Shown here in pieces: positions 1 to 64,000 of a stretch of DNA of 64,000 nucleotides (position 1 is the stretch's first letter; the number at the start of each line of letters is the position of its first letter). Origin of the DNA: Micrococcaceae bacterium (lineage in GTDB: Bacteria; Actinomycetota; Actinomycetes; Actinomycetales; Micrococcaceae); contig JABXHI010000026.1 of NCBI GenBank assembly GCA_013393415.1, positions 1-64,000 on the forward strand. The letters run 5' to 3'. The notes under the pieces are model-generated. The model was given only the letters and a program-made list of their open reading frames with translations. It made no database searches and had not been told where the DNA came from. The position numbers and the translations under genes are program-made.

Positions 1-10
1 AGCGTGTTCG

Positions 11-84
11 TAGGGTGCGCCGGACTGCAACCGGCAACCAAAGGATTATGAGTCCTCTGCTCTAACAAACTGAGCTAACACCCC
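11..84 (-). tRNA. tRNA with CAT anticodon (tRNA-Met elongator or Ile2)
   Basis: On the minus strand this folds into a full cloverleaf of 74 nt: a 7-bp acceptor stem with two wobble pairs, a GCTC/GAGC D stem, a 5-bp anticodon stem with loop CTCATAA (anticodon CAT), and a GCCGG/CCGGC T stem. No CCA is encoded. CAT is used by elongator Met, initiator Met and the TilS-modified Ile2 tRNA; the sequence alone does not settle which this is, and elongator Met is the default. The loops are odd: the D loop has TTTG where the GG pair normally sits, and the T loop reads TTGCAGT instead of TTCGAAT, so the usual G18-U55 and G19-C56 elbow contacts cannot form in the standard way. Confidence 0.85.
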
Positions 85-152
85 GCACCTCATAAAGTAC
101 CAAAGATCCATGCACATCCTTGGTCACCTTTCACAGGGCACGATCACATAGT

Positions 153-1370
153 CTAGCGTAGCTTGGCATCAGAAATCATCACTGCGACTTCATCCATCGT
201 GGCACCGCGATACATCTTCTCGATAATGTTCAGAATTTTTTCATGCGCGTGTGTCGAGGCGAAGGCATGTGATGCCTCCCCCATCGCTGCTCGAGCTTCT
301 GCATTCAAGCCAAGAATCGCATTGAGTTTTTCTGCCATATCTTCGGGGTTATTTGGCTCAAATAGGTAGCCGTTAACACCCTCGTTGACGAGGTGCGGTA
401 GCGCGAGAGCATTCGCTAAGACTACGGGCGTTGAGGCACTCATCGCTTCGAGAGAAGCCAGTGACTGCAACTCTGCGCTACAGGGTTGAGCAAAAACATC
501 GGCACGCAGATACGCCTCCCGTAGTTCCTCGTCGGATACGAGCCCTCGAAACGTCACTCGATCCTCGACGCCTAGTTCCTTGGCGAGATCATGCAGATAG
601 TCACGTTGTTCACCATCTCCAATGATCTCCGCGTGCACATTCAACGCGGCATCAGTGTGAGTTAGTGCGTTGAGTAGTACATCGACGTGTTTTTCAACCG
701 CGAGTCGCCCAACAAAGAGGACTGTGGGGTGCGGATGCGGAGAAATGTTTTCGTCTTCGCGCAGTTCGTACTTGGCGACATCGATGCCGTTCGACACCGG
801 TACCACGTAGTCCAACTGTCCCTTGAGGTTCATATTTTCTGCTGAAAGCGGTGTCGGTGTGGTGACAACGTTGGCTTTACGCATGAGCCGGCCCATGTCG
901 TACCAGGATTGTTTCGAGACGATGTTTTTAAAGAATTGCGGACCGGGGATAAACGGGTCCAAATTCTCGGGCATAAAGTGGTTGGTACAAATCAGTCGGA
1001 TGCGACGTTGTTCAGCTGCAGTGATCGCGGCGTCACCGATCATATAGTGACACTGGGCGTGAATGACGTCTGGCGAAATCTCGGAGATGAGCTCATGTAC
1101 AGCCCGGCTGGCGTGCCAGGGCATCACGAGGCGATAATACTCATGAGTCGGAGCCGCGTAGGACTTCAAACGATGAACGGTAGCCTCGTCGTAAAACTCA
1201 ACCATGCCTGGCCCCGAGATGTGGTTTGGGGCAACGACATGGACATCATAACCATGTTGGGTGAGTTCTGTCGCGAGTCGAAAACATGATTTTGCGGCGC
1301 CGTTGACGTGTGGCGGATACGTGTCAGCGGCGATCAGTACCCGAAAGGGCGTTCGTTGGTCGTGAGGCAC
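153..1370 (-). CDS. GT4-family glycosyltransferase (GT-B fold)
   Basis: A 405-residue cytosolic glycosyltransferase of family GT4. The N-terminal Rossmann half carries the glycine-containing donor-side loop near residues 20-30 (HVNGAAKSCF). The C-terminal half has a VLFVGRLAVEKHVD stretch and the GT4 EX7E element (AELQSLASLEAM) around residues 295-310, which binds the nucleotide-sugar phosphate. Actinobacterial relatives are mannosyl- or glucosyltransferases acting on phosphatidylinositol or polyprenyl and diacylglycerol lipids; the acceptor here cannot be read from sequence. The start is GTG, with AGGAG about 10 nt upstream. Its neighbour upstream on the same strand is a CDP-alcohol phosphatidyltransferase, so a role in membrane glycolipid synthesis is a reasonable inference. 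Confidence 0.85.
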   Translation of the reverse strand: MPHDQRTPFRVLIAADTYPPHVNGAAKSCFRLATELTQHGYDVHVVAPNHISGPGMVEFYDEATVHRLKSYAAPTHEYYRLVMPWHASRAVHELISEISPDVIHAQCHYMIGDAAITAAEQRRIRLICTNHFMPENLDPFIPGPQFFKNIVSKQSWYDMGRLMRKANVVTTPTPLSAENMNLKGQLDYVVPVSNGIDVAKYELREDENISPHPHPTVLFVGRLAVEKHVDVLLNALTHTDAALNVHAEIIGDGEQRDYLHDLAKELGVEDRVTFRGLVSDEELREAYLRADVFAQPCSAELQSLASLEAMSASTPVVLANALALPHLVNEGVNGYLFEPNNPEDMAEKLNAILGLNAEARAAMGEASHAFASTHAHEKILNIIEKMYRGATMDEVAVMISDAKLR

Positions 1371-1490
1371 TACAGCAAAACTCCTACAAGTAAATCTTTC
1401 GCACTGATCCTAAACCAGACCGACATCACAAACGACGATTCTTTCGTCGAGCGACGGCTGGTTATCAACTATTCATTCAGAAGACAGGCC

Positions 1491-2186
1491 TTAGTTAGTT
1501 GAAGCCGTTTCGAAAAATCTATCTCGATCAGATTTACTTTTCGGGTTGAGATGAGCCCTGCGCATTTTTCCTGCATTGCGGACGCCTTGGACAAGGTAAT
1601 CAAGTGTGGCGATAATGTGGCCGCCAGCACCAATGGCAAGAATGCCGGTACCGATTGAATACCACAAATGTTCGGAGACAAATGGGGCCTCAGCAAATAG
1701 CAAAAGCGGCACGCCCAACATCAACGCTGCGGTACGGGCCTTACCGAGCAATGTCACTTCCATTTGGGGGTTGCCAGCATAGATGATGGCCATCAATCCC
1801 GCCAGCACAAGGTCTGGCACCACGAGCGCAAATACAATCCATAATGGGGCAACACCAGATACAGCAACGGTAATGATGACAACCCAAAGCGACAGTCTAT
1901 CGGCCAGGGGATCTAACCATTTCCCTACTGTGGAAACTTGGTTGAGTAAGCGGGCCAGGAAACCATCAATCCAGTCGGTTGAGAACAACACGATGAGGGT
2001 AATGAGTGCGTTCCAGTATTCGTCTTGGAACATGAACCAGACAAAAACTGGCACCAACAGGAATCTGACGAAGGTAACCAAATTCGGGATTGTTAGCCAG
2101 TGGTTGATAACCGTGAGTTCATCATCGTCGTTGGACTCCGGATTCACCGGCCGGTTCATATAATCCTCAAAACGGAGTTCTTCCAT
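1491..2186 (-). CDS. CDP-alcohol phosphatidyltransferase (PgsA-like)
   Basis: A 231-residue integral membrane enzyme of the CDP-alcohol phosphotransferase family. It moves the phosphatidyl group from CDP-diacylglycerol to an alcohol such as glycerol-3-phosphate or a phosphoinositol. The family motif D-G-x2-A-R-x8-G-x3-D-x3-D is complete: D74, G75, A78, R79, G88, D92, D96. Several hydrophobic helices surround it (about 35-55, 58-72, 100-125, 150-165). The first 30 residues are acidic and probably cytosolic. The ATG at 2186 has no clear Shine-Dalgarno; the ATG at 2159 has GAGGA close upstream and is an alternative. It lies 18 nt after the holin-like gene and probably forms an operon with it. 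Confidence 0.85.
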   Translation of the reverse strand: MEELRFEDYMNRPVNPESNDDDELTVINHWLTIPNLVTFVRFLLVPVFVWFMFQDEYWNALITLIVLFSTDWIDGFLARLLNQVSTVGKWLDPLADRLSLWVVIITVAVSGVAPLWIVFALVVPDLVLAGLMAIIYAGNPQMEVTLLGKARTAALMLGVPLLLFAEAPFVSEHLWYSIGTGILAIGAGGHIIATLDYLVQGVRNAGKMRRAHLNPKSKSDRDRFFETASTN

Positions 2187-2204
2187 CTATCACAAGCTGG
2201 TAAT

Positions 2205-3092
2205 TTAGCGTCGACGTAGACGACGCAATAAAACTGCCGCCGTAGTCACAGATGCACCAAGGACAGTCAGCGGCTGCCAACGGTCTTTTACAAACCCGAC
2301 ACCTTCATGGACTCTTTCGCCAGCTCGGGCCGCCGAGTGGTGCGGAGCCAGTGGAGAAGTCGCTTGCTCAATGTTTTCTGCGGGTACATTACCAGTTGCG
2401 TGACGAGTAAAGGTATTGAACTGAGCACGGTAGTCGGTCTTTTCGTCGAATCCCGAACGAATGTCACCCAGGTGACGGCGACGCAGTTCCATGCGGTGAC
2501 GGATTTGCGCCTCGGTAGGTTCAGTTTGAGGCAAGGATTCTGCTGCGTCGCCACGTCGCTTCGCGAGCTTCTGCTCTTTCTTGGCGCGTTTAGCCTGCTC
2601 TTTACGGCGCTGCTGTTCGACCAGTTTTTGTTGACGACGTTCCTCTTCAAGTCGATCAAATTCTACTGGGTCGAAAGCATTACCTTTTAATACATAGCCG
2701 ATATCGTGTTTGACGCCCCGAACAATCTCCGGGGGCAACAAGGGGAAGCCAGAACGAATGACCATCGCGCCAACGCCGAGCAAAATGAGCATGAGAACGA
2801 ATGCACCTAAGGCCACCCACAGAGAGGTCTGCCAGAGGGGCGGCTCAGACATGAACGCTCCGATAAGTGCAACGACCAACGAGATGAACGTGATCGACCC
2901 GAAAACTAGGCCAACCACGGCGATACCGGCACCGGCGCCAGCGCGAATCCCTTTTGTTTTGAGCTGACCAGTAAGTAGCGACAGATTGTCGCTGAGCTGT
3001 TTCGGTACCAACCGGAAGATGGTCGTGAGGAGGTCAAGCAGCGAACTCATCCGAGTTTTGGTCGTCACCTGGGGCGAGCCGTTGGTGGTCAT
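2205..3092 (-). CDS. Holin-X/DUF1469-type membrane protein
   Basis: 295 residues. The N-terminal 125 residues match the Actinobacterial Holin-X/Phage_holin_3_6 type: an amphipathic start, then two adjacent membrane helices (about residues 55-82 and 90-115) joined by a short loop containing SEPPLWQTS. The middle (about 150-205) is a highly charged Lys/Arg/Glu coiled coil. The C-terminus has a third hydrophobic stretch followed by an RRLRRR tail. This domain family is chromosomal in most actinobacteria, and the holin name reflects topology rather than a demonstrated lysis role. A Shine-Dalgarno (GAAGGT) precedes the ATG. No phage genes are nearby. Function is unknown. Confidence 0.75.
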   Translation of the reverse strand: MTTNGSPQVTTKTRMSSLLDLLTTIFRLVPKQLSDNLSLLTGQLKTKGIRAGAGAGIAVVGLVFGSITFISLVVALIGAFMSEPPLWQTSLWVALGAFVLMLILLGVGAMVIRSGFPLLPPEIVRGVKHDIGYVLKGNAFDPVEFDRLEEERRQQKLVEQQRRKEQAKRAKKEQKLAKRRGDAAESLPQTEPTEAQIRHRMELRRRHLGDIRSGFDEKTDYRAQFNTFTRHATGNVPAENIEQATSPLAPHHSAARAGERVHEGVGFVKDRWQPLTVLGASVTTAAVLLRRLRRR

Positions 3093-3270
3093 TAGTCACT
3101 ACCTTCATACGTGTCATGCGGTCGAATCTATGATGCTATCTCTGACCAGTATAAACCGGACGATAACGATCTCTAGAAGTGCTCTACTTTATTAGCCTGA
3201 TACCTCTAGTTTGTCAGTGCAACCTTTGAAGTTCTAGGTATCGATTGGGCAATGGCCAAAATCCTCCGAA

Positions 3271-3567
3271 CTAGAAATCCGAAGCCTGCAGGACGCGCAG
3301 TTTCGAAGACAGCAGTTCCACTTCTGGCCTTCTCGCTACCAGTTCCTCCACACTGTTGAGCATCTCTTCTATGTGGGAACGCTCCCCGCTGATCATCGAG
3401 ACGCCTATCTGAGCACGCCGATGCAGCTGGGCGTCGCCTACTTCGGCGACAGATATCTGAAAGTGTTTCCGGATTTCAGCCACTATCGGTCGAACCACTG
3501 ACCGCTTGGTTTTGAGCGAATGTACGTCGCCGAGCAAAATATCGAATTCATTCCAACCTATCCACAT
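3271..3567 (-). CDS. DUF503 family protein (YlxP-like)
   Basis: A 98-residue protein of the DUF503 family, a small alpha/beta ferredoxin-like fold. Typical family elements are the LLGDVHSLKTKRSVVRPI segment near the N-terminus (charged Lys-Thr-Lys-Arg), then FQISVAEVGDAQLHRRAQIGV, and a C-terminal helix. In Firmicutes the homologue ylxP lies in the nusA-infB-rbfA operon, which hints at an RNA or ribosome link, but the function is not established. I place the start at 3567, because the longer open frame adds 28 residues unrelated to the family and because GGGGAGG lies about 9 nt before this ATG. It is monocistronic here. Confidence 0.85.
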   Translation of the reverse strand: MWIGWNEFDILLGDVHSLKTKRSVVRPIVAEIRKHFQISVAEVGDAQLHRRAQIGVSMISGERSHIEEMLNSVEELVARRPEVELLSSKLRVLQASDF

Positions 3568-3930
3568 GGTTATAGCCTCCCCCACGAGCGCTCGACTCAG
3601 CAAGCACAGTACCCGGTTTGCTCGAGCAATTGAAGGGCTATGTTTGAACAAAAACCCTCCTCGACACGCTTTCGTACCTTAGAGTTTCGTTAGAGTTCCA
3701 TGACCACCGCCGCAATGAAAAGGGCCCCATATTCGAGGCCGCCTATAAGGCGTTGACCGAGAGTCTTGATGCGAATTTGCGATACCCAGCAACTTCCATC
3801 ACAGGATGATTTATACAGTGACGATATGCGATTACTCGGGCAGGACATGATAGCTCCATTCCCTTATCAGCGTCGCTACTCGACTGCTATTGCAACGATG
3901 GGCTACGAGAATGTCGCGGAATCGGGCAAG
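3568..3930. other. Intergenic stretch, no gene seen
   Basis: Between the DUF503 gene and the tRNA-Asn terminator I find no credible coding sequence. An open plus-strand frame here runs on through the tRNA-Asn gene and has no family character. The promoter of the DUF503 gene must lie at the left end of this stretch, but I cannot define boxes with confidence. Confidence 0.5.
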
Positions 3931-3957
3931 AAAAAGCCCCGTCCAAATGGACGGGGC
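3931..3957 (-). terminator. Rho-independent terminator of tRNA-Asn
   Basis: A perfect 9-bp GC-rich stem, GCCCCGTCC/GGACGGGGC with an AAAT loop (3936-3957), is followed on the minus strand by TTTTT. It begins about 8 nt beyond the 3' end of tRNA-Asn. Confidence 0.9.
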
Positions 3958-3964
3958 ATATTCG

Positions 3965-4036
3965 CTCCCCCAACTGGATTCGAACCAGTAACCCCTCGAT
4001 TAACAGTCGAGTGCTCTGCCGTTGAGCTATGGGGGA
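3965..4036 (-). tRNA. tRNA-Asn (GTT)
   Basis: A standard 72-nt cloverleaf on the minus strand: perfect 7-bp acceptor stem (TCCCCCA/TGGGGGA), anticodon loop CTGTTAA (anticodon GTT), T loop TTCGAAT, discriminator G, no encoded CCA. It is transcribed toward the terminator at 3931-3957. This tRNA is a substrate of either AsnRS or the GatCAB transamidation route, which matters because the GatA encoded in this window lacks its catalytic residues. Confidence 0.95.
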
Positions 4037-4239
4037 AGGCAACAAATGAATACTATATCAGAGCATTCTCGAGGATGTCTAATCGAGGCAAATCTTGATT
4101 CTGGGCTTCCTTGCAAAGTTGCCCTGGTGCAAATTTTTGAGGCGGGCAAGTAGACTCGATCACCAGTTGGACCTCTCGAGGACCATCTTGGAAAACCAAA
4201 TACAACGAAAGAACCGAAAGAACGAAGGAGCTAAACCAA

Positions 4240-4644
4240 GTGTTTAAGAAAACCGATTCTAACCGTTCCAAGCTGTACGCCGGTTTCGCAGGAGTCGCTG
4301 CGCTAGCCCTCTTCACCGCTTGCGGTGGAGATGAACCAACTGAAGAAGAATCACCTACGGACACGGGAGTCGAACAAGAAGACCCCGCGCAGCAAGATCC
4401 TATGGGTGAATCACCAGCAGAAGAAGACCCTATGGGTGAATCGCCAGCCGAAGAAGATCCAATGGGCGAATCACCAGCTGAAGGTGACTCCCCTGCAGAG
4501 GATCCAATGGGTGAATCACCTGCAGAAGATCCGATGGGCGGAGAAACTGGCGGAGAAGAGGGCGCCCAAATTGAAGGCGCTGGCGAAGATAACGCCACTT
4601 CCCTCGCCGGGCTAGCCGGAAATGCAGTTTCCTGGGCTATCTAA
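4240..4644 (+). CDS. Repeat-rich acidic lipoprotein
   Basis: A 134-residue exported lipoprotein. The signal peptide ends in a lipobox (ALFTAC, Cys at about residue 29), so it should be lipid-anchored on the outer face of the membrane. The mature part is almost entirely Asp/Glu/Ser/Pro, built from five copies of DPMGESPAE or close variants (about residues 53-101), and ends in a short hydrophobic GNAVSWAI tail. The first 30 residues and about 60 nt of upstream DNA are clearly similar to the lipoprotein gene at 6871 across dnaG, but the PepSY-like domain of that paralogue is absent here. The start is GTG at 4240 with AAGGAG 9 nt upstream. Function is unknown; it could be a degraded or repurposed copy. 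Confidence 0.75.
   Translation: MFKKTDSNRSKLYAGFAGVAALALFTACGGDEPTEEESPTDTGVEQEDPAQQDPMGESPAEEDPMGESPAEEDPMGESPAEGDSPAEDPMGESPAEDPMGGETGGEEGAQIEGAGEDNATSLAGLAGNAVSWAI
4396..4542 (+). repeat. 30-nt coding tandem repeats (DPMGESPAE units)
   Basis: Three consecutive 30-nt units start at 4396, 4426 and 4456 (GAYCCWATGGGYGAATCRCC type). After a 15-nt DSPAE insert come a fourth unit at 4501 and a partial fifth at 4528. Synonymous differences between units show they are not newly amplified. Confidence 0.85.
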
Positions 4645-4758
4645 CTCCGAGACGATACCGTCTGTCTTACTGAGTTAGTGACTCCAATTTCACAACCTTG
4701 AGGTCCAGCCAGAACAAGTTTTGGCTTTAATACCACGGCGTTTCCTGCCCCGAACTTA

Positions 4759-6624
4759 CTAGTCGATAGGGCGTAGGAAACGCCGTTGGTATTCCAACTC
4801 AACTAAGCGTTGCTGGATAGCCTGGAATCCGTCTGGATCTTTCTGTGAATCCCAACGCTGCAGCTTGCCGATCAAATCTGCTTTCTGCTCAGTAATCTGC
4901 ATTTCTAACAAGCGATTCATAATGTCACGGCTATACCGCATAACATCTTCTTCCGTGGATGCAGGCAACGGAGCAACCGCCAACTCTGTCACGAATGAAT
5001 AGAGGGGCTGTGGAACTTCAGCAGTAACATGCTGAACCCAATTTGAAGTGTCTTGAGCGTTGCGTGCCGCAGCCAAAATTGCCGTTTGGATCGCACTATA
5101 TACGGGTACTTTGAACTGAGACGTGAACAATGCCTTCCATTGCTCCTGTGACAAGGATTCAGGTCGTTGAAGAATGACCTCAAGGGCTTCCTTTTCCATC
5201 CGCGCCACCGGATCACGCAAATCAGGCCTGAAGTTTTGTTCGGGAACCACATCAGTACCTTGCGAAGTCTGCTGACGATCGTCATAGCGCCTTGTTTCCG
5301 AAGCCTTCGGTGCACGTTGGACTGCCCGGTGGACCGAATCAACATCCATACCAAGCCATCCTGCGAGTTCTCGGATGTATCCGTCACGCATCAGGGGATC
5401 TCGAATTTCGTTGACGATAGGTGCCGCATAGTGCAGCGCACCCGTTCGTCCCTCCACCGAATCCAAGTTGTAGTCTTTGAGCCGAGTTTTGATCGCAAAC
5501 TCAAAGAGGGGTTCACGAGCTTCGATTAATTGCCGTACCGCATCATCGCCATAGTGCTGACGCAAATCATTTGGGTCTTGCCCTTGCGGCGCCACAGCCA
5601 CGAATGTCTTCGCCACAATTTGATTGTCGAACTCAAAGGCCCGCATCGCGGCTTTTTGCCCGGCCTCATCTCCATCAAAGGTAAAGATGATTTCGCCTCC
5701 GGACCCATCATCCGTTATCAGTCTCCGTGCGATACGAACGTGTCCTTCACCGAAGGCTGTGCCACAGGTAGCAACAGCCGTGGTGATGCCAGCAAGATGA
5801 GCCGCCATTACGTCTGTGTAGCCTTCGACAACGACAAGTTGACGCTTTCGTGCCACGTCATTTTTCGCAAGGTTCAATCCGTAGAGTACCTGCGATTTCT
5901 TATAAAGGCTCGTCTCGGGCGTATTGAGATATTTGGGGCCATTGTCATCATCAGCTAATTGTCTAGCACCGTAGCCAATGGTGTTACCTGTCATATCTTT
6001 GATGGGCCACATCAATCGATTTCGAAATCTGTCGTACAGCCCTCGTCGGCCCTCCGAAAAAAGCCCTGTCTCAGTGAGTTCCTCCAGTGAAAACCCGCGC
6101 TGCTGCAAATGTGATAGTAAGTTGCCCCATCCTTCGGGGGCGTAGCCAACACCGAAATGTTCTGCATCATCTTTAGTGAACCCTTTATTGGCCAGAAATT
6201 TTCGAGCTTCAGCCCCCGCAGGTGAATTGAGTCCATGCTGGTAGAACTCATCCGCAATCTGGTGAGCCTGAAGCATACGCTGACGAGTAGCCATCGTAGG
6301 ACGCTCTGGGGTGTCCCCCTCTTCATATTCCAAGCTGACGTTCGTGCGCGCGGCAAGAATTTCTACGGTCTCGGTGAAGGACGTGTGTTGAATTTCCATC
6401 AGAAACTTTATGGCATCGCCCGATTCTTGACAGCCAAAGCAGTGATAGAACCCCTTTGCAGGAGTCACATGAAAGGATGGTGTGCGTTCGTCGTGAAATG
6501 GGCACAATCCTTTATACGAACCAATACCAGCTGTACGAAGCGAAACATGTTCTTCAACTACAGTTTTGAGGTCTATTACTTCAAGTACCTTGTCGATGGA
6601 TTGCCGAGTGATGCGTCCTGCCAT
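4759..6624 (-). CDS. dnaG: DNA primase DnaG
   Basis: A 621-residue replicative primase that makes RNA primers for DNA synthesis at the fork with DnaB helicase. It has an N-terminal CHC2 zinc finger (C41, H44, C62, C65 within CPFHDERTPSF...YHCFGC) and a TOPRIM catalytic domain around residues 250-340, with VVEGYTDVMA (metal-binding Glu) and FTFDGDEAGQKA (Asp-x-Asp). The C-terminal 200 residues form the DnaB-interacting region. The start at 6624 (MAGRI) fits the family better than an upstream ATG at 6651. A -10-like TAGACT ends 7 nt before it and there is no Shine-Dalgarno, suggesting a leaderless or near-leaderless transcript. It is flanked on both sides by the paralogous lipoprotein genes. 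Confidence 0.97.
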   Translation of the reverse strand: MAGRITRQSIDKVLEVIDLKTVVEEHVSLRTAGIGSYKGLCPFHDERTPSFHVTPAKGFYHCFGCQESGDAIKFLMEIQHTSFTETVEILAARTNVSLEYEEGDTPERPTMATRQRMLQAHQIADEFYQHGLNSPAGAEARKFLANKGFTKDDAEHFGVGYAPEGWGNLLSHLQQRGFSLEELTETGLFSEGRRGLYDRFRNRLMWPIKDMTGNTIGYGARQLADDDNGPKYLNTPETSLYKKSQVLYGLNLAKNDVARKRQLVVVEGYTDVMAAHLAGITTAVATCGTAFGEGHVRIARRLITDDGSGGEIIFTFDGDEAGQKAAMRAFEFDNQIVAKTFVAVAPQGQDPNDLRQHYGDDAVRQLIEAREPLFEFAIKTRLKDYNLDSVEGRTGALHYAAPIVNEIRDPLMRDGYIRELAGWLGMDVDSVHRAVQRAPKASETRRYDDRQQTSQGTDVVPEQNFRPDLRDPVARMEKEALEVILQRPESLSQEQWKALFTSQFKVPVYSAIQTAILAAARNAQDTSNWVQHVTAEVPQPLYSFVTELAVAPLPASTEEDVMRYSRDIMNRLLEMQITEQKADLIGKLQRWDSQKDPDGFQAIQQRLVELEYQRRFLRPID

Positions 6625-6631
6625 GTGCTTC

Positions 6632-6637
6632 AGTCTA
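6632..6637 (-). promoter_or_regulatory. Putative -10 box of dnaG (leaderless type)
   Basis: On the minus strand TAGACT is followed by 7 nt and then the ATG at 6624. No Shine-Dalgarno lies between. Transcription would start at or next to the start codon. Confidence 0.45.
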
Positions 6638-6765
6638 AGTCGAATCTGCATTTGCGCGCAGCCAAATCATGAACACTGTGGATAACGACGGGAGTCCGTA
6701 GCAGGACTGTGTGTCCACGAGTGGGCTTCTGAATTCGTGAAACGTAACCCGGCAGGCGCCACCTA

Positions 6766-6794
6766 CTGACGCTCTGCAATCCGATCGCTATACT
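6766..6794 (+). promoter_or_regulatory. Putative sigma-70-type promoter of the PepSY lipoprotein gene
   Basis: CTGACG (6766-6771) and TATACT (6789-6794) are separated by 17 bp, giving a leader of about 70 nt before the ATG at 6871. The part of the leader from about 6808 resembles the leader of the 4240 lipoprotein gene. Confidence 0.55.
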
Positions 6795-6870
6795 GGGATG
6801 AGGTTGGATCCGTTGAGGACCTTCTTCGATAAACACAAAATCAATGAAAATACCGAAGGATACTATTCTT

Positions 6871-7488
6871 ATGTTGAAGAAAACTAAAATGAACCAATCC
6901 AAACTTTTCGCAGGCCTTACCGGGGTCGCGGCGTTGGCTTTAGTGACTGCTTGCTCTGCTGAAGAGCCTGCACCGGACGAACAGCCGGCAGACCAGCAGA
7001 CTGAACAGCAAGAAGCCACCACTCCTGCAGATAGTCCAGACACCGCAACTACCGAGCCAACTGAGACCACCGAAGACACCGGCAATGACGCGACTGAGAG
7101 TCCAGCATCCGGCGGGGACGAGGTCTATTCAATCATCGAGGCAGTCGAATCCGAATACAGCGGTGGTTTCATCGTGGATATTGATCGCGACGATGAAGGT
7201 TCGATGTACGAGGTTGATGTCGTTGCCGATAATGAGGTCTACCAGTTAGATGTTTCAGCAGATGGCACCATCAATGTTGATGAAACTGATACTGATGAGG
7301 ACGATATCCGTGAAGCCGAGCAAGCATCAGTTCCTGTGACTGAAGCTCTGGATGAAGCATTCAACCAGCATCCAGACAGTACTTTCGATCAAATCCAACT
7401 GGACGAAGATGATGGTTCGATCCACTGGGAGATTGATCTTGATGATGCCAACGGCAGTGAAGTCGAGCTGAACGTACCTGCTGCATAA
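6871..7488 (+). CDS. PepSY-like domain lipoprotein
   Basis: A 205-residue predicted lipoprotein. The lipobox LVTAC places the acylated Cys near residue 29. It is followed by a low-complexity Pro/Thr/Glu/Asp linker to about residue 85, then two PepSY-like units: YSIIEAVESEYSGGFIVDID..., and a second beginning PVTEALDEAFNQHPDSTFDQI. PepSY domains are small alpha/beta modules on secreted proteins, often proposed to inhibit or bind proteases, and usually of unproven function. I chose the ATG at 6871 because it has GAAGGA 10 nt upstream and because its N-terminus aligns with the paralogue at 4240 (both start M-x-K-K-T). The alternative ATG at 6844 lacks this support. A strong terminator hairpin follows. 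Confidence 0.85.
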   Translation: MLKKTKMNQSKLFAGLTGVAALALVTACSAEEPAPDEQPADQQTEQQEATTPADSPDTATTEPTETTEDTGNDATESPASGGDEVYSIIEAVESEYSGGFIVDIDRDDEGSMYEVDVVADNEVYQLDVSADGTINVDETDTDEDDIREAEQASVPVTEALDEAFNQHPDSTFDQIQLDEDDGSIHWEIDLDDANGSEVELNVPAA

Positions 7489-7528
7489 GCCATAGGTAGA
7501 AGCGGACAACATCCTACTGCTACTCCGC

Positions 7529-7577
7529 ACGGCGCCTCCTGCTGGTTCTTGTTGTGCCAGCAGGAGGCGCCGTTTGC
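7529..7577 (+). terminator. Terminator hairpin after the PepSY lipoprotein gene
   Basis: A perfect 17-bp inverted repeat (7529-7545 with 7557-7573) with an 11-nt loop begins 40 nt after the stop codon. The following T tract is short (TTGCGTT), so termination is likely but not textbook. Confidence 0.75.
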
Positions 7578-7634
7578 GTTGACCACTCTCGCGTCCCGTT
7601 CCTTCGATACTGGATGGTTCAAGAGATCTTGTCT

Positions 7635-7640
7635 TACAGT
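7635..7640 (+). promoter_or_regulatory. Putative -10 box, leaderless start of the first sirtuin
   Basis: TACAGT is followed by exactly 6 nt and then the ATG at 7647, with no Shine-Dalgarno. The same geometry recurs at several other genes in this window. Confidence 0.5.
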
Positions 7641-7646
7641 AGTGGC

Positions 7647-8447
7647 ATGCCCAATGATTCACACGTAGCAGTCCGCAATGCTCGCGATATGCTTCAGGAT
7701 GCACGTCATATCGCTGTGCTGACCGGTGCAGGAATGTCAGCACAATCAGGTGTTCCTACATACCGGGATGCTCAGACAGGTCTGTGGGAGAAATACTCGC
7801 CCGAACAGCTTGCCACGCCTGAAGCTATGGCGAATCAGCCCAACTTGGTCTGGTCCTGGATGCTCTATCAGGCACGCTTAATGCGCTCTGTTGAGCCACA
7901 TGAAGGGCACAAAATTTTAGGGGCGTGGCAACAGGAGCTGAATAACAGTGGAGGCTCTTTAGAAATCATCACCCAAAATATTGATGACCTTCATGAACGT
8001 AGCAACGCCGAAGTCCTTTCCCATCTACACGGCACAACATTTACCTTTCGTTGTTTCGAATGCGATGTACCGGCAAATTATGAGCTTCCGCCTGCCACCC
8101 CGGAACAATTAGCAGCCACCCCGGAGCTCGACCAACTGGTGTTGGAAGATCCGCCCGCGTGCACCGCCTGTACCCACGGGTTCATCCGGCCGGATATCGT
8201 CATGTTCGGCGAAATGCTCCCTCAGCAAGCGATGGACGATGCCTTGCGTGCGGTACGTGACGCAGATGTTGCTCTGGTAGTGGGGACCTCAAACATCGTT
8301 CAGCCAGCCGCAACGCTTCCACTTGCAGCTTCAGCAGCAGGTGCACAGGTCATTGAGATAAACCCCAAGATGACTCCCCTGTCCGAAGATGCAGATATCT
8401 CTATTCAAGGCACAGCTCGTGAAATACTGCCGGAGTTATACCCGTAA
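7647..8447 (+). CDS. Sir2-family NAD-dependent deacylase, variant acyl pocket
   Basis: A 266-residue sirtuin. NAD-binding motifs are GAGMSAQSGVPTYRD (about 27-41) and TQNIDDLH (109-116). The catalytic His is H128 (HLHGT), and four zinc Cys are C136, C139, C172 and C175. Sirtuins remove acetyl or longer acyl groups from lysine using NAD. Positions that in SIRT5/CobB-type desuccinylases are Tyr-x-x-Arg are Met72 and Gln75 here, so recognition of acidic acyl groups is probably lost. It overlaps the next gene, also a sirtuin, by one base (TAATG), which implies translational coupling. The start at 7647 is preferred because the protein begins at the family's usual distance and a leaderless -10 fits; an upstream ATG at 7614 remains possible. 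Confidence 0.92.
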   Translation: MPNDSHVAVRNARDMLQDARHIAVLTGAGMSAQSGVPTYRDAQTGLWEKYSPEQLATPEAMANQPNLVWSWMLYQARLMRSVEPHEGHKILGAWQQELNNSGGSLEIITQNIDDLHERSNAEVLSHLHGTTFTFRCFECDVPANYELPPATPEQLAATPELDQLVLEDPPACTACTHGFIRPDIVMFGEMLPQQAMDDALRAVRDADVALVVGTSNIVQPAATLPLAASAAGAQVIEINPKMTPLSEDADISIQGTAREILPELYP

Positions 8448-9235
8448 TGTCTAATATTCGCACCGCAGCCCAGTGGGTGTCTGAAGCGCAATCCGTGGTG
8501 GTTTTATCTGGTGCGGGTATGTCTGCGCAGTCTGGGGTCCCAACGTTTCGCGACGCTCAGACCGGGCTGTGGCAACGATACGCACCTGAACAATTGGCGA
8601 CGGAAGAGGCATTCCGGGACAATCCGGCAATGGTATGGACATGGTACGTGTGGCGCGCCATGTTAGTTAATAGCGTTGCCCCGAATGCTGGACACCAAGC
8701 TATCGGCTCGTGGCAGGAGCATCTGTTAGCTTACGGTGGCTCATTGACTGTAGCGACGCAAAATGTCGATAATCTTCACGAACGTGGCGGGGCAAGTGAA
8801 GTCCTCCATTTGCACGGGTCGCTGCAGAACTATCGATGTATAGACTGCGGCAGGTCGGCTGCATTTGATCCGGCGAGTTCAGGTATGCGGGCTGATAAGA
8901 CATTTGACGAAGACCAGGCGCTTGAGCCGGTGGCGTGCACATATTGTGCTGTTGGAATGCTTCGGCCCGGGGTCGTCTGGTTTGGCGAAACACTCCCGCA
9001 AGATGCATTTCATGCCGCAGTAGACGCCCTACACGAGGCAGATCTGGTGGTGGTCGTTGGAACGTCAGGGTTGGTGCAACCTGCAGCGTCGTTACCGTCC
9101 ATTGGACGTGACGCGGGGGCAAAAATCATCGAAATCAATCCTGTCCCAACGGAGCTCTCAGAGGTCGCCGATCTGCATTTTGCCGCAACGGCTGCGGTGA
9201 TCCTGCCCGATATGCTCTCAGACGTCGTGAGTTAG
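8447..9235 (+). CDS. Sir2-family NAD-dependent deacylase, Tyr-x-x-Arg type
   Basis: A 262-residue sirtuin and close paralogue of the preceding gene. It has GAGMSAQSGVPTFRD (22-36), TQNVDNLHE, catalytic H123 (HLHGS), and zinc ligands C131, C134, C164 and C167. Tyr67 and Arg70 (WTWYVWR) occupy the class III pocket positions that bind succinyl, malonyl or glutaryl lysine in SIRT5 and CobB. As I recall it, the mycobacterial relative Rv1151c has the same arrangement. It is translated from an ATG overlapping the upstream stop. Its 3' end overlaps the convergent dgt stop by 4 bp. I infer that this copy keeps the acidic-acyl specificity while the neighbour has diverged. Confidence 0.93.
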   Translation: MSNIRTAAQWVSEAQSVVVLSGAGMSAQSGVPTFRDAQTGLWQRYAPEQLATEEAFRDNPAMVWTWYVWRAMLVNSVAPNAGHQAIGSWQEHLLAYGGSLTVATQNVDNLHERGGASEVLHLHGSLQNYRCIDCGRSAAFDPASSGMRADKTFDEDQALEPVACTYCAVGMLRPGVVWFGETLPQDAFHAAVDALHEADLVVVVGTSGLVQPAASLPSIGRDAGAKIIEINPVPTELSEVADLHFAATAAVILPDMLSDVVS

Positions 9236-10635
9236 AGGGTCGTTTCGTGTGGCAATGCTGTGGGCTGAGCCGTGCCACGCACCAAATTTCCGTGCCACAT
9301 CAGTGCCGAGGTATCGGTTAGCGAAGCAACCTGGTCGATGACAACGCGTTTTCGTGCGGCGTCGCTGGATGCAGCGCACCAGTCGTGGGCGTACATGGGT
9401 TCTAAGAATTGTACTTCGGTAGTTATCAGAAACTCGACTAGTTCAAGCAAGACCTCGCGTTGAGCCTCATGTAGGGGGCGCCGGCGTGCCGAGGATAGCA
9501 CATAGTGCGCCGCGATGCCCTTCATCGTGGCGATTTCGATCTGGGTGTCGGCAGGCACAAGGACATCTGCGGCATGTCTTGTCAGCGGGTCATTGCCGAA
9601 CGCGTCTCGAGTAGCTTCGAACGCCGCAGTGGAGAACCTTCCGATCAGCTGCGAGGTCATATCTTTTAGCGCGGCATGGGCGTTGCGTGCACCATCTGCG
9701 CTGGCCACCCACGTCGAAGTAGCTTCAAGCCGAGCCAGTGCCGCGTCTATAGTCTCCGCATCGGTATCGGGTAGATACCATTCCTGGGTGGTTTCGATCG
9801 CACTGCGACGCTGTTCTGGATTCGTCAACCAACCGAGTTGGAACATCCCGGAGACGATGCCATCTTCGACGTCGTGGACACAGTATGAAACATCATCAGC
9901 AAGGTCCATCACCTGGGCTTCCATCGACAAACGCTGCGTATCGATGCCTTGACGGAACCAGACAAAGACCGCCTCGTCATCGTCGTAGACGCCAAACTTC
10001 GGTGTGGGGGTGCCATCACGCCGTAATGGCGCGTCCTTTTTCAACCAGGGGTATTTGGTCGCGGCATCTAACGTAGCGCGCGTAAGGTTCAGTCCAGCCG
10101 GGACGCCATCTTCGGTCATCTTCTTCGGCTCGATCCGAGACAAGAGTCGCAGTGTTTGGGCATTGCCCTCAAATCCACCAATTTCCGCAGCAGCCTCATC
10201 GAGCGCCTTTTCACCGTTATGCCCAAACGGTGGGTGGCCCAGATCGTGAGAGAGACAAGCCGCATCAACGACATCTGGGTCACACCCCAGGGAGCGGCCG
10301 AATTCTCGACCAACCTGAGCAACCTCGAGTGAGTGGGTGAGTCGGTTACGAATAAAGTCGTCGTCTCCGGGTGAAACCACCTGGGTTTTCGCTGCTAACC
10401 GGCGCAACGCTGCCGAATGCAAAATGCGCGCGCGATCGCGTTCAAAGTCGGACCGATACGTAGATTTTTTGGGTTCAGGTACCCAGCGCGCCATATCCCA
10501 CAGGTCATATCCGGGGGTTTGGGTTGCTTCGCCAGCATAGGGCGGCCGGTGTTGTGGCCAAAAGAGGCTGGCTTGCTGTGTGGTTTTGGGGGCTTGTGCA
10601 CTGTGCCCGCTGAGTCCTTGACCGGTTGTGCTCAC
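9232..10635 (-). CDS. dgt: dGTPase-like HD-domain triphosphohydrolase
   Basis: A 467-residue HD-superfamily enzyme of the Dgt type that hydrolyses dNTPs (classically dGTP) to the nucleoside and triphosphate, helping to control nucleotide pools. The metal-binding set is visible: His in RNRLTHSLEVAQ, the HD pair in SHDLGHPPFGHNGEKAL, and a later Asp in VMDLADDVSYCVHDVEDG. The GTG start at 10635 is chosen because AGGGGG lies 9 nt upstream and the upstream dus stop is only 4 nt away; a longer frame reaching 10836 would run deep inside dus and has no family similarity. dgt and dnaG are neighbours in many actinobacteria; here two sirtuins and a lipoprotein gene lie between them. Confidence 0.93.
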   Translation of the reverse strand: MSTTGQGLSGHSAQAPKTTQQASLFWPQHRPPYAGEATQTPGYDLWDMARWVPEPKKSTYRSDFERDRARILHSAALRRLAAKTQVVSPGDDDFIRNRLTHSLEVAQVGREFGRSLGCDPDVVDAACLSHDLGHPPFGHNGEKALDEAAAEIGGFEGNAQTLRLLSRIEPKKMTEDGVPAGLNLTRATLDAATKYPWLKKDAPLRRDGTPTPKFGVYDDDEAVFVWFRQGIDTQRLSMEAQVMDLADDVSYCVHDVEDGIVSGMFQLGWLTNPEQRRSAIETTQEWYLPDTDAETIDAALARLEATSTWVASADGARNAHAALKDMTSQLIGRFSTAAFEATRDAFGNDPLTRHAADVLVPADTQIEIATMKGIAAHYVLSSARRRPLHEAQREVLLELVEFLITTEVQFLEPMYAHDWCAASSDAARKRVVIDQVASLTDTSALMWHGNLVRGTAQPTALPHETTL

Positions 10636-10639
10636 CGTA

Positions 10640-11902
10640 TTAGCCCCCTGAGATATCCAGTTCTGCTTCGTGAATCTGTGCGCGATGTTCGTCGGTAATG
10701 TCTTGCGAATCCAACCAACCCTCAGGCAGATGTGGTTTCTTGGGTGACCCGGCTCGGCCTCGCGGGCCTTCGGCATCGGCCCCGGGGTACGCCACGGTCC
10801 GATCAACGGTGTTGAGCAGTTCGCGGAGTTGCTCAAGGGTTTCGACAGCGGTCAATGATCGACGCATGTCACCGCCGACCGGATAGCCCTTGAAGTACCA
10901 GGACACGTGTTTACGAATGTCACGCAGGGCCTTGTCTTCATTCCCACCGAAGGTGTCGACGAGGAGTTCTGCGTGGCGGTAAAGCACATCCGTTACAGTT
11001 CCCAAATCTGGGTGGAAGCGTTCTTGCGAACCGGTAAACGCGTTTTGTACATCACCGAATAACCACGGACGACCCTGGCAGCCGCGCCCGATGACTACAC
11101 CGTCGGCGCCGGTGTATTCAATCACGGCCATGGCATCTTCGGCCGACCAGATATCCCCGTTGCCCAGCACCGGCACTTCGGTGACCGCTTCTTTGAGGCG
11201 CGCGATCGAATCCCAGTTCGCCTCGCCGGAATAATGTTGCCGCATGGTTCTACCGTGCAGGGCAACCGCAGAGACACCAACGTCCACGGCGCGACGAGCA
11301 GCTTCCAGGTAAGTCAGGTGGTCTTCATCGATGCCGCGACGCATCTTGATGGTCACCGGGATGTTCGCTCGTTCAGCTTCTTTCACTGCGCCGGCAACGA
11401 TCGCGGTGAAAAGGTCAATCTTCCAGGGCAGGGCTGAGCCTCCGCCGTTGCGGGTCACTTTTGGTACCGGGCAGCCGAAGTTCAGATCAATGTGATCGGC
11501 GCGGTCTTCTTCAACGATCATGCGCACCGCTTTGCGGGTGTAGACCGGGTCCACTGAATACAGTTGCACCGAGCGCGGCACTTCATCTTCATCGTGCTCA
11601 ATGATGCGCATGGACTCTGGGTGGCGTTCCGCGAGAGCTCGTGCGGTCACCATTTCGGAGACATAAAGGCCGCCGCCATATTCACGACACAGTCGCCGAA
11701 AAGCGGTGTTTGTAATACCCGCCATGGGCGCCAATACGACGGGCACATCAATGCTCAGGTTACCGATCTGCAACGGTGACAGGTGCATCGATGTCGCCGA
11801 CGGCGTGGGGTGTTGGGTGCCCTGATCGCCGGTGCCTCGTTCGCGGGTCGAAAATGCGGGGCCCGGACCTGGGGTGGCTGTCTTAGATGAAACGCTACTC
11901 AT
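10640..11902 (-). CDS. dusB: tRNA-dihydrouridine synthase, DusB-like
   Basis: A 420-residue FMN-dependent TIM-barrel enzyme that reduces uridines in the tRNA D loop. Diagnostic segments are VVLAPMAGITNTAFRRLCR near residue 55, the catalytic Cys in LNFGCPVPKV, KMRRGIDEDH, ALHGRTMRQHYSG, and GNGDIWSAEDA with IGRGCQGRPWLF. The Ser/Thr/Pro-rich first 38 residues precede the usual family start, so initiation at the internal ATG at 11788 cannot be excluded; neither site has a good Shine-Dalgarno. It is followed after 4 nt by dgt, so the two are co-transcribed. Confidence 0.93.
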   Translation of the reverse strand: MSSVSSKTATPGPGPAFSTRERGTGDQGTQHPTPSATSMHLSPLQIGNLSIDVPVVLAPMAGITNTAFRRLCREYGGGLYVSEMVTARALAERHPESMRIIEHDEDEVPRSVQLYSVDPVYTRKAVRMIVEEDRADHIDLNFGCPVPKVTRNGGGSALPWKIDLFTAIVAGAVKEAERANIPVTIKMRRGIDEDHLTYLEAARRAVDVGVSAVALHGRTMRQHYSGEANWDSIARLKEAVTEVPVLGNGDIWSAEDAMAVIEYTGADGVVIGRGCQGRPWLFGDVQNAFTGSQERFHPDLGTVTDVLYRHAELLVDTFGGNEDKALRDIRKHVSWYFKGYPVGGDMRRSLTAVETLEQLRELLNTVDRTVAYPGADAEGPRGRAGSPKKPHLPEGWLDSQDITDEHRAQIHEAELDISGG

Positions 11903-11993
11903 AACATGTCAAGTATCCCAGATTCCAGTGCTAAACGCCCAGTTGTCATCTGAGCCTGTGGAGAAATCGCTGGAGCGGTTCCAGCCAGATGGC

Positions 11994-12599
11994 TCACGAT
12001 CCCGATGGCTTGCGAGCGCTAATGACAACAAATGGCATTCGTAGACGTCCAATGACCGGTACGACAAACCGACGGATCTCTTGAACGTCTAAGTCACTTC
12101 GCTGCACCGCGGCCTCGGTATCACGTGTCGGATCACACCCGTGATCAAAGAGTTTGGTCCAGGGCCGCACGAGTCGTTGCGCTGTTCTGGCCTTGCTGCC
12201 GGAGGGTGCAGCTACATGTTCAGCGAGCACGACCCGACCCCCTGGCACGAGTACACGCAAGATCTCTTTGAGCACTTGGTCTGGATCGCTCACACTGCAC
12301 ATCACGGTGGTGGCGAACACCCCATCAACACCGGCGTCTCGCACAGGGATACGTTCCGCTGTAGCAACAAGAGGCGGCTGTGAGTGGCCGGCCCGGCGAG
12401 CAGTTTCGGTAAGTATTCGACGAAACCGCGTCGACGGCTCGAGGCCCAGCCATGTCACATCAGACGCCAGGGACGAAAAGTTTTCGCCGCGGCCTGCGCC
12501 GATTTCTAATACTGTGCCAAGTAGACTTCGGATGGCACGGGTGCGAGCCGCAACAAAGGCGTCCCACTCAGTTTGCGGGGGCGTCTGGTGAGGTTCCAT
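11994..12599 (-). CDS. Class I SAM-dependent methyltransferase
   Basis: A 201-residue Rossmann-fold methyltransferase of the UbiE/type-11 group. Motif I VLEIGAGRGENFSSL binds SAM (about residues 31-45), the acidic residue after strand 2 is in WLGLEPS, motif III-like DGVFATTVMCSVSD follows, and then VLVPGGRVVLAEHV. The substrate is not recognisable. A GAGGA stretch lies 13 nt before the ATG, rather far for a ribosome site. It is upstream of dus on the same strand with a 91-nt gap, and may be transcribed separately. Confidence 0.85.
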   Translation of the reverse strand: MEPHQTPPQTEWDAFVAARTRAIRSLLGTVLEIGAGRGENFSSLASDVTWLGLEPSTRFRRILTETARRAGHSQPPLVATAERIPVRDAGVDGVFATTVMCSVSDPDQVLKEILRVLVPGGRVVLAEHVAAPSGSKARTAQRLVRPWTKLFDHGCDPTRDTEAAVQRSDLDVQEIRRFVVPVIGRLRMPFVVISARKPSGS

Positions 12600-12739
12600 A
12601 GGACAGGCATTCCTCGACAGATTATTTGGCGAACGCGCTGTGCGCTCGGATGCCCTTAGTGTAGCAAGCCTGCCGATGCCACGGAACTACGCCGTGGTTG
12701 ACTTGGCAACACAGTTCGAGACACTGACCACAGACGGAA

Positions 12740-12745
12740 TATATT
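12740..12745 (+). promoter_or_regulatory. Putative -10 box of the luciferase-like oxidoreductase gene
   Basis: TATATT ends 6 nt before an in-frame TTG at 12752 and 24 nt before the ATG at 12770. No Shine-Dalgarno precedes either codon. Confidence 0.45.
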
Positions 12746-12769
12746 TCAGATTTGAATCGTTTCGTGAAC

Positions 12770-13792
12770 ATGCAGAAAAAACTTGGATTCTTAAACTTTG
12801 GCCACTTTGGTTACGACCGCTCTACCGGGACCGTAGATCCCAAGACCGCATTCGATGATCAACTGGCCATGACCGTTGCCGCCGAAGAACAAGGCTTGGA
12901 CAGCGCCTGGATCCGGGTGCACCACTTCCAGTGGATGATGTCGGCACCGTTTCCAACGCTGTCCGCGATGGCAGCCCAGACCCGAAGCATCGAGTTGGGA
13001 ACCGGTGTGATCGATTTGCGCTATGAGAATCCGTTATATTTTGCCGAACAGGCCGCGACCACGGATCTCATCTCAGATGGCCGTTTACAACTCGGCATCT
13101 CGCGTGGCTCTCCAGAAGCCGCACTCGATGGGCAGGCACAATTCGGCTACACACTTGAACCCGGTCAAACGTGGCATGATGTGGCCCAACAACGTGGTCG
13201 ACGTATCCGTGATGCCATCGGGGCAACACCTGTCGCCACAGGAGATCCGAACTCGCCATGGTCACCAGGTGGCGCATCGGAGCTTATCGTGCAACCGCAA
13301 TCGCCCGGTCTACTGAACCGTCTGTGGTGGGGATCAGGTTCGACCAGTTCGGGCATCACGGCGGGCGAGCAAGGTTACAACATGCTGTCGTCAACGCTCT
13401 TACTCCAAGATGATGGTCGACCATTTCATATTCAACAGGCAGATCAGATCAAGCGGTATCAGGATGCCTACACTGCATCCGCCTTCGATACCGGTGGGCA
13501 GACCGCTGTTACTCGCTCGATGTATGCGCTGCGCTCCGTGCAGGACGAGCGGATGTTTGGACACGCCGGCAGCAGTCGCGATCAGGCTGGCCAGCTCGAA
13601 GGCGGTCCGGCACGTTCAGGTCCGACATATGTCGGCAAGGTCGAAGCTCTGGCCGAAACACTTGCTGCCGATCAGGCGGTCGTCGATGCAGATTATGTGT
13701 TGTTTGCCAACCCTGCCCAGCTGGGACCGGAGCGTAATCGCGAAATTTTTGCGGGTTGGTACGAAGTGTTCAAACTCTTGGGATGGAAGTAA
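12770..13792 (+). CDS. LLM-class flavin-dependent oxidoreductase
   Basis: About 340 residues of the luciferase-like monooxygenase superfamily, a TIM-barrel using FMN/F420-type flavins to oxidise small organic substrates. Family segments include KLGFLNFGHFGY at the N-terminus, SAWIRVHHFQW, IELGTGVIDLRYENPLYFAEQAA and GRLQLGISRGSPE. The C-terminal part has IWWG-like LWWGSGSTSSG. I place the start at ATG 12770 by family alignment (MQKKLGFL...), although TTG 12752 would fit a leaderless transcript from the -10 at 12740. It lies 102 nt before an acyl-CoA ligase on the same strand, so the pair may act on one substrate; the substrate is unknown. Confidence 0.85.
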   Translation: MQKKLGFLNFGHFGYDRSTGTVDPKTAFDDQLAMTVAAEEQGLDSAWIRVHHFQWMMSAPFPTLSAMAAQTRSIELGTGVIDLRYENPLYFAEQAATTDLISDGRLQLGISRGSPEAALDGQAQFGYTLEPGQTWHDVAQQRGRRIRDAIGATPVATGDPNSPWSPGGASELIVQPQSPGLLNRLWWGSGSTSSGITAGEQGYNMLSSTLLLQDDGRPFHIQQADQIKRYQDAYTASAFDTGGQTAVTRSMYALRSVQDERMFGHAGSSRDQAGQLEGGPARSGPTYVGKVEALAETLAADQAVVDADYVLFANPAQLGPERNREIFAGWYEVFKLLGWK

Positions 13793-13894
13793 GGGTCTTC
13801 CGCTCAGTGACGAACGACGACGCACACAAGGTTCGCGGTGTCGTTGTTGATTAGACTGACCTGTGAATTTATCGACTCGGGGTAAGGACGCTCA

Positions 13895-15652
13895 ATGACT
13901 GTGACTGAACAATATCGTGCCGCACGAGATCGTCTCATGGCGTTGGATCCAAACGATGTTGCAGAGCAGTTTACGTGGCCAACATTCGAACACTTCAACT
14001 TTGGGCTGGACTGGTTCGATGCTATCGCGCAGGATCCGGCCCGTGCTGATCAACCAGCATTGATCGTCACCGGGGATGCTGGCACCAGGACGCTCACCTT
14101 TGCTCAATTGTCTGCCCGATCAACGCAGGTGGCAGGCTGGTTCCAGTCCCTGGGTGTCTCCCGTGGCGACAAGTTCATGATGATGCTGGATAACGAGGTC
14201 GAACTGTGGGAAGCCATGCTGGCGGCTATCAAAATTGGCGCGGTCATCCTTCCCACGACCGTTATGCTCGATCCGAACGCGCTGGCTTCACGTATCAAAC
14301 GGGCCGGGGTTGACTGGGCGCTGACGAACCAGCAGAACATTCACAAATTCGATGGCCTCAGCGATGCTGGTATCGATCCAGCGGGCGTCGAGCTAGTGGT
14401 AACCGGCAATGCCCCCGTTGCCGGCATCCACGCATATAACGATGCATACACATCAACCCACGATTTCACCATTGATTCACCAACGCCGGCCGATGCCGAG
14501 ATGCTGGTGTATTTCACGTCTGGGACCACCAGTGAGCCCAAAATGGTCTTACACACCCAGGAGTCCTATTCGGTGGGTCATTTCTCCACCCTGTATTGGC
14601 TGGGTGTTACCGCCAACGATGTGCACCTCAACATTTCGTCGCCCGGCTGGGGTAAGCACGCCTGGTCCTCATTCTTTGCCCCTTGGATCGCAGAAGCGAC
14701 CGTCTTGTCGGTCAACTATGCACGCTTTGACGCCGATACCATGCTCAACGTGATCGACGAATTTGCCGTCACCAGCCTGTGTGCTCCACCCACTGTGTGG
14801 CGGATGCTCATTCACGCGGATATGGGTCGATTGCCAAACCCGCCGACCAATGCGCTCTCGGCGGGCGAGCCGCTCAACCTGGCAACGTTGGAAAAAGTGC
14901 GAGAAGCCTGGGATGTCACCATCCGCGATGGCTATGGTCAAACCGAAACGACCCTGCAAATCGCCACTACCCCCGGGTTAGATGTTCCCGCCGGAGCGTT
15001 GGGGAAACCGTTGCCTGGTTTTGAAATCGAACTGGTCGATGAGGTGAAAGGCGACGTCATCACCGGCGCTGGCACGGGTCAGGTGGCACTACGCCTTGAT
15101 CCGCAACCCGTTGGATTGACTCCCGGTTATTACCTTGATGACGAACGTAATGTGCAGGCCTTCGGCTCGGACTTATATCTCACGGGTGATCTAATGTCGC
15201 GCAACGCTCACGGCGTGTACACGTACGTGGGTCGTGCCGATGACTTGTTTAAGGCATCCGACTACAAATTGTCTCCGTTCGAGTTAGAGAACGGGCTGAT
15301 GGGGTATCCCCCGATCTCCGAGGTTGCTGTTGTTCCCAGTCCGGATCCAATGCGAACCGCAGTACCGAAGGCCTATGTGGTCTTGGCTCCCGGCTACTCC
15401 CCCACGTCTGAAACCGCCGAGGCCATTTTCGTTCATGCTCGCAGCGCACTGCAGCCCTATGCACGCATCCGTCGTCTGGAATTTGTGACTGAGCTGCCCA
15501 AAACGGTCTCGGGCAAGATACGTCGGGTTGCACTACGCCATGACGAAATACAGGTGCATGGCGACGAAGGCCAGCACACCGCTGACGTATTGGCTACGCG
15601 AACCACAACCGATGGTTTCGGACACGAATACTCCGATGTCCAATTCCGCTAA
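13895..15652 (+). CDS. AMP-forming acyl-CoA ligase (ANL superfamily)
   Basis: A 585-residue ANL enzyme that adenylates a carboxylic acid and transfers it to CoA. The P-loop-like motif is YFTSGTTSEPKMVLHT, the A5-type motif DGYGQTETT, the A7 motif YLTGDLMSR, the hinge region FKASDYKLSPFELE, and the C-terminal catalytic Lys lies in LPKTVSGKIRRVALR. It resembles medium-chain or aromatic acyl-CoA ligases more than acetyl-CoA synthetase; the acid is not identifiable. It is a clear paralogue of the enzyme at 24964: the N-termini align through FEHFNF-x-LDWFD. GGTAAGGA precedes the ATG. Confidence 0.92.
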   Translation: MTVTEQYRAARDRLMALDPNDVAEQFTWPTFEHFNFGLDWFDAIAQDPARADQPALIVTGDAGTRTLTFAQLSARSTQVAGWFQSLGVSRGDKFMMMLDNEVELWEAMLAAIKIGAVILPTTVMLDPNALASRIKRAGVDWALTNQQNIHKFDGLSDAGIDPAGVELVVTGNAPVAGIHAYNDAYTSTHDFTIDSPTPADAEMLVYFTSGTTSEPKMVLHTQESYSVGHFSTLYWLGVTANDVHLNISSPGWGKHAWSSFFAPWIAEATVLSVNYARFDADTMLNVIDEFAVTSLCAPPTVWRMLIHADMGRLPNPPTNALSAGEPLNLATLEKVREAWDVTIRDGYGQTETTLQIATTPGLDVPAGALGKPLPGFEIELVDEVKGDVITGAGTGQVALRLDPQPVGLTPGYYLDDERNVQAFGSDLYLTGDLMSRNAHGVYTYVGRADDLFKASDYKLSPFELENGLMGYPPISEVAVVPSPDPMRTAVPKAYVVLAPGYSPTSETAEAIFVHARSALQPYARIRRLEFVTELPKTVSGKIRRVALRHDEIQVHGDEGQHTADVLATRTTTDGFGHEYSDVQFR

Positions 15653-15700
15653 ACTGCAATGCCTCTTGTGCATCGTTCAAACAAATAGCTGACAAGACGA

Positions 15701-15731
15701 TGCCGACGGTAGTCCCTGGCTACCATCGGCA
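15701..15731. terminator. Hairpin between convergent genes
   Basis: TGCCGACGGTAG pairs with CTACCATCGGCA around a 7-nt loop, 12 pairs with one wobble. It lies between the convergent acyl-CoA ligase and alcohol dehydrogenase genes and could end both. There is no long T run. Confidence 0.55.
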
Positions 15732-15740
15732 CCTGTTGAG

Positions 15741-16793
15741 TCAGAATGTAGTAATAATGTTAAAACCTTTGGTCTTGAACTCAGACATATTGTCAAAGAC
15801 CTCGTTAATATCCCCTAATCCGACCTCGCGTTCAATGAGCGACTCCGGATCCAGCCGCCCCTGCGATACGAGAGCCAAAAGTCCTGGATAATTCGGTTGA
15901 GGGTTACCAAAACTACCGAGGATCTCGATCTCCGCGGCCGTAATTGCATCAATCGGAACCTGAGCTATTCCTTGCTCCTCTGCACCGGTAAGTCCAACTT
16001 GTACATGTCGACCCCCTTTGCGCAACGAATTAATCGAATTAGAAATTGTCGCTTGGATACCCAACGCATCTATGCCGACGTGGGCACCACCCTTCGTAAT
16101 TTCCTGGATCGCTTGCGGCACATCCTCCGACTGCGAGTTGACTGCTGCAGTCGCGCCGGCCTCGCGCGCTTTTTCTAGTTTGTCTTCTTCAATGTCAACC
16201 GCGATGACCTGTGCGCCAACAGCAGCTGCGGTTTGAATTGCAGACAAGCCAACACCACCAGCACCCTGCACAGCAACCCATTCACCCGGCGCAACCCGAC
16301 CCCGCCCGATGGCATGGAATCCAGTCATGAACCGACATCCCAAAGCCGCCGCGGAGGTCGCCGCGACGTTCTCTGGCAGTTGGATTAAGTTAGTATCCGC
16401 TTCTGTTATCAACAAGTACTCGGCGTAACTCCCTTTGACGCCAGCGAATCCATACACGAATACCTCGGCGCAGAGGTTCGGCCGTCCAGCCAGGCAGAAC
16501 TCGCAGCGACCACAACCGTGGTGGAACGGTGCAGTGACTCTGTCGCCCTCGCGAAAGTTTCGCACGTTCTCACCCACTGCAACGACTTCTCCACCAAATT
16601 CGTGACCAAGGATCGCGGGAAGTTCCAGGCCAAGGCCTATCCATTTCCAGTCTCCTTGCCAACCGTGCCAATCGCTACGGCAGATCCCAGATGCTTCTAC
16701 TCGAAGGACCGCATCATCAGGTCCGGGACTTGGATCAGCAATTTCTTCAACAACCAGAGGTTTATTGGCGTCTTTTACAACAGCTGCTCGCAT
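15741..16793 (-). CDS. Zinc-dependent alcohol dehydrogenase (MDR)
   Basis: A 350-residue medium-chain dehydrogenase/reductase. Catalytic zinc ligands are the Cys in SGICRSDWHG and the His-Glu of ILGHEFGGEV; the structural zinc set is CGRCEFCLAGRPNLC. The NAD-binding fold has the VQGAGGVGLSAIQ glycine motif, followed by VIAVDIEEDK, whose acidic residue suggests NAD rather than NADP. It should oxidise a primary or secondary alcohol to the aldehyde or ketone. It lies 92 nt downstream of an aldehyde dehydrogenase gene on the same strand, so the pair would convert an alcohol to an acid. CGGAG precedes the ATG. Confidence 0.92.
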   Translation of the reverse strand: MRAAVVKDANKPLVVEEIADPSPGPDDAVLRVEASGICRSDWHGWQGDWKWIGLGLELPAILGHEFGGEVVAVGENVRNFREGDRVTAPFHHGCGRCEFCLAGRPNLCAEVFVYGFAGVKGSYAEYLLITEADTNLIQLPENVAATSAAALGCRFMTGFHAIGRGRVAPGEWVAVQGAGGVGLSAIQTAAAVGAQVIAVDIEEDKLEKAREAGATAAVNSQSEDVPQAIQEITKGGAHVGIDALGIQATISNSINSLRKGGRHVQVGLTGAEEQGIAQVPIDAITAAEIEILGSFGNPQPNYPGLLALVSQGRLDPESLIEREVGLGDINEVFDNMSEFKTKGFNIITTF

Positions 16794-16885
16794 GACAAAC
16801 TCCGTTTCTAAATAATGATCAGTTGCGTGCTAGACGGGGCGACGTGCGCGCCTTGGGCGCATGTCGCTTGGTGCGTTGTACGTAA

Positions 16886-18403
16886 CTACAGCGCGATCGT
16901 TACTGATTTGACCTGCGTGTACAGGTCAATACTTTCTGGGCCCAATTCACGCCCCCAACCGGACTGGTGATAGCCACCGAACGGTAGCTGACTATCCAAC
17001 GCATGGTAGGTATTTACCCAGACTGATCCCGCCTGCAATCGGCTGGCGACACGGTGGGCGCGACTGAGGTCTTGAGTCCAGAGGGCGGCAGCTAGGCCGT
17101 ATTCGGAATCGTTAGCAGCTTGGATGACCTCGTCTTCGTCGGAGAATGGAATGGAAATTGCCACGGGTCCAAAAATCTCTTCGCGAACAATCGGCATGTC
17201 TGGGGTCGTGTTAGTAAATACCGTTGGCTCAACGTAATACCCGGTATCGCCCCACCTGTTTCCACCGACCAGTGCATGAGCGCCATCTGCTTTGCCCGCA
17301 TCGAGATATCCTACGACTCGATTCAGCTGTTCTTCTGAAACCAGCGGCGTAATATCAGAGGCGGGGTCATTACCCGGACCAATCTTCAGCCCGTCGACTG
17401 CTTCAGCAAGTGCCGAATTAAACTCATCGTATATATCGTCGTGTACGTACACTCTGGTACCAGCTTCACAGGCCTGACCGGAATTCAAGGTGAACCCCTG
17501 TAGAGCACCCGCTACTGCGCTTGGAATGTCCGCGTCGTCGAATACAATGTTCGGGGATTTACCGCCGAGTTCTAGAGAAACTTTCTTCAGGTTGCCCTTA
17601 GCGGATTCAACGATTTTCTTTCCGACCTCAGTGGAGCCGGTAAAAGCTACTTTGTCGACGTCAGGATGACTCGACAGAGCTGCGCCAATATCTCCAAAAC
17701 CAGTCACGATGTTGACAACTCCAGCAGGAACACCGGCTTCTTCCAGAACCCGCCCAAGCAGCAATGCAGTCAAAGGGGTTTGCTCTGCTGGTTTCAAAAC
17801 GATTGTGTTACCGGTCGCTAGCGCTGGTGCAATTTTCCAAGCTGCCATCAATAATGGAAAGTTCCACGGAATAATCTGCCCGCAAACACCGACGGGCTCT
17901 CTACGAGTGTATGAGTGAAACTCCGCTTCGGGTGGAGCCAAGATCATTGATGGATTATTAACTGATCCTTGGAGTTTCGAAGGCCACCCGGCGTAGTACC
18001 GAAAACAGTCGGCCGCTGACCGGACATCAAAGGCGGACGCGATCCCCATTGGTTTACCGTTGTCCAAGGACTCGAGTTCAGCGAAATCATCGGCCCATTC
18101 CTGAATTTTCTGGGAAATACGAAACAACAGTTCTTCTCGGGCGTTGGGACGCATCCTGACCCACGAGCCCTCCTGGAAAGTCGCATGTGCAGCATCAACA
18201 GCCTTGTGAATATCAGCTTCGCTCCCGCGGGCGACCTCAGCCAGTTTGTTACCGGTTGCTGGATCATAGGTGGCAAATGTTTTTCCTGAACTCGACTCAA
18301 CCCATTGGCCGTTGATAAATAGTCGTTGTGGGTGTGCTAGGAAATCTTGCAGGCGGGCAGAAACAATGTTGGTGGTGGTATCGGGGTCAAAAGTAATGCT
18401 CAT
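16886..18403 (-). CDS. NAD(P)-dependent aldehyde dehydrogenase
   Basis: A 505-residue cytosolic ALDH-superfamily enzyme oxidising an aldehyde to an acid. The general-base Glu is in LELGGKSPNI, the nucleophile Cys in NSGQACEAGTRVYV, and the cofactor loop in FTGSTEVGKKI; PWNFPLLMA and EIFGPVA are also present. Length and signature resemble betaine-aldehyde, phenylacetaldehyde and aliphatic ALDHs, and I cannot choose between them. It is transcribed before the alcohol dehydrogenase and divergent from an AraC-type regulator, which probably controls it. GAAGGGA precedes the ATG, and a 7-bp hairpin (18419-18437) lies just upstream in the leader. Confidence 0.93.
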   Translation of the reverse strand: MSITFDPDTTTNIVSARLQDFLAHPQRLFINGQWVESSSGKTFATYDPATGNKLAEVARGSEADIHKAVDAAHATFQEGSWVRMRPNAREELLFRISQKIQEWADDFAELESLDNGKPMGIASAFDVRSAADCFRYYAGWPSKLQGSVNNPSMILAPPEAEFHSYTRREPVGVCGQIIPWNFPLLMAAWKIAPALATGNTIVLKPAEQTPLTALLLGRVLEEAGVPAGVVNIVTGFGDIGAALSSHPDVDKVAFTGSTEVGKKIVESAKGNLKKVSLELGGKSPNIVFDDADIPSAVAGALQGFTLNSGQACEAGTRVYVHDDIYDEFNSALAEAVDGLKIGPGNDPASDITPLVSEEQLNRVVGYLDAGKADGAHALVGGNRWGDTGYYVEPTVFTNTTPDMPIVREEIFGPVAISIPFSDEDEVIQAANDSEYGLAAALWTQDLSRAHRVASRLQAGSVWVNTYHALDSQLPFGGYHQSGWGRELGPESIDLYTQVKSVTIAL

Positions 18404-18790
18404 CGTTGTTCCCTTCTCGGCTGGCTCAACGCCAGCCTGGTAGCATTCGCATTGCTCATTGGAAGTGTGACCTTTCGTCGTGAGTGACTAGATCGTGATG
18501 TGTCGAATTGCACGGGCGAAATCAAACTTGAATCTATCCATATCCCCCTTGGATCCATCTATGTACAATTGTGATACACAGCACAAACAAGGTCTTGAGT
18601 TCCAGCGCATAGGTTTTGAATAAGAGCGCGATAAGCGCTTTTACCGGTGGAAGACGCTAGGTGCACACAATCAAGAGCGAGCACACTAAAGTCCATTCGT
18701 TAGTGCTCGGACCTTCATACAACGACTAACTCTGGGCGAGTTCGACTGCCTCTTCAGAAACAAAAGAGATTCATGAGGTGAAAATACAGC
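18404..18790. promoter_or_regulatory. Divergent regulatory region, ALDH/AraC
   Basis: This 387-nt stretch has no credible gene. It must hold the promoters of the aldehyde dehydrogenase operon (minus) and the AraC-type regulator (plus). Visible structures are a GGCTGGC/GCCAGCC hairpin at 18419-18437 near the ALDH ribosome site, and an imperfect inverted repeat, GAGCAC(AC)TAA with TTAGTGCTC, around 18677-18712 that could be an operator. Boxes cannot be assigned with confidence. Confidence 0.5.
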
Positions 18791-19750
18791 GTGAAAGCTA
18801 TCCAGACAGCAAACGACCTAGGTCGATGGGCCGAACTCTTATCGAGCTATTTCGTCCCGCTCGAGGCCACAGCGGGAGGACACGATGACCATGTGAGTCC
18901 TCGATCAACAAAGTTTTTCTCCGGAAGCATTGCTGGCCACCGTTGGGGGTCGATGACACTGGCACAATTAACCGTGGCATCGCATTCAGTCTCGAGGAAT
19001 AGCTCATCAATTGGACCTAACGACCCGGGATATCTCAAATTAGCGATCCAAGGATCAGGCCGTGGAATCGTCATGCAAGACGGCAAAGAGGCTGTCCTTG
19101 AAGCTGGTGAGTTCGCGTTTTTTGATTCCAGCCGACCGTATACAGTGCTGTATGACGACGAGAGCACCAGCCAAGTCATTCTCTTCCCACGGCAACTGTT
19201 GCACCTTCCGCAGAAGTCGGTTCGTGAGTTATCCGTGAGGCCCTTTCAGCAGGACAATCCGCTGTCACAAGCAGTAGGTGCCTTTGCTCAGGAATGCAGT
19301 CGCGCTCTCCTGAATTTACAAGAACCGGTAAGTCGCCGTCTCACAGGAAATCTCGTAGACCTCCTGGGAACCGTTATTGCCAATGAGCTCTATACCGATG
19401 AACGAAGCAGCATAGCCCTTGAGAAACAACGGAGGCGTGAGTTGATCGCCACATTCATCCAAGACAATCTTGAGAGTTCTGAGTTGGGTCCTCAAACAAT
19501 TGCGGCTGCACACTTCATGTCAGTCCGTTCATTACACCAGTTGTTTGAGGAAACTGGCGAGACAGTTTCGAGCATCATTCGCGCATTACGTCTAGAACGT
19601 TGCCGCAGGCAATTAGAAGACCCAACGCAAGATACCACGCCGATATCTGCGATAGCAGCACAATGGGGGTTTGCAGACTCCCCACACTTTTCTAGGGCAT
19701 TTCGCCAAGCCTATGGAACATCCCCATCCAAGTGGCGCGCCAATCGCTAA
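18791..19750 (+). CDS. AraC-family transcriptional regulator
   Basis: 319 residues. Residues 1-190 form an AraC-binding-like (FeaR-type) sensing domain, with the cupin-like stretch GRGIVMQDGKEAVLEAGEFAFFDSSRPY. Residues about 215-319 carry two helix-turn-helix units: SELGPQTIAAAHFMSVRSLHQLFEETG and a second, ISAIAAQWGFADSPHFSRAFRQAYG, ending in SPSKWRA as in the family. Proteins of this layout usually activate a neighbouring catabolic operon on binding its substrate, so control of the divergent ALDH-ADH pair is the natural inference. The start is GTG with GAGGTG about 10 nt upstream. Confidence 0.92.
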   Translation: MKAIQTANDLGRWAELLSSYFVPLEATAGGHDDHVSPRSTKFFSGSIAGHRWGSMTLAQLTVASHSVSRNSSSIGPNDPGYLKLAIQGSGRGIVMQDGKEAVLEAGEFAFFDSSRPYTVLYDDESTSQVILFPRQLLHLPQKSVRELSVRPFQQDNPLSQAVGAFAQECSRALLNLQEPVSRRLTGNLVDLLGTVIANELYTDERSSIALEKQRRRELIATFIQDNLESSELGPQTIAAAHFMSVRSLHQLFEETGETVSSIIRALRLERCRRQLEDPTQDTTPISAIAAQWGFADSPHFSRAFRQAYGTSPSKWRANR

Positions 19751-19824
19751 ACATAATAACCGCCCTACATCACACAATCCGTCCAATCGTACTGGTGCGA
19801 GCTGCAGACTTTCGCGAGTGCAGG

Positions 19825-21399
19825 CTATTTCAGTTCACGCTTAAGGAGCTTTCCCGATTGGTTTCTGGGTAGCTCGTTGACGAATTCAATGTGACCGGGC
19901 ACTTTATGCCGAGCCAGTGACTGGCGGGTCAAATCACGGATCTCGTCAGCCCTCACGTCTGCATGGCCATCTTTGAGTACGATCACCGCGGTGACTTGCT
20001 CGATCCATTTCTCGTGGGGTCGACCAACCACGGCGACTTCTGCAACGGCTTCATGACCGTAGATGGCGTCTTCAACCTCGCGTGACGCGACTAAGACACC
20101 CCCGGTGTTGATGACGTCTTTGATGCGGTCAACGACTTCAATGTAGCCCTCGTCGTCCATGACAACTAAGTCACCAGACCGAAACCAACCATCCATAAAT
20201 GCTGCTTCGGTCTGCTCTGGTTTATTCCAATAGCCCGAAAACAATTGTGGGGAACGATACTGGACCTCGCCGGGGACACCAACGCCCACGTCATCTCCCG
20301 TGGCAGGGTCCACGACGCGTAGTTGAACCGTAGAGATCGCACGTCCTGCTGAGGCCGGGCGTGCATCGTGTTCTTCGGGACGCAGAACCGTACACAATGG
20401 TGACATTTCACTTTGTCCAAAGCAGTTGTAAAAACCAATGTCCGGGTAGTCGGCGCGCAGCCGCTGGAGTACTGTGACGGACATGATCGAGGCACCATAC
20501 TGAGCCTTGGTTAATGAGGAGAGGTCCCGGGTAGCCAAGTCTGGGTGCTGCGATAAGGGCACCCACACGGTTGGCGCTAAAAACAGCGACCCGATATGTT
20601 CTTCTTCAATTCGCTGTAGGATCTCAGCTATATCCGGGGTGCGCATCAATCGAATGGTCGCCCCGAGCATCAGATATGGGACACTAAATACGTGCATGGC
20701 AGCCGAGTGATACAACGGCATCGCCACTAACGGATTATCCTGGCCGGTCATCTCCAGTGACTGAATGGTGCCGTTGTAGTGCGCCAGCAGTGCACGGTGC
20801 GTCAACATGGCACCCTTTGGCGCGGATGTGGTGCCGGAAGTGTACAACAGTTGAGCGAGATCGGTTTCATCTGAAGTGTCCCAGTCGTCTTGCTCGAGTA
20901 CTTTCTGCAGTGCCTGTTCATCGCCAAGAACTGCTTGTATTTGTTCACGGATCTTAGACATGCTCATTATGTGTCCAAGTTCCGTCGTGGCGGCGATGCC
21001 GCGTACGGTTTCCTCATATTCGTCATCAACGATCATGGTCGATGCCGAACTATCATCAATGAGATACTGCAGCTCAGGACCGGTCAGCGCGAAATTGATA
21101 GGCACGTGAATGAACCCTGCCCGCGAGGCTGCGAGGAACAGGATGAGGAAAGTATCCGAATTCTTGCCCATCACAGCTAAGCGATCACCCGGCGCCACAC
21201 CGAGCTCCCGTAATTTCGCTGCAGCGATTGTGACCGCTTGGTTCAAGGCGGGGTACGTCCAACTACGGTCTTGAAACTTTAAAGCGATGTTGTCGCGCTG
21301 CGTTGTGGCGACTCGATCAAGTTGCAGTGATACGGAATTGCGTTGGCTGATGCGAATCTGCTCGTCGATCGAGGACCTCGGCTGGCTCGTCGTATTCAT
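19825..21399 (-). CDS. AMP-forming acyl-CoA synthetase (FadD-like)
   Basis: A 524-residue ANL-superfamily ligase of the fatty-acyl-CoA synthetase type. Motifs are LLYTSGTTSAPKGAMLTHRA, FYNCFGQSEMSP, WFRSGDLVVMDDEGYIEVVDRIKDVI, and the C-terminal catalytic Lys in LPRNQSGKLLKREL. Its sequence is nearer FadD13/short-chain types than the two MACS-like paralogues in this window. It is last in a minus-strand run after the acyl-CoA dehydrogenase, SDR and thiolase genes, so it probably activates the acid degraded by them. CGGAG precedes the ATG. Confidence 0.92.
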   Translation of the reverse strand: MNTTSQPRSSIDEQIRISQRNSVSLQLDRVATTQRDNIALKFQDRSWTYPALNQAVTIAAAKLRELGVAPGDRLAVMGKNSDTFLILFLAASRAGFIHVPINFALTGPELQYLIDDSSASTMIVDDEYEETVRGIAATTELGHIMSMSKIREQIQAVLGDEQALQKVLEQDDWDTSDETDLAQLLYTSGTTSAPKGAMLTHRALLAHYNGTIQSLEMTGQDNPLVAMPLYHSAAMHVFSVPYLMLGATIRLMRTPDIAEILQRIEEEHIGSLFLAPTVWVPLSQHPDLATRDLSSLTKAQYGASIMSVTVLQRLRADYPDIGFYNCFGQSEMSPLCTVLRPEEHDARPASAGRAISTVQLRVVDPATGDDVGVGVPGEVQYRSPQLFSGYWNKPEQTEAAFMDGWFRSGDLVVMDDEGYIEVVDRIKDVINTGGVLVASREVEDAIYGHEAVAEVAVVGRPHEKWIEQVTAVIVLKDGHADVRADEIRDLTRQSLARHKVPGHIEFVNELPRNQSGKLLKRELK

Positions 21400-21452
21400 A
21401 TGGTAACTCCGTTGTGGGTGAATCGAGTGACAATCGTGGTCGATGGGCTGCT

Positions 21453-22607
21453 CTAGCTATCGAGGCGTTCGATAATCGTGACGTTTGCTTGGCCCCCGCC
21501 TTCGCACATGGTCTGCAGACCGAAACGGCCACCGGAATCTTCCAGTGAGTGCAGCAGGGTGGTCATCAGTCGTGCACCAGTTGCACCAATGGGGTGGCCC
21601 AGCGCAATGCCACCACCGTGCTTGTTGACCTTGGCCATATCTGGTCGCAGTTCCTTTTCCCAAGCCAATACGACTGCGGCAAAGGCTTCATTGATCTCAA
21701 TGGCATCGAAATCGTCAATGTCCATCCCGGTGCGCTCAAGCGCGAAGCGGGTGGCGCGGATTGGCGCCGAAAGCATCATCACTGGGTCATCGGCACGCGC
21801 AGAAATATGGTGGATACGAGCGCGCGGCACCAAACCATGTTCTTCGACCGCTTGAGCAGATGCGATGGCTAATAATGCCGCACCATCGCTGATTTGCGAT
21901 GCGGTTGCTGCGGTGTGGATCCCATTTGGTCGCAGGGTTTGCAGTTCGCGCATCTTGGCGCGATTGGGCGTTCGAGGGCCTTCATCATCACGCAGCCCGC
22001 CCAGCGGGAGGATCTCCTCGGCAAAAAAGCCGGCTTCTTGTGCTGCAATGGCACGCCGATGTGATTCTGCTGCAAACGCTTCTGCTTGATCGCGGGTGAT
22101 ACCCCATCGATTGGCCATCATTTCCGCACCGTGAAATTGTGAGATGACTTGATCACCGTAGCGGTCTGCCCATGCTTTGGAGCCTGCGAACGGGGTCGGA
22201 AAACCCTGATCCTTCATGATCGAATTTGCCGACCCGATGGCTATGGTCGACATATTTTGCACGCCACCGGCGACGATAAGATCTGAAGTGCCCGACATGA
22301 CCGCTTGGGCTGCATAGTGGATCGCCTGTTGTCCGGACCCACATTGACGGTCGATCGTGGTTCCCGGGACTGCTTCTGATCCTCCGGCAGCAAGCCACGC
22401 TGTGCGTGCAATATCGAAAGACTGTGGTCCGATCTGGTCGATACAGCCAAGAATAATTTCGTCGTACTCTCCGGTGTCGACACCAATCCGGTCGAACATG
22501 GTCGACAACGGCGCCGCAGCAAGATCTACGGAATGTGTGTCTGCCAAGGCGCCATTACGGCGTCCTACGGGTGTTCGCAGCGCATCGACGATAAATGCTT
22601 CAGTCAT
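21453..22607 (-). CDS. Acetyl-CoA C-acyltransferase (thiolase)
   Basis: A 384-residue thiolase. The nucleophilic Cys is in DRQCGSGQQAIHY (about residue 86), with NEAFAAVVLAW, the HGGGIALGHPIGATGARL loop containing the catalytic His, and the second Cys in TMCEGGGQANV. It cleaves 3-ketoacyl-CoA with CoA to release acetyl-CoA, and the reverse condensation is possible. I set the start at 22607 (MTEAFIVDALRTP), which has GGAGGAAA upstream; a longer frame adds 8 residues without support. It follows the SDR gene by 45 nt in the same operon. Confidence 0.95.
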   Translation of the reverse strand: MTEAFIVDALRTPVGRRNGALADTHSVDLAAAPLSTMFDRIGVDTGEYDEIILGCIDQIGPQSFDIARTAWLAAGGSEAVPGTTIDRQCGSGQQAIHYAAQAVMSGTSDLIVAGGVQNMSTIAIGSANSIMKDQGFPTPFAGSKAWADRYGDQVISQFHGAEMMANRWGITRDQAEAFAAESHRRAIAAQEAGFFAEEILPLGGLRDDEGPRTPNRAKMRELQTLRPNGIHTAATASQISDGAALLAIASAQAVEEHGLVPRARIHHISARADDPVMMLSAPIRATRFALERTGMDIDDFDAIEINEAFAAVVLAWEKELRPDMAKVNKHGGGIALGHPIGATGARLMTTLLHSLEDSGGRFGLQTMCEGGGQANVTIIERLDS

Positions 22608-22652
22608 CGGTTTCCTCCTGGGACCATTCAACAGCTACGCGGTTATGCACAT

Positions 22653-23414
22653 CTAACGCGGACCCATTCGGAGTGCTCCATCCATCCGAACAGTGTGACC
22701 GTTGATGTAGTTGTGACCGATCAGGTCTAACACGAGCTGCGCATATTCATCTGCACGACCCAGGCGAGCCGGGAACGGTACCGAGGCTTCCAGCGTCTCG
22801 CGGAACTCCGGGGTGATGCCCGCCATCATCGGCGTTTCGACGATGCCAGGAGCAACGGTATTAACACGGATGCCGTGGGAGGCCAGGTCACGTGCGGCTG
22901 AGATGGTGAGCGAATGCACGCCACCCTTTGAAGCTGCATAGGCTGCTTGGCCTATTTGTCCTTCAAATGCTGCCACGGAGGCGGTGTTGATGACAATACC
23001 GCGTTGGCCGTCGTCATCGACGGGTTCTTGCTGTGCGATGAGCTCAGCACCCAGGGTCATCACATTGAACGTACCAAGCAGGTTCACGTTGATGACGTTA
23101 GCGAATTGATCCAGATCATGGGGACCTTTTCGTGACAGCACACGTCCGGGGGTACCGATCCCTGCACAGTTGATCACGACGCGCAGAGGCTCCTTGCCAT
23201 CGGAAATTTTCGCGATCGCCGCACGGATGGAGTCGTGATCGGTGACGTTGACTTCGAGGTACTCGATATTGTCGACCGGCTCAGCATTTTCGATACCCTG
23301 TGCCAGGTCGAAAGCATAAACTTTCATGCCTTTCGCGGCCAGCGCTTTGGCCGTGGTCGCACCAAGCCCTGAGGCGCCACCGGTGACAATTGCCGCTTGT
23401 CCTTGAATTTCCAT
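22653..23414 (-). CDS. SDR-family 3-hydroxyacyl-CoA dehydrogenase (HSD10-like)
   Basis: A 253-residue short-chain dehydrogenase. The cofactor motif is TGGASGLGA at the N-terminus with an Asp after strand 2 (AFDLAQG), favouring NAD. NCAGIGTPG follows, and the catalytic Tyr-x-x-x-Lys is AAYAASKGG. The closest recognisable group is 3-hydroxyacyl-CoA dehydrogenase type 2 (HSD17B10-like), which oxidises 3-hydroxy-2-methylacyl-CoA and other 3-hydroxyacyl-CoAs. It sits between acyl-CoA dehydrogenase and thiolase genes, as expected for a beta-oxidation step. AGGAGAA precedes the ATG. Confidence 0.92.
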   Translation of the reverse strand: MEIQGQAAIVTGGASGLGATTAKALAAKGMKVYAFDLAQGIENAEPVDNIEYLEVNVTDHDSIRAAIAKISDGKEPLRVVINCAGIGTPGRVLSRKGPHDLDQFANVINVNLLGTFNVMTLGAELIAQQEPVDDDGQRGIVINTASVAAFEGQIGQAAYAASKGGVHSLTISAARDLASHGIRVNTVAPGIVETPMMAGITPEFRETLEASVPFPARLGRADEYAQLVLDLIGHNYINGHTVRMDGALRMGPR

Positions 23415-23427
23415 AATGTTCTCCTGT

Positions 23428-24630
23428 CTACACGAAGGCTGACACGCCCGTTACGGCACGTGCCACAATGAGTGAGTTGATTTCGTAGGTTCCTTCATAA
23501 GTATGTACAACTTCGGCATCGGAGAAAATCTTTGCTGCCTCGTAGGTTGAAACGATCCCATTGCCGCCCAGGATATTGCGAGCGCGTGCTGCGGTATCAC
23601 GCAGTAATCGGGACCCGGTTGCTTTCCCGAGAGCAGCGTGAACCATCTCAACCCGTTGTTCCTCCTGGAAACGCGCCACCTGATACATCAAACCGAAGGA
23701 CGCCATCGCATTCGAGACCATTTCTGCAAGGTCTTGTTGGATCAGCTGAAATTTCGCAAGTGGCCGCCCGAACTGTTGGCGGTCGAGAGCGTAGTCACGC
23801 GCCACATCGATCGCGTGCATTTGCGCGCCGTATGCCTGCCAGCCGACCCAGATGCGGGAATTGCGCAACATATTATTGGCCGCACTAAATTCTGCGGCAC
23901 CTGGAAGAAGGTCCTCTTCGCGGATTTGAACGTTGTCGAACGAGATGTCGGCGTTTTGCATTACGCGCAGCCCGATTTTGTTCGTGATCTTGTCCGCGGA
24001 GACGCCAGGCAGGTCCATGCGGACCAGGAATCCTTTAACTTTGTCATCAGCGACGTCGCGTGCCCAGACGAGGGAGAAATCAGCGATGGTGCCGGCTCCG
24101 ATCCAGCGCTTCTGTCCGTTAATCACCCATCCATTGTCGGTTTGCTGCGCCGTGGTCTCCAGCCCTCCTGAGACGTCGGAACCGTGATCTGGTTCGGTCA
24201 TGGCAAAGGCACCGATTGCTTTGAAGTTCCGAAGCCTATCCAACCATTCCTCTCGTTGTGCATCGGAGCCGAGCTGGTGAATCATCCCAACGATCAGTTC
24301 GTTGTGAATGCCCACAAGCGCGCTCAAGGAGTCATCTGCACGAGACACTTCTGCATAAGCCAGGCCCCGAAACAGCCATGAACTCCCGTCGACCGAAAGT
24401 TGACCAAGACCTTGCTCAGCCAGGCCGGGAAGCATCTCGAACGGAAACTCTTCGCGGTTCCAATACTCGATGACTTGCTTGCGCACGTTGGCCTGAAGGT
24501 GGGCGCGCAGATTGAGCAATCGCTCTTGCTCTGCAGCTCCCAGTAGCGAAACGACATCCAAAACGTCAGCATCTGGAAACGGGGCTTGATGAACGTTGTG
24601 AATTAATCCATTCGATTCCGCGGCAGTCAT
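23428..24630 (-). CDS. Acyl-CoA dehydrogenase, glutaryl-CoA dehydrogenase-like
   Basis: A 400-residue FAD flavoprotein that introduces the alpha-beta double bond in an acyl-CoA. It shows AMTEPDHGSD (flavin and substrate binding), the WVINGQKRWIGAGTIADFSLVWARD segment in two parts, and a C-terminal catalytic Glu in VVHTYEGTYEIN. The TYEGT position and overall pattern are those of the glutaryl-CoA dehydrogenase and related subgroup, though the substrate may be another short branched acyl-CoA. I set the start at 24630, with AGAAGGAAG upstream, instead of 63 nt further up. It heads the minus-strand operon with SDR, thiolase and ligase. Confidence 0.9.
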   Translation of the reverse strand: MTAAESNGLIHNVHQAPFPDADVLDVVSLLGAAEQERLLNLRAHLQANVRKQVIEYWNREEFPFEMLPGLAEQGLGQLSVDGSSWLFRGLAYAEVSRADDSLSALVGIHNELIVGMIHQLGSDAQREEWLDRLRNFKAIGAFAMTEPDHGSDVSGGLETTAQQTDNGWVINGQKRWIGAGTIADFSLVWARDVADDKVKGFLVRMDLPGVSADKITNKIGLRVMQNADISFDNVQIREEDLLPGAAEFSAANNMLRNSRIWVGWQAYGAQMHAIDVARDYALDRQQFGRPLAKFQLIQQDLAEMVSNAMASFGLMYQVARFQEEQRVEMVHAALGKATGSRLLRDTAARARNILGGNGIVSTYEAAKIFSDAEVVHTYEGTYEINSLIVARAVTGVSAFV

Positions 24631-24963
24631 GCGCTTCCTTCTCTTGGTCCATGTGTATAAGGTGATACAGCTCTCGGGGAGCCCATACTGCACAAGTGTA
24701 CAGTGAGTGACCCCTCACCGAAAATCGTTGCCAAAACTCTCGCCCACAATCGCTGCACACACGATGTGCATAGACTGTATCCCTCCTAGTCAAGACACAT
24801 TTTATTACACAAATCTCTGGCGTTATACGCCGTTCTACCCCATACTAACCGAGCCCCATATGATGGAAAATGAGCAGGAAATTGACGGAAGAACTGTACC
24901 GCACGTCACGTTACGATTAGTCTACGTCACAGGATGTTGTTCCCACTCGACACAAGGAGCCCA
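24631..24963. promoter_or_regulatory. Divergent regulatory region with two inverted repeats
   Basis: This 333-nt gap separates the divergent acyl-CoA dehydrogenase and acyl-CoA ligase genes and contains no credible gene. Two operator-like elements are visible: an imperfect palindrome CTGCACAAGTGTACAG at 24688-24703, and a perfect TGCACA-5-TGTGCA repeat at 24754-24770. Both share a TGCACA half-site, which suggests one dimeric regulator (TetR- or GntR-like) acting on both directions. No regulator gene is adjacent. Confidence 0.5.
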
Positions 24964-26724
24964 ATGACTGTTACCGATCAATTCCGACAGGCCCGCGATG
25001 TACTGCTGGCGCATCGCACCGATATTGAAACAGCCCGCGACAATTTCAGCTGGCCACGTTTCGAGCACTTCAATTTTGCGTTGGATTGGTTCGACCAGGT
25101 AGCTGCGACGGAGCAGCGGGCGAACCAAGACGTCTTGGTCATCCTCGAAGAGGATGGCACACGGTATTCGACCACGTATGCCGAGTTGTCAGCGCGCTCG
25201 TCACAAGTCGCCAATTGGCTTCGCGGTTTGGGGGTACAACGCGGGGACGGCATCATCGTGATGCTCGATAACCAATACGAGTTGTGGGAAACTATGCTCG
25301 CTGGTTTCAAACTGGGTGCGGTCCTTCTGCCAACCACGGTCATGCTGGCCCCTGAACAATTAGAGGAGCGTATCGCTCGCTCAGAGGCGTCATGGGTGGT
25401 CACCAACCCGGGCAACACCGCAAAATTCGACGACGTTCCGGGTGATTTTAGTGTGATCACGACATCAGCTGATCAGTTGCCAGACGATGCTGTCCACCCA
25501 CAGCACCTATACCTCGATTCGTTCGAGGCGCCAACGAAATTCGAGGTCACTGAAGCAACCCGGGCCGATGATACCGCCCTGATCTATTTCACTTCGGGGA
25601 CTACTTCGCGCTCCAAAATGGTTGCCCATACCCATACGTCCTATCCTGTGGGGCACTTGTCTACGGTGTACTGGATCGGATTAGAACCCGGCGATGTCCA
25701 TCTCAACGTTGCGTCCCCTGGTTGGGCCAAGCACGCATGGTCGAACTTCTTTGCTCCGCTGATCGGTGAGGCGACGATTTTCTTATACAACTATGCTCGC
25801 TTCAATGCCGAAAAACTGATGTCGGTCATGGATGCAGAAGGCGTCACGTCCATCTGTGCCCCTCCGACCGTATGGCGTATGCTCATCCAAGCTGACCTCA
25901 CCCAGATGGCCACACCTCCCCGGAAGGTATTGGCAGCCGGTGAGCCGCTCAACCCGGTCGTCATCGACGCGGTCAATACTGCCTGGAACGCTGACATCCG
26001 CGATGGCTTCGGACAAACAGAAACGACCTTGCAAATCGCAAATACGCCTGGCCAAGACGTCAAAGCTGGTTCCCTGGGACGTGTACTGCCTGGCTATCAA
26101 GTGGTTCTAATCGATCCTGCGACGGACGAACTTGTAGAAGGCCCGGGCGAAGGCGAAGTCTGTTTGACCATCGAGCCGCGCCCGGTGGGTTTGATGAAGG
26201 AATACCACAAGGATCCAGACAAGAACGACGCGGCGTTTTTCGGTGGTTACTATCGGACCGGTGACATCATGGAACGCGATGAAGACGGGGTGTTTACCTA
26301 TGTCGGCCGCGCTGATGATGTGTTCAAGGCTTCAGACTACAAACTGTCGCCTTTCGAGCTGGAATCGGCGATCATCGAACACCCAGGGGTCTCCGAGGCC
26401 GCTGTGGTCCCTTCCCCTGACCCAATCCGTCTAGCCGTTCCGAAAGCCTATGTGGTCCTTGCCGAAGGCTACGAACCTGATGCGGCAACTGCCAAAGACA
26501 TCTTTGCCTTTACCGATAGCAAACTGCCACCGTATGCAAAGATTCGCCGACTGGAATTCGCAGAACTGCCAAAGACGATTTCGGGCAAGATTCGCCGCGT
26601 TGAGCTGCGGAAAAAGGAAGCCGAATTCCATGGTGCAGATGGTGAGCTCACAGACCAGTCGCTGGCTGCACGCACCAGCACGGAAGGCTACGATCATGAG
26701 TTTTCAGCAGCTGACATGAAATAG
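24964..26724 (+). CDS. AMP-forming acyl-CoA ligase (paralogue of 13895 gene)
   Basis: A 586-residue ANL-superfamily enzyme. Motifs are YFTSGTTSRSKMVAHTHT, DGFGQTETT, YYRTGDIMERDEDGVF, FKASDYKLSPFELE and the catalytic Lys in LPKTISGKIRRVELR. It aligns along its whole length with the ligase at 13895. It sits between the beta-oxidation block and the valine/isobutyrate block, so isobutyrate, propionate or another short or branched acid is a plausible substrate, but this is inference. I set the start at ATG 24964 with AAGGAG just upstream; the frame stays open 30 nt further 5' without family similarity. Confidence 0.93.
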   Translation: MTVTDQFRQARDVLLAHRTDIETARDNFSWPRFEHFNFALDWFDQVAATEQRANQDVLVILEEDGTRYSTTYAELSARSSQVANWLRGLGVQRGDGIIVMLDNQYELWETMLAGFKLGAVLLPTTVMLAPEQLEERIARSEASWVVTNPGNTAKFDDVPGDFSVITTSADQLPDDAVHPQHLYLDSFEAPTKFEVTEATRADDTALIYFTSGTTSRSKMVAHTHTSYPVGHLSTVYWIGLEPGDVHLNVASPGWAKHAWSNFFAPLIGEATIFLYNYARFNAEKLMSVMDAEGVTSICAPPTVWRMLIQADLTQMATPPRKVLAAGEPLNPVVIDAVNTAWNADIRDGFGQTETTLQIANTPGQDVKAGSLGRVLPGYQVVLIDPATDELVEGPGEGEVCLTIEPRPVGLMKEYHKDPDKNDAAFFGGYYRTGDIMERDEDGVFTYVGRADDVFKASDYKLSPFELESAIIEHPGVSEAAVVPSPDPIRLAVPKAYVVLAEGYEPDAATAKDIFAFTDSKLPPYAKIRRLEFAELPKTISGKIRRVELRKKEAEFHGADGELTDQSLAARTSTEGYDHEFSAADMK

Positions 26725-26761
26725 TGCTGCGCTCAGGGTCGCGCTGACCACGCCGTACTTG

Positions 26762-26798
26762 CAGGCACCGGGAGTATCGCTTCCGGTGCCTGTTCTTG
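26762..26798 (+). terminator. Terminator after the acyl-CoA ligase gene
   Basis: CAGGCACCGG (26762-26771) pairs perfectly with CCGGTGCCTG (26783-26792) around an 11-nt loop, followed by TTCTTGT. It lies 38 nt after the stop codon. Confidence 0.75.
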
Positions 26799-26813
26799 TG
26801 TACCGCAAGCACC

Positions 26814-26860
26814 AAAAATGCCGGATAGGTCGGGGTATTCCCGACCCATCCGGCATTTTT
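26814..26860. terminator. Bidirectional terminator between convergent genes
   Basis: A 21-nt arm (26814-26834) pairs with 26840-26860 with one mismatch. The ends AAAAA and TTTTT provide T tracts in both directions. It would stop the plus-strand ligase and the minus-strand enoyl-CoA hydratase operon. Confidence 0.9.
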
Positions 26861-26888
26861 CGGAAGCGTTATGTGGCGCTATAGTCCG

Positions 26889-27662
26889 CTAGCGGTCTTT
26901 GAACTGAGCTTCACGTTTATTCGCGAACGCATCCATGCCTTCTTTTTGGTCTTCGAGAGCAAACAGTGCGTGGAACGTGCGACGCTCAAAGAGCAGACCC
27001 TGTTCAAGTGTCGTTTCGAACGCAGCGTCGACGGCCTCTTTCGCAATCATGACGACGGGTCGGGATTTGGCAGCGATGGTTTTGCCAACTTCCATCGCGG
27101 TGTCAAACACTTCGTCATCGGCGACCAGACGAGCCACCAGTCCCGCACGTTCGGCCTCTTCGCCACCAATCATGCGACCGGTCAACACGAGGTCCATGGC
27201 TTTCGCCTTCCCGATGGCGCGGGTGAGTCGCTGGGACCCGCCCATACCAGGGATGACACCCAGGTTGATTTCGGGTTGACCAAATTTGGTCTTCGGTCCG
27301 GCAATGATCATATCGGCGATCATCGCCAGTTCGCAGCCGCCTCCAAGAGCGTAACCGTTCACTGCCGCAATGATCGGCAAGCGAATATCACTCAGACGGT
27401 TCCAGTGTGAGAACCAGTCTGACTGTTGCATGTCGATATAGGATTTCTCGCTCATTTCCTTGATGTCTGCACCGGCGGCAAAAGCCTTTTCGCTCCCGGT
27501 CAGCACGATGGCCATCACGTTGGGATCATCTTGGAATGCTTCGGCGGCTTCGACCACGGCATACATCAGATCGGCATTCAGAGCGTTGAGAGCATCGGGA
27601 CGGTTGAGGCGAATCACGCCGACCCGATCGACAGTTTCGGTCAAAATAACTTGCTGAGACAC
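26889..27662 (-). CDS. Enoyl-CoA hydratase (crotonase family)
   Basis: A 257-residue crotonase-fold enzyme adding water to a 2-enoyl-CoA. The oxyanion-hole segments are KAFAAGADIKEM and NGYALGGGCELAMIADMIIAG. One catalytic Glu is expected in that region and the other in PEINLGVIPGMGGSQRL. In the valine route it would hydrate methacrylyl-CoA to 3-hydroxyisobutyryl-CoA, the substrate of the hydrolase encoded two genes upstream. It is last in the operon, 2 nt after mmsB, with a GTG start, and is followed by the terminator at 26814. Confidence 0.93.
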   Translation of the reverse strand: MSQQVILTETVDRVGVIRLNRPDALNALNADLMYAVVEAAEAFQDDPNVMAIVLTGSEKAFAAGADIKEMSEKSYIDMQQSDWFSHWNRLSDIRLPIIAAVNGYALGGGCELAMIADMIIAGPKTKFGQPEINLGVIPGMGGSQRLTRAIGKAKAMDLVLTGRMIGGEEAERAGLVARLVADDEVFDTAMEVGKTIAAKSRPVVMIAKEAVDAAFETTLEQGLLFERRTFHALFALEDQKEGMDAFANKREAQFKDR

Positions 27663-27664
27663 AG

Positions 27665-28543
27665 TTAGCCTTTCTGCTTTGTCGCAATGATGGCGGAAAA
27701 GTCTTTCCCCGAATTAGTCTCGGAGTTGAATTCAGTGTACGCGTGATAGGCCGCTAGCCCGAAGTCTGCCGGAGTGTTCGTCGACTCGATGGCAGCCTTT
27801 GCCAAGCCCAAGTCTTTTGCCATCAGACCGGTCGCAAAGCCAGGCCGATAGTCGTTGGACGAGGGCGAGGTTGGTACTGGGCCAGGAACCGGGCAGTTGG
27901 TTGTGACAGACCAAGATTGCGCAGCGGAGCTCGACATCACGTCGTAGAGCGTCTGATGGCTCAGCCCGAGGTTTTCTCCCAGACTGAATGCCTCTGCGGT
28001 GCCAATGGTGTTGATGGCCAGCGCCATGTTGTTGACCACCTTGGCGGCTTGACCCGTTCCTGAGGCACCGGTATGCACAATTTGACGACCCATGATTTCA
28101 AACAGCGGCTTTGCTTTGTCGAAAGACTCTTGGCTACCACCAACCATGAAAGTCAGTGTGCCGTTCTCAGCGCCGGTGGTACCACCGGAGACCGGAGCAT
28201 CCAGTGCAAGGTGCCCAGCTTCTTCGGCGAGATTAGCTGCTTCAACGGCGTCATCTACCGCGATGGTCGATGAGTCGATAAACAGCGTCCCGGCATCTGC
28301 ATTGGCCAACAGATCGTTCCGGTAGGCGTCCAGGACGTGTTTACCGGCCGGGAACATGGTGATGACCACGTCAGCACCTTTCACTGCTTCGCTTGCAGAA
28401 GATGCTACCGTCATGCCGTGTTCCGCGGCGGCCTGGGTTGCTGCTTCGACAATATCGAAGCATGTCATGTGGTATCCGGCATCTGCCAGATTTCGGGCCA
28501 TGTGGGAACCCATGTTCCCGAGACCAAGGAATGCAATATTCAT
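27665..28543 (-). CDS. mmsB: 3-hydroxyisobutyrate dehydrogenase
   Basis: A 292-residue beta-hydroxyacid dehydrogenase that oxidises 3-hydroxyisobutyrate to methylmalonate semialdehyde with NAD. The Rossmann start is FLGLGNMGSHMARNLADAGY. The substrate-binding segment is DAPVSGGTTGAENGTL, and the catalytic Lys is in GTGQAAKVVNNMA. The length and the neighbourhood of mmsA and the 3-hydroxyisobutyryl-CoA hydrolase make the mmsB assignment strong. AAGGA precedes the ATG, and it starts 13 nt after the hydrolase gene in the same operon. Confidence 0.95.
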   Translation of the reverse strand: MNIAFLGLGNMGSHMARNLADAGYHMTCFDIVEAATQAAAEHGMTVASSASEAVKGADVVITMFPAGKHVLDAYRNDLLANADAGTLFIDSSTIAVDDAVEAANLAEEAGHLALDAPVSGGTTGAENGTLTFMVGGSQESFDKAKPLFEIMGRQIVHTGASGTGQAAKVVNNMALAINTIGTAEAFSLGENLGLSHQTLYDVMSSSAAQSWSVTTNCPVPGPVPTSPSSNDYRPGFATGLMAKDLGLAKAAIESTNTPADFGLAAYHAYTEFNSETNSGKDFSAIIATKQKG

Positions 28544-28556
28544 GATGAGTCCTTAC

Positions 28557-29615
28557 CTAGTCGATGACGAGATCATCAATGCCGTCAACGGGGCCGAAAA
28601 ATGCTTGTACGGCTTCATCGGTGACATCAGTGAGCTGTGCCGGATTCCACTGCGGGTTCCGGTCTTTATCAATGAGTTGAGCACGGATACCTTCAGCCAA
28701 TTCGGTACCTGCGACAGCGTGCATGGTGGTACGCAAATCCTGTACCAGGGTTTCTGCCAGGCTGAGCTCTGCGGCACGACGTACGGCTTCCAGTGAGACT
28801 TTCAACGCCGTCGGTGAATGGCGCTGAAACGCTTTGAGCGCTTTTTGTGCCACCTCATTTTCCTGCGCCGCGACGGTCTGAACACCGGTAAGAATATCTT
28901 CTACCGTCTCGGCACCGAAAACTTCATCAATCCAGGTGGATTCATGTTCTAAGGCCGATTTTTGTGTCTCGTTGAATTCCGCAAGGATCGCATCCACTTG
29001 GTCAGGCCCGGTGATGGATTCAAGTCGCTGGACCAGTGCCTCAATACGCTCATCTGGGACCCGCACGTCTGCTAATCCGGCGTAGACGGCGTCTGCTCCG
29101 GAGGCTTGGCTGCCGGTGAGTGCCATATAGTTTCCGACTTTTCCGGGAGTATTGGCAAGGTAGTAGACCCCACCAACGTCTGGGCTGAAGCCGATGCCGA
29201 CTTCTGGCATCCCCAACTTGGTGGAATCTGTCACCACGCGATGTGAGCCTGGCACCGAGACGCCAACTCCCCCGCCCAGGACTAGTCCATTCATGATGGC
29301 GATATATGGCTTGGGGTACTCGTAGATGCGGTGATTGAGGATGTATTCTTCGCGGAAGAATGGTGCAGCACCGGCCAAATCATTCTCGGCGGCGCTTTTG
29401 TGCAGGGTCACGACATCGCCGCCGGAACATAGGCCCCGGTCGCCGGAGCCGCGGATCAGCACGGCGTGGACCTCGTCGTTGTTCTCAAACTCGGTCAGTG
29501 CGTCATCCAACAGAGTGATCATGTTGTGAGAGAGCGCATTAACCGCCTTTGGGCGGTTGAGCGTAATAACGCCCAAACCGCCCTGAACGGATGTCAGAAG
29601 TTCAGATTGTGACAT
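28557..29615 (-). CDS. 3-hydroxyisobutyryl-CoA hydrolase (HIBCH-like)
   Basis: A 352-residue crotonase-superfamily protein, longer than typical hydratases as is usual for 3-hydroxyisobutyryl-CoA hydrolases. It contains DRGLCSGGDVVTLH, NGLVLGGGVGVSVPGSHRVVT and PEVGIGFSPDVGGVYYL, and then a C-terminal region (about 230-330) matching ECH_2. It releases free 3-hydroxyisobutyrate from its CoA ester during valine breakdown, supplying MmsB. AAGGAC precedes the ATG; it follows mmsA by 7 nt. Confidence 0.93.
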   Translation of the reverse strand: MSQSELLTSVQGGLGVITLNRPKAVNALSHNMITLLDDALTEFENNDEVHAVLIRGSGDRGLCSGGDVVTLHKSAAENDLAGAAPFFREEYILNHRIYEYPKPYIAIMNGLVLGGGVGVSVPGSHRVVTDSTKLGMPEVGIGFSPDVGGVYYLANTPGKVGNYMALTGSQASGADAVYAGLADVRVPDERIEALVQRLESITGPDQVDAILAEFNETQKSALEHESTWIDEVFGAETVEDILTGVQTVAAQENEVAQKALKAFQRHSPTALKVSLEAVRRAAELSLAETLVQDLRTTMHAVAGTELAEGIRAQLIDKDRNPQWNPAQLTDVTDEAVQAFFGPVDGIDDLVID

Positions 29616-29622
29616 GGTGTCC

Positions 29623-31119
29623 TTACTGCAGTGGCATAACGAAACTGGCGTCTTCTTTGATGCCGGATGGCCAGCGTGACGTTACGCTCTTGGTCTTGGT
29701 AACGAATTTGAACGCGTCGGCACCGTGCTGGTTCAGGTCGCCGAATCCAGATGCCTTCCAGCCACCAAAGGTGTAGTAAGCGATGGGGACGGGAATCGGC
29801 ACATTGACGCCGACCATACCGACTTGGACACGGCGGGTGAATTCTCTCGCGGTGTCGCCGTCGCGCGTGAAGATCGCTACGCCATTGCCATATTCATGTT
29901 CGGATGGCAGTGCTAGGGCCTCTTCGAAGTCGTCTGCACGAACAATCGTGAGCACCGGACCGAAGATCTCGTCGAGGTAGATCGACATGTCTTTGGTGAC
30001 CTTATCGAAGATTGTTGCCCCAACGTAGAAACCGTTCTCGTGGCCATCGATTTTCACACCGCGACCATCCAGGACGAGTTCTGCGCCTTCTTTCACACCC
30101 GCTTCGATAGCGGCTTCAATGCGCGCCTTCGCTTCTGCGGTGACAACAGGGCCGAAGTCAGAGGATGGATCCAGCGAGGGGCCGACTTTGAGGTCCTTGG
30201 CTTTCTCGAACACTTTGGCGACGAGTGCGTCAGCGGTTTCTTTTCCAACTGGCACGGCGACAGACAGGGCCATGCACCGTTCTCCGGCCGCACCGAAGGC
30301 AGCACCGATGAGCGCATCTGCAGCTTGGTCCAAGTCGGCGTCGGGCATGATGATGGCGTGGTTCTTGGCACCGCCAAAGCACTGTGCACGTTTCCCGTTT
30401 GCCGCAGCGGTAGTGTAGATCGACTGGGCAATCGGTGTGGAGCCAACGAATCCGACACCCTCCACTGCTGGGTGGTCCAACAGTGCATCCACGGCGGCCT
30501 TATCGCCATTGACAACCTGGAATACGCCGTCAGGCATGCCGGCTTGTTTGAACAGGTCGGCCAACATCAGTGGAACCGATGGGTCCCGCTCTGAAGGTTT
30601 GAGAATGAAGGCGTTTCCAGCGGCCAGGGCAGGTCCGGCCTGCCACAGCGGAATCATGGCTGGGAAGTTGAACGGTGAAATGCCTGCCATGACGCCCAAC
30701 GGCTGGCGCATGGAGTAGGTGTCGATGCCGGTACCGGATTGATCCGAGAATTCGCCTTTCATCAAGTGTGGTGCACCCATGCAAAATTCGACAACTTCCA
30801 GGCCACGCTGGACATCGCCTTTGGCATCGTCAAACGTTTTGCCGTGTTCGTTCGACAAAGCAGTTGCCAGCTCGTCCATGTTTTCGTGCGCCAGGTCGAC
30901 GAATCGACCCAAGATGCGTGCACGGCGCTGAGCGTTCAGGCCGGCCCAACCAACCTGGGCTTTGACTGCCACTTCCACGGCGTTGTTGACTTCTTCGAGT
31001 GAGGCGAGTGGTACCTGTGCTGCAACTTCACCGACTGCAGGATGGAAGACATCTGCAAAGCGGCCCGAAGTACCTTCAACGCCAGCTCCGTTAATGAAAT
31101 GCGTAAGAGTCTGTGTCAT
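29623..31119 (-). CDS. mmsA: CoA-acylating methylmalonate-semialdehyde dehydrogenase
   Basis: A 498-residue ALDH-superfamily enzyme that converts methylmalonate semialdehyde with NAD and CoA to propionyl-CoA, releasing CO2. The nucleophile Cys is in GERCMALSVAVPVG. Family-typical segments are ISPFNFPAMIPLW, FVGSTPIAQSIY, KNHAIIMPDADLD and the C-terminal TFGGWKASGFGDLNQHG. It heads the valine/isobutyrate operon. I chose ATG 31119, which has GAAGGGAC upstream, over a frame start 42 nt further 5'. The product feeds propionyl-CoA carboxylation, for which a carboxylase is encoded at the right end of the window. Confidence 0.95.
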   Translation of the reverse strand: MTQTLTHFINGAGVEGTSGRFADVFHPAVGEVAAQVPLASLEEVNNAVEVAVKAQVGWAGLNAQRRARILGRFVDLAHENMDELATALSNEHGKTFDDAKGDVQRGLEVVEFCMGAPHLMKGEFSDQSGTGIDTYSMRQPLGVMAGISPFNFPAMIPLWQAGPALAAGNAFILKPSERDPSVPLMLADLFKQAGMPDGVFQVVNGDKAAVDALLDHPAVEGVGFVGSTPIAQSIYTTAAANGKRAQCFGGAKNHAIIMPDADLDQAADALIGAAFGAAGERCMALSVAVPVGKETADALVAKVFEKAKDLKVGPSLDPSSDFGPVVTAEAKARIEAAIEAGVKEGAELVLDGRGVKIDGHENGFYVGATIFDKVTKDMSIYLDEIFGPVLTIVRADDFEEALALPSEHEYGNGVAIFTRDGDTAREFTRRVQVGMVGVNVPIPVPIAYYTFGGWKASGFGDLNQHGADAFKFVTKTKSVTSRWPSGIKEDASFVMPLQ

Positions 31120-31374
31120 CTTGTCCCTTCCGACATGACCCGAACCGCAGGAAAATCCCACGGTTCAGCAATAATGGTGGTGTCACAGTGAGGGAATATT
31201 CACTGCAACGCTTCCTGCCCAATATGCCAGCTTAATGGTGGTCTTGGCCACACTTTAGGACAATACTCTGCTAACAAATACCTCACAGCTCGTGTGCATA
31301 TACGCACAGTGGGAGGATCTACGCTGTGCGTCAAATACGAGGCCGAATATTTTGGTCGAGCCTAGACTAAGGGC
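31120..31374. promoter_or_regulatory. Divergent promoter region of mmsA operon and methyltransferase gene
   Basis: A gene-free 255-nt stretch. It contains CAGTGA-8-TCACTG (31186-31205) and TGTGC-6-GCACA (31293-31308) inverted repeats, candidate operators for the mmsA operon. TAGACT at 31363-31368 ends 6 nt before the plus-strand ATG at 31375 and looks like the -10 of a leaderless transcript. Confidence 0.5.
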
Positions 31375-32061
31375 ATGTCCAACGATGGTTTTCTCCCCAC
31401 ACCAGATTCTGCCCGTGCATTCTCTCTTTCCCCCACGCCGAAGCACACGCCGGAAAAGGAGCTGAATGCTTGGCGGGCGGCAATGCAAGATCCAACACAT
31501 TCCCAACGCTACGCACAACGTTGGGAGCGCATGGAAGCTGAAGGCTTCGACATTGACGGCGAGGCCAGAGCGATCGATGCGATCGCACAACGCGAGTCGA
31601 CAATTCTCGATGCCGGTTCGGGCAACGGCCGTCTGGCAGGCTACCTCGCTCACGCAGGCCACAATGTGATGGGCATCGACTTGGACCCGCACCTCGTGGA
31701 GGTGGCCAATACGAAATACCCTCAAGCGCATTTCGAGGTGGCAGATCTGGCAGACTTTGCCCTGGATGACAGCGCCGGTGGTCTCAAACGCTTCGACATC
31801 ATAGTCTCGGCCGGCAACGTACAGACGTTTCTTGCCGAGTGGGAGCGCGTGCCCGCGTTGAAAAATGTTGCCAAACACATGCACGCTGCTTCACGGTTTC
31901 TCACCGGGTTTCAGCTAGCCCGAGGCTATTCACATCAGCAGTTTTCCCAAGACGCGGAGGTCGCCGGCTTGGAAGTATTCCAGCGCTTTGGCACCTGGCA
32001 GTTTGAGCCGTTTGTTGAAGATGGCGAATTCTTGCTCGCGGTGTTGCGTCTCAAATCCTAG
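31375..32061 (+). CDS. Class I SAM-dependent methyltransferase
   Basis: A 228-residue methyltransferase. Motif I is ILDAGSGNGRLAGYL (about residues 81-95), followed by the acidic MGIDLDPHLVEVA and a motif containing FDIIVSAGNVQTF. About 75 residues precede motif I, including ELNAWRAAMQDPTHSQRYAQRWERM, typical of a family of uncharacterised actinobacterial methyltransferases. The substrate is unknown. It has no Shine-Dalgarno at a useful distance; TAGACT plus 6 nt suggests a leaderless mRNA. The MFS gene follows after 9 nt, so the two form an operon. Confidence 0.85.
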   Translation: MSNDGFLPTPDSARAFSLSPTPKHTPEKELNAWRAAMQDPTHSQRYAQRWERMEAEGFDIDGEARAIDAIAQRESTILDAGSGNGRLAGYLAHAGHNVMGIDLDPHLVEVANTKYPQAHFEVADLADFALDDSAGGLKRFDIIVSAGNVQTFLAEWERVPALKNVAKHMHAASRFLTGFQLARGYSHQQFSQDAEVAGLEVFQRFGTWQFEPFVEDGEFLLAVLRLKS

Positions 32062-32070
32062 GGACGCGCT

Positions 32071-33249
32071 ATGACCGTATCCGGTGCTGCACAGTCACCC
32101 GAGGAGCAACGCACGCTTACTCCAGCACTACTCGGTGTGATGTGGATAGCGCTCTTTGGGTTTGGCACGTTCTTCCTGAATTACGCCACGCTGGTCACGG
32201 CCGGACAACATATGGGACTGACCAGCGTCACCGCTGGTGCAGTGCTGACAATCATGATGATTGCGGTCGTGGTCGTGCAACCATTGGCGCCGTTACTCAA
32301 CAGCCGTCTTGGACCGCGGCTGGTGTTCTGTACCGCGCTGGGGCTGCAGGCGATCGGCAACTTATTCAACGTCATGACGGGCTATCCGCTCGCGACGTTG
32401 TTGATCGGAAGCATTGTGGGCGGTCTGGGGTTCGGCATCCTGGTGGTCATTGGGACTGCGGTCGTCCCCTCGACCGTCGAACCGAGGCGGCTGGGCAGAG
32501 CCCTTGGTTTCTTCGGCGCAACCACGGCAACGGCTACCGCCATTGGCGCGCCGGTGGGATTGTGGTTGCTCAATACTTTGCCGACCATTGGTTTCCGGTT
32601 GCTGAGTTTTGGACTGGTCTTGCTGGCGCTACCGGCAATATTGGCATTACCAAGACGACAACGCGCATCGACGAGTTCATCGACGCAAGGCAACGGTTCA
32701 CCACAACCTAAGACGCGCACACGCGTGGTGGGTTTGAGCATGGTGCTGTTTCCGGTCGCCATAGCACTCACAGTCTTTGGCGTGGTCCTTGCATTCGGCC
32801 CGGGGATCCCTGAGGTTTCTGCGGTGGCGTATATCGTGAGCATGCAAGTCTTCGCCATTGTCGGTCGCTTTCTTGCAAGTGCTTCGTTGGATCGGTATTC
32901 GGCGGTAACGGTCATGATCATCGGCATTATCACGGTCTTGACCGGTCTGATCCTGACTGCCGTGTTGTCTGCTGGCTGGGGGCTGATGCTCACGATGATG
33001 GTGCTGGGGTTCGGTATCGGCACTGTTCAGGCATCGAGTCTCTTACTGTGCTTCGAGCAAGCCGGCAGCGCAAACCGTGGCAGCGTGGCGTGGAATATGA
33101 CCTTCGATATTGGTCTCGGCTTCGCGGGGGTCGTCGGTGGGCTTGGATTTACCCATTGGGGCCCCACAACCACTTTTATGGTCTGTGCTGCACTACTGGC
33201 CTTGACCGGCGTCATGTTTGCTCTCTATATTCGCACCCGAAAATCGTAG
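32071..33249 (+). CDS. MFS transporter
   Basis: A 392-residue Major Facilitator Superfamily permease with about 12 hydrophobic segments in two halves separated by a polar loop near residues 200-220 (RRQRASTSSSTQGNGSPQ). The loop after helix 2 has LNSRLGPRLVF in the position of the MFS signature. The cargo cannot be inferred; an exporter of drug- or cyanate-type compounds is typical of this subgroup. Co-transcription with a methyltransferase raises the possibility that the pair modifies and exports one compound. Confidence 0.85.
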   Translation: MTVSGAAQSPEEQRTLTPALLGVMWIALFGFGTFFLNYATLVTAGQHMGLTSVTAGAVLTIMMIAVVVVQPLAPLLNSRLGPRLVFCTALGLQAIGNLFNVMTGYPLATLLIGSIVGGLGFGILVVIGTAVVPSTVEPRRLGRALGFFGATTATATAIGAPVGLWLLNTLPTIGFRLLSFGLVLLALPAILALPRRQRASTSSSTQGNGSPQPKTRTRVVGLSMVLFPVAIALTVFGVVLAFGPGIPEVSAVAYIVSMQVFAIVGRFLASASLDRYSAVTVMIIGIITVLTGLILTAVLSAGWGLMLTMMVLGFGIGTVQASSLLLCFEQAGSANRGSVAWNMTFDIGLGFAGVVGGLGFTHWGPTTTFMVCAALLALTGVMFALYIRTRKS

Positions 33250-33429
33250 TGCATGAGATCATCCGCGGCAGCTACGTCTTTGATAGCCTCGTGGTATTGG
33301 TGGCCGGTATGATCGTGGATTGATGATGTCCATCGGCTGCAACGTCAGCATTATCAAACCGAACATATCGCCGCTTCGAGCGAGGAAACCCCTCAACGAC
33401 ACCGCACACATCGATGTAGGAGTGATTTC

Positions 33430-33561
33430 ATGACTACAGTTCTTTTGACCGGCTATATTCTCATGTGGCCCGTGCTCGTGGCGATCATTGCGTACGTGAT
33501 TGCTCACGGTTTCATCAAAGATTTGAAGAGGGCTCGCGACGAAGGCGATAGCGTGGTCTAA
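33430..33561 (+). CDS. Putative transporter small subunit (43 aa)
   Basis: A 43-residue protein with one membrane helix (about residues 7-27, containing LMWPVLVAIIAYVI) and a cytosolic basic tail FIKDLKRARDEGDSVV. The WP in the helix and the KD-x-x-RARxEG tail match a family of tiny proteins known in actinobacteria as putative transporter small subunits, which usually accompany a sodium:solute symporter. AGGAGTG precedes the ATG. Here no symporter is adjacent: the upstream gene is an MFS permease 180 nt away, and an insertion sequence begins 28 nt downstream. Removing the IS brings in the yibE/F terminator, not a symporter, so the partner was not displaced by it. Confidence 0.7.
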   Translation: MTTVLLTGYILMWPVLVAIIAYVIAHGFIKDLKRARDEGDSVV

Positions 33562-33581
33562 CGGTTAGGCCACTTCTTGGA

Positions 33582-33589
33582 CCAACAGA
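33582..33589 (+). repeat. Target-site duplication, left copy (CCAACAGA)
   Basis: An 8-bp direct repeat flanking the insertion sequence, identical to 34892-34899. Eight bp is the usual duplication size of the IS256/IS1249 group. Confidence 0.85.
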
Positions 33590-33617
33590 GGGTTAATGGA
33601 CAAAACGTGTGCTTTTT
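33590..33617 (+). repeat. Left terminal inverted repeat of the IS
   Basis: Begins GGGTTAATGGACAAAACG; differs from the right end at positions 3 and 8 only within 28 nt. Confidence 0.9.
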
Positions 33618-33626
33618 TACGGCGTG

Positions 33627-34799
33627 TCAGCGTGTTCGTCCGCCCCATCCTTGTTGGATTCCGTTGCCGTCTTGGGTGCTGAATGCGGTGTCGTAGAGTG
33701 CTGGTCCGATACGTTCGGGTGGCGGCTGTTTGGTCTTAGGTTTTGTGGTGGTGTCCCAGTGCTGGGCAGTCACGAAACTCCATGGATCAGCTGGGTTTTC
33801 GGTTTTGAAGTACAGCAGCCAGCCCACGGCTTTGATCGCGTGATCGGGACGGAGCCCGCGGTGTTTTCGCAGCAGTTCTTTGGCAGCGGTGTTGACTCCG
33901 CATTCGAGTGGATTCGTGGTCTTGGGTAGCGTCTCATAGGGTTGGCCGTGGGTCATCCAGGTGAACAGTTTCTGGCCGGTGATCAGCCCGTTGATCAGTT
34001 TGTAGGCTCTGCGTAGTCGTAGGTGGGTGTACCACCATTTCTGGCCTGGTCGAACGTGCCAGGGCCGCTCAGAGCGGCCCTGGTTGGCGTAGGTGCGTTC
34101 CTTGAGTACACGGTCCCACCGCGAGGCCCAGGAGGCGAATTCTGCCTGGAATGCAGCCGCCTGGTCTGGTGTGGTGATCGTGTTCAGCGTCTTGACCAGT
34201 GCCAGCAGCTCACGGCCCGGTTGGGTGCGCGGATTGCGGGTCAGATGGGTGTGGATACGTTGGCGGATATGGAAATAACATCGCTGCACAGACGTGTCTG
34301 GCCACAGACTCCGCATGACTCGTTCCAGTGGCCCGTTGCCATCAACCACCGCGATATCTGGTGCCGGCAAATCCTGGATCAGTAGCGTCCAGGAGGCGTT
34401 CTTCTCGCGGTCACAGTACTGCCAGCCCACCACGTGGGCGCCGTTGTAGGCCACCAGGACGCAGTAGCCGTTGAAATAGGTGCCATCCAGCATCAGATAC
34501 CGATGAATCTCCCCGGTGGGCTCGGGTTGTGGTGGTGTGATGTTCCAGCACCAGGCGGTGCGGCGGTGGAAGGTTTTGGCACTGATATGGTCTGGCATCT
34601 GCCCGGTGAAGAGCCAATTGAAAAACCAGCCCAGCTCATGTCGGCGGGCCACATCATCACGGGTGTTGGCCCTGCTGGCCGATGCGCCACAGGCTGGATC
34701 TTTGCACCGAAATCGTTGGGTGCCTTTGGGCGTTTTACCGTTAGCACGCATCGGTCGACCACATACATCACATTTGGGTTTTCTTCCAGCAAGAGTCAC
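33627..34799 (-). CDS. IS1249-family transposase
   Basis: A 390-residue DDE transposase of the IS256/IS1249 type. The N-terminus carries a zinc ribbon (KCDVCGRPM ... RFRCKDPACGA). First catalytic Asp is in YLMLDGTYFNGY, the second in IAVVDGNGPLERVM, followed by CYFHIRQRIHTHL. The catalytic Glu is likely in KTTNPLECGVNTAAKELLRKHRGL. It fills most of the 1302-bp element. The GTG start lacks a clear Shine-Dalgarno. The frame is intact, so the element may still be mobile. Confidence 0.93.
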   Translation of the reverse strand: MTLAGRKPKCDVCGRPMRANGKTPKGTQRFRCKDPACGASASRANTRDDVARRHELGWFFNWLFTGQMPDHISAKTFHRRTAWCWNITPPQPEPTGEIHRYLMLDGTYFNGYCVLVAYNGAHVVGWQYCDREKNASWTLLIQDLPAPDIAVVDGNGPLERVMRSLWPDTSVQRCYFHIRQRIHTHLTRNPRTQPGRELLALVKTLNTITTPDQAAAFQAEFASWASRWDRVLKERTYANQGRSERPWHVRPGQKWWYTHLRLRRAYKLINGLITGQKLFTWMTHGQPYETLPKTTNPLECGVNTAAKELLRKHRGLRPDHAIKAVGWLLYFKTENPADPWSFVTAQHWDTTTKPKTKQPPPERIGPALYDTAFSTQDGNGIQQGWGGRTR

Positions 34800-34863
34800 T
34801 CACATAGACTGCTGCCTATGACGATCTGCGTTTTACCGCATGACAGCAGGCGACTCGGCAGAT

Positions 34864-34891
34864 AAAAAGCACACGTTTTGTCCTTTAAGCC
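34864..34891 (-). repeat. Right terminal inverted repeat of the IS
   Basis: On the minus strand it begins GGCTTAAAGGACAAAACG, matching the left end. Confidence 0.9.
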
Positions 34892-34899
34892 CCAACAGA
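34892..34899 (+). repeat. Target-site duplication, right copy (CCAACAGA)
   Basis: Identical to 33582-33589; marks the right boundary of the insertion. Confidence 0.85.
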
Positions 34900-34911
34900 T
34901 CCCCGGGCGTC

Positions 34912-34948
34912 CAAAGTGGTTCCTCACGTGCAGTGGAGGACCACTTTG
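34912..34948. terminator. Hairpin downstream of yibE/F
   Basis: CAAAGTGGTTCCTC (34912-34925) pairs with GAGGACCACTTTG (34936-34948) with a one-base bulge. It begins 3 nt beyond the yibE/F stop on the minus strand and may have served both convergent genes before the IS inserted. There is no clear T tract. Confidence 0.6.
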
Positions 34949-34951
34949 CGT

Positions 34952-36172
34952 TTAATGTGCATGCGTCGTTGCGGTCTGTGTGGTCTGCGATGATGGTTCG
35001 GCCACGGCCTGGGCGACGGTCACCGCAATACCCGTGGTGATGGGGATGGCAAGAACCAACCCGACGGAACCAACCAGTATACGGACGACTTCTTCGACCA
35101 TCTCGGCAGACATGATGGTTTCCACCATCGAGCGGTCATACAGCGAGACGACCATGAGCATTGGCAGCGCCGCACCCGCGTACGCGAACGCGATGGTGTA
35201 GACGGTTGAGGCGATATGGTCACGGCCGATACGCATCCCCGCGGCAAAGAGATTCTTTGCAGAAATGTTCGGTTGTGCAGCCTTGATCTCCCAGACCGCC
35301 GAGGACTGGGTAATCGTCACATCATTGAGCACACCGAGCCCGGCAACCAACAACCCGGTCAGGACAATGCCAGATAGACGAATCTCCGGGACCACCGAGG
35401 TGAGCATGTACGAGTATTCTTCACCGAGGCCCATCAGATAAGCGGAGTCCGATGCCCATGCTGCAAGACCAGCGGTCAGCAGGAGTCCGATGCACGTCCC
35501 CAGCAAGGCTGTTGTCGTGCGCAGGGACAATCCGTGGGCGAAGTATAAGACCACCAACATGATCAGCATGCAGCCAATCAACCCAACCCAAAATGGTGGG
35601 CCGCCCTCGAGCAGAGCCGGGATCATGAACCCAAAGAGGACGGCAAACGAGAGGATCAGCCCACCGATGGCGCGGACCCCTCGCCACCGTGCCACCACGA
35701 TCACGACCAGGGCATAGAGCGCAGCCAACAAGGCCACGGGCACGGTGCGTTCGAAGTCAACGAACACACCGGTCTGATCGAGGTCTTCACCCACGAGGAT
35801 TTTGACGTTATCGCCACGCACCACTTCGGCCGAGGCACTGACTTGTGCTGGGATTTCCACCTCATAGGTGCCTCGATCGGTCGCGACCTGCGCATCTTGG
35901 CATTCCAGCTCATCTTGGACGTCGGTGGCACTGCCGGTTTCAGAACCACCATTACAGGCCCGTGCGGAGACGGAAGAGACGGAACCGGATTCCACGGAGA
36001 AGCTCTCAGTCGTGCCATACGGGTCATCCAGCGACAATTCTTCATGGACACCGGAGGGCCACAACCAAATCATAGCGACCACGAGCGCAATCCCCAGGGG
36101 GACTAAAATGCCCACGAGCCACGCGGTCATCTTGCGCCGCGCTGCGGGAATGGTTGATGGAGTATTGTGCAT
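34952..36172 (-). CDS. YibE/F family membrane protein
   Basis: 406 residues. It has one N-terminal membrane helix (about 15-37), an extracytoplasmic domain to about residue 145 with two Cys (ACNGGS, LECQDAQ) that could pair, then seven or so helices making up the YibE/F domain: FEDRTVP-like DFERTVPVALLAALYALVVIVVA, GVRAIGGLILSFAVLF, and later NDVTITQSSAVWEIKAAQPNISAKNLFAAGMRIGRDHI in parts. The family is widespread and thought to be a transporter or channel; the substrate is unknown. It is third in the glyS-GNAT-yibE/F run, starting 5 nt after the GNAT gene without its own clear ribosome site. Confidence 0.88.
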   Translation of the reverse strand: MHNTPSTIPAARRKMTAWLVGILVPLGIALVVAMIWLWPSGVHEELSLDDPYGTTESFSVESGSVSSVSARACNGGSETGSATDVQDELECQDAQVATDRGTYEVEIPAQVSASAEVVRGDNVKILVGEDLDQTGVFVDFERTVPVALLAALYALVVIVVARWRGVRAIGGLILSFAVLFGFMIPALLEGGPPFWVGLIGCMLIMLVVLYFAHGLSLRTTTALLGTCIGLLLTAGLAAWASDSAYLMGLGEEYSYMLTSVVPEIRLSGIVLTGLLVAGLGVLNDVTITQSSAVWEIKAAQPNISAKNLFAAGMRIGRDHIASTVYTIAFAYAGAALPMLMVVSLYDRSMVETIMSAEMVEEVVRILVGSVGLVLAIPITTGIAVTVAQAVAEPSSQTTQTATTHAH

Positions 36173-36177
36173 CGATG

Positions 36178-37032
36178 TTAGGCGTCGGTCGCCCAGATTG
36201 TGGCATCGTGCTCGATCAGGACCGCATCTGCTGCAACAGCGGACTTGAGCAACGCATTCACAACGGTGGTCGAGTTGTCGATTTCGATGGCCAGGCTGCG
36301 CTGCGCGCCGGCGACCGCCAGCAAGCTGTGGACGTATGGTGTTGGATTCGCGTGGGCCGGGTTGTGTCCGATCAGTAAGTCCACAACATTGTCGATGGGG
36401 CCGGGATAGGCGATCGCAAACGCACTGATGCCGTGGTCATCACGGGTCACAAACGCTTGCTCGGCTCCGGTTTGGGGCGCTAAGAGCAACTGTTGTGCTT
36501 GCGTGATGGTGAGCTCGGATGGGTCCCAGTCGTGTATCGCGTTGTAGTACTCGGCCACGACTTTGGAAAGTTCTACCGATCCGGTGGCGAGTTCTTGGAC
36601 TGCTATATCGGTTTGTTCAAATGCTTGTGAAGCCACGACTACGCGTTGCGAATGCTGAATCGGAGAGAAGCCGCGGTTGGTGAGCCATGCCGCGGTGGTC
36701 TCATCGCTGGTGACCGACCTGGTTTTGAACGCGGTGTTGTCCGGGGCCCGTTCGACCAGCTGGTTGAACAGCGCAGTGGCGATACCGCGTTGGCGTTGCA
36801 GCGGGGCGGTTTCGATATAGCACCACATCCGTTGCGGATGAAAGGCTTGTGTTCGAATCGCACCCGCTGCAACCGGGACAGCGTCGTCAACGGCTACCAG
36901 ACCCACACCGAAGGGCTGTTGCGTTGAGGCGCCCAGCATGGTGCGGTCGTGGTGGTGTTGTGCGGTGAGTGGATCCCCAAACAGTTCGAGGAGCTTCAGA
37001 TCGTCGCCGTCTTGCCAATCGCGAATGTCCAT
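36178..37032 (-). CDS. GNAT-family N-acetyltransferase
   Basis: 284 residues. The N-terminal 125 residues hold a GNAT fold with the acetyl-CoA loop in LQRQRGIATALFNQLVERA (Q/R-x-x-G-x-A) preceded by MWCYIETAP. The C-terminal half is less conserved and may be a second, degenerate GNAT module or substrate domain. The target is unknown. Its ATG follows the glyS stop without any gap (TAA-ATG), so translation is probably coupled to glycyl-tRNA synthetase. Confidence 0.82.
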   Translation of the reverse strand: MDIRDWQDGDDLKLLELFGDPLTAQHHHDRTMLGASTQQPFGVGLVAVDDAVPVAAGAIRTQAFHPQRMWCYIETAPLQRQRGIATALFNQLVERAPDNTAFKTRSVTSDETTAAWLTNRGFSPIQHSQRVVVASQAFEQTDIAVQELATGSVELSKVVAEYYNAIHDWDPSELTITQAQQLLLAPQTGAEQAFVTRDDHGISAFAIAYPGPIDNVVDLLIGHNPAHANPTPYVHSLLAVAGAQRSLAIEIDNSTTVVNALLKSAVAADAVLIEHDATIWATDA

Positions 37033-38427
37033 TTACACTCCTAAATGTGCTGACAGGTAGGCCTCTACCTTGTCCAGCGAGACACGTTCTTGTGCCATGG
37101 AGTCGCGGTCGCGAATGGTCACCGCATTGTCTTCGAGAGAATCGAAGTCGAAGGTGACACAGTATGGTGTCCCGATTTCGTCGTGACGGCGGTAGCGACG
37201 ACCAATCGCACCGGCGTCGTCGTAGTCGATGTTCCAGCGTTTCCGTAGTGCATCCGCCAGTTTGTTGGCTGGCTCGGCGAGCTCAGCTTTTTTGGACAAC
37301 GGCAACACGGCGGCCTTGACGGGTGCCAGGCGTGGGTCCAGACGCAGCACGGTGCGGGTATCGATACCACCCTTGGTGTTCGGTGCTTCATCTTCAGAGT
37401 ATGCATCGACAAGAAATGCCATCAGTGATCTGGTCAAACCCCAGGATGGTTCGATGGCGTACGGGGTGTAGCGTTCACCGCTGGCCTGGTCGAAGTACTG
37501 CATCTTCGTGCCGGAACCTTTGGTGTGATTGGTCAGATCGAAATCACCGCGGTTGGCGATACCCATGAGTTCGCCCCAATCGCCGCCTGCAAATCCGAAT
37601 TTATATTCCAGATCGATGGTCACCGACGAGTAGTGTGCGCGTTCACCGTCTGGCACGTTGTATTGACGCAGATTTTCGGGGTTCAAACCAAGATCGAAGA
37701 ACCAGTCTTGTGCTTGGTTGACCCACTGATCGAACCACACATCGGCTTCTGTCGGTGGCACGAAGAATTGGATTTCCATCTGTTCGAATTCGCGGGTGCG
37801 GAAGATGAAGTTGCCCGGGGTAATTTCGTTGCGGAAGGCTTTACCGATCTGACCGATACCAAATGGTGGTTTCTTGCGTGAGGCATTCACCACGTTTAAA
37901 AAGTTCAAGTACATGCCCTGGGCGGTCTCTGGGCGCAGGTAGTGCAGGCCTTCCTCGTCAGCCACTGGGCCAAGGAAGGTACGGATGAGACCGGAGAACG
38001 TACGAGGTTCGGTCATTTTGCCGCGGGTGCCACAGTTCGGGCACACGAGTTCTTCGAGTGCTGGTGTCCGGCCATGTTTGTCTTCAAACGCTTCAACCAG
38101 GTGATCGTGGCGGTGCCGGTGGTTGCACGCGGTGCACTCGGCAAGCGGGTCCACGAAGGTTTCCACGTGTCCGGAGGCTTCCCAGACTTGACGGGGCAGG
38201 ATAATGGAGGAGTCCAAACCGACCATGTCGCCGCGACCTCGAACAAAGTTATTCCACCATTGAGTCTTGATGTTTTCTTTGAGTTCGACGCCGAGTGGAC
38301 CGTAGTCCCATGCTGAGCGTGAACCGCCATAAATCTCACCGGCCTGGAATACAAATCCGCGGCGTTTTGCCAGGTTGGTTACCTGGTCGAGAGTGGACGG
38401 TTGTGCCATGGAGGTATCACTTTCCAT
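37033..38427 (-). CDS. glyS: Glycyl-tRNA synthetase, dimeric class II
   Basis: A 464-residue class II GlyRS of the alpha2 (eukaryote-like) type found in actinobacteria. The family start is [25 protein letters not shown], motif 2 is [25 protein letters not shown] in two parts, motif 3 is [13 protein letters not shown], and the anticodon-binding domain occupies the last 110 residues. A zinc-ribbon-like set is visible (C118-x2-C121, C145-x2-C148). It charges tRNA-Gly. ATG 38427 has TAATTT ending 7 nt upstream and no Shine-Dalgarno (leaderless-like); ATG 38409 fits the usual family start equally well. I saw no T-box leader. Confidence 0.96.
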
Positions 38428-38512
38428 TATCGAAAAATTAGATGTGTTAATGCGTAGTCAGCGACTGACCTGCAACTAGTTTAGGTTAGTCGAAACTTTC
38501 GTGCTTGTGGGT

Positions 38513-38518
38513 GACAAT
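38513..38518 (+). promoter_or_regulatory. Putative -10 box of the S4-domain gene
   Basis: GACAAT is followed by 6 nt (GGAGGC) and the ATG at 38525. The GGAGG is only one base from the ATG, too close to act as a Shine-Dalgarno, so a leaderless start is likely. Confidence 0.45.
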
Positions 38519-38524
38519 GGAGGC

Positions 38525-38755
38525 ATGAGCACCAATAGCGAACCACTTGTAATCCGCGATGACATGATCCGTTTGGGCCAGGCGTTGAAGCTGGCCAATG
38601 TAGTCGAAGACGGGGTGGATGCCCGCGATGTCATCAGTGCCGGAGATATCCAGGTCAATGGCGAAACCGAAACGCGTCGCGGCCGCCAACTTTTTGCCAA
38701 CGATGTCATCACCGTGCCCGAACTGGACGTCGATCTCATCATCGAAACTCAATAG
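38525..38755 (+). CDS. RNA-binding S4 domain protein
   Basis: A 76-residue protein made of a single S4 domain (YbcJ/YaaA type). It has MIRLGQALKLANVVEDG, the helix-turn ARDVISAGDIQVNGE, and ETRRGRQLFANDVIT; the basic face (RRGR) would contact RNA. Relatives associate with ribosomal RNA or tRNA handling, but no reaction is known. An in-frame GTG lies 24 nt upstream; I prefer ATG 38525 on family length and promoter geometry. An alcohol dehydrogenase gene follows 49 nt later on the same strand. Confidence 0.85.
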   Translation: MSTNSEPLVIRDDMIRLGQALKLANVVEDGVDARDVISAGDIQVNGETETRRGRQLFANDVITVPELDVDLIIETQ

Positions 38756-38804
38756 TCACCTCACATGGTGAGACACCGTAATGTACATCTCCTAGGAGGA
38801 TTTG

Positions 38805-39851
38805 ATGCGCGCAGTAGTATTCGAAGACTGGAAGACCTTTCCGGTACTCAAAGATGTTCACAAGCCAACTCCGGGTCCGGGTGAAGTCCTCTTGAAAGTT
38901 GCCGGCGCAGGTGCTTGCCACTCTGATGTGGCGATTTTCCAAGACTTTGATGCCGACTTCAATCCTGCTGGCCTGTCTACCGGATTCATACTCGGCCATG
39001 AGAACGCCGGGTGGGTGGATGAACTCGGCCCGGGTGTACATGGTTTTGAAAAAGGCGATGCCTATTTGGTGTATGGCCCCATCGGTTGTGGCAGGTGCAA
39101 AGCTTGCTCCCGCGGCCAGGACACCTACTGTGAGAACGCAGCCACGAATCCTTACGCGGCTGTTGGGCTCGGTCGCGACGGCGGTATGGCGGAATACGTC
39201 TCCGTGCCGGCCCGCAACCTGGTTCCGCTGGGTGACGCTGATCCTGCCATTGCAGCACCGTTGGCTGATGCCGGGCTCACCCCGTATCATGCGATCAAAC
39301 TGGCCACACCAAAACTTGCGGGCGCGGATAAATACGCGCTGGTCATCGGTCTGGGCGGTCTGGGATTGCTCGGTGTCCAGATCCTCAAAGCGATCACGGG
39401 TGCCACGGTCATCGCCACTGATATGAAAGAAGATGCGATGGCTGAAGCCGAGCAACTGGGTGCGATCACTGTGGCCGGTGGCGATGATCAGGTTGCGAAG
39501 ATTCGTGAAATCACCGGTGGTACCGGCGTCGATGCGGCATTTGATTTCGTGGGCGTGAGCGGCACCATCCAGGCGGCTATGCAGTCTATGGCTATTGGCG
39601 GTCGTATGACGGTGCTGGGTATTGCTGGACAACCGTATGAATGGACTTTTTACACCACACCGTATGAGGTCGAGTTGACCAATTCGTATTGGGGCACCAT
39701 CGAGGATCTTCACGAGGTTGCTGAGCTGTTCCGTGTTGGAAAGATCGAGCCGAAGGTCACCAAGTATCCAATGGATAAGGCGCTGGAGGCCTATCAGGAC
39801 TTGGTGGACGGCAAGGTTTCTGGTCGCGCTGTGGTGACCCCGAACGAGTAG
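38805..39851 (+). CDS. NAD(P)-dependent alcohol dehydrogenase (MDR)
   Basis: A 348-residue zinc alcohol dehydrogenase. Catalytic zinc ligands are the Cys in AGACHSDVAIF and His-Glu in ILGHENAGWVDE; the structural zinc site is CGRCKACSRGQDTYC. The cofactor motif GLGGLGLLGVQ is followed by VIATDMKED, the Asp pointing to NAD. It resembles broad-specificity actinobacterial enzymes acting on aryl or alkyl alcohols. A strong TAGGAGGA precedes the ATG. It is independent of the ADH-ALDH pair at 15.7-18.4 kb. Confidence 0.93.
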   Translation: MRAVVFEDWKTFPVLKDVHKPTPGPGEVLLKVAGAGACHSDVAIFQDFDADFNPAGLSTGFILGHENAGWVDELGPGVHGFEKGDAYLVYGPIGCGRCKACSRGQDTYCENAATNPYAAVGLGRDGGMAEYVSVPARNLVPLGDADPAIAAPLADAGLTPYHAIKLATPKLAGADKYALVIGLGGLGLLGVQILKAITGATVIATDMKEDAMAEAEQLGAITVAGGDDQVAKIREITGGTGVDAAFDFVGVSGTIQAAMQSMAIGGRMTVLGIAGQPYEWTFYTTPYEVELTNSYWGTIEDLHEVAELFRVGKIEPKVTKYPMDKALEAYQDLVDGKVSGRAVVTPNE

Positions 39852-39871
39852 TTTTTCTTTGAACACGCAAT

Positions 39872-39915
39872 GGGGCCGGGCAACGAAAATTCGGTTTCGT
39901 TGGCCCGGCCCTTTT
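39872..39915. terminator. Terminator between convergent ADH and esterase genes
   Basis: A long GC-rich stem (about 39872-39888 with 39895-39911, one bulge) is followed by TTTT on the plus strand. It ends the plus-strand dehydrogenase and probably also the esterase gene. Confidence 0.8.
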
Positions 39916-39924
39916 GATGAGGAT

Positions 39925-40560
39925 TTAGACGTGTTCGTTGATGAACTGGGTGAAGTGTTGCATTTCCTCGGGGTGAATGCCGTGGCCGATGCCGTTGTAG
40001 GTGCGTTCGGTCAGATTCACACGTGGTCGTAGCCAGGCACCGGTTTGTTCGATGCGGTCGTGAGCGACGATAGGATCCTCTGGGTCGTATCCCCAGAAGA
40101 ATGGTTGGTTCGATGCCGCGAAGTGTTCGTCGTCGAAGAGCTCATCAAGTTCTGGGGTTTGGGTTGCGTCGATGATGAATCCCGACAGTCCGATGATGGT
40201 GGCGTAGAATCCTGGTCGCATGCGCATCAATGAGGTGGCCATGGCCATCCCCTGGGAGAAGCCAAGGAGGGAAATACTGCGATAGTCGTGTGCGACGGAT
40301 TGTACCCACTCGTCGAGCTGTTTGACTGCTGCCACAACGTGTTCTGGGTTGGCTTCGAGTTCTGTTGAGATGGGATACCAGCAGTAGCCGCCGAAGTGTT
40401 CCGGCAGCTTTTTGGGAGCTTGCACGCTGGCAATCGTAAAACGATCATCAAAGGCGTTCCCCAGCGGGAACAAGTCGTTCTCATCTGCTCCGAAACCATG
40501 GAGGAACACCACCAGGTCCGTTTGTGGACGTGGGGTGTCGTGCGACCAGCGGATGTGCAT
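39925..40560 (-). CDS. Alpha/beta-hydrolase esterase (YpfH-like)
   Basis: A 211-residue phospholipase/carboxylesterase-family hydrolase. The catalytic Ser is in GFSQGMAMA, the Asp probably in YDPEDPIVAHDRI, and the His in GIGHGIHPEEM. The oxyanion element VFLHGFGADEND is near residue 18. Such enzymes hydrolyse short acyl esters; the physiological substrate is unknown. It begins 4 nt after the metX stop and is the last gene of the metY-metX operon, so it would be co-regulated by SAM. Confidence 0.88.
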   Translation of the reverse strand: MHIRWSHDTPRPQTDLVVFLHGFGADENDLFPLGNAFDDRFTIASVQAPKKLPEHFGGYCWYPISTELEANPEHVVAAVKQLDEWVQSVAHDYRSISLLGFSQGMAMATSLMRMRPGFYATIIGLSGFIIDATQTPELDELFDDEHFAASNQPFFWGYDPEDPIVAHDRIEQTGAWLRPRVNLTERTYNGIGHGIHPEEMQHFTQFINEHV

Positions 40561-40564
40561 GTGT

Positions 40565-41695
40565 TTAGAGTCCTAACGTGGTGATCATGGCATCAGCAAC
40601 CTGGTGCAGATCTGTCAGGAATCCGTCGTGTCCGATGGGTGAGTCGATCATGTGCACCGGTGTGTGTGGGCCGAAGTCAGCTGCCAATTGATAGCTTTGT
40701 TCTGGAAAATACAGCCTATCGGAGTTCACGGCCACGATGAAGGGTGTGGCGGTGATACCTGCGACGGCTGCTGCCTGTCCTCCACGGTGGCGCCCCACAT
40801 CGTGTGACATGAGTGCTTCGGTCAGGGCGACATATGAGTTTGCGTCAAATCTGCCGGCCAGGTCTTTGGCTTTGTAATCCAGGTAGGACTCAACCTGATA
40901 GCGACCGGTGCGACTGGTTACCGCGGATTCCAGTGGATTTTCGTTTCCCTGGAATGCACGCCCGAACCGAGCATTGAGCTCAGGTTCGGACCGGTAGTTG
41001 ATATGGGCAATCTGGCGTGCGATACCCAACCCGTGGACCGGTGCTGGACCGTCGTAGTAATCTCCGCCCTTGAAGTTCGGGTCAAGCCGAATAGCGTCGA
41101 CTTGTGTCTGGGCAAAGGCAATCTGTTCCGCGGTGGATTGTCCGCCGCAGGCGATGACGCCGACTCCATTAACACGGTCCGGATACATGGCGGCCCATTC
41201 GAGTGCACGACCGCCGCCCATCGAGCCGCCGATAATGGCGTGGAAGCGTTCGATGCCGAGGATGTTTGCGAGTTTTGCTTCTGCATTGACCGAGTCTCGA
41301 ATGGTCACAAACGGGAACTTGGATCCGTATGCTTGCTGCTTTTCATCCAGCGACGCTGGACCGGTCGATCCGTAGCATCCTCCAACCATGTTGACGGCCA
41401 TGACGAACCATTTGTCTGTGTCTATGGCCTTGCCAGAACCGATGATATTTTCCCACCAGCCGGCTTCGGGCAGTGCTTCCGATGATGCGACGTGGGTGTC
41501 GCCGGTCAAGGCGTGCTGAATGAGTATTGCGTTGGATTTGTTTGCGTTCAGCGTGCCCCAGGTTTCATAGGCGAGTTCGACCTCTGGCAGGTAGCCACCT
41601 GTTTCGAAGGATAGCTCGCCAATCGATACCGTCTTCAGGCCGGGTTCCGCCACGTATGTTGCCGGGTCGGTCACTGATTCAAGATCCAATGACAT
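40565..41695 (-). CDS. metX: Homoserine O-acetyltransferase
   Basis: A 376-residue alpha/beta-hydrolase-fold acyltransferase. It transfers acetyl from acetyl-CoA to homoserine in methionine synthesis. The nucleophile Ser is in GGSMGGGRALEW, the Asp in DRLYFPEQSYQL and the His in IGHDGFLTD; LTGDTHVAS and VCYGSTGP-like GCYGSTGPAS are also present. Its product is used by the sulfhydrylase encoded upstream. AAGGAG precedes the ATG, and the gap to metY is 13 nt. Expression is expected to follow the SAM riboswitch ahead of metY. Confidence 0.96.
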   Translation of the reverse strand: MSLDLESVTDPATYVAEPGLKTVSIGELSFETGGYLPEVELAYETWGTLNANKSNAILIQHALTGDTHVASSEALPEAGWWENIIGSGKAIDTDKWFVMAVNMVGGCYGSTGPASLDEKQQAYGSKFPFVTIRDSVNAEAKLANILGIERFHAIIGGSMGGGRALEWAAMYPDRVNGVGVIACGGQSTAEQIAFAQTQVDAIRLDPNFKGGDYYDGPAPVHGLGIARQIAHINYRSEPELNARFGRAFQGNENPLESAVTSRTGRYQVESYLDYKAKDLAGRFDANSYVALTEALMSHDVGRHRGGQAAAVAGITATPFIVAVNSDRLYFPEQSYQLAADFGPHTPVHMIDSPIGHDGFLTDLHQVADAMITTLGL

Positions 41696-41708
41696 GACCT
41701 ACTCCTTG

Positions 41709-43046
41709 TTAAACAGCTGCAGCGGCGTCGAAGCCTGACTGCAGATCGTCCAAAATGTCTGTGATGTCTTCCAGGCCCACTGAGAGTCGCACCAGCCCGG
41801 GGGTGACCCCGGCGGTTTGTTGTTCTGACTCAGAGAGTTGGGCGTGGGTGGTGGTAGCAGGATGTACTACCAGGGAGCGCACGTCACCAAGATTGGCAAC
41901 CAGCTTGTGCAGAGTCAGCGCTTCGGCAAAGGTCTGACCTGCATCTTTTCCACCGACGATCTCGAAGGCGACAATGCCTGAGGTGCCGTCTGGTAACAGT
42001 TGTTGCGCGCGCTCATAATACGGTGATGATTTCAGTCCGGCGAACTGGACCTTCTCTACCTGGGGGTGGGCTTCCAACCATTCGGCAACGCGCTGCGCGT
42101 TCTCTAAATGGCGCTCCATGCGTAGTGACAGCGTCTCAAGGCCTAAGTTAATTAAGAAGGCGTTGAACGGGGAGGCCGTATTACCCATATCGCGCAGGAG
42201 CTGTGTGCGGATGCGCAGGATATACGACAGGTTGGCGCCCAGTGGACCGTTTGGTCCAAAGTCGGTACCAAACACGACACCGTGGTAGGACTCATCTGGT
42301 TCGTTAAACCAAGGGAACTTCTCCGGGTTCGCAGTCCAGTCGAAGTTGCCCGAGTCAACGATCACGCCACCGATCACCGCAGCGTGACCGCTGAGGTATT
42401 TGGTTGCTGAGTGCACGATGATGTCAGCGCCATGTTCGATTGGGCGCAGCACAGTAGGTGGTGTCAGCGTTGAATCGATGATGACAGGGATCCCGGCATC
42501 ATGAGCAATTTCTGAAACCGCTGGTAAGTCCAGTACGTCGGCTTTCGGGTTGCCGAGCACTTCTGCGAAGACAGCCCTAGTGTTTGATTTGATTGCATTG
42601 CGCCATTCATCCAAATCATTTGGATCCTGCACGAAAATGGTTTCAATGCCTAAGCGAGGAAGGGTGTGCTTAAACAGGTTCTGGGTTCCACCGTAAAGCG
42701 AGGTGGAAACCACCACGGAATCTCCGGCACCTGCAACATTGAGCACGCTGAGCGTGGTGGCGGATTGTCCGGACGACAAGAGCACGGCACCGACGCCACC
42801 CTCGAGAGCAGCGATCTTGTTTTCCACGGCTTCCGTGGTTGGGTTCGTCAGACGGGTATAAATTGGCCCGAGTTCCGATAACCCAAAACGTCCTGCTGCC
42901 GTAGCCGTATCTGGGAAGTTAAAACTGGTGGTTTGGTAGATAGGCAGCTGTGTTGCCCCAAAGTCTGAATCCTCAACCATCCCGGCGTGGATTTGACGAG
43001 TGGACAATCCCCACGTGGTCTGGTCGGTGATATCGCGTTGTGCCAA
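41709..43046 (-). CDS. metY: O-acetylhomoserine aminocarboxypropyltransferase
   Basis: A 445-residue PLP enzyme of the Cys/Met metabolism family that makes homocysteine from O-acetylhomoserine and sulfide. The PLP Lys is in IVHSATKYLSGH, with the phosphate-binding LLSSGQSATTLSVL and YTRLTNPTTEAVE upstream. The start is TTG at 43046 with GAAGGAG 9 nt upstream; both lie beside a hairpin that can hide the ribosome site. It heads the metY-metX-esterase operon under the riboswitch at 43152-43230. Confidence 0.96.
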   Translation of the reverse strand: MAQRDITDQTTWGLSTRQIHAGMVEDSDFGATQLPIYQTTSFNFPDTATAAGRFGLSELGPIYTRLTNPTTEAVENKIAALEGGVGAVLLSSGQSATTLSVLNVAGAGDSVVVSTSLYGGTQNLFKHTLPRLGIETIFVQDPNDLDEWRNAIKSNTRAVFAEVLGNPKADVLDLPAVSEIAHDAGIPVIIDSTLTPPTVLRPIEHGADIIVHSATKYLSGHAAVIGGVIVDSGNFDWTANPEKFPWFNEPDESYHGVVFGTDFGPNGPLGANLSYILRIRTQLLRDMGNTASPFNAFLINLGLETLSLRMERHLENAQRVAEWLEAHPQVEKVQFAGLKSSPYYERAQQLLPDGTSGIVAFEIVGGKDAGQTFAEALTLHKLVANLGDVRSLVVHPATTTHAQLSESEQQTAGVTPGLVRLSVGLEDITDILDDLQSGFDAAAAV

Positions 43047-43049
43047 TGC

Positions 43050-43078
43050 AAAGACTCCTTCGAAACTAAGGGGTCTTT
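43050..43078 (-). promoter_or_regulatory. Shine-Dalgarno-sequestering hairpin of metY
   Basis: On the minus strand AAAGACCCCTT pairs with AAGGAGTCTTT (one C-A mismatch), loop AGTTTCG. The 3' arm is the metY ribosome site. It is probably the expression platform of the SAM riboswitch, acting on translation. Confidence 0.75.
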
Positions 43079-43151
43079 CAACGCCCGCCTACCGCGCAGG
43101 TTAGTTGACGTGCGCGAAGACCCGCGCTTGTCTCACATACTCATGAGACCT

Positions 43152-43230
43152 GGTCCTCACCCGGGGCACCCCACCGCGGTGGAGGGTTGCCGGTCAGTAA
43201 GCCGGGGCATTACTACTGACACTCGTGACC
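43152..43230 (-). promoter_or_regulatory. SAM riboswitch (SAM-I/SAM-IV clan) upstream of metY
   Basis: The minus-strand leader starts GGTCACGAGTG and ends GGGTGAGGACC, closing a P1 stem. In between it has GCCCCGGCTTACTGACCGG, CAACCCTCC, and GGTGGGGTGCCCCGGGTGA, the conserved core of the actinobacterial SAM-sensing S-box clan upstream of met genes. Two further hairpins (about 43103-43147) separate it from the ribosome-site hairpin. The exact Rfam subclass (SAM-IV or the SAM-I/IV variant) needs a covariance search. Confidence 0.88.
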
Positions 43231-43240
43231 AACACCCACT

Positions 43241-43246
43241 ACTATG
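43241..43246 (-). promoter_or_regulatory. Putative -10 box of the metY operon
   Basis: CATAGT on the minus strand places a transcription start near 43234, just ahead of the riboswitch. No clear -35 box is visible. Confidence 0.4.
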
Positions 43247-43364
43247 CCAGAAAATCGCCCAGATAGCGACCTGACATAGACGCCATGTACACCACCAGCA
43301 CAATATCAGTCCCTAGCAATAAACTCATGGTTTTTTAACCCTGCAAATCCTCGAGAACACGTTG

Positions 43365-43370
43365 TAGTGT
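43365..43370 (+). promoter_or_regulatory. Putative -10 box of the baeRF gene
   Basis: TAGTGT followed by 6 nt and the ATG at 43377, without Shine-Dalgarno: leaderless geometry. Confidence 0.5.
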
Positions 43371-43376
43371 TGATGC

Positions 43377-44471
43377 ATGGAACAACTTGGATACTTTGAT
43401 GAACTCACTGCTGATGACCTGAAGGCTATGGCTGCCGCCACCGGCCCGAAGGTCACTATTTTTCTGCCAACTGCTCCCCCACAACACCAACCGCAGGACA
43501 CGGCTACTCGCGTGAAGTCGTTAGTTAAAGAGGCTCGGCAAAAACTCGTCAACGCCGGTGTCCCGGAATCAGATGCCAAAGACATGTTGGCCTCGTTCGA
43601 CGCCATTGCTACTGACGCCCCCTTCTTACGGCAACAGGGTGAATCCCTTGCATTATTCGCGGCGCGAGGACTCAATCTGGTCTATCGCTTGGGCGTGCCG
43701 GTCAGCGAATACACCCATGTTGCAGAACACTTCGTGTTGCGTCCCATGTCTGAAACACTCACCAAGTCCCATGCCTTTTATATCCTGGGGGTTTCGCGCA
43801 ACCAGGTTCGCCTCTTGGACGCCACCAAAGACTCCGTCGTGCAGTTGGACCTCGGAGATATCGTCCCAGAATCCTTCGAGGATGTCACCGATACCGATGA
43901 CCGACAAGCCACGCTACAAAACCGCTCCGGCGGCGGCAATGGCACCATGTTCCACGGTCACGGCGGCGCAGCAGACAACCAGGAATCCGAGATTACCCGG
44001 TACCTTCATAAAGTCGGAGACTCGCTGGGTGACTTGCTCGGGCGGGCCCGCTCCCAACCGCTGGTCATGGCAGGCGTTTCGGAAAACGTCGCCACGCTCA
44101 AGGCGTCGTCCTCGTATCCGGTCGTCGCCGAAGACTTCATTAGTGGTAACCCCGATGCGTCATCGAACCGTGATCTGCAGAAGGCAGGCTGGGACGTTGT
44201 TCGGCCACGCTTCGCTTCAAACGACGATGCAGCATACAACCGCTTCGCTGATGTATCCGGCACGGGGTTGGGCGAAACCCAACCCGATCTGATTCGTGAA
44301 GCAGCAGTAGCCGGTCGCGTAGACACGCTGTTCATTAACCCATCACTGAATGCCTCCGACGGCACCGGTGATGTCAACACCGCTATCTTGCATACCAAAC
44401 TCAATTCCGGTGATATTGTCATCATTTCTGATGGCCGGGTTGACGACGTAGCCGCACTAATGCGCTACTAA
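43377..44471 (+). CDS. baeRF-family protein (bacterial eRF1-like, family 3/7 type)
   Basis: A 364-residue protein of the bacterial archaeo-eukaryotic release factor (baeRF) superfamily, which is related to eRF1/Pelota. Typical segments are the N-terminal LTADDLKAMAAATGPKVTIFLPTAP, the middle VLRPMSETLTKSHAFYILGVSRNQVRLLDATKDSV in parts, MFHGHGG near residue 192, and the C-terminal GRVDTLFINPSLN plus a final DDVAALMRY. The bacterial proteins are proposed to act at stalled or stressed ribosomes; this family has no proven role. No GGQ tripeptide is evident, so peptide release is not expected. It is monocistronic with its own terminator and appears to be translated from a leaderless mRNA. Confidence 0.8.
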   Translation: MEQLGYFDELTADDLKAMAAATGPKVTIFLPTAPPQHQPQDTATRVKSLVKEARQKLVNAGVPESDAKDMLASFDAIATDAPFLRQQGESLALFAARGLNLVYRLGVPVSEYTHVAEHFVLRPMSETLTKSHAFYILGVSRNQVRLLDATKDSVVQLDLGDIVPESFEDVTDTDDRQATLQNRSGGGNGTMFHGHGGAADNQESEITRYLHKVGDSLGDLLGRARSQPLVMAGVSENVATLKASSSYPVVAEDFISGNPDASSNRDLQKAGWDVVRPRFASNDDAAYNRFADVSGTGLGETQPDLIREAAVAGRVDTLFINPSLNASDGTGDVNTAILHTKLNSGDIVIISDGRVDDVAALMRY

Positions 44472-44487
44472 TAGCAGTTCATGTGCG

Positions 44488-44516
44488 CCCCTCGGTTCAT
44501 AGGATCGAGGGGTTTT
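44488..44516 (+). terminator. Terminator of the baeRF gene
   Basis: CCCCTCG/CGAGGGG stem with an 11-nt loop and a following TTTT, 16 nt after the stop codon. Confidence 0.85.
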
Positions 44517-44589
44517 GCATGTCATCAGGAATGCAACACTTTGTGACTTATTTCAACAATCGGAGTCAAACCATGGAAAACTATTGACC

Positions 44590-45234
44590 ATGCGCTTGGA
44601 TCATGTTTCTTATGCTGTAGGCCCCGAGGGGCTCATCGCCACCGCCGACAAAGTTGCTCAACAGATCGGCGTTGACTGGGTCAACGGGGGTATTCATCCG
44701 CGCTTCGGGACGCGCAACGTATTTTTCCCGATGGAAAACCGCCAATACTTTGAAATCGTCGAAGTTCTAGAACACCCTGCTGCCGAAAAAGCACCGTTTG
44801 GCCAGGCCGTTCGAGCCCGCTCGAACATGGGCGGCGGCTGGATGGGCTGGGTCGTCTCCGTCGACGACATGACGCCATTCGAGGAACGACTCGATCGCCG
44901 TGCCGTACCGGGCGGACGCACCTTCCCAGACGGGCGCACACTCGAATGGGAACAAATCGGCATTAAAGGTCTCATTGCCGACCCCCAAGTCCCCTACATC
45001 TTGCGTTGGCTCGAAGGCACCGAGGATCTCCACCCCTCTCAGGCCGAACCTGTCCAAGCTGCGATCGAATCCATCACGATCGCAGGAAACCGTCCTCGCG
45101 TTCGTGACTGGTTGGGTCTCGGTGAATCTGACGAGCTCGTCGAGGATCTCAACATTAAATACATCTCACCGTCCGGCACTCCAGGCATTGCCGAGGTCAC
45201 CTTCTCAACGCCAAAGGGGCTTGTGACAATATAG
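44590..45234 (+). CDS. VOC/glyoxalase-like protein
   Basis: A 214-residue protein of the glyoxalase-like (VOC) type. It begins MRLDHVSYAVGPEG with the metal-ligand-like His of a beta-alpha-beta-beta-beta unit; NVFFPMENRQYFEIVEVLEHP follows, and a second unit begins near residue 100. Uncharacterised actinobacterial homologues share the FEIVEVLEHP element. Function is unknown. I set the start at ATG 44590, since the longer frame runs into the terminator of the upstream gene. A strong terminator follows and overlaps the end of the convergent gene. Confidence 0.8.
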   Translation: MRLDHVSYAVGPEGLIATADKVAQQIGVDWVNGGIHPRFGTRNVFFPMENRQYFEIVEVLEHPAAEKAPFGQAVRARSNMGGGWMGWVVSVDDMTPFEERLDRRAVPGGRTFPDGRTLEWEQIGIKGLIADPQVPYILRWLEGTEDLHPSQAEPVQAAIESITIAGNRPRVRDWLGLGESDELVEDLNIKYISPSGTPGIAEVTFSTPKGLVTI

Positions 45235-45255
45235 GGCACCTTGCATACTGAAAGA

Positions 45256-45289
45256 ATCGACCATGATGTGCGATCATGGTCGATTTTTT
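45256..45289 (+). terminator. Terminator of the VOC gene, overlapping convergent stop
   Basis: ATCGACCATGAT (45256-45267) pairs perfectly with ATCATGGTCGAT (45273-45284), then TTTTT. The 3' arm covers the stop codon of the minus-strand gene at 45274. Confidence 0.9.
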
Positions 45290-46203
45290 GTTGCGCCGTA
45301 GAAGACGGTGAAGGGTTGTGCCTCTGCGGTTTGAATGCGCAGAACGTTAGCCCAAGGGTCCTCAAAGCTCAGTGTTTGACCGTCATCGGCAACTTGAACA
45401 CCATAGTGCTTGACGCGTTCAGCTACTTCTCCAATTTCATCCTTGGTCGGCAAGACAATATCTACTTCGCCAAGACCTAATGTCTTGTCCCGACGTCCCG
45501 AACCACGGCTGTTCCACACGTTCATCGCCATGTGGTGGTGGTAGCCACCGGCACTGACGAACAGGGCACCGGGGAAGTTGGCCTTGGTAGCTTCAAAGCC
45601 AAGCCAGTCAACGTAGAATTTCTGGGCACTTTCAATATCACCAACCTGTAGATGGACGTGACCAATCATGGCGTCGCCGATGACCGGGTCCTGCATCGCC
45701 TCTTCGGTCATATAGTCCTTCAGGTACTGGTTCGGGTCCAAGAAGAGTGAGTCCATCTCAACCTGACCGTGAACCCAGCTCCACTCGCTACGGTCGCGGT
45801 CCCAGTACAGTTCAATCCCGTTTCCTTCAGGGTCATTGAAGTAGAAGGCTTTACTCACCAAGTGATCCGAGCTGCCGGTGAAAGAATTCGGCGCATATTT
45901 TGCCACCGCGTAGACGGCTGCTGCCAGAGCGGTTTCCGTTTCAAACAAAATCGCAGTATGGAACAGTCCTGCGGCTCGCGGCGAGGCGTGCTGCAATTCT
46001 GGAGAATGCTCGAGGATCACCAAGGGGCGCTGACCGCGGCCGATAATCGCCGATGACCCCTGTTGTGCAGTGACTTCCAGGGGAAGCGCTTGTGTGTAAT
46101 ACCGGATCATATTGTCGAGGTCGGCGACCTTCAGGGTCACCGCTCCCATCTCAGTCTCAGCAGCGAGGCGGGCATTTTTCGGGGTTAGTACGTTGTCAGT
46201 CAT
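45274..46203 (-). CDS. Two-domain VOC protein, catechol-2,3-dioxygenase-like
   Basis: A 309-residue protein with two VOC modules. It begins GAVTLKVADLDNMIRYYTQAL and continues with GLFHTAILFETE; SKAFYFNDPEGNGIELYWDR carries the Glu ligand of the first half. The second half has IGHVHLQVGDIESAQKFYVDWLGFEA in parts and GYHHHMAMNVW. His and Glu positions fit a metal-dependent ring-cleavage dioxygenase of the CatE/MhqA type, used against catechols and quinones in Gram-positives. The physiological substrate is not proven. A palindrome, TTCAAAATTTGAA, in its leader is a candidate MarR-type operator. Confidence 0.88.
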   Translation of the reverse strand: MTDNVLTPKNARLAAETEMGAVTLKVADLDNMIRYYTQALPLEVTAQQGSSAIIGRGQRPLVILEHSPELQHASPRAAGLFHTAILFETETALAAAVYAVAKYAPNSFTGSSDHLVSKAFYFNDPEGNGIELYWDRDRSEWSWVHGQVEMDSLFLDPNQYLKDYMTEEAMQDPVIGDAMIGHVHLQVGDIESAQKFYVDWLGFEATKANFPGALFVSAGGYHHHMAMNVWNSRGSGRRDKTLGLGEVDIVLPTKDEIGEVAERVKHYGVQVADDGQTLSFEDPWANVLRIQTAEAQPFTVFYGATKNRP

Positions 46204-46257
46204 GTCGACTCCTTAGCTATGACGTCGAAGTTCATACATTCACAAAAGGGGCATGCG

Positions 46258-46270
46258 TTCAAAATTTGAA
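46258..46270 (-). promoter_or_regulatory. Perfect palindrome in the leader of the dioxygenase-like gene
   Basis: TTCAAA-A-TTTGAA is a perfect 13-bp palindrome lying 55 nt before the ATG. On the minus strand TATAGT (46288 to 46283) fits a -10 box, placing the palindrome just after the transcription start, a usual repressor position. Confidence 0.5.
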
Positions 46271-46344
46271 GCATTTGTACTCACTATAACTGACTTTCTG
46301 CAGCAAGTGTTCCTTTGGTGAGGAACGTCATACCTGACAAGACA

Positions 46345-46668
46345 TTATTCATCGGTCATGTCACGAATCCAGTCGAGGTAGCCGGCTGCCCCATCGATGA
46401 TCGGTAGGACGATCATCTCTGGTTCATCGTAGGAGTGTTGCTCAGCCAGAAGGTGCTTGATACCAGGCACCGTTGCGCTCGTGGTTTTCAGCGTCAACAG
46501 GTACTCTTGGTCGCGGTGCGTCTCGCCCTGCCAGTGATAGAAACTGTGCACCTGGCTGACTTGGACACACGCGGCGAGCTGTTGCTCAACGGCCAAGGAT
46601 GCCAGTCGTTCTGCTTCATCACAGGAATCGGTGGTTGTCTGAATCGTCACATAATCTGTTGTCTGCAT
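46345..46668 (-). CDS. cutA: Divalent-cation tolerance protein CutA
   Basis: A 107-residue CutA1-family protein, a small trimeric ferredoxin-like fold. Matching segments are TTTDSCDEAERLASLAVEQQLAACVQVSQV, HSFYHWQGETHRDQEYLLTLKTT (both in parts) and YDEPEMIVLPIIDGAAGYLDWI. CutA was linked to copper tolerance in E. coli, but its biochemical role is unclear. I set the start at 46668 by family length. The start lies inside the 3' end of the upstream membrane protein gene (22-bp overlap), so translation may be coupled. Confidence 0.92.
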   Translation of the reverse strand: MQTTDYVTIQTTTDSCDEAERLASLAVEQQLAACVQVSQVHSFYHWQGETHRDQEYLLTLKTTSATVPGIKHLLAEQHSYDEPEMIVLPIIDGAAGYLDWIRDMTDE

Positions 46669-47348
46669 GACACCAGTCTGCACGATTCGTTCAGCAACTG
46701 AAAGTGCACTGCATTCCGCGAAGACTCTGCCACAGACAGCAGTGCACCGATATAACCGAACCACCCTTTGCACCGGTACAGCACCAGTGCCGCGCCGAGA
46801 AGAAGCGATGGCGTGAAACCAGCCAACATATCGGTCATCGTATCGAAGTTGTCATTTTGCGTAGTGGTCCCTAGGAGTTGATCAACGAAGAATTCGCCGA
46901 ATTCCCACAACAGGGCAACAAAACCTTTGATGGAAATGACGATCGTGACTTCGAACCACACGGGAAATGTGAGCCGATACGTCTGTGCCGTGACCCCTAA
47001 TGCAGCGATAATTGCAAATGTAATAGGAAACCCAGAGTAGAAGTGCACCACGGTGTCCCAGGGCGGCCAGGCCACATAGAGACCCAGTGCGCCGCCCACG
47101 TACGGGCCTGCGATCAATAGCAGCGCGTACTGTATCTGGAGACTGACTGGGAAGCGTGCCCGGGTCCAGTACTCGAGCAACCACGGAACACCAACGGTGA
47201 GCAGTAGAAGCGCAGCAATCCCGGTCCGTGCCCATTCGCCCTGGATGCCAAAGACGATGCCGGTGGCCAAGAATACGACCCCGGTGCACAGCATGGGAAG
47301 ATGATCTTGCAGTGCAGGAGTTTTTCGCTCAATGGGCACTGTGTTCAC
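46647..47348 (-). CDS. Membrane protein, DUF2238/YjdF-like
   Basis: A 233-residue polytopic membrane protein with about six helices. WDTVVHFYSGFPITFAIIA, the acidic WEFGEFFVDQLLG and NDNFDTMTDMLAGFTPSLLLGA match the DUF2238 (YjdF) pattern of a conserved His, Trp-Glu-x-x-Glu and Asp-Thr-x-x-Asp near the membrane face. These may bind a metal, but the function is unknown. The start is GTG. It lies 45 nt downstream of the TrhA-like gene and overlaps cutA, so the three are likely one transcription unit. Confidence 0.75.
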   Translation of the reverse strand: MNTVPIERKTPALQDHLPMLCTGVVFLATGIVFGIQGEWARTGIAALLLLTVGVPWLLEYWTRARFPVSLQIQYALLLIAGPYVGGALGLYVAWPPWDTVVHFYSGFPITFAIIAALGVTAQTYRLTFPVWFEVTIVISIKGFVALLWEFGEFFVDQLLGTTTQNDNFDTMTDMLAGFTPSLLLGAALVLYRCKGWFGYIGALLSVAESSRNAVHFQLLNESCRLVSCRQQIM

Positions 47349-47393
47349 GCTACCGCTTTCCCCGACGTCCCGGAGGAGGTGACGTTGAAAACT

Positions 47394-48071
47394 TCACCAT
47401 GCGAGGACAACCGCGGTGGCATGTGACGCCCAAGCGATGACGGTACACAGGTGAAATACTTCGTGGAAGCCAAATGTGTTGGGAAACGGATTTGGCCGCT
47501 TCAAGCCGTATGCCACAGCGCCCAAACTATAAAATACTCCGCCGAGCACAATGCACCATACAACGGCACTGCCGCCTGCCTGATAAAAATCTGGGAGGAA
47601 CCAGATCGCGACCCAGCCCAAGAGTAGATAAACGGCAACATATACCCAGCGGGGTGCAGACAACCACAATTGGCGCACAGCTATACCCACGAGCGCTCCG
47701 CTCCATATGATGCTCAGCAGCAGGATCGTCTGGCTGGTTTCAAGCAGTAACACCGCCAACGGCGTATACGTGCCTGCGATGAGCAAGAAAATATTGGAAT
47801 GATCAACGCGCCGCAAAACTGCTCTGACCTTGGGCGTCCAATTGCCCAGATGATACACGGCCGATGAACCAAAGAGGATAACCGAGCACAGCGCAAAGAC
47901 CGCCACGCTGACCCGTTGATACGTATGTTCGGGCTGAAAAATCGCAATGAGACCAGCCACCAATGCGATTGGTGCGGCGATCAGGTGGATCCAGCCGCGC
48001 AACCGCGGTTTATGTACTGGCAACTCCGATGGTTGATGGGGCGAATGTGTCGGAGCAGCTCGAGAGGTCAT
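47394..48071 (-). CDS. trhA: PAQR-family protein TrhA (hemolysin III-like)
   Basis: A 225-residue seven-helix membrane protein of the PAQR/hemolysin III family. The conserved metal-site pieces are visible: SAVYHLGNWTPKVRAVLRRVDHSNIFLLIAGTYTPL (Ser, His, Asp-His) in the first half and FGFHEVFHLCTVIAWASH (His-x3-His) at the C-terminus. Bacterial members influence membrane fluidity/energetics; the old hemolysin label is not reliable. TAGGGT ends 6 nt before the ATG, suggesting a leaderless transcript divergent from the kinase-like gene. Confidence 0.92.
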   Translation of the reverse strand: MTSRAAPTHSPHQPSELPVHKPRLRGWIHLIAAPIALVAGLIAIFQPEHTYQRVSVAVFALCSVILFGSSAVYHLGNWTPKVRAVLRRVDHSNIFLLIAGTYTPLAVLLLETSQTILLLSIIWSGALVGIAVRQLWLSAPRWVYVAVYLLLGWVAIWFLPDFYQAGGSAVVWCIVLGGVFYSLGAVAYGLKRPNPFPNTFGFHEVFHLCTVIAWASHATAVVLAW

Positions 48072-48077
48072 GAACTC

Positions 48078-48083
48078 ACCCTA
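48078..48083 (-). promoter_or_regulatory. Putative -10 box of trhA (leaderless type)
   Basis: On the minus strand TAGGGT, then 6 nt, then the ATG at 48071. Confidence 0.4.
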
Positions 48084-48177
48084 CTGTGCCGTGGTGGCGT
48101 TGCCGACGGTTACACCGTGATCTTTCGCAGGGCCAAACAACCCATCGCTTTGGGTCTGATGACACTGCTGCGGGTAC

Positions 48178-48183
48178 TACAAT
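48178..48183 (+). promoter_or_regulatory. Putative -10 box of the phosphotransferase gene (leaderless type)
   Basis: TACAAT, then 6 nt, then the ATG at 48190, with no Shine-Dalgarno. This is the closest match to the consensus -10 in the group of leaderless candidates. Confidence 0.55.
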
Positions 48184-48189
48184 CGAGCT

Positions 48190-49023
48190 ATGTATGCCGT
48201 CCGTGCCACACACCTCGCTGACCAACTGCTCGACACCATGCCAGCCGATATGGCCACAAAAATACAAGCATACGATTGGCACCAGGCCAAAGTGGTGGAG
48301 CGCGGTAAAGACCATGTCCTGTTGATCGCCGACGACTTGGCGGTCGCCAGGCTACCGCGCCGGCAAGATCCCGAGCTTGAGCGCAAAATGCGGCTCCTTG
48401 CAGAACTCGACTTACCGTGGCGCGTGCCCAGTCCGCTGTCTGCCCTCGGCGACGGGGTGCTGCAGTCCTTCATTCCGGGCACCGCACATCCACATCGTGT
48501 CGGTGACGCAGCAACATTAGCCAACATCATAGAGGTCTTTGACAACTACGACACGAGCGGGTTGAGCCTCGGGGAACCCTTCGCCCAGCGCGGCCGGTTG
48601 ACCCAACAGCAGCTAGCGGACTTGGATCGCGTGGTCGATGATGGCATGGCGTGGGCGATTGCCGAACACGTGCACGCCTGGACCGACGAAGGTGTTGGAA
48701 AAGGACTGGTCCATGGCGATTTGGCGGGTCACAACATGCACTGGGTTGACGGTCAACTCGTCGGCATTTTGGACTGGGACTATGCAGCACGCTGGGATAC
48801 GGCGCTCAATGCCACCTATCTGAACCTGTGGCACGGGGTGGAACTAGAAGCCATCACGGATGTACCGCATCGTGCCCGGGTGTGGTCGGGAGCGCTGGGA
48901 CTATATGCGCTTGCCGATGCGCTGAGTTGGGATGTCTCCCCTGGCGGTTGGCGTCGACTGAACGCAAAAGTCCAGCCCAGGATCCTTGCCGCCTACCAAG
49001 CCCTGGCCCACGCCGAAGACTAA
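48190..49023 (+). CDS. Aminoglycoside-phosphotransferase-like kinase
   Basis: A 277-residue APH/choline-kinase-fold protein. The catalytic loop VHGDLAGHNMHWVDGQ holds the Brenner-type Asp and Asn, and GILDWDYA the metal-binding Asp. The N-lobe nucleotide site is around DHVLLIADDLAVARLPR, and a later QSFIPGTAHPH resembles the hinge of this fold. Such chromosomal kinases phosphorylate small hydroxylated compounds, and resistance cannot be assumed. It appears to be translated from a leaderless mRNA. A strong hairpin lies between it and the convergent gatB. Confidence 0.85.
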   Translation: MYAVRATHLADQLLDTMPADMATKIQAYDWHQAKVVERGKDHVLLIADDLAVARLPRRQDPELERKMRLLAELDLPWRVPSPLSALGDGVLQSFIPGTAHPHRVGDAATLANIIEVFDNYDTSGLSLGEPFAQRGRLTQQQLADLDRVVDDGMAWAIAEHVHAWTDEGVGKGLVHGDLAGHNMHWVDGQLVGILDWDYAARWDTALNATYLNLWHGVELEAITDVPHRARVWSGALGLYALADALSWDVSPGGWRRLNAKVQPRILAAYQALAHAED

Positions 49024-49145
49024 CGCGATGAACCCGGGACAGATCGTTCACAGAGGCTTGGTTCCTCCAGTCGGCTGGGGTATGTCCGGCCAACCAGAAG
49101 AATCCGCCCGCTCCTCTAGCTGGTTTGGCGACACCAGGTTGGATA

Positions 49146-49179
49146 GCACGATGCGGGCAGCGAACTGCCCACATCGTGC
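49146..49179. terminator. Hairpin between convergent kinase and gatB genes
   Basis: GCACGATG-C-GGGCAG pairs with CTGCCC-A-CATCGTGC around a CGAA tetraloop: 14 pairs with one mismatch. It starts 11 nt beyond the gatB stop and probably terminates both genes. Confidence 0.75.
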
Positions 49180-49189
49180 GTGGTGATGT

Positions 49190-50662
49190 TTAGCTGAGCT
49201 TTTCGATGATGATTTCGCGAACGCGACCGGCGTCAGCTTGACCCTTGGTCGCCTTCATCACCGGCCCGATCAGTGCGCCAACGGCCTGCATGTGGCCGCC
49301 TTTGATACGCTCCACGACATCTGGATTCGCAGCCATAGCTTCATCCACCGCGGTGGTCAATGCGCCATCATCCGAGACGACGGCTAGCGATCGTGCTTCC
49401 ACAATCTGGGACGGTCGGCCTTCACCTTCTGCAATGTGGCCAACAACTTGGCGTGCGATCTTGTCGTTGATCGTCTTGTCGGCAATCAATTGTTCAATCT
49501 CGACGACGTCCGCTGGTGTGACCCCCAGTGCCTCGGGCGAGACGCCTTGTTCGTTCGCGAGCCGGGCGATTTCACCCATCCACCATTTCCGGGCGGCTTC
49601 CGGTGTAGCACCGGCAACGATGGTTTGTTCGATCTCATCGAGGATACCAGCGGCAACCACATCACGAAATTCGGATTCGGAAAACGCCCACTCTTCGCGC
49701 AGGCGGCGACGACGCTGGACGGGGTTCTCTGGCAATTCAGCCCTAAGCCGCTCAATCCAGGCTGCATCGGTGACAATCGGCACCAGGTCTGGATCCGAGA
49801 AGTACCGATAATCGTCGGCATCCGATTTTGGTCGACCCGAACGCGTCGAACGGGCTTCTTCATCCCAGTGGCGGGTTTCCTGAACGATGGTTTCGCCGGC
49901 GTCCAGGACTTTAGCTTGGCGGATGATTTCAGATTCCACCGCTGCTGCCACAGCACGAGTCGAGTTGACGTTCTTCGTTTCGGTACGGGTCCCGAAGGTC
50001 GCTGCCCCAATGGGCATGAGCGAGACGTTGGCGTCACAACGAATGTTGCCACGTTCCATACGCGCATCGGAGACGCCCAATGCCTTGACGATGTCGCGGA
50101 TGGTCGCCAAGTAGGCACGTGCCAATTCTGGTGCGCGTTCGCCAGCGCCGGTAATCGGTTTGGAAACGATCTCAACCAGGGGCACACCCGCACGGTTGTA
50201 GTCAACCAATGAGGACGACGCGCCGTGAATCCGCCCGGTGGACCCGATGTGGGTGAGCTTGCCGGCATCTTCTTCGATGTGGGCACGCTCGATTTCGACC
50301 CGGAAGATTTCTCCGTCATCCAGTTCTACATCCACGTAGCCGTCGTAGGCGATGGCCGGCTCCAGCTGGGATGTTTGGTAGTTCTTGCCCAAATCCGGGT
50401 AGAAGTACTGTTTGCGTGCGAACCGCGATTCCGGGGCGATCGTGCAGTTCAGCGCCAGCCCGAGTTTGATACCGTATTCGATACCGGCCTGGTTAATGGT
50501 CGGGAGGGTGCCCGGCATTCCAAGATCTCCGGCAGTGACGTTGGAGTTGGGCTGATCTCCGAACGCGTTGGTTGCAGTCGAGAACATTTTGGTGACGGTG
50601 TTGAGTTCTACGTGGACTTCAAAACCGAGGACGGGTTCATACGTTTGCAATGCTGTTTTCAT
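49190..50662 (-). CDS. gatB: Asp/Glu-tRNA amidotransferase subunit B
   Basis: A 490-residue GatB. It phosphorylates the side chain of mischarged Glu-tRNA-Gln or Asp-tRNA-Asn and replaces the phosphate with ammonia. Catalytic-cradle elements are present: GFEVHVELNT (Glu, His), YFYPDLGKNYQTSQ, ERAHIEEDAGKLTH, DYNRAGVPLVEIV, RCDANVSL and DYRYFSDPDLVP. The C-terminal YqeY-like tail domain is complete, ending in GPVMKATKGQADAGRVREII. The two Cys pairs common in other actinobacterial GatB N-termini are replaced (MFSTATNAF, TAGDLGMPG), so no zinc site is expected. ATG overlaps the gatA stop. GatB looks active although its GatA partner does not. Confidence 0.95.
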   Translation of the reverse strand: MKTALQTYEPVLGFEVHVELNTVTKMFSTATNAFGDQPNSNVTAGDLGMPGTLPTINQAGIEYGIKLGLALNCTIAPESRFARKQYFYPDLGKNYQTSQLEPAIAYDGYVDVELDDGEIFRVEIERAHIEEDAGKLTHIGSTGRIHGASSSLVDYNRAGVPLVEIVSKPITGAGERAPELARAYLATIRDIVKALGVSDARMERGNIRCDANVSLMPIGAATFGTRTETKNVNSTRAVAAAVESEIIRQAKVLDAGETIVQETRHWDEEARSTRSGRPKSDADDYRYFSDPDLVPIVTDAAWIERLRAELPENPVQRRRRLREEWAFSESEFRDVVAAGILDEIEQTIVAGATPEAARKWWMGEIARLANEQGVSPEALGVTPADVVEIEQLIADKTINDKIARQVVGHIAEGEGRPSQIVEARSLAVVSDDGALTTAVDEAMAANPDVVERIKGGHMQAVGALIGPVMKATKGQADAGRVREIIIEKLS

Positions 50663-51933
50663 TTGGTTGCTCCTGCCGTGGTTTCAACGACCGTGCTGAG
50701 GCGGTACACCAGCTCGTCTGCATAGGGTGGTGCGCTGATGTGCACGCCCGCCACGCTTGCGGCGGGTAGGCCTGCCAACGAAGCACCCACCCCGGGGTTC
50801 GTGGATTCGTATTCTTCGCCCTGTTGGGTAATACCCGGGACTGCGATGGCATCAACGGATTCAAACGCCGCTTGGTATTCGTTGATGATGGCGGTCCGGA
50901 TCCGTTGCGCCGGGTAGAAGTGCGTGTCGATCATGCCCGAGGACAACATGTGGGTCCCCACGATGATGCGGCGTTTTGTTTCGTACCCAAAACCGGCACC
51001 ACGCGAGGCGACGATCACGTCTTGGACGGTGCCGTGCCCGGGGGTGACTCGATTGCCAAACCGGATGCCATCAAATTTGGCGAGGTTGGCGGAGAATTCT
51101 GCTGCACCAATAATGTGTGCGGCCTGACGTGCCTGAGACAGCGCGTCGAGCGTGACCTGGGTGGTCTGGGCACCGGCGGCTTGCAGCGCTTCCACACCAG
51201 CACGGTAGGACGCCCATGCTTCGTCAGTCACGTCTGATGGTTGGGTTACGGTGACGCCAATGGTGGTGCCAGCGATCTCGGCCTGAGCGGTGAAGTCCCA
51301 GTCGTACTGCACACTGGTGGGGTCTAGCTCATCGTGTCCCACGAGCACCTCGTGGAGGGCCTGAGCATCGGCAGTGTTCCGTGCGAGCGGGGTGACCGTA
51401 TCCATCGAGGAGACTGCGGCCACCACACCAAAGCGAGAAATCGCACCGTACGTTGGTTTCATAGCCACCAAGCCGGTTTCAGCGGCGGCGCGGCGCGCGG
51501 TGCCGGCGGTATCTGAAACCACAGCGAATGGCGCCTGATGGTTGGCGACCACCTCGTGGGCGCCTGACTCGGCGCCCATACCGAATTCGGCGACCCGGGT
51601 TTTGCCCAGAATTGGCAGTCCAGCGGCACGCAGACGAGCCACGGCGGTGGCTTCATACGGTGCGACCCATCCGGCGAGGTATTCTGACCCCGCGGCGGTT
51701 GGCATGGCTGTCGTGACCATGACATCGGATAATACGACCGGTACACCCGCCAGTGGATGATGATAGGCCCCGGCGTCAACGTCTTTAGCCACGGCGAGGG
51801 CGTCGTCGGCATTGACGTGGACGAAGGCGTCCGACCCCGCATCAAGGTGGGCTTGTACCAATTCGACGGCGGTAGTGTCACCGGCGCGAAGTTTTGTCGC
51901 CATAGCACTGGCGGTTAGTTCTGTAAGACTCAT
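50659..51933 (-). CDS. gatA: GatA-type amidase subunit lacking all catalytic residues
   Basis: 424 residues, against about 485-510 for usual GatA. Normally GatA releases ammonia from glutamine with a Lys-cisSer-Ser triad. Here the alignment with GatA is clear (PLAGVPVVLSD, YEATAVARLRAAGLPILGKT, MKPTYGAISRFG, FDGIRFGNR, RIIVGTHMLSSG), but the triad is gone. The Lys of the IKD motif is Ser69. The PGGSSGGS loop with the cis-Ser is deleted (about 20 residues, after Gln133). The nucleophile of DTGGSIR is Thr145 in DTAGTAR. The C-terminal region is also shortened. The frame is intact and overlaps both gatC and gatB, so this is a maintained pseudo-amidase, not debris. It may act structurally, with GatB using free ammonia. 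Confidence 0.88.
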   Translation of the reverse strand: MSLTELTASAMATKLRAGDTTAVELVQAHLDAGSDAFVHVNADDALAVAKDVDAGAYHHPLAGVPVVLSDVMVTTAMPTAAGSEYLAGWVAPYEATAVARLRAAGLPILGKTRVAEFGMGAESGAHEVVANHQAPFAVVSDTAGTARRAAAETGLVAMKPTYGAISRFGVVAAVSSMDTVTPLARNTADAQALHEVLVGHDELDPTSVQYDWDFTAQAEIAGTTIGVTVTQPSDVTDEAWASYRAGVEALQAAGAQTTQVTLDALSQARQAAHIIGAAEFSANLAKFDGIRFGNRVTPGHGTVQDVIVASRGAGFGYETKRRIIVGTHMLSSGMIDTHFYPAQRIRTAIINEYQAAFESVDAIAVPGITQQGEEYESTNPGVGASLAGLPAASVAGVHISAPPYADELVYRLSTVVETTAGATK

Positions 51934-52199
51934 TACTCTCCGTCCAAGATTGCAGGAACCATGAATTGCCCGTCTTGGGCTTCAGGCGCAGCGGCAAGTG
52001 CCTGCTCGTTGGTCAATTCGTTGGCGACCACGTCTGGGCGCAGTGTGTTGTTGACGGGCAGCGGATTGACGGTGACGGGCAGCTGGTCGTCCGCGGTCAC
52101 CGCCAGCGAAGCGATAATGGGGTCGAATTCTGTGGCCAGTCGTTGACGGTCTTGATCCGTCAGGCCTATATGTGCGGTCGCTGCTATGTTGTCAACCAT
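51933..52199 (-). CDS. gatC: Asp/Glu-tRNA amidotransferase subunit C
   Basis: An 88-residue GatC, slightly shorter than the usual 95-100. It wraps around the GatA-GatB interface. The N-terminal helix IGLTDQDRQRLATEFDPIIASL, the NTLRPDVVANELTNEQALAAAPEAQDG stretch and FMVPAILD at the end match the family, although the central linker is diverged. AAAGGAG precedes the ATG; the stop overlaps the gatA start (TAATG). Its retention supports assembly of a GatCAB-like complex. Confidence 0.9.
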   Translation of the reverse strand: MVDNIAATAHIGLTDQDRQRLATEFDPIIASLAVTADDQLPVTVNPLPVNNTLRPDVVANELTNEQALAAAPEAQDGQFMVPAILDGE

Positions 52200-52221
52200 G
52201 AATCTCCTTTACTAGATTTCT

Positions 52222-52724
52222 TTAGTTTAAAGGATGGACGTAGACCAAAAAGGTTTCGAGTCCTTCTTGGTGGTCCACTATGCCTGCGGTGTAGAGGTTC
52301 CAGTCGCGGTGTGGTGCGCGGTGGAATCCCATGGCGGTGTACATGGCTTGCGCGGTGGTCATGGATGCCATGGTGGTGATGACCACTGCTGCTGCCTGAT
52401 GTATGCGTGCGGTGTCGAGTACGTATTGCACTAGTTTGCGTCCGATACCGCGTCCGCGGTACTCGGGAGCAACCGCTAGCATACGGAATTCTACTTCGTT
52501 GTCGTAAGCGACCTCGCTCAGCGACGAGCCACCAACCGCAATATTGACGCCACCGGCTATCGCGCCATCGTCCTCTGCGATATAGAGGCCCTCGGTTCGA
52601 GCGGCAATGGTGGTCAGATCGGTGACGTATGGGTCAGTTGCCGCAACGTGTCCTTCGGCCACATACGAGGCGAGGGTCAGCTCACGGATGGCCGGATAAT
52701 CTCGGGGTGTGGCGGGGCGAACGG

Positions 52725-52731
<7 letters not shown>
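52222..52731 (-). CDS. GNAT-family N-acetyltransferase
   Basis: About 169 residues with a single GNAT domain. TVRPATPRDYPAIRELTLASY is the N-terminal strand-helix, FRMLAVAPEYRGRGIGRKLVQYV carries the acetyl-CoA loop, and AQAMYTAMGFHRAP the C-terminal motif. The substrate is unknown. The only suitable start is TTG 52731, which overlaps the end of the preceding gene by 7 nt; the longer open frame upstream is an Arg-rich shadow of that gene. It lies 22 nt before gatC and probably belongs to the ligA-gat transcription unit. Confidence 0.82.
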
Positions 52732-56717
<3,986 letters not shown>

Positions 56718-56718
<1 letters not shown>

Positions 56719-57875
56719 TAGTCAACCTCTATCCCATCTCCTGCACCTCGCAAGAGCATCGATGGATGAATCGGGCCAAAGCCACGCACGGATTGCGGTG
56801 GTTGTGGAATGAGGATATACCGTTCGTCGTCGGCCAGCACACTGGAAGTCAGCTGATCTACCAACACGGTGCCGGGATCAGCCAGTGCGGTCAGCCGGGC
56901 CGCCAGGTTGACGGTGGGGCCATAAATATCACCGAGTCGAGACAGTACACGCCCCCACACGACCGAGACACGGGCAGAGGGCAACACCTGGTCCTCACTC
57001 AGCGCCTGAGACAGTGCCAGCGCAACATCCGCTCCTGCCTCGGGGGTTTCAGCATTGAATAGCACCTCATCGCCCACGGTTTTGACCAGGTGGCCGCCAC
57101 CTTCGGCAATGATTTCGGCACAGGTCTGTTCAAAGCGTTGCACCATTTGGGCCAGGGTACGCTCACTCATGGTCCGCGACAGTGCAGTGTAGGAGACCAT
57201 ATCGGCAAAACCTACCGCGCGAGCTAGAGGCAGTGGAGCGTCATCTTCGGTCCCATCACGACCTTCTTCGGAGGCTGCCAGCCCGGCCTCAACTCGCACC
57301 GTCAATCGTTGCAGGGCGGAGTTCAGTTGGCGCCGGTATGAGAAGGTGACGACATCTTCTAATGATTCAATCACCGACGGGAGCATCCGCACGACTTCAC
57401 GGCGTGCCACCGGGTCAGACAGGTTTTCGGCACTCATCTTGTCTTCGACCAGTGCTTCGATCTGCCAGACCACCATGCGGTCGGTCATTTGCCCGATAGA
57501 GCGTGCCACGGAAATCGCGGTTTCTTCGTTGAGCACATCTTTCCGTACGAGTTCGACGATCGTGGCCATCGCCGCGGCGTCTTGCTGCGTGAATACTTTT
57601 TCATCGGCTTTGATGTTTGGAAAACCCAGGGCCCGCCAAATTTTGCGTGCCGACACCACCGAGACACCGAGTTGTTTGGCCAGATCTCGAGGGGTGAGGC
57701 GTCGTGGGCCACCGATCAGTTCCTCGTCGAGCACTTTGATGGCTTGTGTCCACGTTTCCGAAAACGGTTCGGCATCGCCCAGATCCGCAGATGTTGGGGA
57801 TGTTGACTGCACAATATCCAACGGTCTCGTGGGTGTTGGATCGGTATGGATGTCATCGGGTGAATCGTTGTTCAC
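56718..57875 (-). CDS. Class III adenylate cyclase with N-terminal regulatory domain
   Basis: 385 residues. The C-terminal catalytic domain (about 215-375) has both metal Asp (D225 in FADMVSYT, D269 in VGDEVLF), adenine-selecting K265 and D316 (GDIYG), and transition-state N323 and R327 (NLAARL). It should make cAMP from ATP as a homodimer. Residues about 38-200 form a helical regulatory domain of the kind found in mycobacterial Rv1264, where it inhibits the enzyme in a pH-dependent way; the active-site numbering is also close to that protein. The N-terminal 35 residues are acidic and disordered. The GTG start overlaps the stop of the PH-domain gene. Confidence 0.9.
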
Positions 57876-58411
57876 AAGCCCCTACTTTCGCTGAGCGAAC
57901 CATTACTATAGCGACCATAGGAACCAAAGCGTTCCATATCCACCAGGGTCTGAAATTCTGAGATTTTTGGGATGTTCGGCAGTATCCAAGTTTGGCCGCG
58001 CGCGTTCATCAGGTGGAGGTCCCCGGAGCCACGCCGACGCTGTCTACGTGTTTGTTGCACCTGCAGCGAAACCAGCGAGTGCAACGCGACCCAATGTCGT
58101 TTGACCGCGAGCGCACCCAATTTATGCGCCACCCGGTGGGTCGTGATCTCATACCGCGAGACGAACCATTGCCACACCGGCCGCACCACGGTCAAAAACA
58201 CGCCGATGGCAATGAGTCCGAGTCCGATAGTCGTCAGGGTCGGTGCAGAGGTCCGCAAAAATTCTGGCAGGACGTAACTCGACAGGACTCCGGCAAGGAA
58301 GCCAGCTCCAGCGGCCCACAACACCAAATTCCAGGCAGGCTTCACCAGCACCGACGGATGCGCACGGGTACGCACCAGCAAGTGTTCACCGGTCACATAG
58401 TGTGAACGCAT
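57872..58411 (-). CDS. Bacterial PH-domain membrane protein
   Basis: A 179-residue protein with two membrane helices (about 27-48 and 56-76) followed by a bacterial PH (YdbS-like, DUF304) domain containing WFVSRYEITTHRVAHKLGALAVKRHWVALHSL in parts, an Arg-rich segment (QTRRQRRRGSGDL) and NIPKISEFQTLVD. The C-terminus is polar and Ser/Gly-rich. Function is unknown. The start at ATG 58411 is supported by AAGGGAGGGG directly upstream. It is first in the PH-cyclase-PP2C-ligA run, with a 4-base overlap to the cyclase. Confidence 0.85.
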   Translation of the reverse strand: MRSHYVTGEHLLVRTRAHPSVLVKPAWNLVLWAAGAGFLAGVLSSYVLPEFLRTSAPTLTTIGLGLIAIGVFLTVVRPVWQWFVSRYEITTHRVAHKLGALAVKRHWVALHSLVSLQVQQTRRQRRRGSGDLHLMNARGQTWILPNIPKISEFQTLVDMERFGSYGRYSNGSLSESRGL

Positions 58412-58439
58412 GCCCCTCCCTTGGTCGTGTCGCGACGTC

Positions 58440-59171
58440 TCATGCCGGTCGTAAATGGACAATATCGGCCGCAAAGATTTCTTGAATCGTTTCGCCTTGT
58501 ATTAATAGGCTACCGGTCGGACCCAAACCCACAGCAGTACCCGTCACATCATTACCATCCGGCAAGAGCGCTTTGACCCGCTGACCGATCGTCGACATGG
58601 TCGATTCCAAAGATTTTGCATCAGGCTCAGCCACGAACGCGTCCACGGCTGCAACGATGCGGTGACGGGCCGCAACCACAAACTCCTGGGGCGTCAGCAC
58701 AACACCATAATCCGCCAGGGCGCCAGCAGTTGTTAATCGCTCGTGCTGGCCAAAATCTATGTTCGTCCCGATACCAATGACCACTGCCTGCTGTTCTGGT
58801 ATCCACTGGGCCAAAATGCCACAGAGTTTTTTGCCGTCCGGGGCCAACACATCATTGGGCCATTTCACACCGGCCGCCAGATCGAGTTCGCGGAACCACC
58901 GCACCAGGCCATCGGCGACCACCAAGGTCATCATGCCCAATAGATGGGTTGCAACATGTGGACGTAACATCACCGACATGGCAGCAGCCGTACCGGGTGG
59001 CGTATCCCAACTGCGATCCAGCCTTCCGCGACCAGCCGTTTGTTGATCCGTGGCCACGACATCCCCGTGCTGGAAGTCCGCGGCAGCGTTGATCATGACA
59101 TCTTGGGTTGAGCCAACGTGCGTCATCCAATACACCTCAGAGGTGAGCCATTGGTGTTCTGCTTTCGCCAC
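58440..59171 (-). CDS. birA: Biotin--[acetyl-CoA-carboxylase] ligase
   Basis: A 243-residue class I biotin protein ligase without an N-terminal DNA-binding domain. GRGRLDRSW (residues 47-55) binds biotinyl-AMP; K103 in GVKWPNDVLA is the conserved catalytic Lys; GIGTNIDF completes the pocket. The C-terminal SH3-like cap follows. It attaches biotin to the carboxyl-carrier Lys of the acyl-CoA carboxylase, whose genes lie divergently at 59.2-64 kb. GTG start with GAAGGTT upstream. Confidence 0.95.
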   Translation of the reverse strand: MAKAEHQWLTSEVYWMTHVGSTQDVMINAAADFQHGDVVATDQQTAGRGRLDRSWDTPPGTAAAMSVMLRPHVATHLLGMMTLVVADGLVRWFRELDLAAGVKWPNDVLAPDGKKLCGILAQWIPEQQAVVIGIGTNIDFGQHERLTTAGALADYGVVLTPQEFVVAARHRIVAAVDAFVAEPDAKSLESTMSTIGQRVKALLPDGNDVTGTAVGLGPTGSLLIQGETIQEIFAADIVHLRPA

Positions 59172-59245
59172 GTACTACAACCTTCACAAATAACAACCGG
59201 TAGTATTGTCCAGGATACAGGCCATACTCTACCCTGGAGGACCCG

Positions 59246-60865
59246 TTGACCAACCCCGAGACTACTGGTGAAAACCTGGGTGTTACCACCCCGGATCTCA
59301 CCACGACGGCCGGCAAATTAGAAGACTATTTCCACCGGCGCGAAGCAGCCCTGCTGCCCACCGGACAAGGACCGGTCGACCGCCAACACGCACGGGGAAA
59401 ACAGACTGCGCGCGAGCGCATCGCCGCACTGCTTGATGAAGACTCGTTCGTTGAATTCGATCAGCTGCGTACCCATCGGACCCGCTCGTTCGGGATGGAT
59501 GCCCGCCACCCAGAAGGCGACGGTGTGGTTGCCGGCTACGGTACCATCGATGGTCGAAATGTTGCCGTCTTCGCCCAGGACTTCACCGTATTTGGCGGCT
59601 CACTGTCCAAGGTCAACGGCGAGAAAATCGTCAAAACCCAAGAATTTGCGGCCACCAACGGCTTCCCACTGATTGCCATCAATGATGGCGGTGGCGCTCG
59701 CATCCAAGAAGGCGTCGACTCGCTGGCAATGTTTGCCGATATCTTCCGCAACAACGTGATGTCTTCGGGTGTGGTCCCACAGATCTCCATCATCATGGGC
59801 CCCGCTGCGGGTGGAGCCGCCTACTCCCCCGCCTTGACCGACTTTGTGGTCATGGTCGATCAGACCTCCCATATGTTCATCACCGGCCCCGATGTCATTA
59901 AGTCCGTGACCGGCGAGACAGTCGATATGGAGTCGCTGGGTGGTGCACGCCAGCACAACGAAACCTCCGGCACGGCAGCCTATATGGCAGCCGATGAGCA
60001 AGATGCCTTCGACTGGGTCTCCGAACTGCTCGACTATCTGCCCGCGCATAACTTCGTCACCCAGGAACCCACCCACCAGCAGGATTTGGAGACGACCGTT
60101 GATGACCTGGCGTTGGATACCATCGTCCCGGATTCAGCCAATCAGCCCTACGACATGTTGGAAGTCATCGCCAGTATTGTTGATGACGGCGCGCTATTGC
60201 AGATTCAAGAACGCTACGCACCAAATGTGATTGTTGGACTCGGGCGTATCGAAGGCCGCACCGTGGGCATTGTCGCCAGCCAACCCTCACAGCTGGCAGG
60301 CACCCTGGATATTGCGGCATCCGAAAAAGCTGCGCGATTCGTCCGGTTCTGCGATGCGTTCAATATCCCGATCGTGACCCTGGTCGATGTGCCAGGTTTT
60401 TTGCCGGGTGTGGACCAGGAACACTCGGGCATCATCCGTCGCGGCGCAAAACTCATTTACGCTTACGCTGAGGCCACGGTGCCAAAAATTACCATCATCA
60501 CCCGCAAGGCATTTGGTGGCGCCTATATTGTGATGGGTTCCAAAAAGCTCGGGGCCGATCTCAACGTGGCCTGGCCAACCGCACAAATCGGTGTGATGGG
60601 GGCCCAAGGGGCCGTCAACATTTTGTACCGGCGTGATCTCATCAGCGCCGAAGAGGCCGGCGAAGATATCGAAGCCCGTCGCGCTGAACTGATCGAAGAT
60701 TACGAGCACGCGCTGCTCAACCCGTACGAGGCCGCAGATTCCGGCTATATCGACGCGGTCATTGCACCATCTGAAACGCGCTCACAGGTCGTCCGTGCGC
60801 TACGAGCCACGGCAGCAAAACGTGAATCGCGTCCAGCAAAGAAACACGGAAACATTCCGCTATGA
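59246..60865 (+). CDS. Acyl-CoA carboxylase beta (carboxyltransferase) subunit
   Basis: A 539-residue carboxyltransferase of the AccD5/PccB type. It moves CO2 from carboxybiotin to acetyl-CoA or propionyl-CoA, giving malonyl- or methylmalonyl-CoA. It has the two crotonase-like halves: [20 protein letters not shown] and [15 protein letters not shown] in the first, [30 protein letters not shown] (in parts) and [13 protein letters not shown] in the second. TTG start with TGGAGGA upstream. It is followed by the epsilon subunit and, downstream, the biotin carboxylase gene. Propionyl-CoA from the mmsA pathway in this window is a natural substrate. Confidence 0.94.
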
Positions 60866-61068
60866 CAAATCAACCAGAGCCCACCGGCATCACCGTGACC
60901 GGAACCGAATTATCGCAAGAAGAAACGGCAGCCGTTCTGACAGTGGTCAATACTCAACTGATCAACGCGCCGCAACCTCCACGGATCGTGGACCACACCA
61001 CTCGCAATCGGGTGACATCCACCTGGAGGCCCGTTGATTCGTGGCACCATCTCCCGCCAGGACACTAG
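60862..61068 (+). CDS. accE: Acyl-CoA carboxylase epsilon subunit
   Basis: A 68-residue protein of the AccE/epsilon family that strengthens alpha-beta assembly in actinobacterial carboxylases. The N-terminal helix is recognisable in [19 protein letters not shown], and the conserved end in [17 protein letters not shown]. Its ATG overlaps the beta-subunit stop (ATGA). Confidence 0.88.
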
Positions 61069-61084
61069 AACAGGCAAGGGAAGC

Positions 61085-62713
61085 ATGTCGCACACCGCCA
61101 TTGATGCGCTCGCCGAGCACTATGCGACCCAACTGGCAGCACACCATCCGGTCGTCGCCTCGGAAATCGGTATAACAGGCTATGCCGATAAAATGCCCGA
61201 CTACTCACAAGACGGTGCCGAGGAGCTCGACGCTCTCAACGCGAATATGCTGACTGAACTGGCCCAGCTCAACGTGGCCAACCCCAATGACCAGGTCACC
61301 CATGACGCCATGGTGGAACGGCTGACCGTGGAACGCCAGTTACACGCTACTGGCGTTGTGGAGCTGAACAACATTGCCTCCCCTGTTCAAGATATTCGTG
61401 CCACATTTGACCTGATGCCCACCGATTCAGTGCAGGACTGGAACAATATCGCCGCACGGCTTCGTCTCGTGGAAGACTCGTTGGGTGGCTATCAACGCCG
61501 TTTAGCAACCGCAGCACACACGGGCCATGCTCCTGCACTTCGCCAAGTAGATGTCTGCATTGTTCAAGCACAAGCTGCCGCCGAAGGCTACTTCACTGGC
61601 TTGACTTCACAAGCCGGTGAGGTCCCCGAGTCGCTGCGTGCAGATCTGGAACGCGGCGCCGCATCGGCATCGCAGGCTTACGCAGATTTTGCGAACTACC
61701 TCAAAAACGAACTTCGTCCGCATGCGCGAACCGAGGATGCCGTTGGCCACAACTATTACCAGCTAGCCTCCCAGGAATTTTTGGGTGCCCAAGTCGATCT
61801 CTTGGAGACGTATCACTGGGGACTGGAGGAACTCGAACGGATTATTGGCGAGCAACGCCAGGTTGCCGAATCGATTCGGCCAGGTGCCAGCATAGACCAA
61901 GCGCGCACCCTACTGTCAGCAGATCCACGACGGCAGTTGCACGGCACCGGCGCACTTCAAGCATGGATGCAACACCTTTCAGACACCACGATCGAGGCGA
62001 TGAAGCAGCATTTCGATGTGCCAGCGCCAATGGATTATGTCGAAGCGATGATCGCCCCGACCCAAGACGGTGGGATTTACTACACGGGGCCATCAGAAGA
62101 CTTCTCACGGCCAGGTCGGATGTGGTGGTCAGTCCCCGAGGGTGAAGAGACCTTCACCACCTGGCAGCAAACCACCACCGTCTTTCATGAAGGCGTGCCA
62201 GGTCATCACCTCCAGATCGCTACCGCGCTGATGAATGCCGACCAGCTGAATTCCTGGCGGCGCAATTGGCTCTGGGTTTCTGGCCACGGTGAGGGCTGGG
62301 CGCTCTACGCGGAAGACCTCATGAAGGAACTCGGCTACCTCAATGATCCAGGCGACTACTTGGGCATGCTAGATGCCCAACGAATGCGCGCTGCTCGCGT
62401 AGTCTTCGACATTGGCATCCACTGCGGCTTTCCGGCACCTGCCGCCTGGGGTGGAAAGATCTGGGACGTTGAGACCGGTTATCACTTCCTGAACGCCAAC
62501 CTCAATGAGACACCTGGCGTCTTAGACTTTGAGTTCACGCGCTACCTGGGCTGGCCGGGCCAAGCCCCAAGCTATGCGGTTGGCAAACGCATCTGGCAAG
62601 ACATTCGTGCCGAGCACGAAGCGCTGCCACATTTCGATTTGAAAACATTCCACACCCGCGCCCTGCAACTCGGCTCGATGGGCTTAGAAACACTACAGAA
62701 GGCACTTCAATGA
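61085..62713 (+). CDS. DUF885-family predicted zinc peptidase
   Basis: A 542-residue protein of the DUF885 family. The zinc-binding motif HEGVPGHHLQ (H-E-x4-H-H) lies near residue 378, and HGEGWALYAEDLMKELGY supplies the further Glu ligand. The overall helical build resembles M2/M32 metallocarboxypeptidases. No signal peptide is seen, so it is probably cytosolic; substrate unknown. I start it at ATG 61085, after AAGGGAAG; the longer frame overlaps accE. It sits between carboxylase genes and ends overlapping maf. Confidence 0.85.
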   Translation: MSHTAIDALAEHYATQLAAHHPVVASEIGITGYADKMPDYSQDGAEELDALNANMLTELAQLNVANPNDQVTHDAMVERLTVERQLHATGVVELNNIASPVQDIRATFDLMPTDSVQDWNNIAARLRLVEDSLGGYQRRLATAAHTGHAPALRQVDVCIVQAQAAAEGYFTGLTSQAGEVPESLRADLERGAASASQAYADFANYLKNELRPHARTEDAVGHNYYQLASQEFLGAQVDLLETYHWGLEELERIIGEQRQVAESIRPGASIDQARTLLSADPRRQLHGTGALQAWMQHLSDTTIEAMKQHFDVPAPMDYVEAMIAPTQDGGIYYTGPSEDFSRPGRMWWSVPEGEETFTTWQQTTTVFHEGVPGHHLQIATALMNADQLNSWRRNWLWVSGHGEGWALYAEDLMKELGYLNDPGDYLGMLDAQRMRAARVVFDIGIHCGFPAPAAWGGKIWDVETGYHFLNANLNETPGVLDFEFTRYLGWPGQAPSYAVGKRIWQDIRAEHEALPHFDLKTFHTRALQLGSMGLETLQKALQ

Positions 62714-63345
62714 GCATCAACATCGTATTGGGTTCCGCCTCCCCGGCGCGGGCACAGATCCTGGAGCGCGCCGGCGTTGCGTTTGAACAGGTTGCTGCTG
62801 ATCTTGATGAGCAAGCACTCGTAACAGATCTCCCCGAACCTCGGGCCCAAGCCCAGGCCCTGGCGGCCGCGAAGGGACACGTCGTGGCAGACATACTGCT
62901 CGCACAGGACCGGGTCACCGACCCTACCTATGTGATCGCAGCAGACTCTGTCTTTGAATTTGAGGGCCAAGCCTTCGGTAAACCACATACGCCCGAAGTA
63001 GCAACGCGCAGATGGCAAGCGCAACGAGGCAACACCGGTATATTGCACAGTGGGCACACTGTCATCGCAGTGCTGGGTGGACGCAAGCAACGCGTGCTCC
63101 AAGAAACCGTGAGTGCTACAGTATCGTTCGCTGACGTCCCCGATGCGGTAATTGAGGCATACGTCGCAACCGGTGAACCACTGGGCGTGGCCGGCGGGTT
63201 TACGTTAGAAGGCCACGGTGCAACCATGATTACCGGTATCGATGGAGACCCCAACGCGGTACTCGGACTGTCGCTTCGCGCCGTGCGTGAGATGTTGCAA
63301 CGTCTCGATGTGTCACTAACCTCCCTGTGGCACGCAACGACCTAG
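62710..63345 (+). CDS. maf: Maf-family nucleoside triphosphate pyrophosphatase
   Basis: 211 residues. The Maf start LGSASPARAQILERAGVAFEQ, the basic motif APKA-like EPRAQAQALAAAKG, the catalytic acidic VIAADSVFEFEGQAFGKP, and the C-terminal GVAGGFTLEGHGATMITGIDGDPNAVLGL are all present. Maf enzymes hydrolyse modified or canonical nucleoside triphosphates to the monophosphate. In many actinobacteria maf lies between the acyl-CoA carboxylase beta/epsilon and alpha genes, as here. ATG overlaps the DUF885 stop. Confidence 0.93.
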   Translation: MSINIVLGSASPARAQILERAGVAFEQVAADLDEQALVTDLPEPRAQAQALAAAKGHVVADILLAQDRVTDPTYVIAADSVFEFEGQAFGKPHTPEVATRRWQAQRGNTGILHSGHTVIAVLGGRKQRVLQETVSATVSFADVPDAVIEAYVATGEPLGVAGGFTLEGHGATMITGIDGDPNAVLGLSLRAVREMLQRLDVSLTSLWHATT

Positions 63346-63351
63346 ACCACA

Positions 63352-63376
63352 CTTTTGTAGGGTTCCTACAAAATTT
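63352..63376 (+). terminator. Hairpin after maf
   Basis: TTTTGTAGG (63352-63360) pairs with CCTACAAAA (63364-63372) around GTT and is followed by TTT, 7 nt after the maf stop. AT-rich, so a moderate terminator. A second hairpin (AAGGACGC/GCGTCCTT) follows about 30 nt later. Confidence 0.65.
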
Positions 63377-63429
63377 CTGCCATTTCAAGGACGCGCGGAG
63401 CGTCCTTCTGTATGGTTTCCACGGATTCG

Positions 63430-63461
63430 TCCTAAGCTTCTTAGGATGGCATCGATATACT
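63430..63461 (+). promoter_or_regulatory. Putative promoter and operator of the biotin carboxylase gene
   Basis: A perfect inverted repeat TCCTAAG-CTT-CTTAGGA (63430-63446) lies where the -35 box would be for the -10-like TATACT at 63456-63461. The transcript would start about 50 nt before the ATG at 63518. The repeat may be an operator or part of a leader structure. Confidence 0.5.
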
Positions 63462-63517
63462 GACGGTATCGAGCGTCCATGTGAGCGGAGCGTTCCAAAC
63501 CAAGGAGAATAGTTTCT

Positions 63518-64000
63518 ATGTCCATGACCAGTGCGTCATCTTCGATGATCTACCGATCATTTTCGAAGGTACTCGTCGCGAACCGCGGTGAGATTGCGGT
63601 TCGAATTATCCGTGCTGCACAAGATGAAGGACTAGAAGCCGTTGCGATCTACGCGAATCCCGACCGGGACGCCATGCACGTCCGGCTGGCCGACCACGCT
63701 TTCGCGCTCAATGGAGAAACCGTCGCAGACACCTACCTGTCGATCGACAAAGTATTAAAAGCAGCCAGAGACGCCGGTGCCGAAGCGGTGCACCCCGGCT
63801 ACGGCTTCCTTGCCGAAAACGCAGAGTTCGCCCAAGCTGTGCTCGATGCCGACATGGCGTGGATCGGCCCACCACCTGCGGCGATCAATGCTCTCGGCGA
63901 TAAAGTTGCCGCACGCCATATTGCTCAAAAGGTCGGTGCCCCGCTCGCACCTGGTACCCCAGATCCGGTGGAAACATCACAAGAGGTGGTCGCTTTCGCC
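63518..64000 (+). CDS. Acyl-CoA carboxylase alpha subunit (biotin carboxylase), 5' part
   Basis: Truncated by the window edge; 161 codons are visible. After about 16 extra residues the family start [19 protein letters not shown] is seen, then the early ATP-grasp lobe with [23 protein letters not shown] and the start of the next domain ([11 protein letters not shown]). It carboxylates its own biotin with ATP and bicarbonate and passes CO2 to the beta subunit encoded at 59.2 kb. AAGGAG lies 10 nt before the ATG. Whether the biotin carrier domain is fused at the C-terminus, as in AccA3 types, cannot be seen. Confidence 0.93.

Follow-up and report, generated by a model that had tools for sequence, protein, structure and literature searches.

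A SAM-IV riboswitch ahead of metY in a Micrococcaceae genome, with a candidate co-varying helix between aptamer and ribosome-site hairpin

Introduction

The structure of the SAM-IV aptamer has been solved, and its PK-1 architecture is described with it (PMC6890682). In M. avium, an element of this class lies ahead of an O-acetylhomoserine sulfhydrylase gene (PMC3774663). For the step that follows ligand binding, the hand-over of the signal from the SAM-IV aptamer to the gene, no account was found in the literature searched.

Here we consider a leader of this kind ahead of metY in a Micrococcaceae bacterium. “The window” denotes the whole stretch of DNA analysed, 64,000 nucleotides of contig JABXHI010000026.1 (assembly GCA_013393415.1). 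The element as such is ordinary, a member of a well-known SAM sensor class. The riboswitch class itself is already known, and what the locus adds is a testable candidate for its expression platform, a helix between two strands here named T and T' (Table 1).

Class and architecture of the aptamer

An earlier note on this DNA, made from the letters alone, had recognised a SAM riboswitch of the S-box clan, had left its class open and had named a covariance-model search as the check. The conserved core is present on the minus strand, and the search returned a significant Rfam match to RF00634 at 43230-43119, covering model positions 1-116 of 116 with 102.9 bits against a cut-off of 38. The E value of 8.5e-18 for the 64 kb window is far beyond chance, and the metY leader element is SAM-IV. 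Overlapping clan matches were put into competition with the best alone kept, and SAM-IV is the family retained at this leader. SAM-I (RF00162) and SAM-I/IV were rejected because SAM-IV was the best of the overlapping matches.

Helices P1, P2, P3 and P5 and both pseudoknots can be written for the window sequence. Read from that sequence, PK-1 joins the P2 loop with the strand after P3, and PK-2 pairs the P3 loop with the tail after P5; P4 is absent, the RF00634 alignment having no insertion at its expected place. At the bases shared with T, some relatives show the two PK-2 strands changing in step: leader L193 has loop CUGCG and tail CGCAG, and L266 has CUCGCG and CGCGAG. The metY leader is predicted to bind SAM.

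Just upstream of the aptamer, an extended -10-like element, TGGCATAGT, is a candidate promoter. It is found in all nine genus leaders (eight through the alignment, L115 through its sequence); a consensus promoter scan did not report it at 43241..43249. For a SAM-IV leader of Corynebacterium glutamicum, the transcript starts two bases before the Rfam match (PMC3890552), which fits this placement of the promoter.

All nine genus genomes have SAM-IV matches at E<=0.001, as do 148 of the 149 genomes sampled in the family and 150 of the 246 sampled in the class; the genus and family counts both take in the window's own genome. That genome carries two further copies (L002, 1501-1617; L003, 1501-1624); the genes behind them, for an acyl-CoA-dehydrogenase-like protein and a flavin reductase, are perhaps a sulfur-scavenging set.

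Table 1. Features of the metY leader and operon, in window coordinates
Feature	Position	Strand	Basis or remark
Extended -10-like element TGGCATAGT, candidate promoter just upstream of aptamer	43241..43249	(-)	by eye
SAM-IV aptamer (RF00634), full length	43119..43230	(-)	covariance-model match ahead of metY
PK-1 5' strand CCCGG	43202..43206	(-)	sequence; complementary to CCGGG 43164-43160
PK-2 5' strand CCGCG (P3 loop)	43175..43179	(-)	sequence; loop/tail letters co-vary in some relatives
PK-1 3' strand CCGGG	43160..43164	(-)	sequence
P5 hairpin of aptamer, GUCUCA/UGAGAC	43130..43149	(-)	RF00634 match and sequence
PK-2 3' strand CGCGG	43122..43126	(-)	sequence; last two bases also part of T
T, GGGUCUU, candidate anti-sequestor strand	43117..43123	(-)	perfect complement of 43077-43071; co-variation
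Intermediate hairpin CGCGCA/UGCGCG with extension GUCU/AGGC	43087..43121	(-)	minimum-energy fold; third possible partner of T
Lower clamp GCGUUG	43079..43084	(-)	full-length minimum-energy fold; pairs with CAACGC 43040-43035
Ribosome-site (sequestering) hairpin	43050..43078	(-)	folding; weak support outside genus
T', AAGACCC	43071..43077	(-)	pairs with T or ribosome-site arm (folding)
metY, O-acetylhomoserine sulfhydrylase, TTG start	41709..43046	(-)	TIGR01326 604 bits, cut-off 495.1; PF01053
Lower clamp partner CAACGC, metY codons 3-4	43035..43040	(-)	full-length minimum-energy fold
metX, homoserine O-acetyltransferase	40565..41695	(-)	NF001209 434.6 bits, cut-off 331
Carboxylesterase/phospholipase-like gene	39925..40560	(-)	PF02230 66.3 bits, cut-off 23

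The metY operon and its neighbours

Behind the leader, metY and metX are separated by 13 bases, and the co-directional esterase gene follows metX after 4. The metY-metX-esterase order recurs in six of the seven genus loci searched (L034-L038 and L040), the seventh, L039, ending inside metX; this agrees with the earlier placing of an esterase gene in the operon, and the gene is likely co-expressed with metYX. No NCBIfam model scored above its cut-off for it. The MetY protein is 86-90% identical to those of the Yaniella and Enteractinococcus loci (L034-L040), which places the window in that group. Its TTG start codon (43046-43044, minus strand), also an earlier proposal, is TTG in eight of the nine aligned close leaders and GTG in L035.

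Two neighbouring observations may be recorded here. At the Zafaria locus (L041), a 40% identical esterase gene lies about 1.4 kb beyond metX. In the window, the divergent neighbour at 43377-44471 encodes a baeRF-type, release-factor-like protein, with a ribosome hibernation factor model scoring below its cut-off.

The leader between aptamer and metY

The two intermediate hairpins of the earlier note are real: one is P5 (43149-43130), internal to the aptamer, and the other has the core CGCGCA/UGCGCG at 43116-43093 (minus strand). The terminal hairpin that it placed over the ribosome site recurs in the folds of all nine genus leaders. In the window, this hairpin belongs to the minimum-energy fold of the downstream leader; its layout from 43078 to 43050 is AAAGACCCCUU-loop-AAGGAGUCUUU, its arms pair as AAAGAC.CCUU/AAGG.AGUCUUU, and the ribosome site AAGGAG (43060-43055, minus strand) sits in the 3' arm. 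At full length, the lower clamp GCGUUG/CAACGC encloses the metY start codon. Beyond the hairpin itself, the relevant minus-strand stretch takes in the aptamer tail at 43126-43117 and the first metY codons (43040-43035).

T overlaps the PK-2 3' strand by two bases and is a perfect complement of T', which is itself the 5' arm of the ribosome-site hairpin, with six of its seven bases paired there in the fold. The genus set comprises nine distinct leaders (the window, L034-L040 and L115), and in all nine the aptamer tail GCGCGGGUCUUCGCGC and the ribosome-site arm AAGGAGUCUUU are kept. Within it T is invariant and T' has one substitution (L035, with a G-U pair retained), so that the genus alone yields conservation and not co-variation. 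In the MAFFT alignment of these leaders small indels put T' out of register, and no pairs were counted on it.

The absence of a terminator, another earlier claim, held in a scan of 42900-43500, where no G+C-rich hairpin followed by a T run was found, and an intrinsic-terminator riboswitch was rejected on that result. A real aptamer might still act by ending transcription early, with Rho taking over when translation is blocked and the ribosome-site hairpin only contributing. Premature transcript ends are reported at a SAM-IV leader of Streptomyces clavuligerus (PMC8269248), and a Rho effect is hard to detect from sequence; however, the same scan offers no intrinsic terminator and the ribosome site lies inside the hairpin in nine of nine genus leaders, so this explanation seems unlikely. 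We infer translational rather than Rho-dependent control.

Co-variation of T and T' across relatives

Among more distant relatives, T and T' remain complementary with different letters: GGGUCAC/GUGGCCC in L005, GGGCCAUC/GAUGGCCC in L011, GGGCUCC/GGAGCCC in L023 and GGGACCG/CGGUCCC in L143. The scanned loci, with 23 lacking the core pattern left out, gave 207 distinct leaders, 205 with a recognisable tail; these are best-scoring matches and not a random sample. Leaders of metY numbered 108 (106 with tail). Of these, 21 were dropped for want of a start with a ribosome site in the script's output, although several do have one by eye, and nine more because the metY site was too close, too distant or preceded by a short reading frame. 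The remaining 76 fell into 32 clusters at 70% identity, and dropping L249, which has no downstream region, left 31.

A first, broad test, in which pairing of the tail with the next 90 bases was compared with that of shuffled sequences, gave p<=0.05 in 62 of 205 leaders and p<=0.01 in 18. It is noisy in G+C-rich leaders, and partner-swap tests anchored on the ribosome site were therefore adopted. Over the 31 clusters, T:T' partners reach -14.24 kcal/mol with their own partner versus -11.0 when swapped, and none of 20,000 permutations was as good. The z score of the true T is -7.42, compared with -1.9 for the reversed T, a mean of -0.82 (lowest -3.0) for 20 letter-shuffles and a range of 0.38 to -2.27 for control segments 6-40 bases before the tail start. 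Segments lying 6-15 bases past the tail start score from -3.4 to -5.5; helices from these were rejected because in short leaders the segments overlap with the paired region.

Further sets, not all of them independent of the 31 clusters, behave alike: swaps as good as the true partners numbered 0 of 20,000 in 15 clusters at 60% identity, in 25 family metY clusters and in 15 family clusters whose downstream gene is not metY, and 1 of 20,000 in 21 class clusters (first ribosome site). A cruder score, the longest unbroken helix, gave 2, 40, 23, 0 and 20 of 20,000 for the 31-, 15-, 25-, 21- and 15-cluster sets. Dinucleotide shuffles of the region reach p<=0.05 in 11 of 31 clusters (Fisher p 4e-12), and T positions 4-11 show three to six pair types. 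T and T' co-vary across 31 divergent clusters, which supports their pairing as a candidate link between aptamer and hairpin; the earlier note had no such link, and the present comparison suggests T:T' for that place.

The ribosome-site hairpin was treated in the same way. Across clusters, 184 of 20,000 swaps were as good as the true pairing, a local test gave 2,185 of 20,000 with a Fisher p of 0.016, and shuffles reached p<=0.05 in 4 of 31 clusters. The sequestering hairpin is plain within the genus; as a co-varying element beyond it, it is weakly supported.

Folding and the order of pairing

T:T' is the minimum-energy fold of a transcript that ends before the ribosome-site arm in nine of nine genus leaders, and for the window it holds that place at transcript lengths of 56-72 from the tail start. 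In the complete leader, the ribosome-site hairpin is more stable than T:T' by 3.1-8.1 kcal/mol across the nine genus leaders (8.1 in the window). An equilibrium switch was not seen in the folding model at full length, so that switching, if it occurs, would need to take place during transcription. With the five PK-2 bases held unpaired, accessibility of the window's ribosome site is unchanged, 0.23 in all cases, and across the 31 clusters it falls only from 0.337 to 0.294, with a decrease in 16 and an increase in 9. The hairpin dominates the full-length fold with the PK-2 strand held or not, which would suit a permanent hairpin that simply lowers metY translation with SAM without effect on it; yet a full-length conserved aptamer lies just upstream and is kept together with T and T' in nine of nine genus leaders, which makes such a fixed hairpin very improbable.

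The rest of T still pairs downstream (probability >0.5) in 22 of 31 clusters with PK-2 held, compared with 28 of 31 when it is free, the window's own value being too high, since the neighbouring hairpin lies in the region counted. PK-2 alone therefore need not break T:T', and the window's nascent fold, when PK-2 is held, is less stable than T:T' by only 0.3 kcal/mol. This persistence, and the fact that co-variation shows pairing and not alternation, would suit a T:T' that adds a permanent helix to the SAM-IV leader without acting as a switch. The best T:T' pairing, however, uses both PK-2-shared bases in 30 of 31 clusters and has two or more bases in common with the best ribosome-site pairing in 20 of 31, and a purely constitutive role is, in our judgement, quite unlikely.

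A proposed route from SAM to the ribosome site

The reading preferred here, to which we give a probability of about 0.6, is that the SAM-IV riboswitch represses metY, with metX and the esterase gene, at translation initiation when SAM is plentiful, through T:T' set against the ribosome-site hairpin. The aptamer, the hairpin, and the complementarity and co-variation of T and T' are observed parts of this proposal. T and the ribosome-site arm (GGAGUCUUU) are near-copies that would compete for T'. With SAM bound, PK-2 would hold CGCGG of the aptamer tail and the neighbouring hairpin would take up the rest of T, leaving T' free to pair with the ribosome-site arm once that arm is transcribed: the OFF state. 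Without SAM, PK-2 would release its 3' strand, T would pair with T' before the ribosome site is transcribed, and the site would emerge open for long enough to allow initiation: the ON state. What we infer is that SAM binds, that it acts as the OFF signal, that events follow this order and that control falls at translation.

The direction, with SAM as the OFF signal, is taken from the controlled genes of methionine synthesis and from two relatives, L272 and L308. There the ribosome site (GGAAGG and GGAGG, respectively), seen by eye and not counted by script, begins within the PK-2 3' strand, which fits OFF when PK-2 is formed; the arrangement is possibly a direct-occlusion form of SAM-IV. By cryo-EM, the 119-nt SAM-IV RNA shows identical pairing with and without bound SAM (PMC6890682); by our own reckoning, this RNA is too short to contain T'.

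Short reading frames in class-level relatives

Of 79 class-level leaders, 24 have a reading frame no longer than 40 codons at the first ribosome site that follows the tail. Cys or Arg-Met occurs in 22 of these frames and Arg-Met in 16, ten of the latter being near-identical hexapeptides (VSKRMR or VNQRMR) under one genus label. Leaders with such frames include L141, L143, L146, L150, L159, L263, L273 and L276 besides the ten with hexapeptides, e.g. L152 and L262; examples just after the SAM-IV tail are MCIRRMCCR, VSCQRMPRR, MRASLHPLTRCCCR and VSKRMR. The window has no short frame of this kind, its ribosome site being metY's own. Cysteine-rich leader peptides are described ahead of actinobacterial cys operons (PMC1262725); a link of SAM-IV with a Cys or Arg-Met short frame was not found in the literature search.

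A wider reading, tentative and on balance doubtful, is that a single kinetic platform is common to the SAM-IV riboswitches of the whole actinobacterial class: the PK-2 3' strand would lead into an anti-sequestor T, a copy of the ribosome-site arm that competes with it for T' while the RNA is being made. The ribosome site so controlled would, in some lineages, belong to a very short Cys- or Arg-Met-rich upstream frame, and SAM would then act as the gate to a second sensor, dependent on translation, ahead of sulfur genes. Translation of the relatives' short frames, if it occurs, may mean that SAM and the supply of amino acids are sensed one after the other.

Significance and comparison with known systems

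For the window, the annotation gains a riboswitch class and its extent, a ribosome site, a metY start and an esterase gene likely co-expressed with metYX. More generally, a co-varying helix that overlaps PK-2 offers a concrete and mutable hypothesis for signal transfer in a common actinobacterial riboswitch. No description of the T:T' platform was found in the literature searched, the founding paper (Weinberg 2008) lying outside that search.

Over the whole aptamer the window is the same as SAM-IV (RF00634), with no difference, and its gene context is that of SAM-IV in M. avium (PMC3774663). SAM-I (S-box) and SAM-I/IV belong to the same clan and have the ligand-binding core in common with SAM-IV (PMC6890682); they possess the P4 helix, whereas SAM-IV is without it and has, unlike them, a PK-2 pairing connected to P5 (PMC6890682). 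Among more distant riboswitches, SAM-II, SAM-III and preQ1 occlude the ribosome site directly (PMC10907184). Their control of translation initiation is the same outcome as that proposed for the window; unlike in those systems, the ribosome site here lies about 60 bases beyond the aptamer, and a separate hairpin would hide it.
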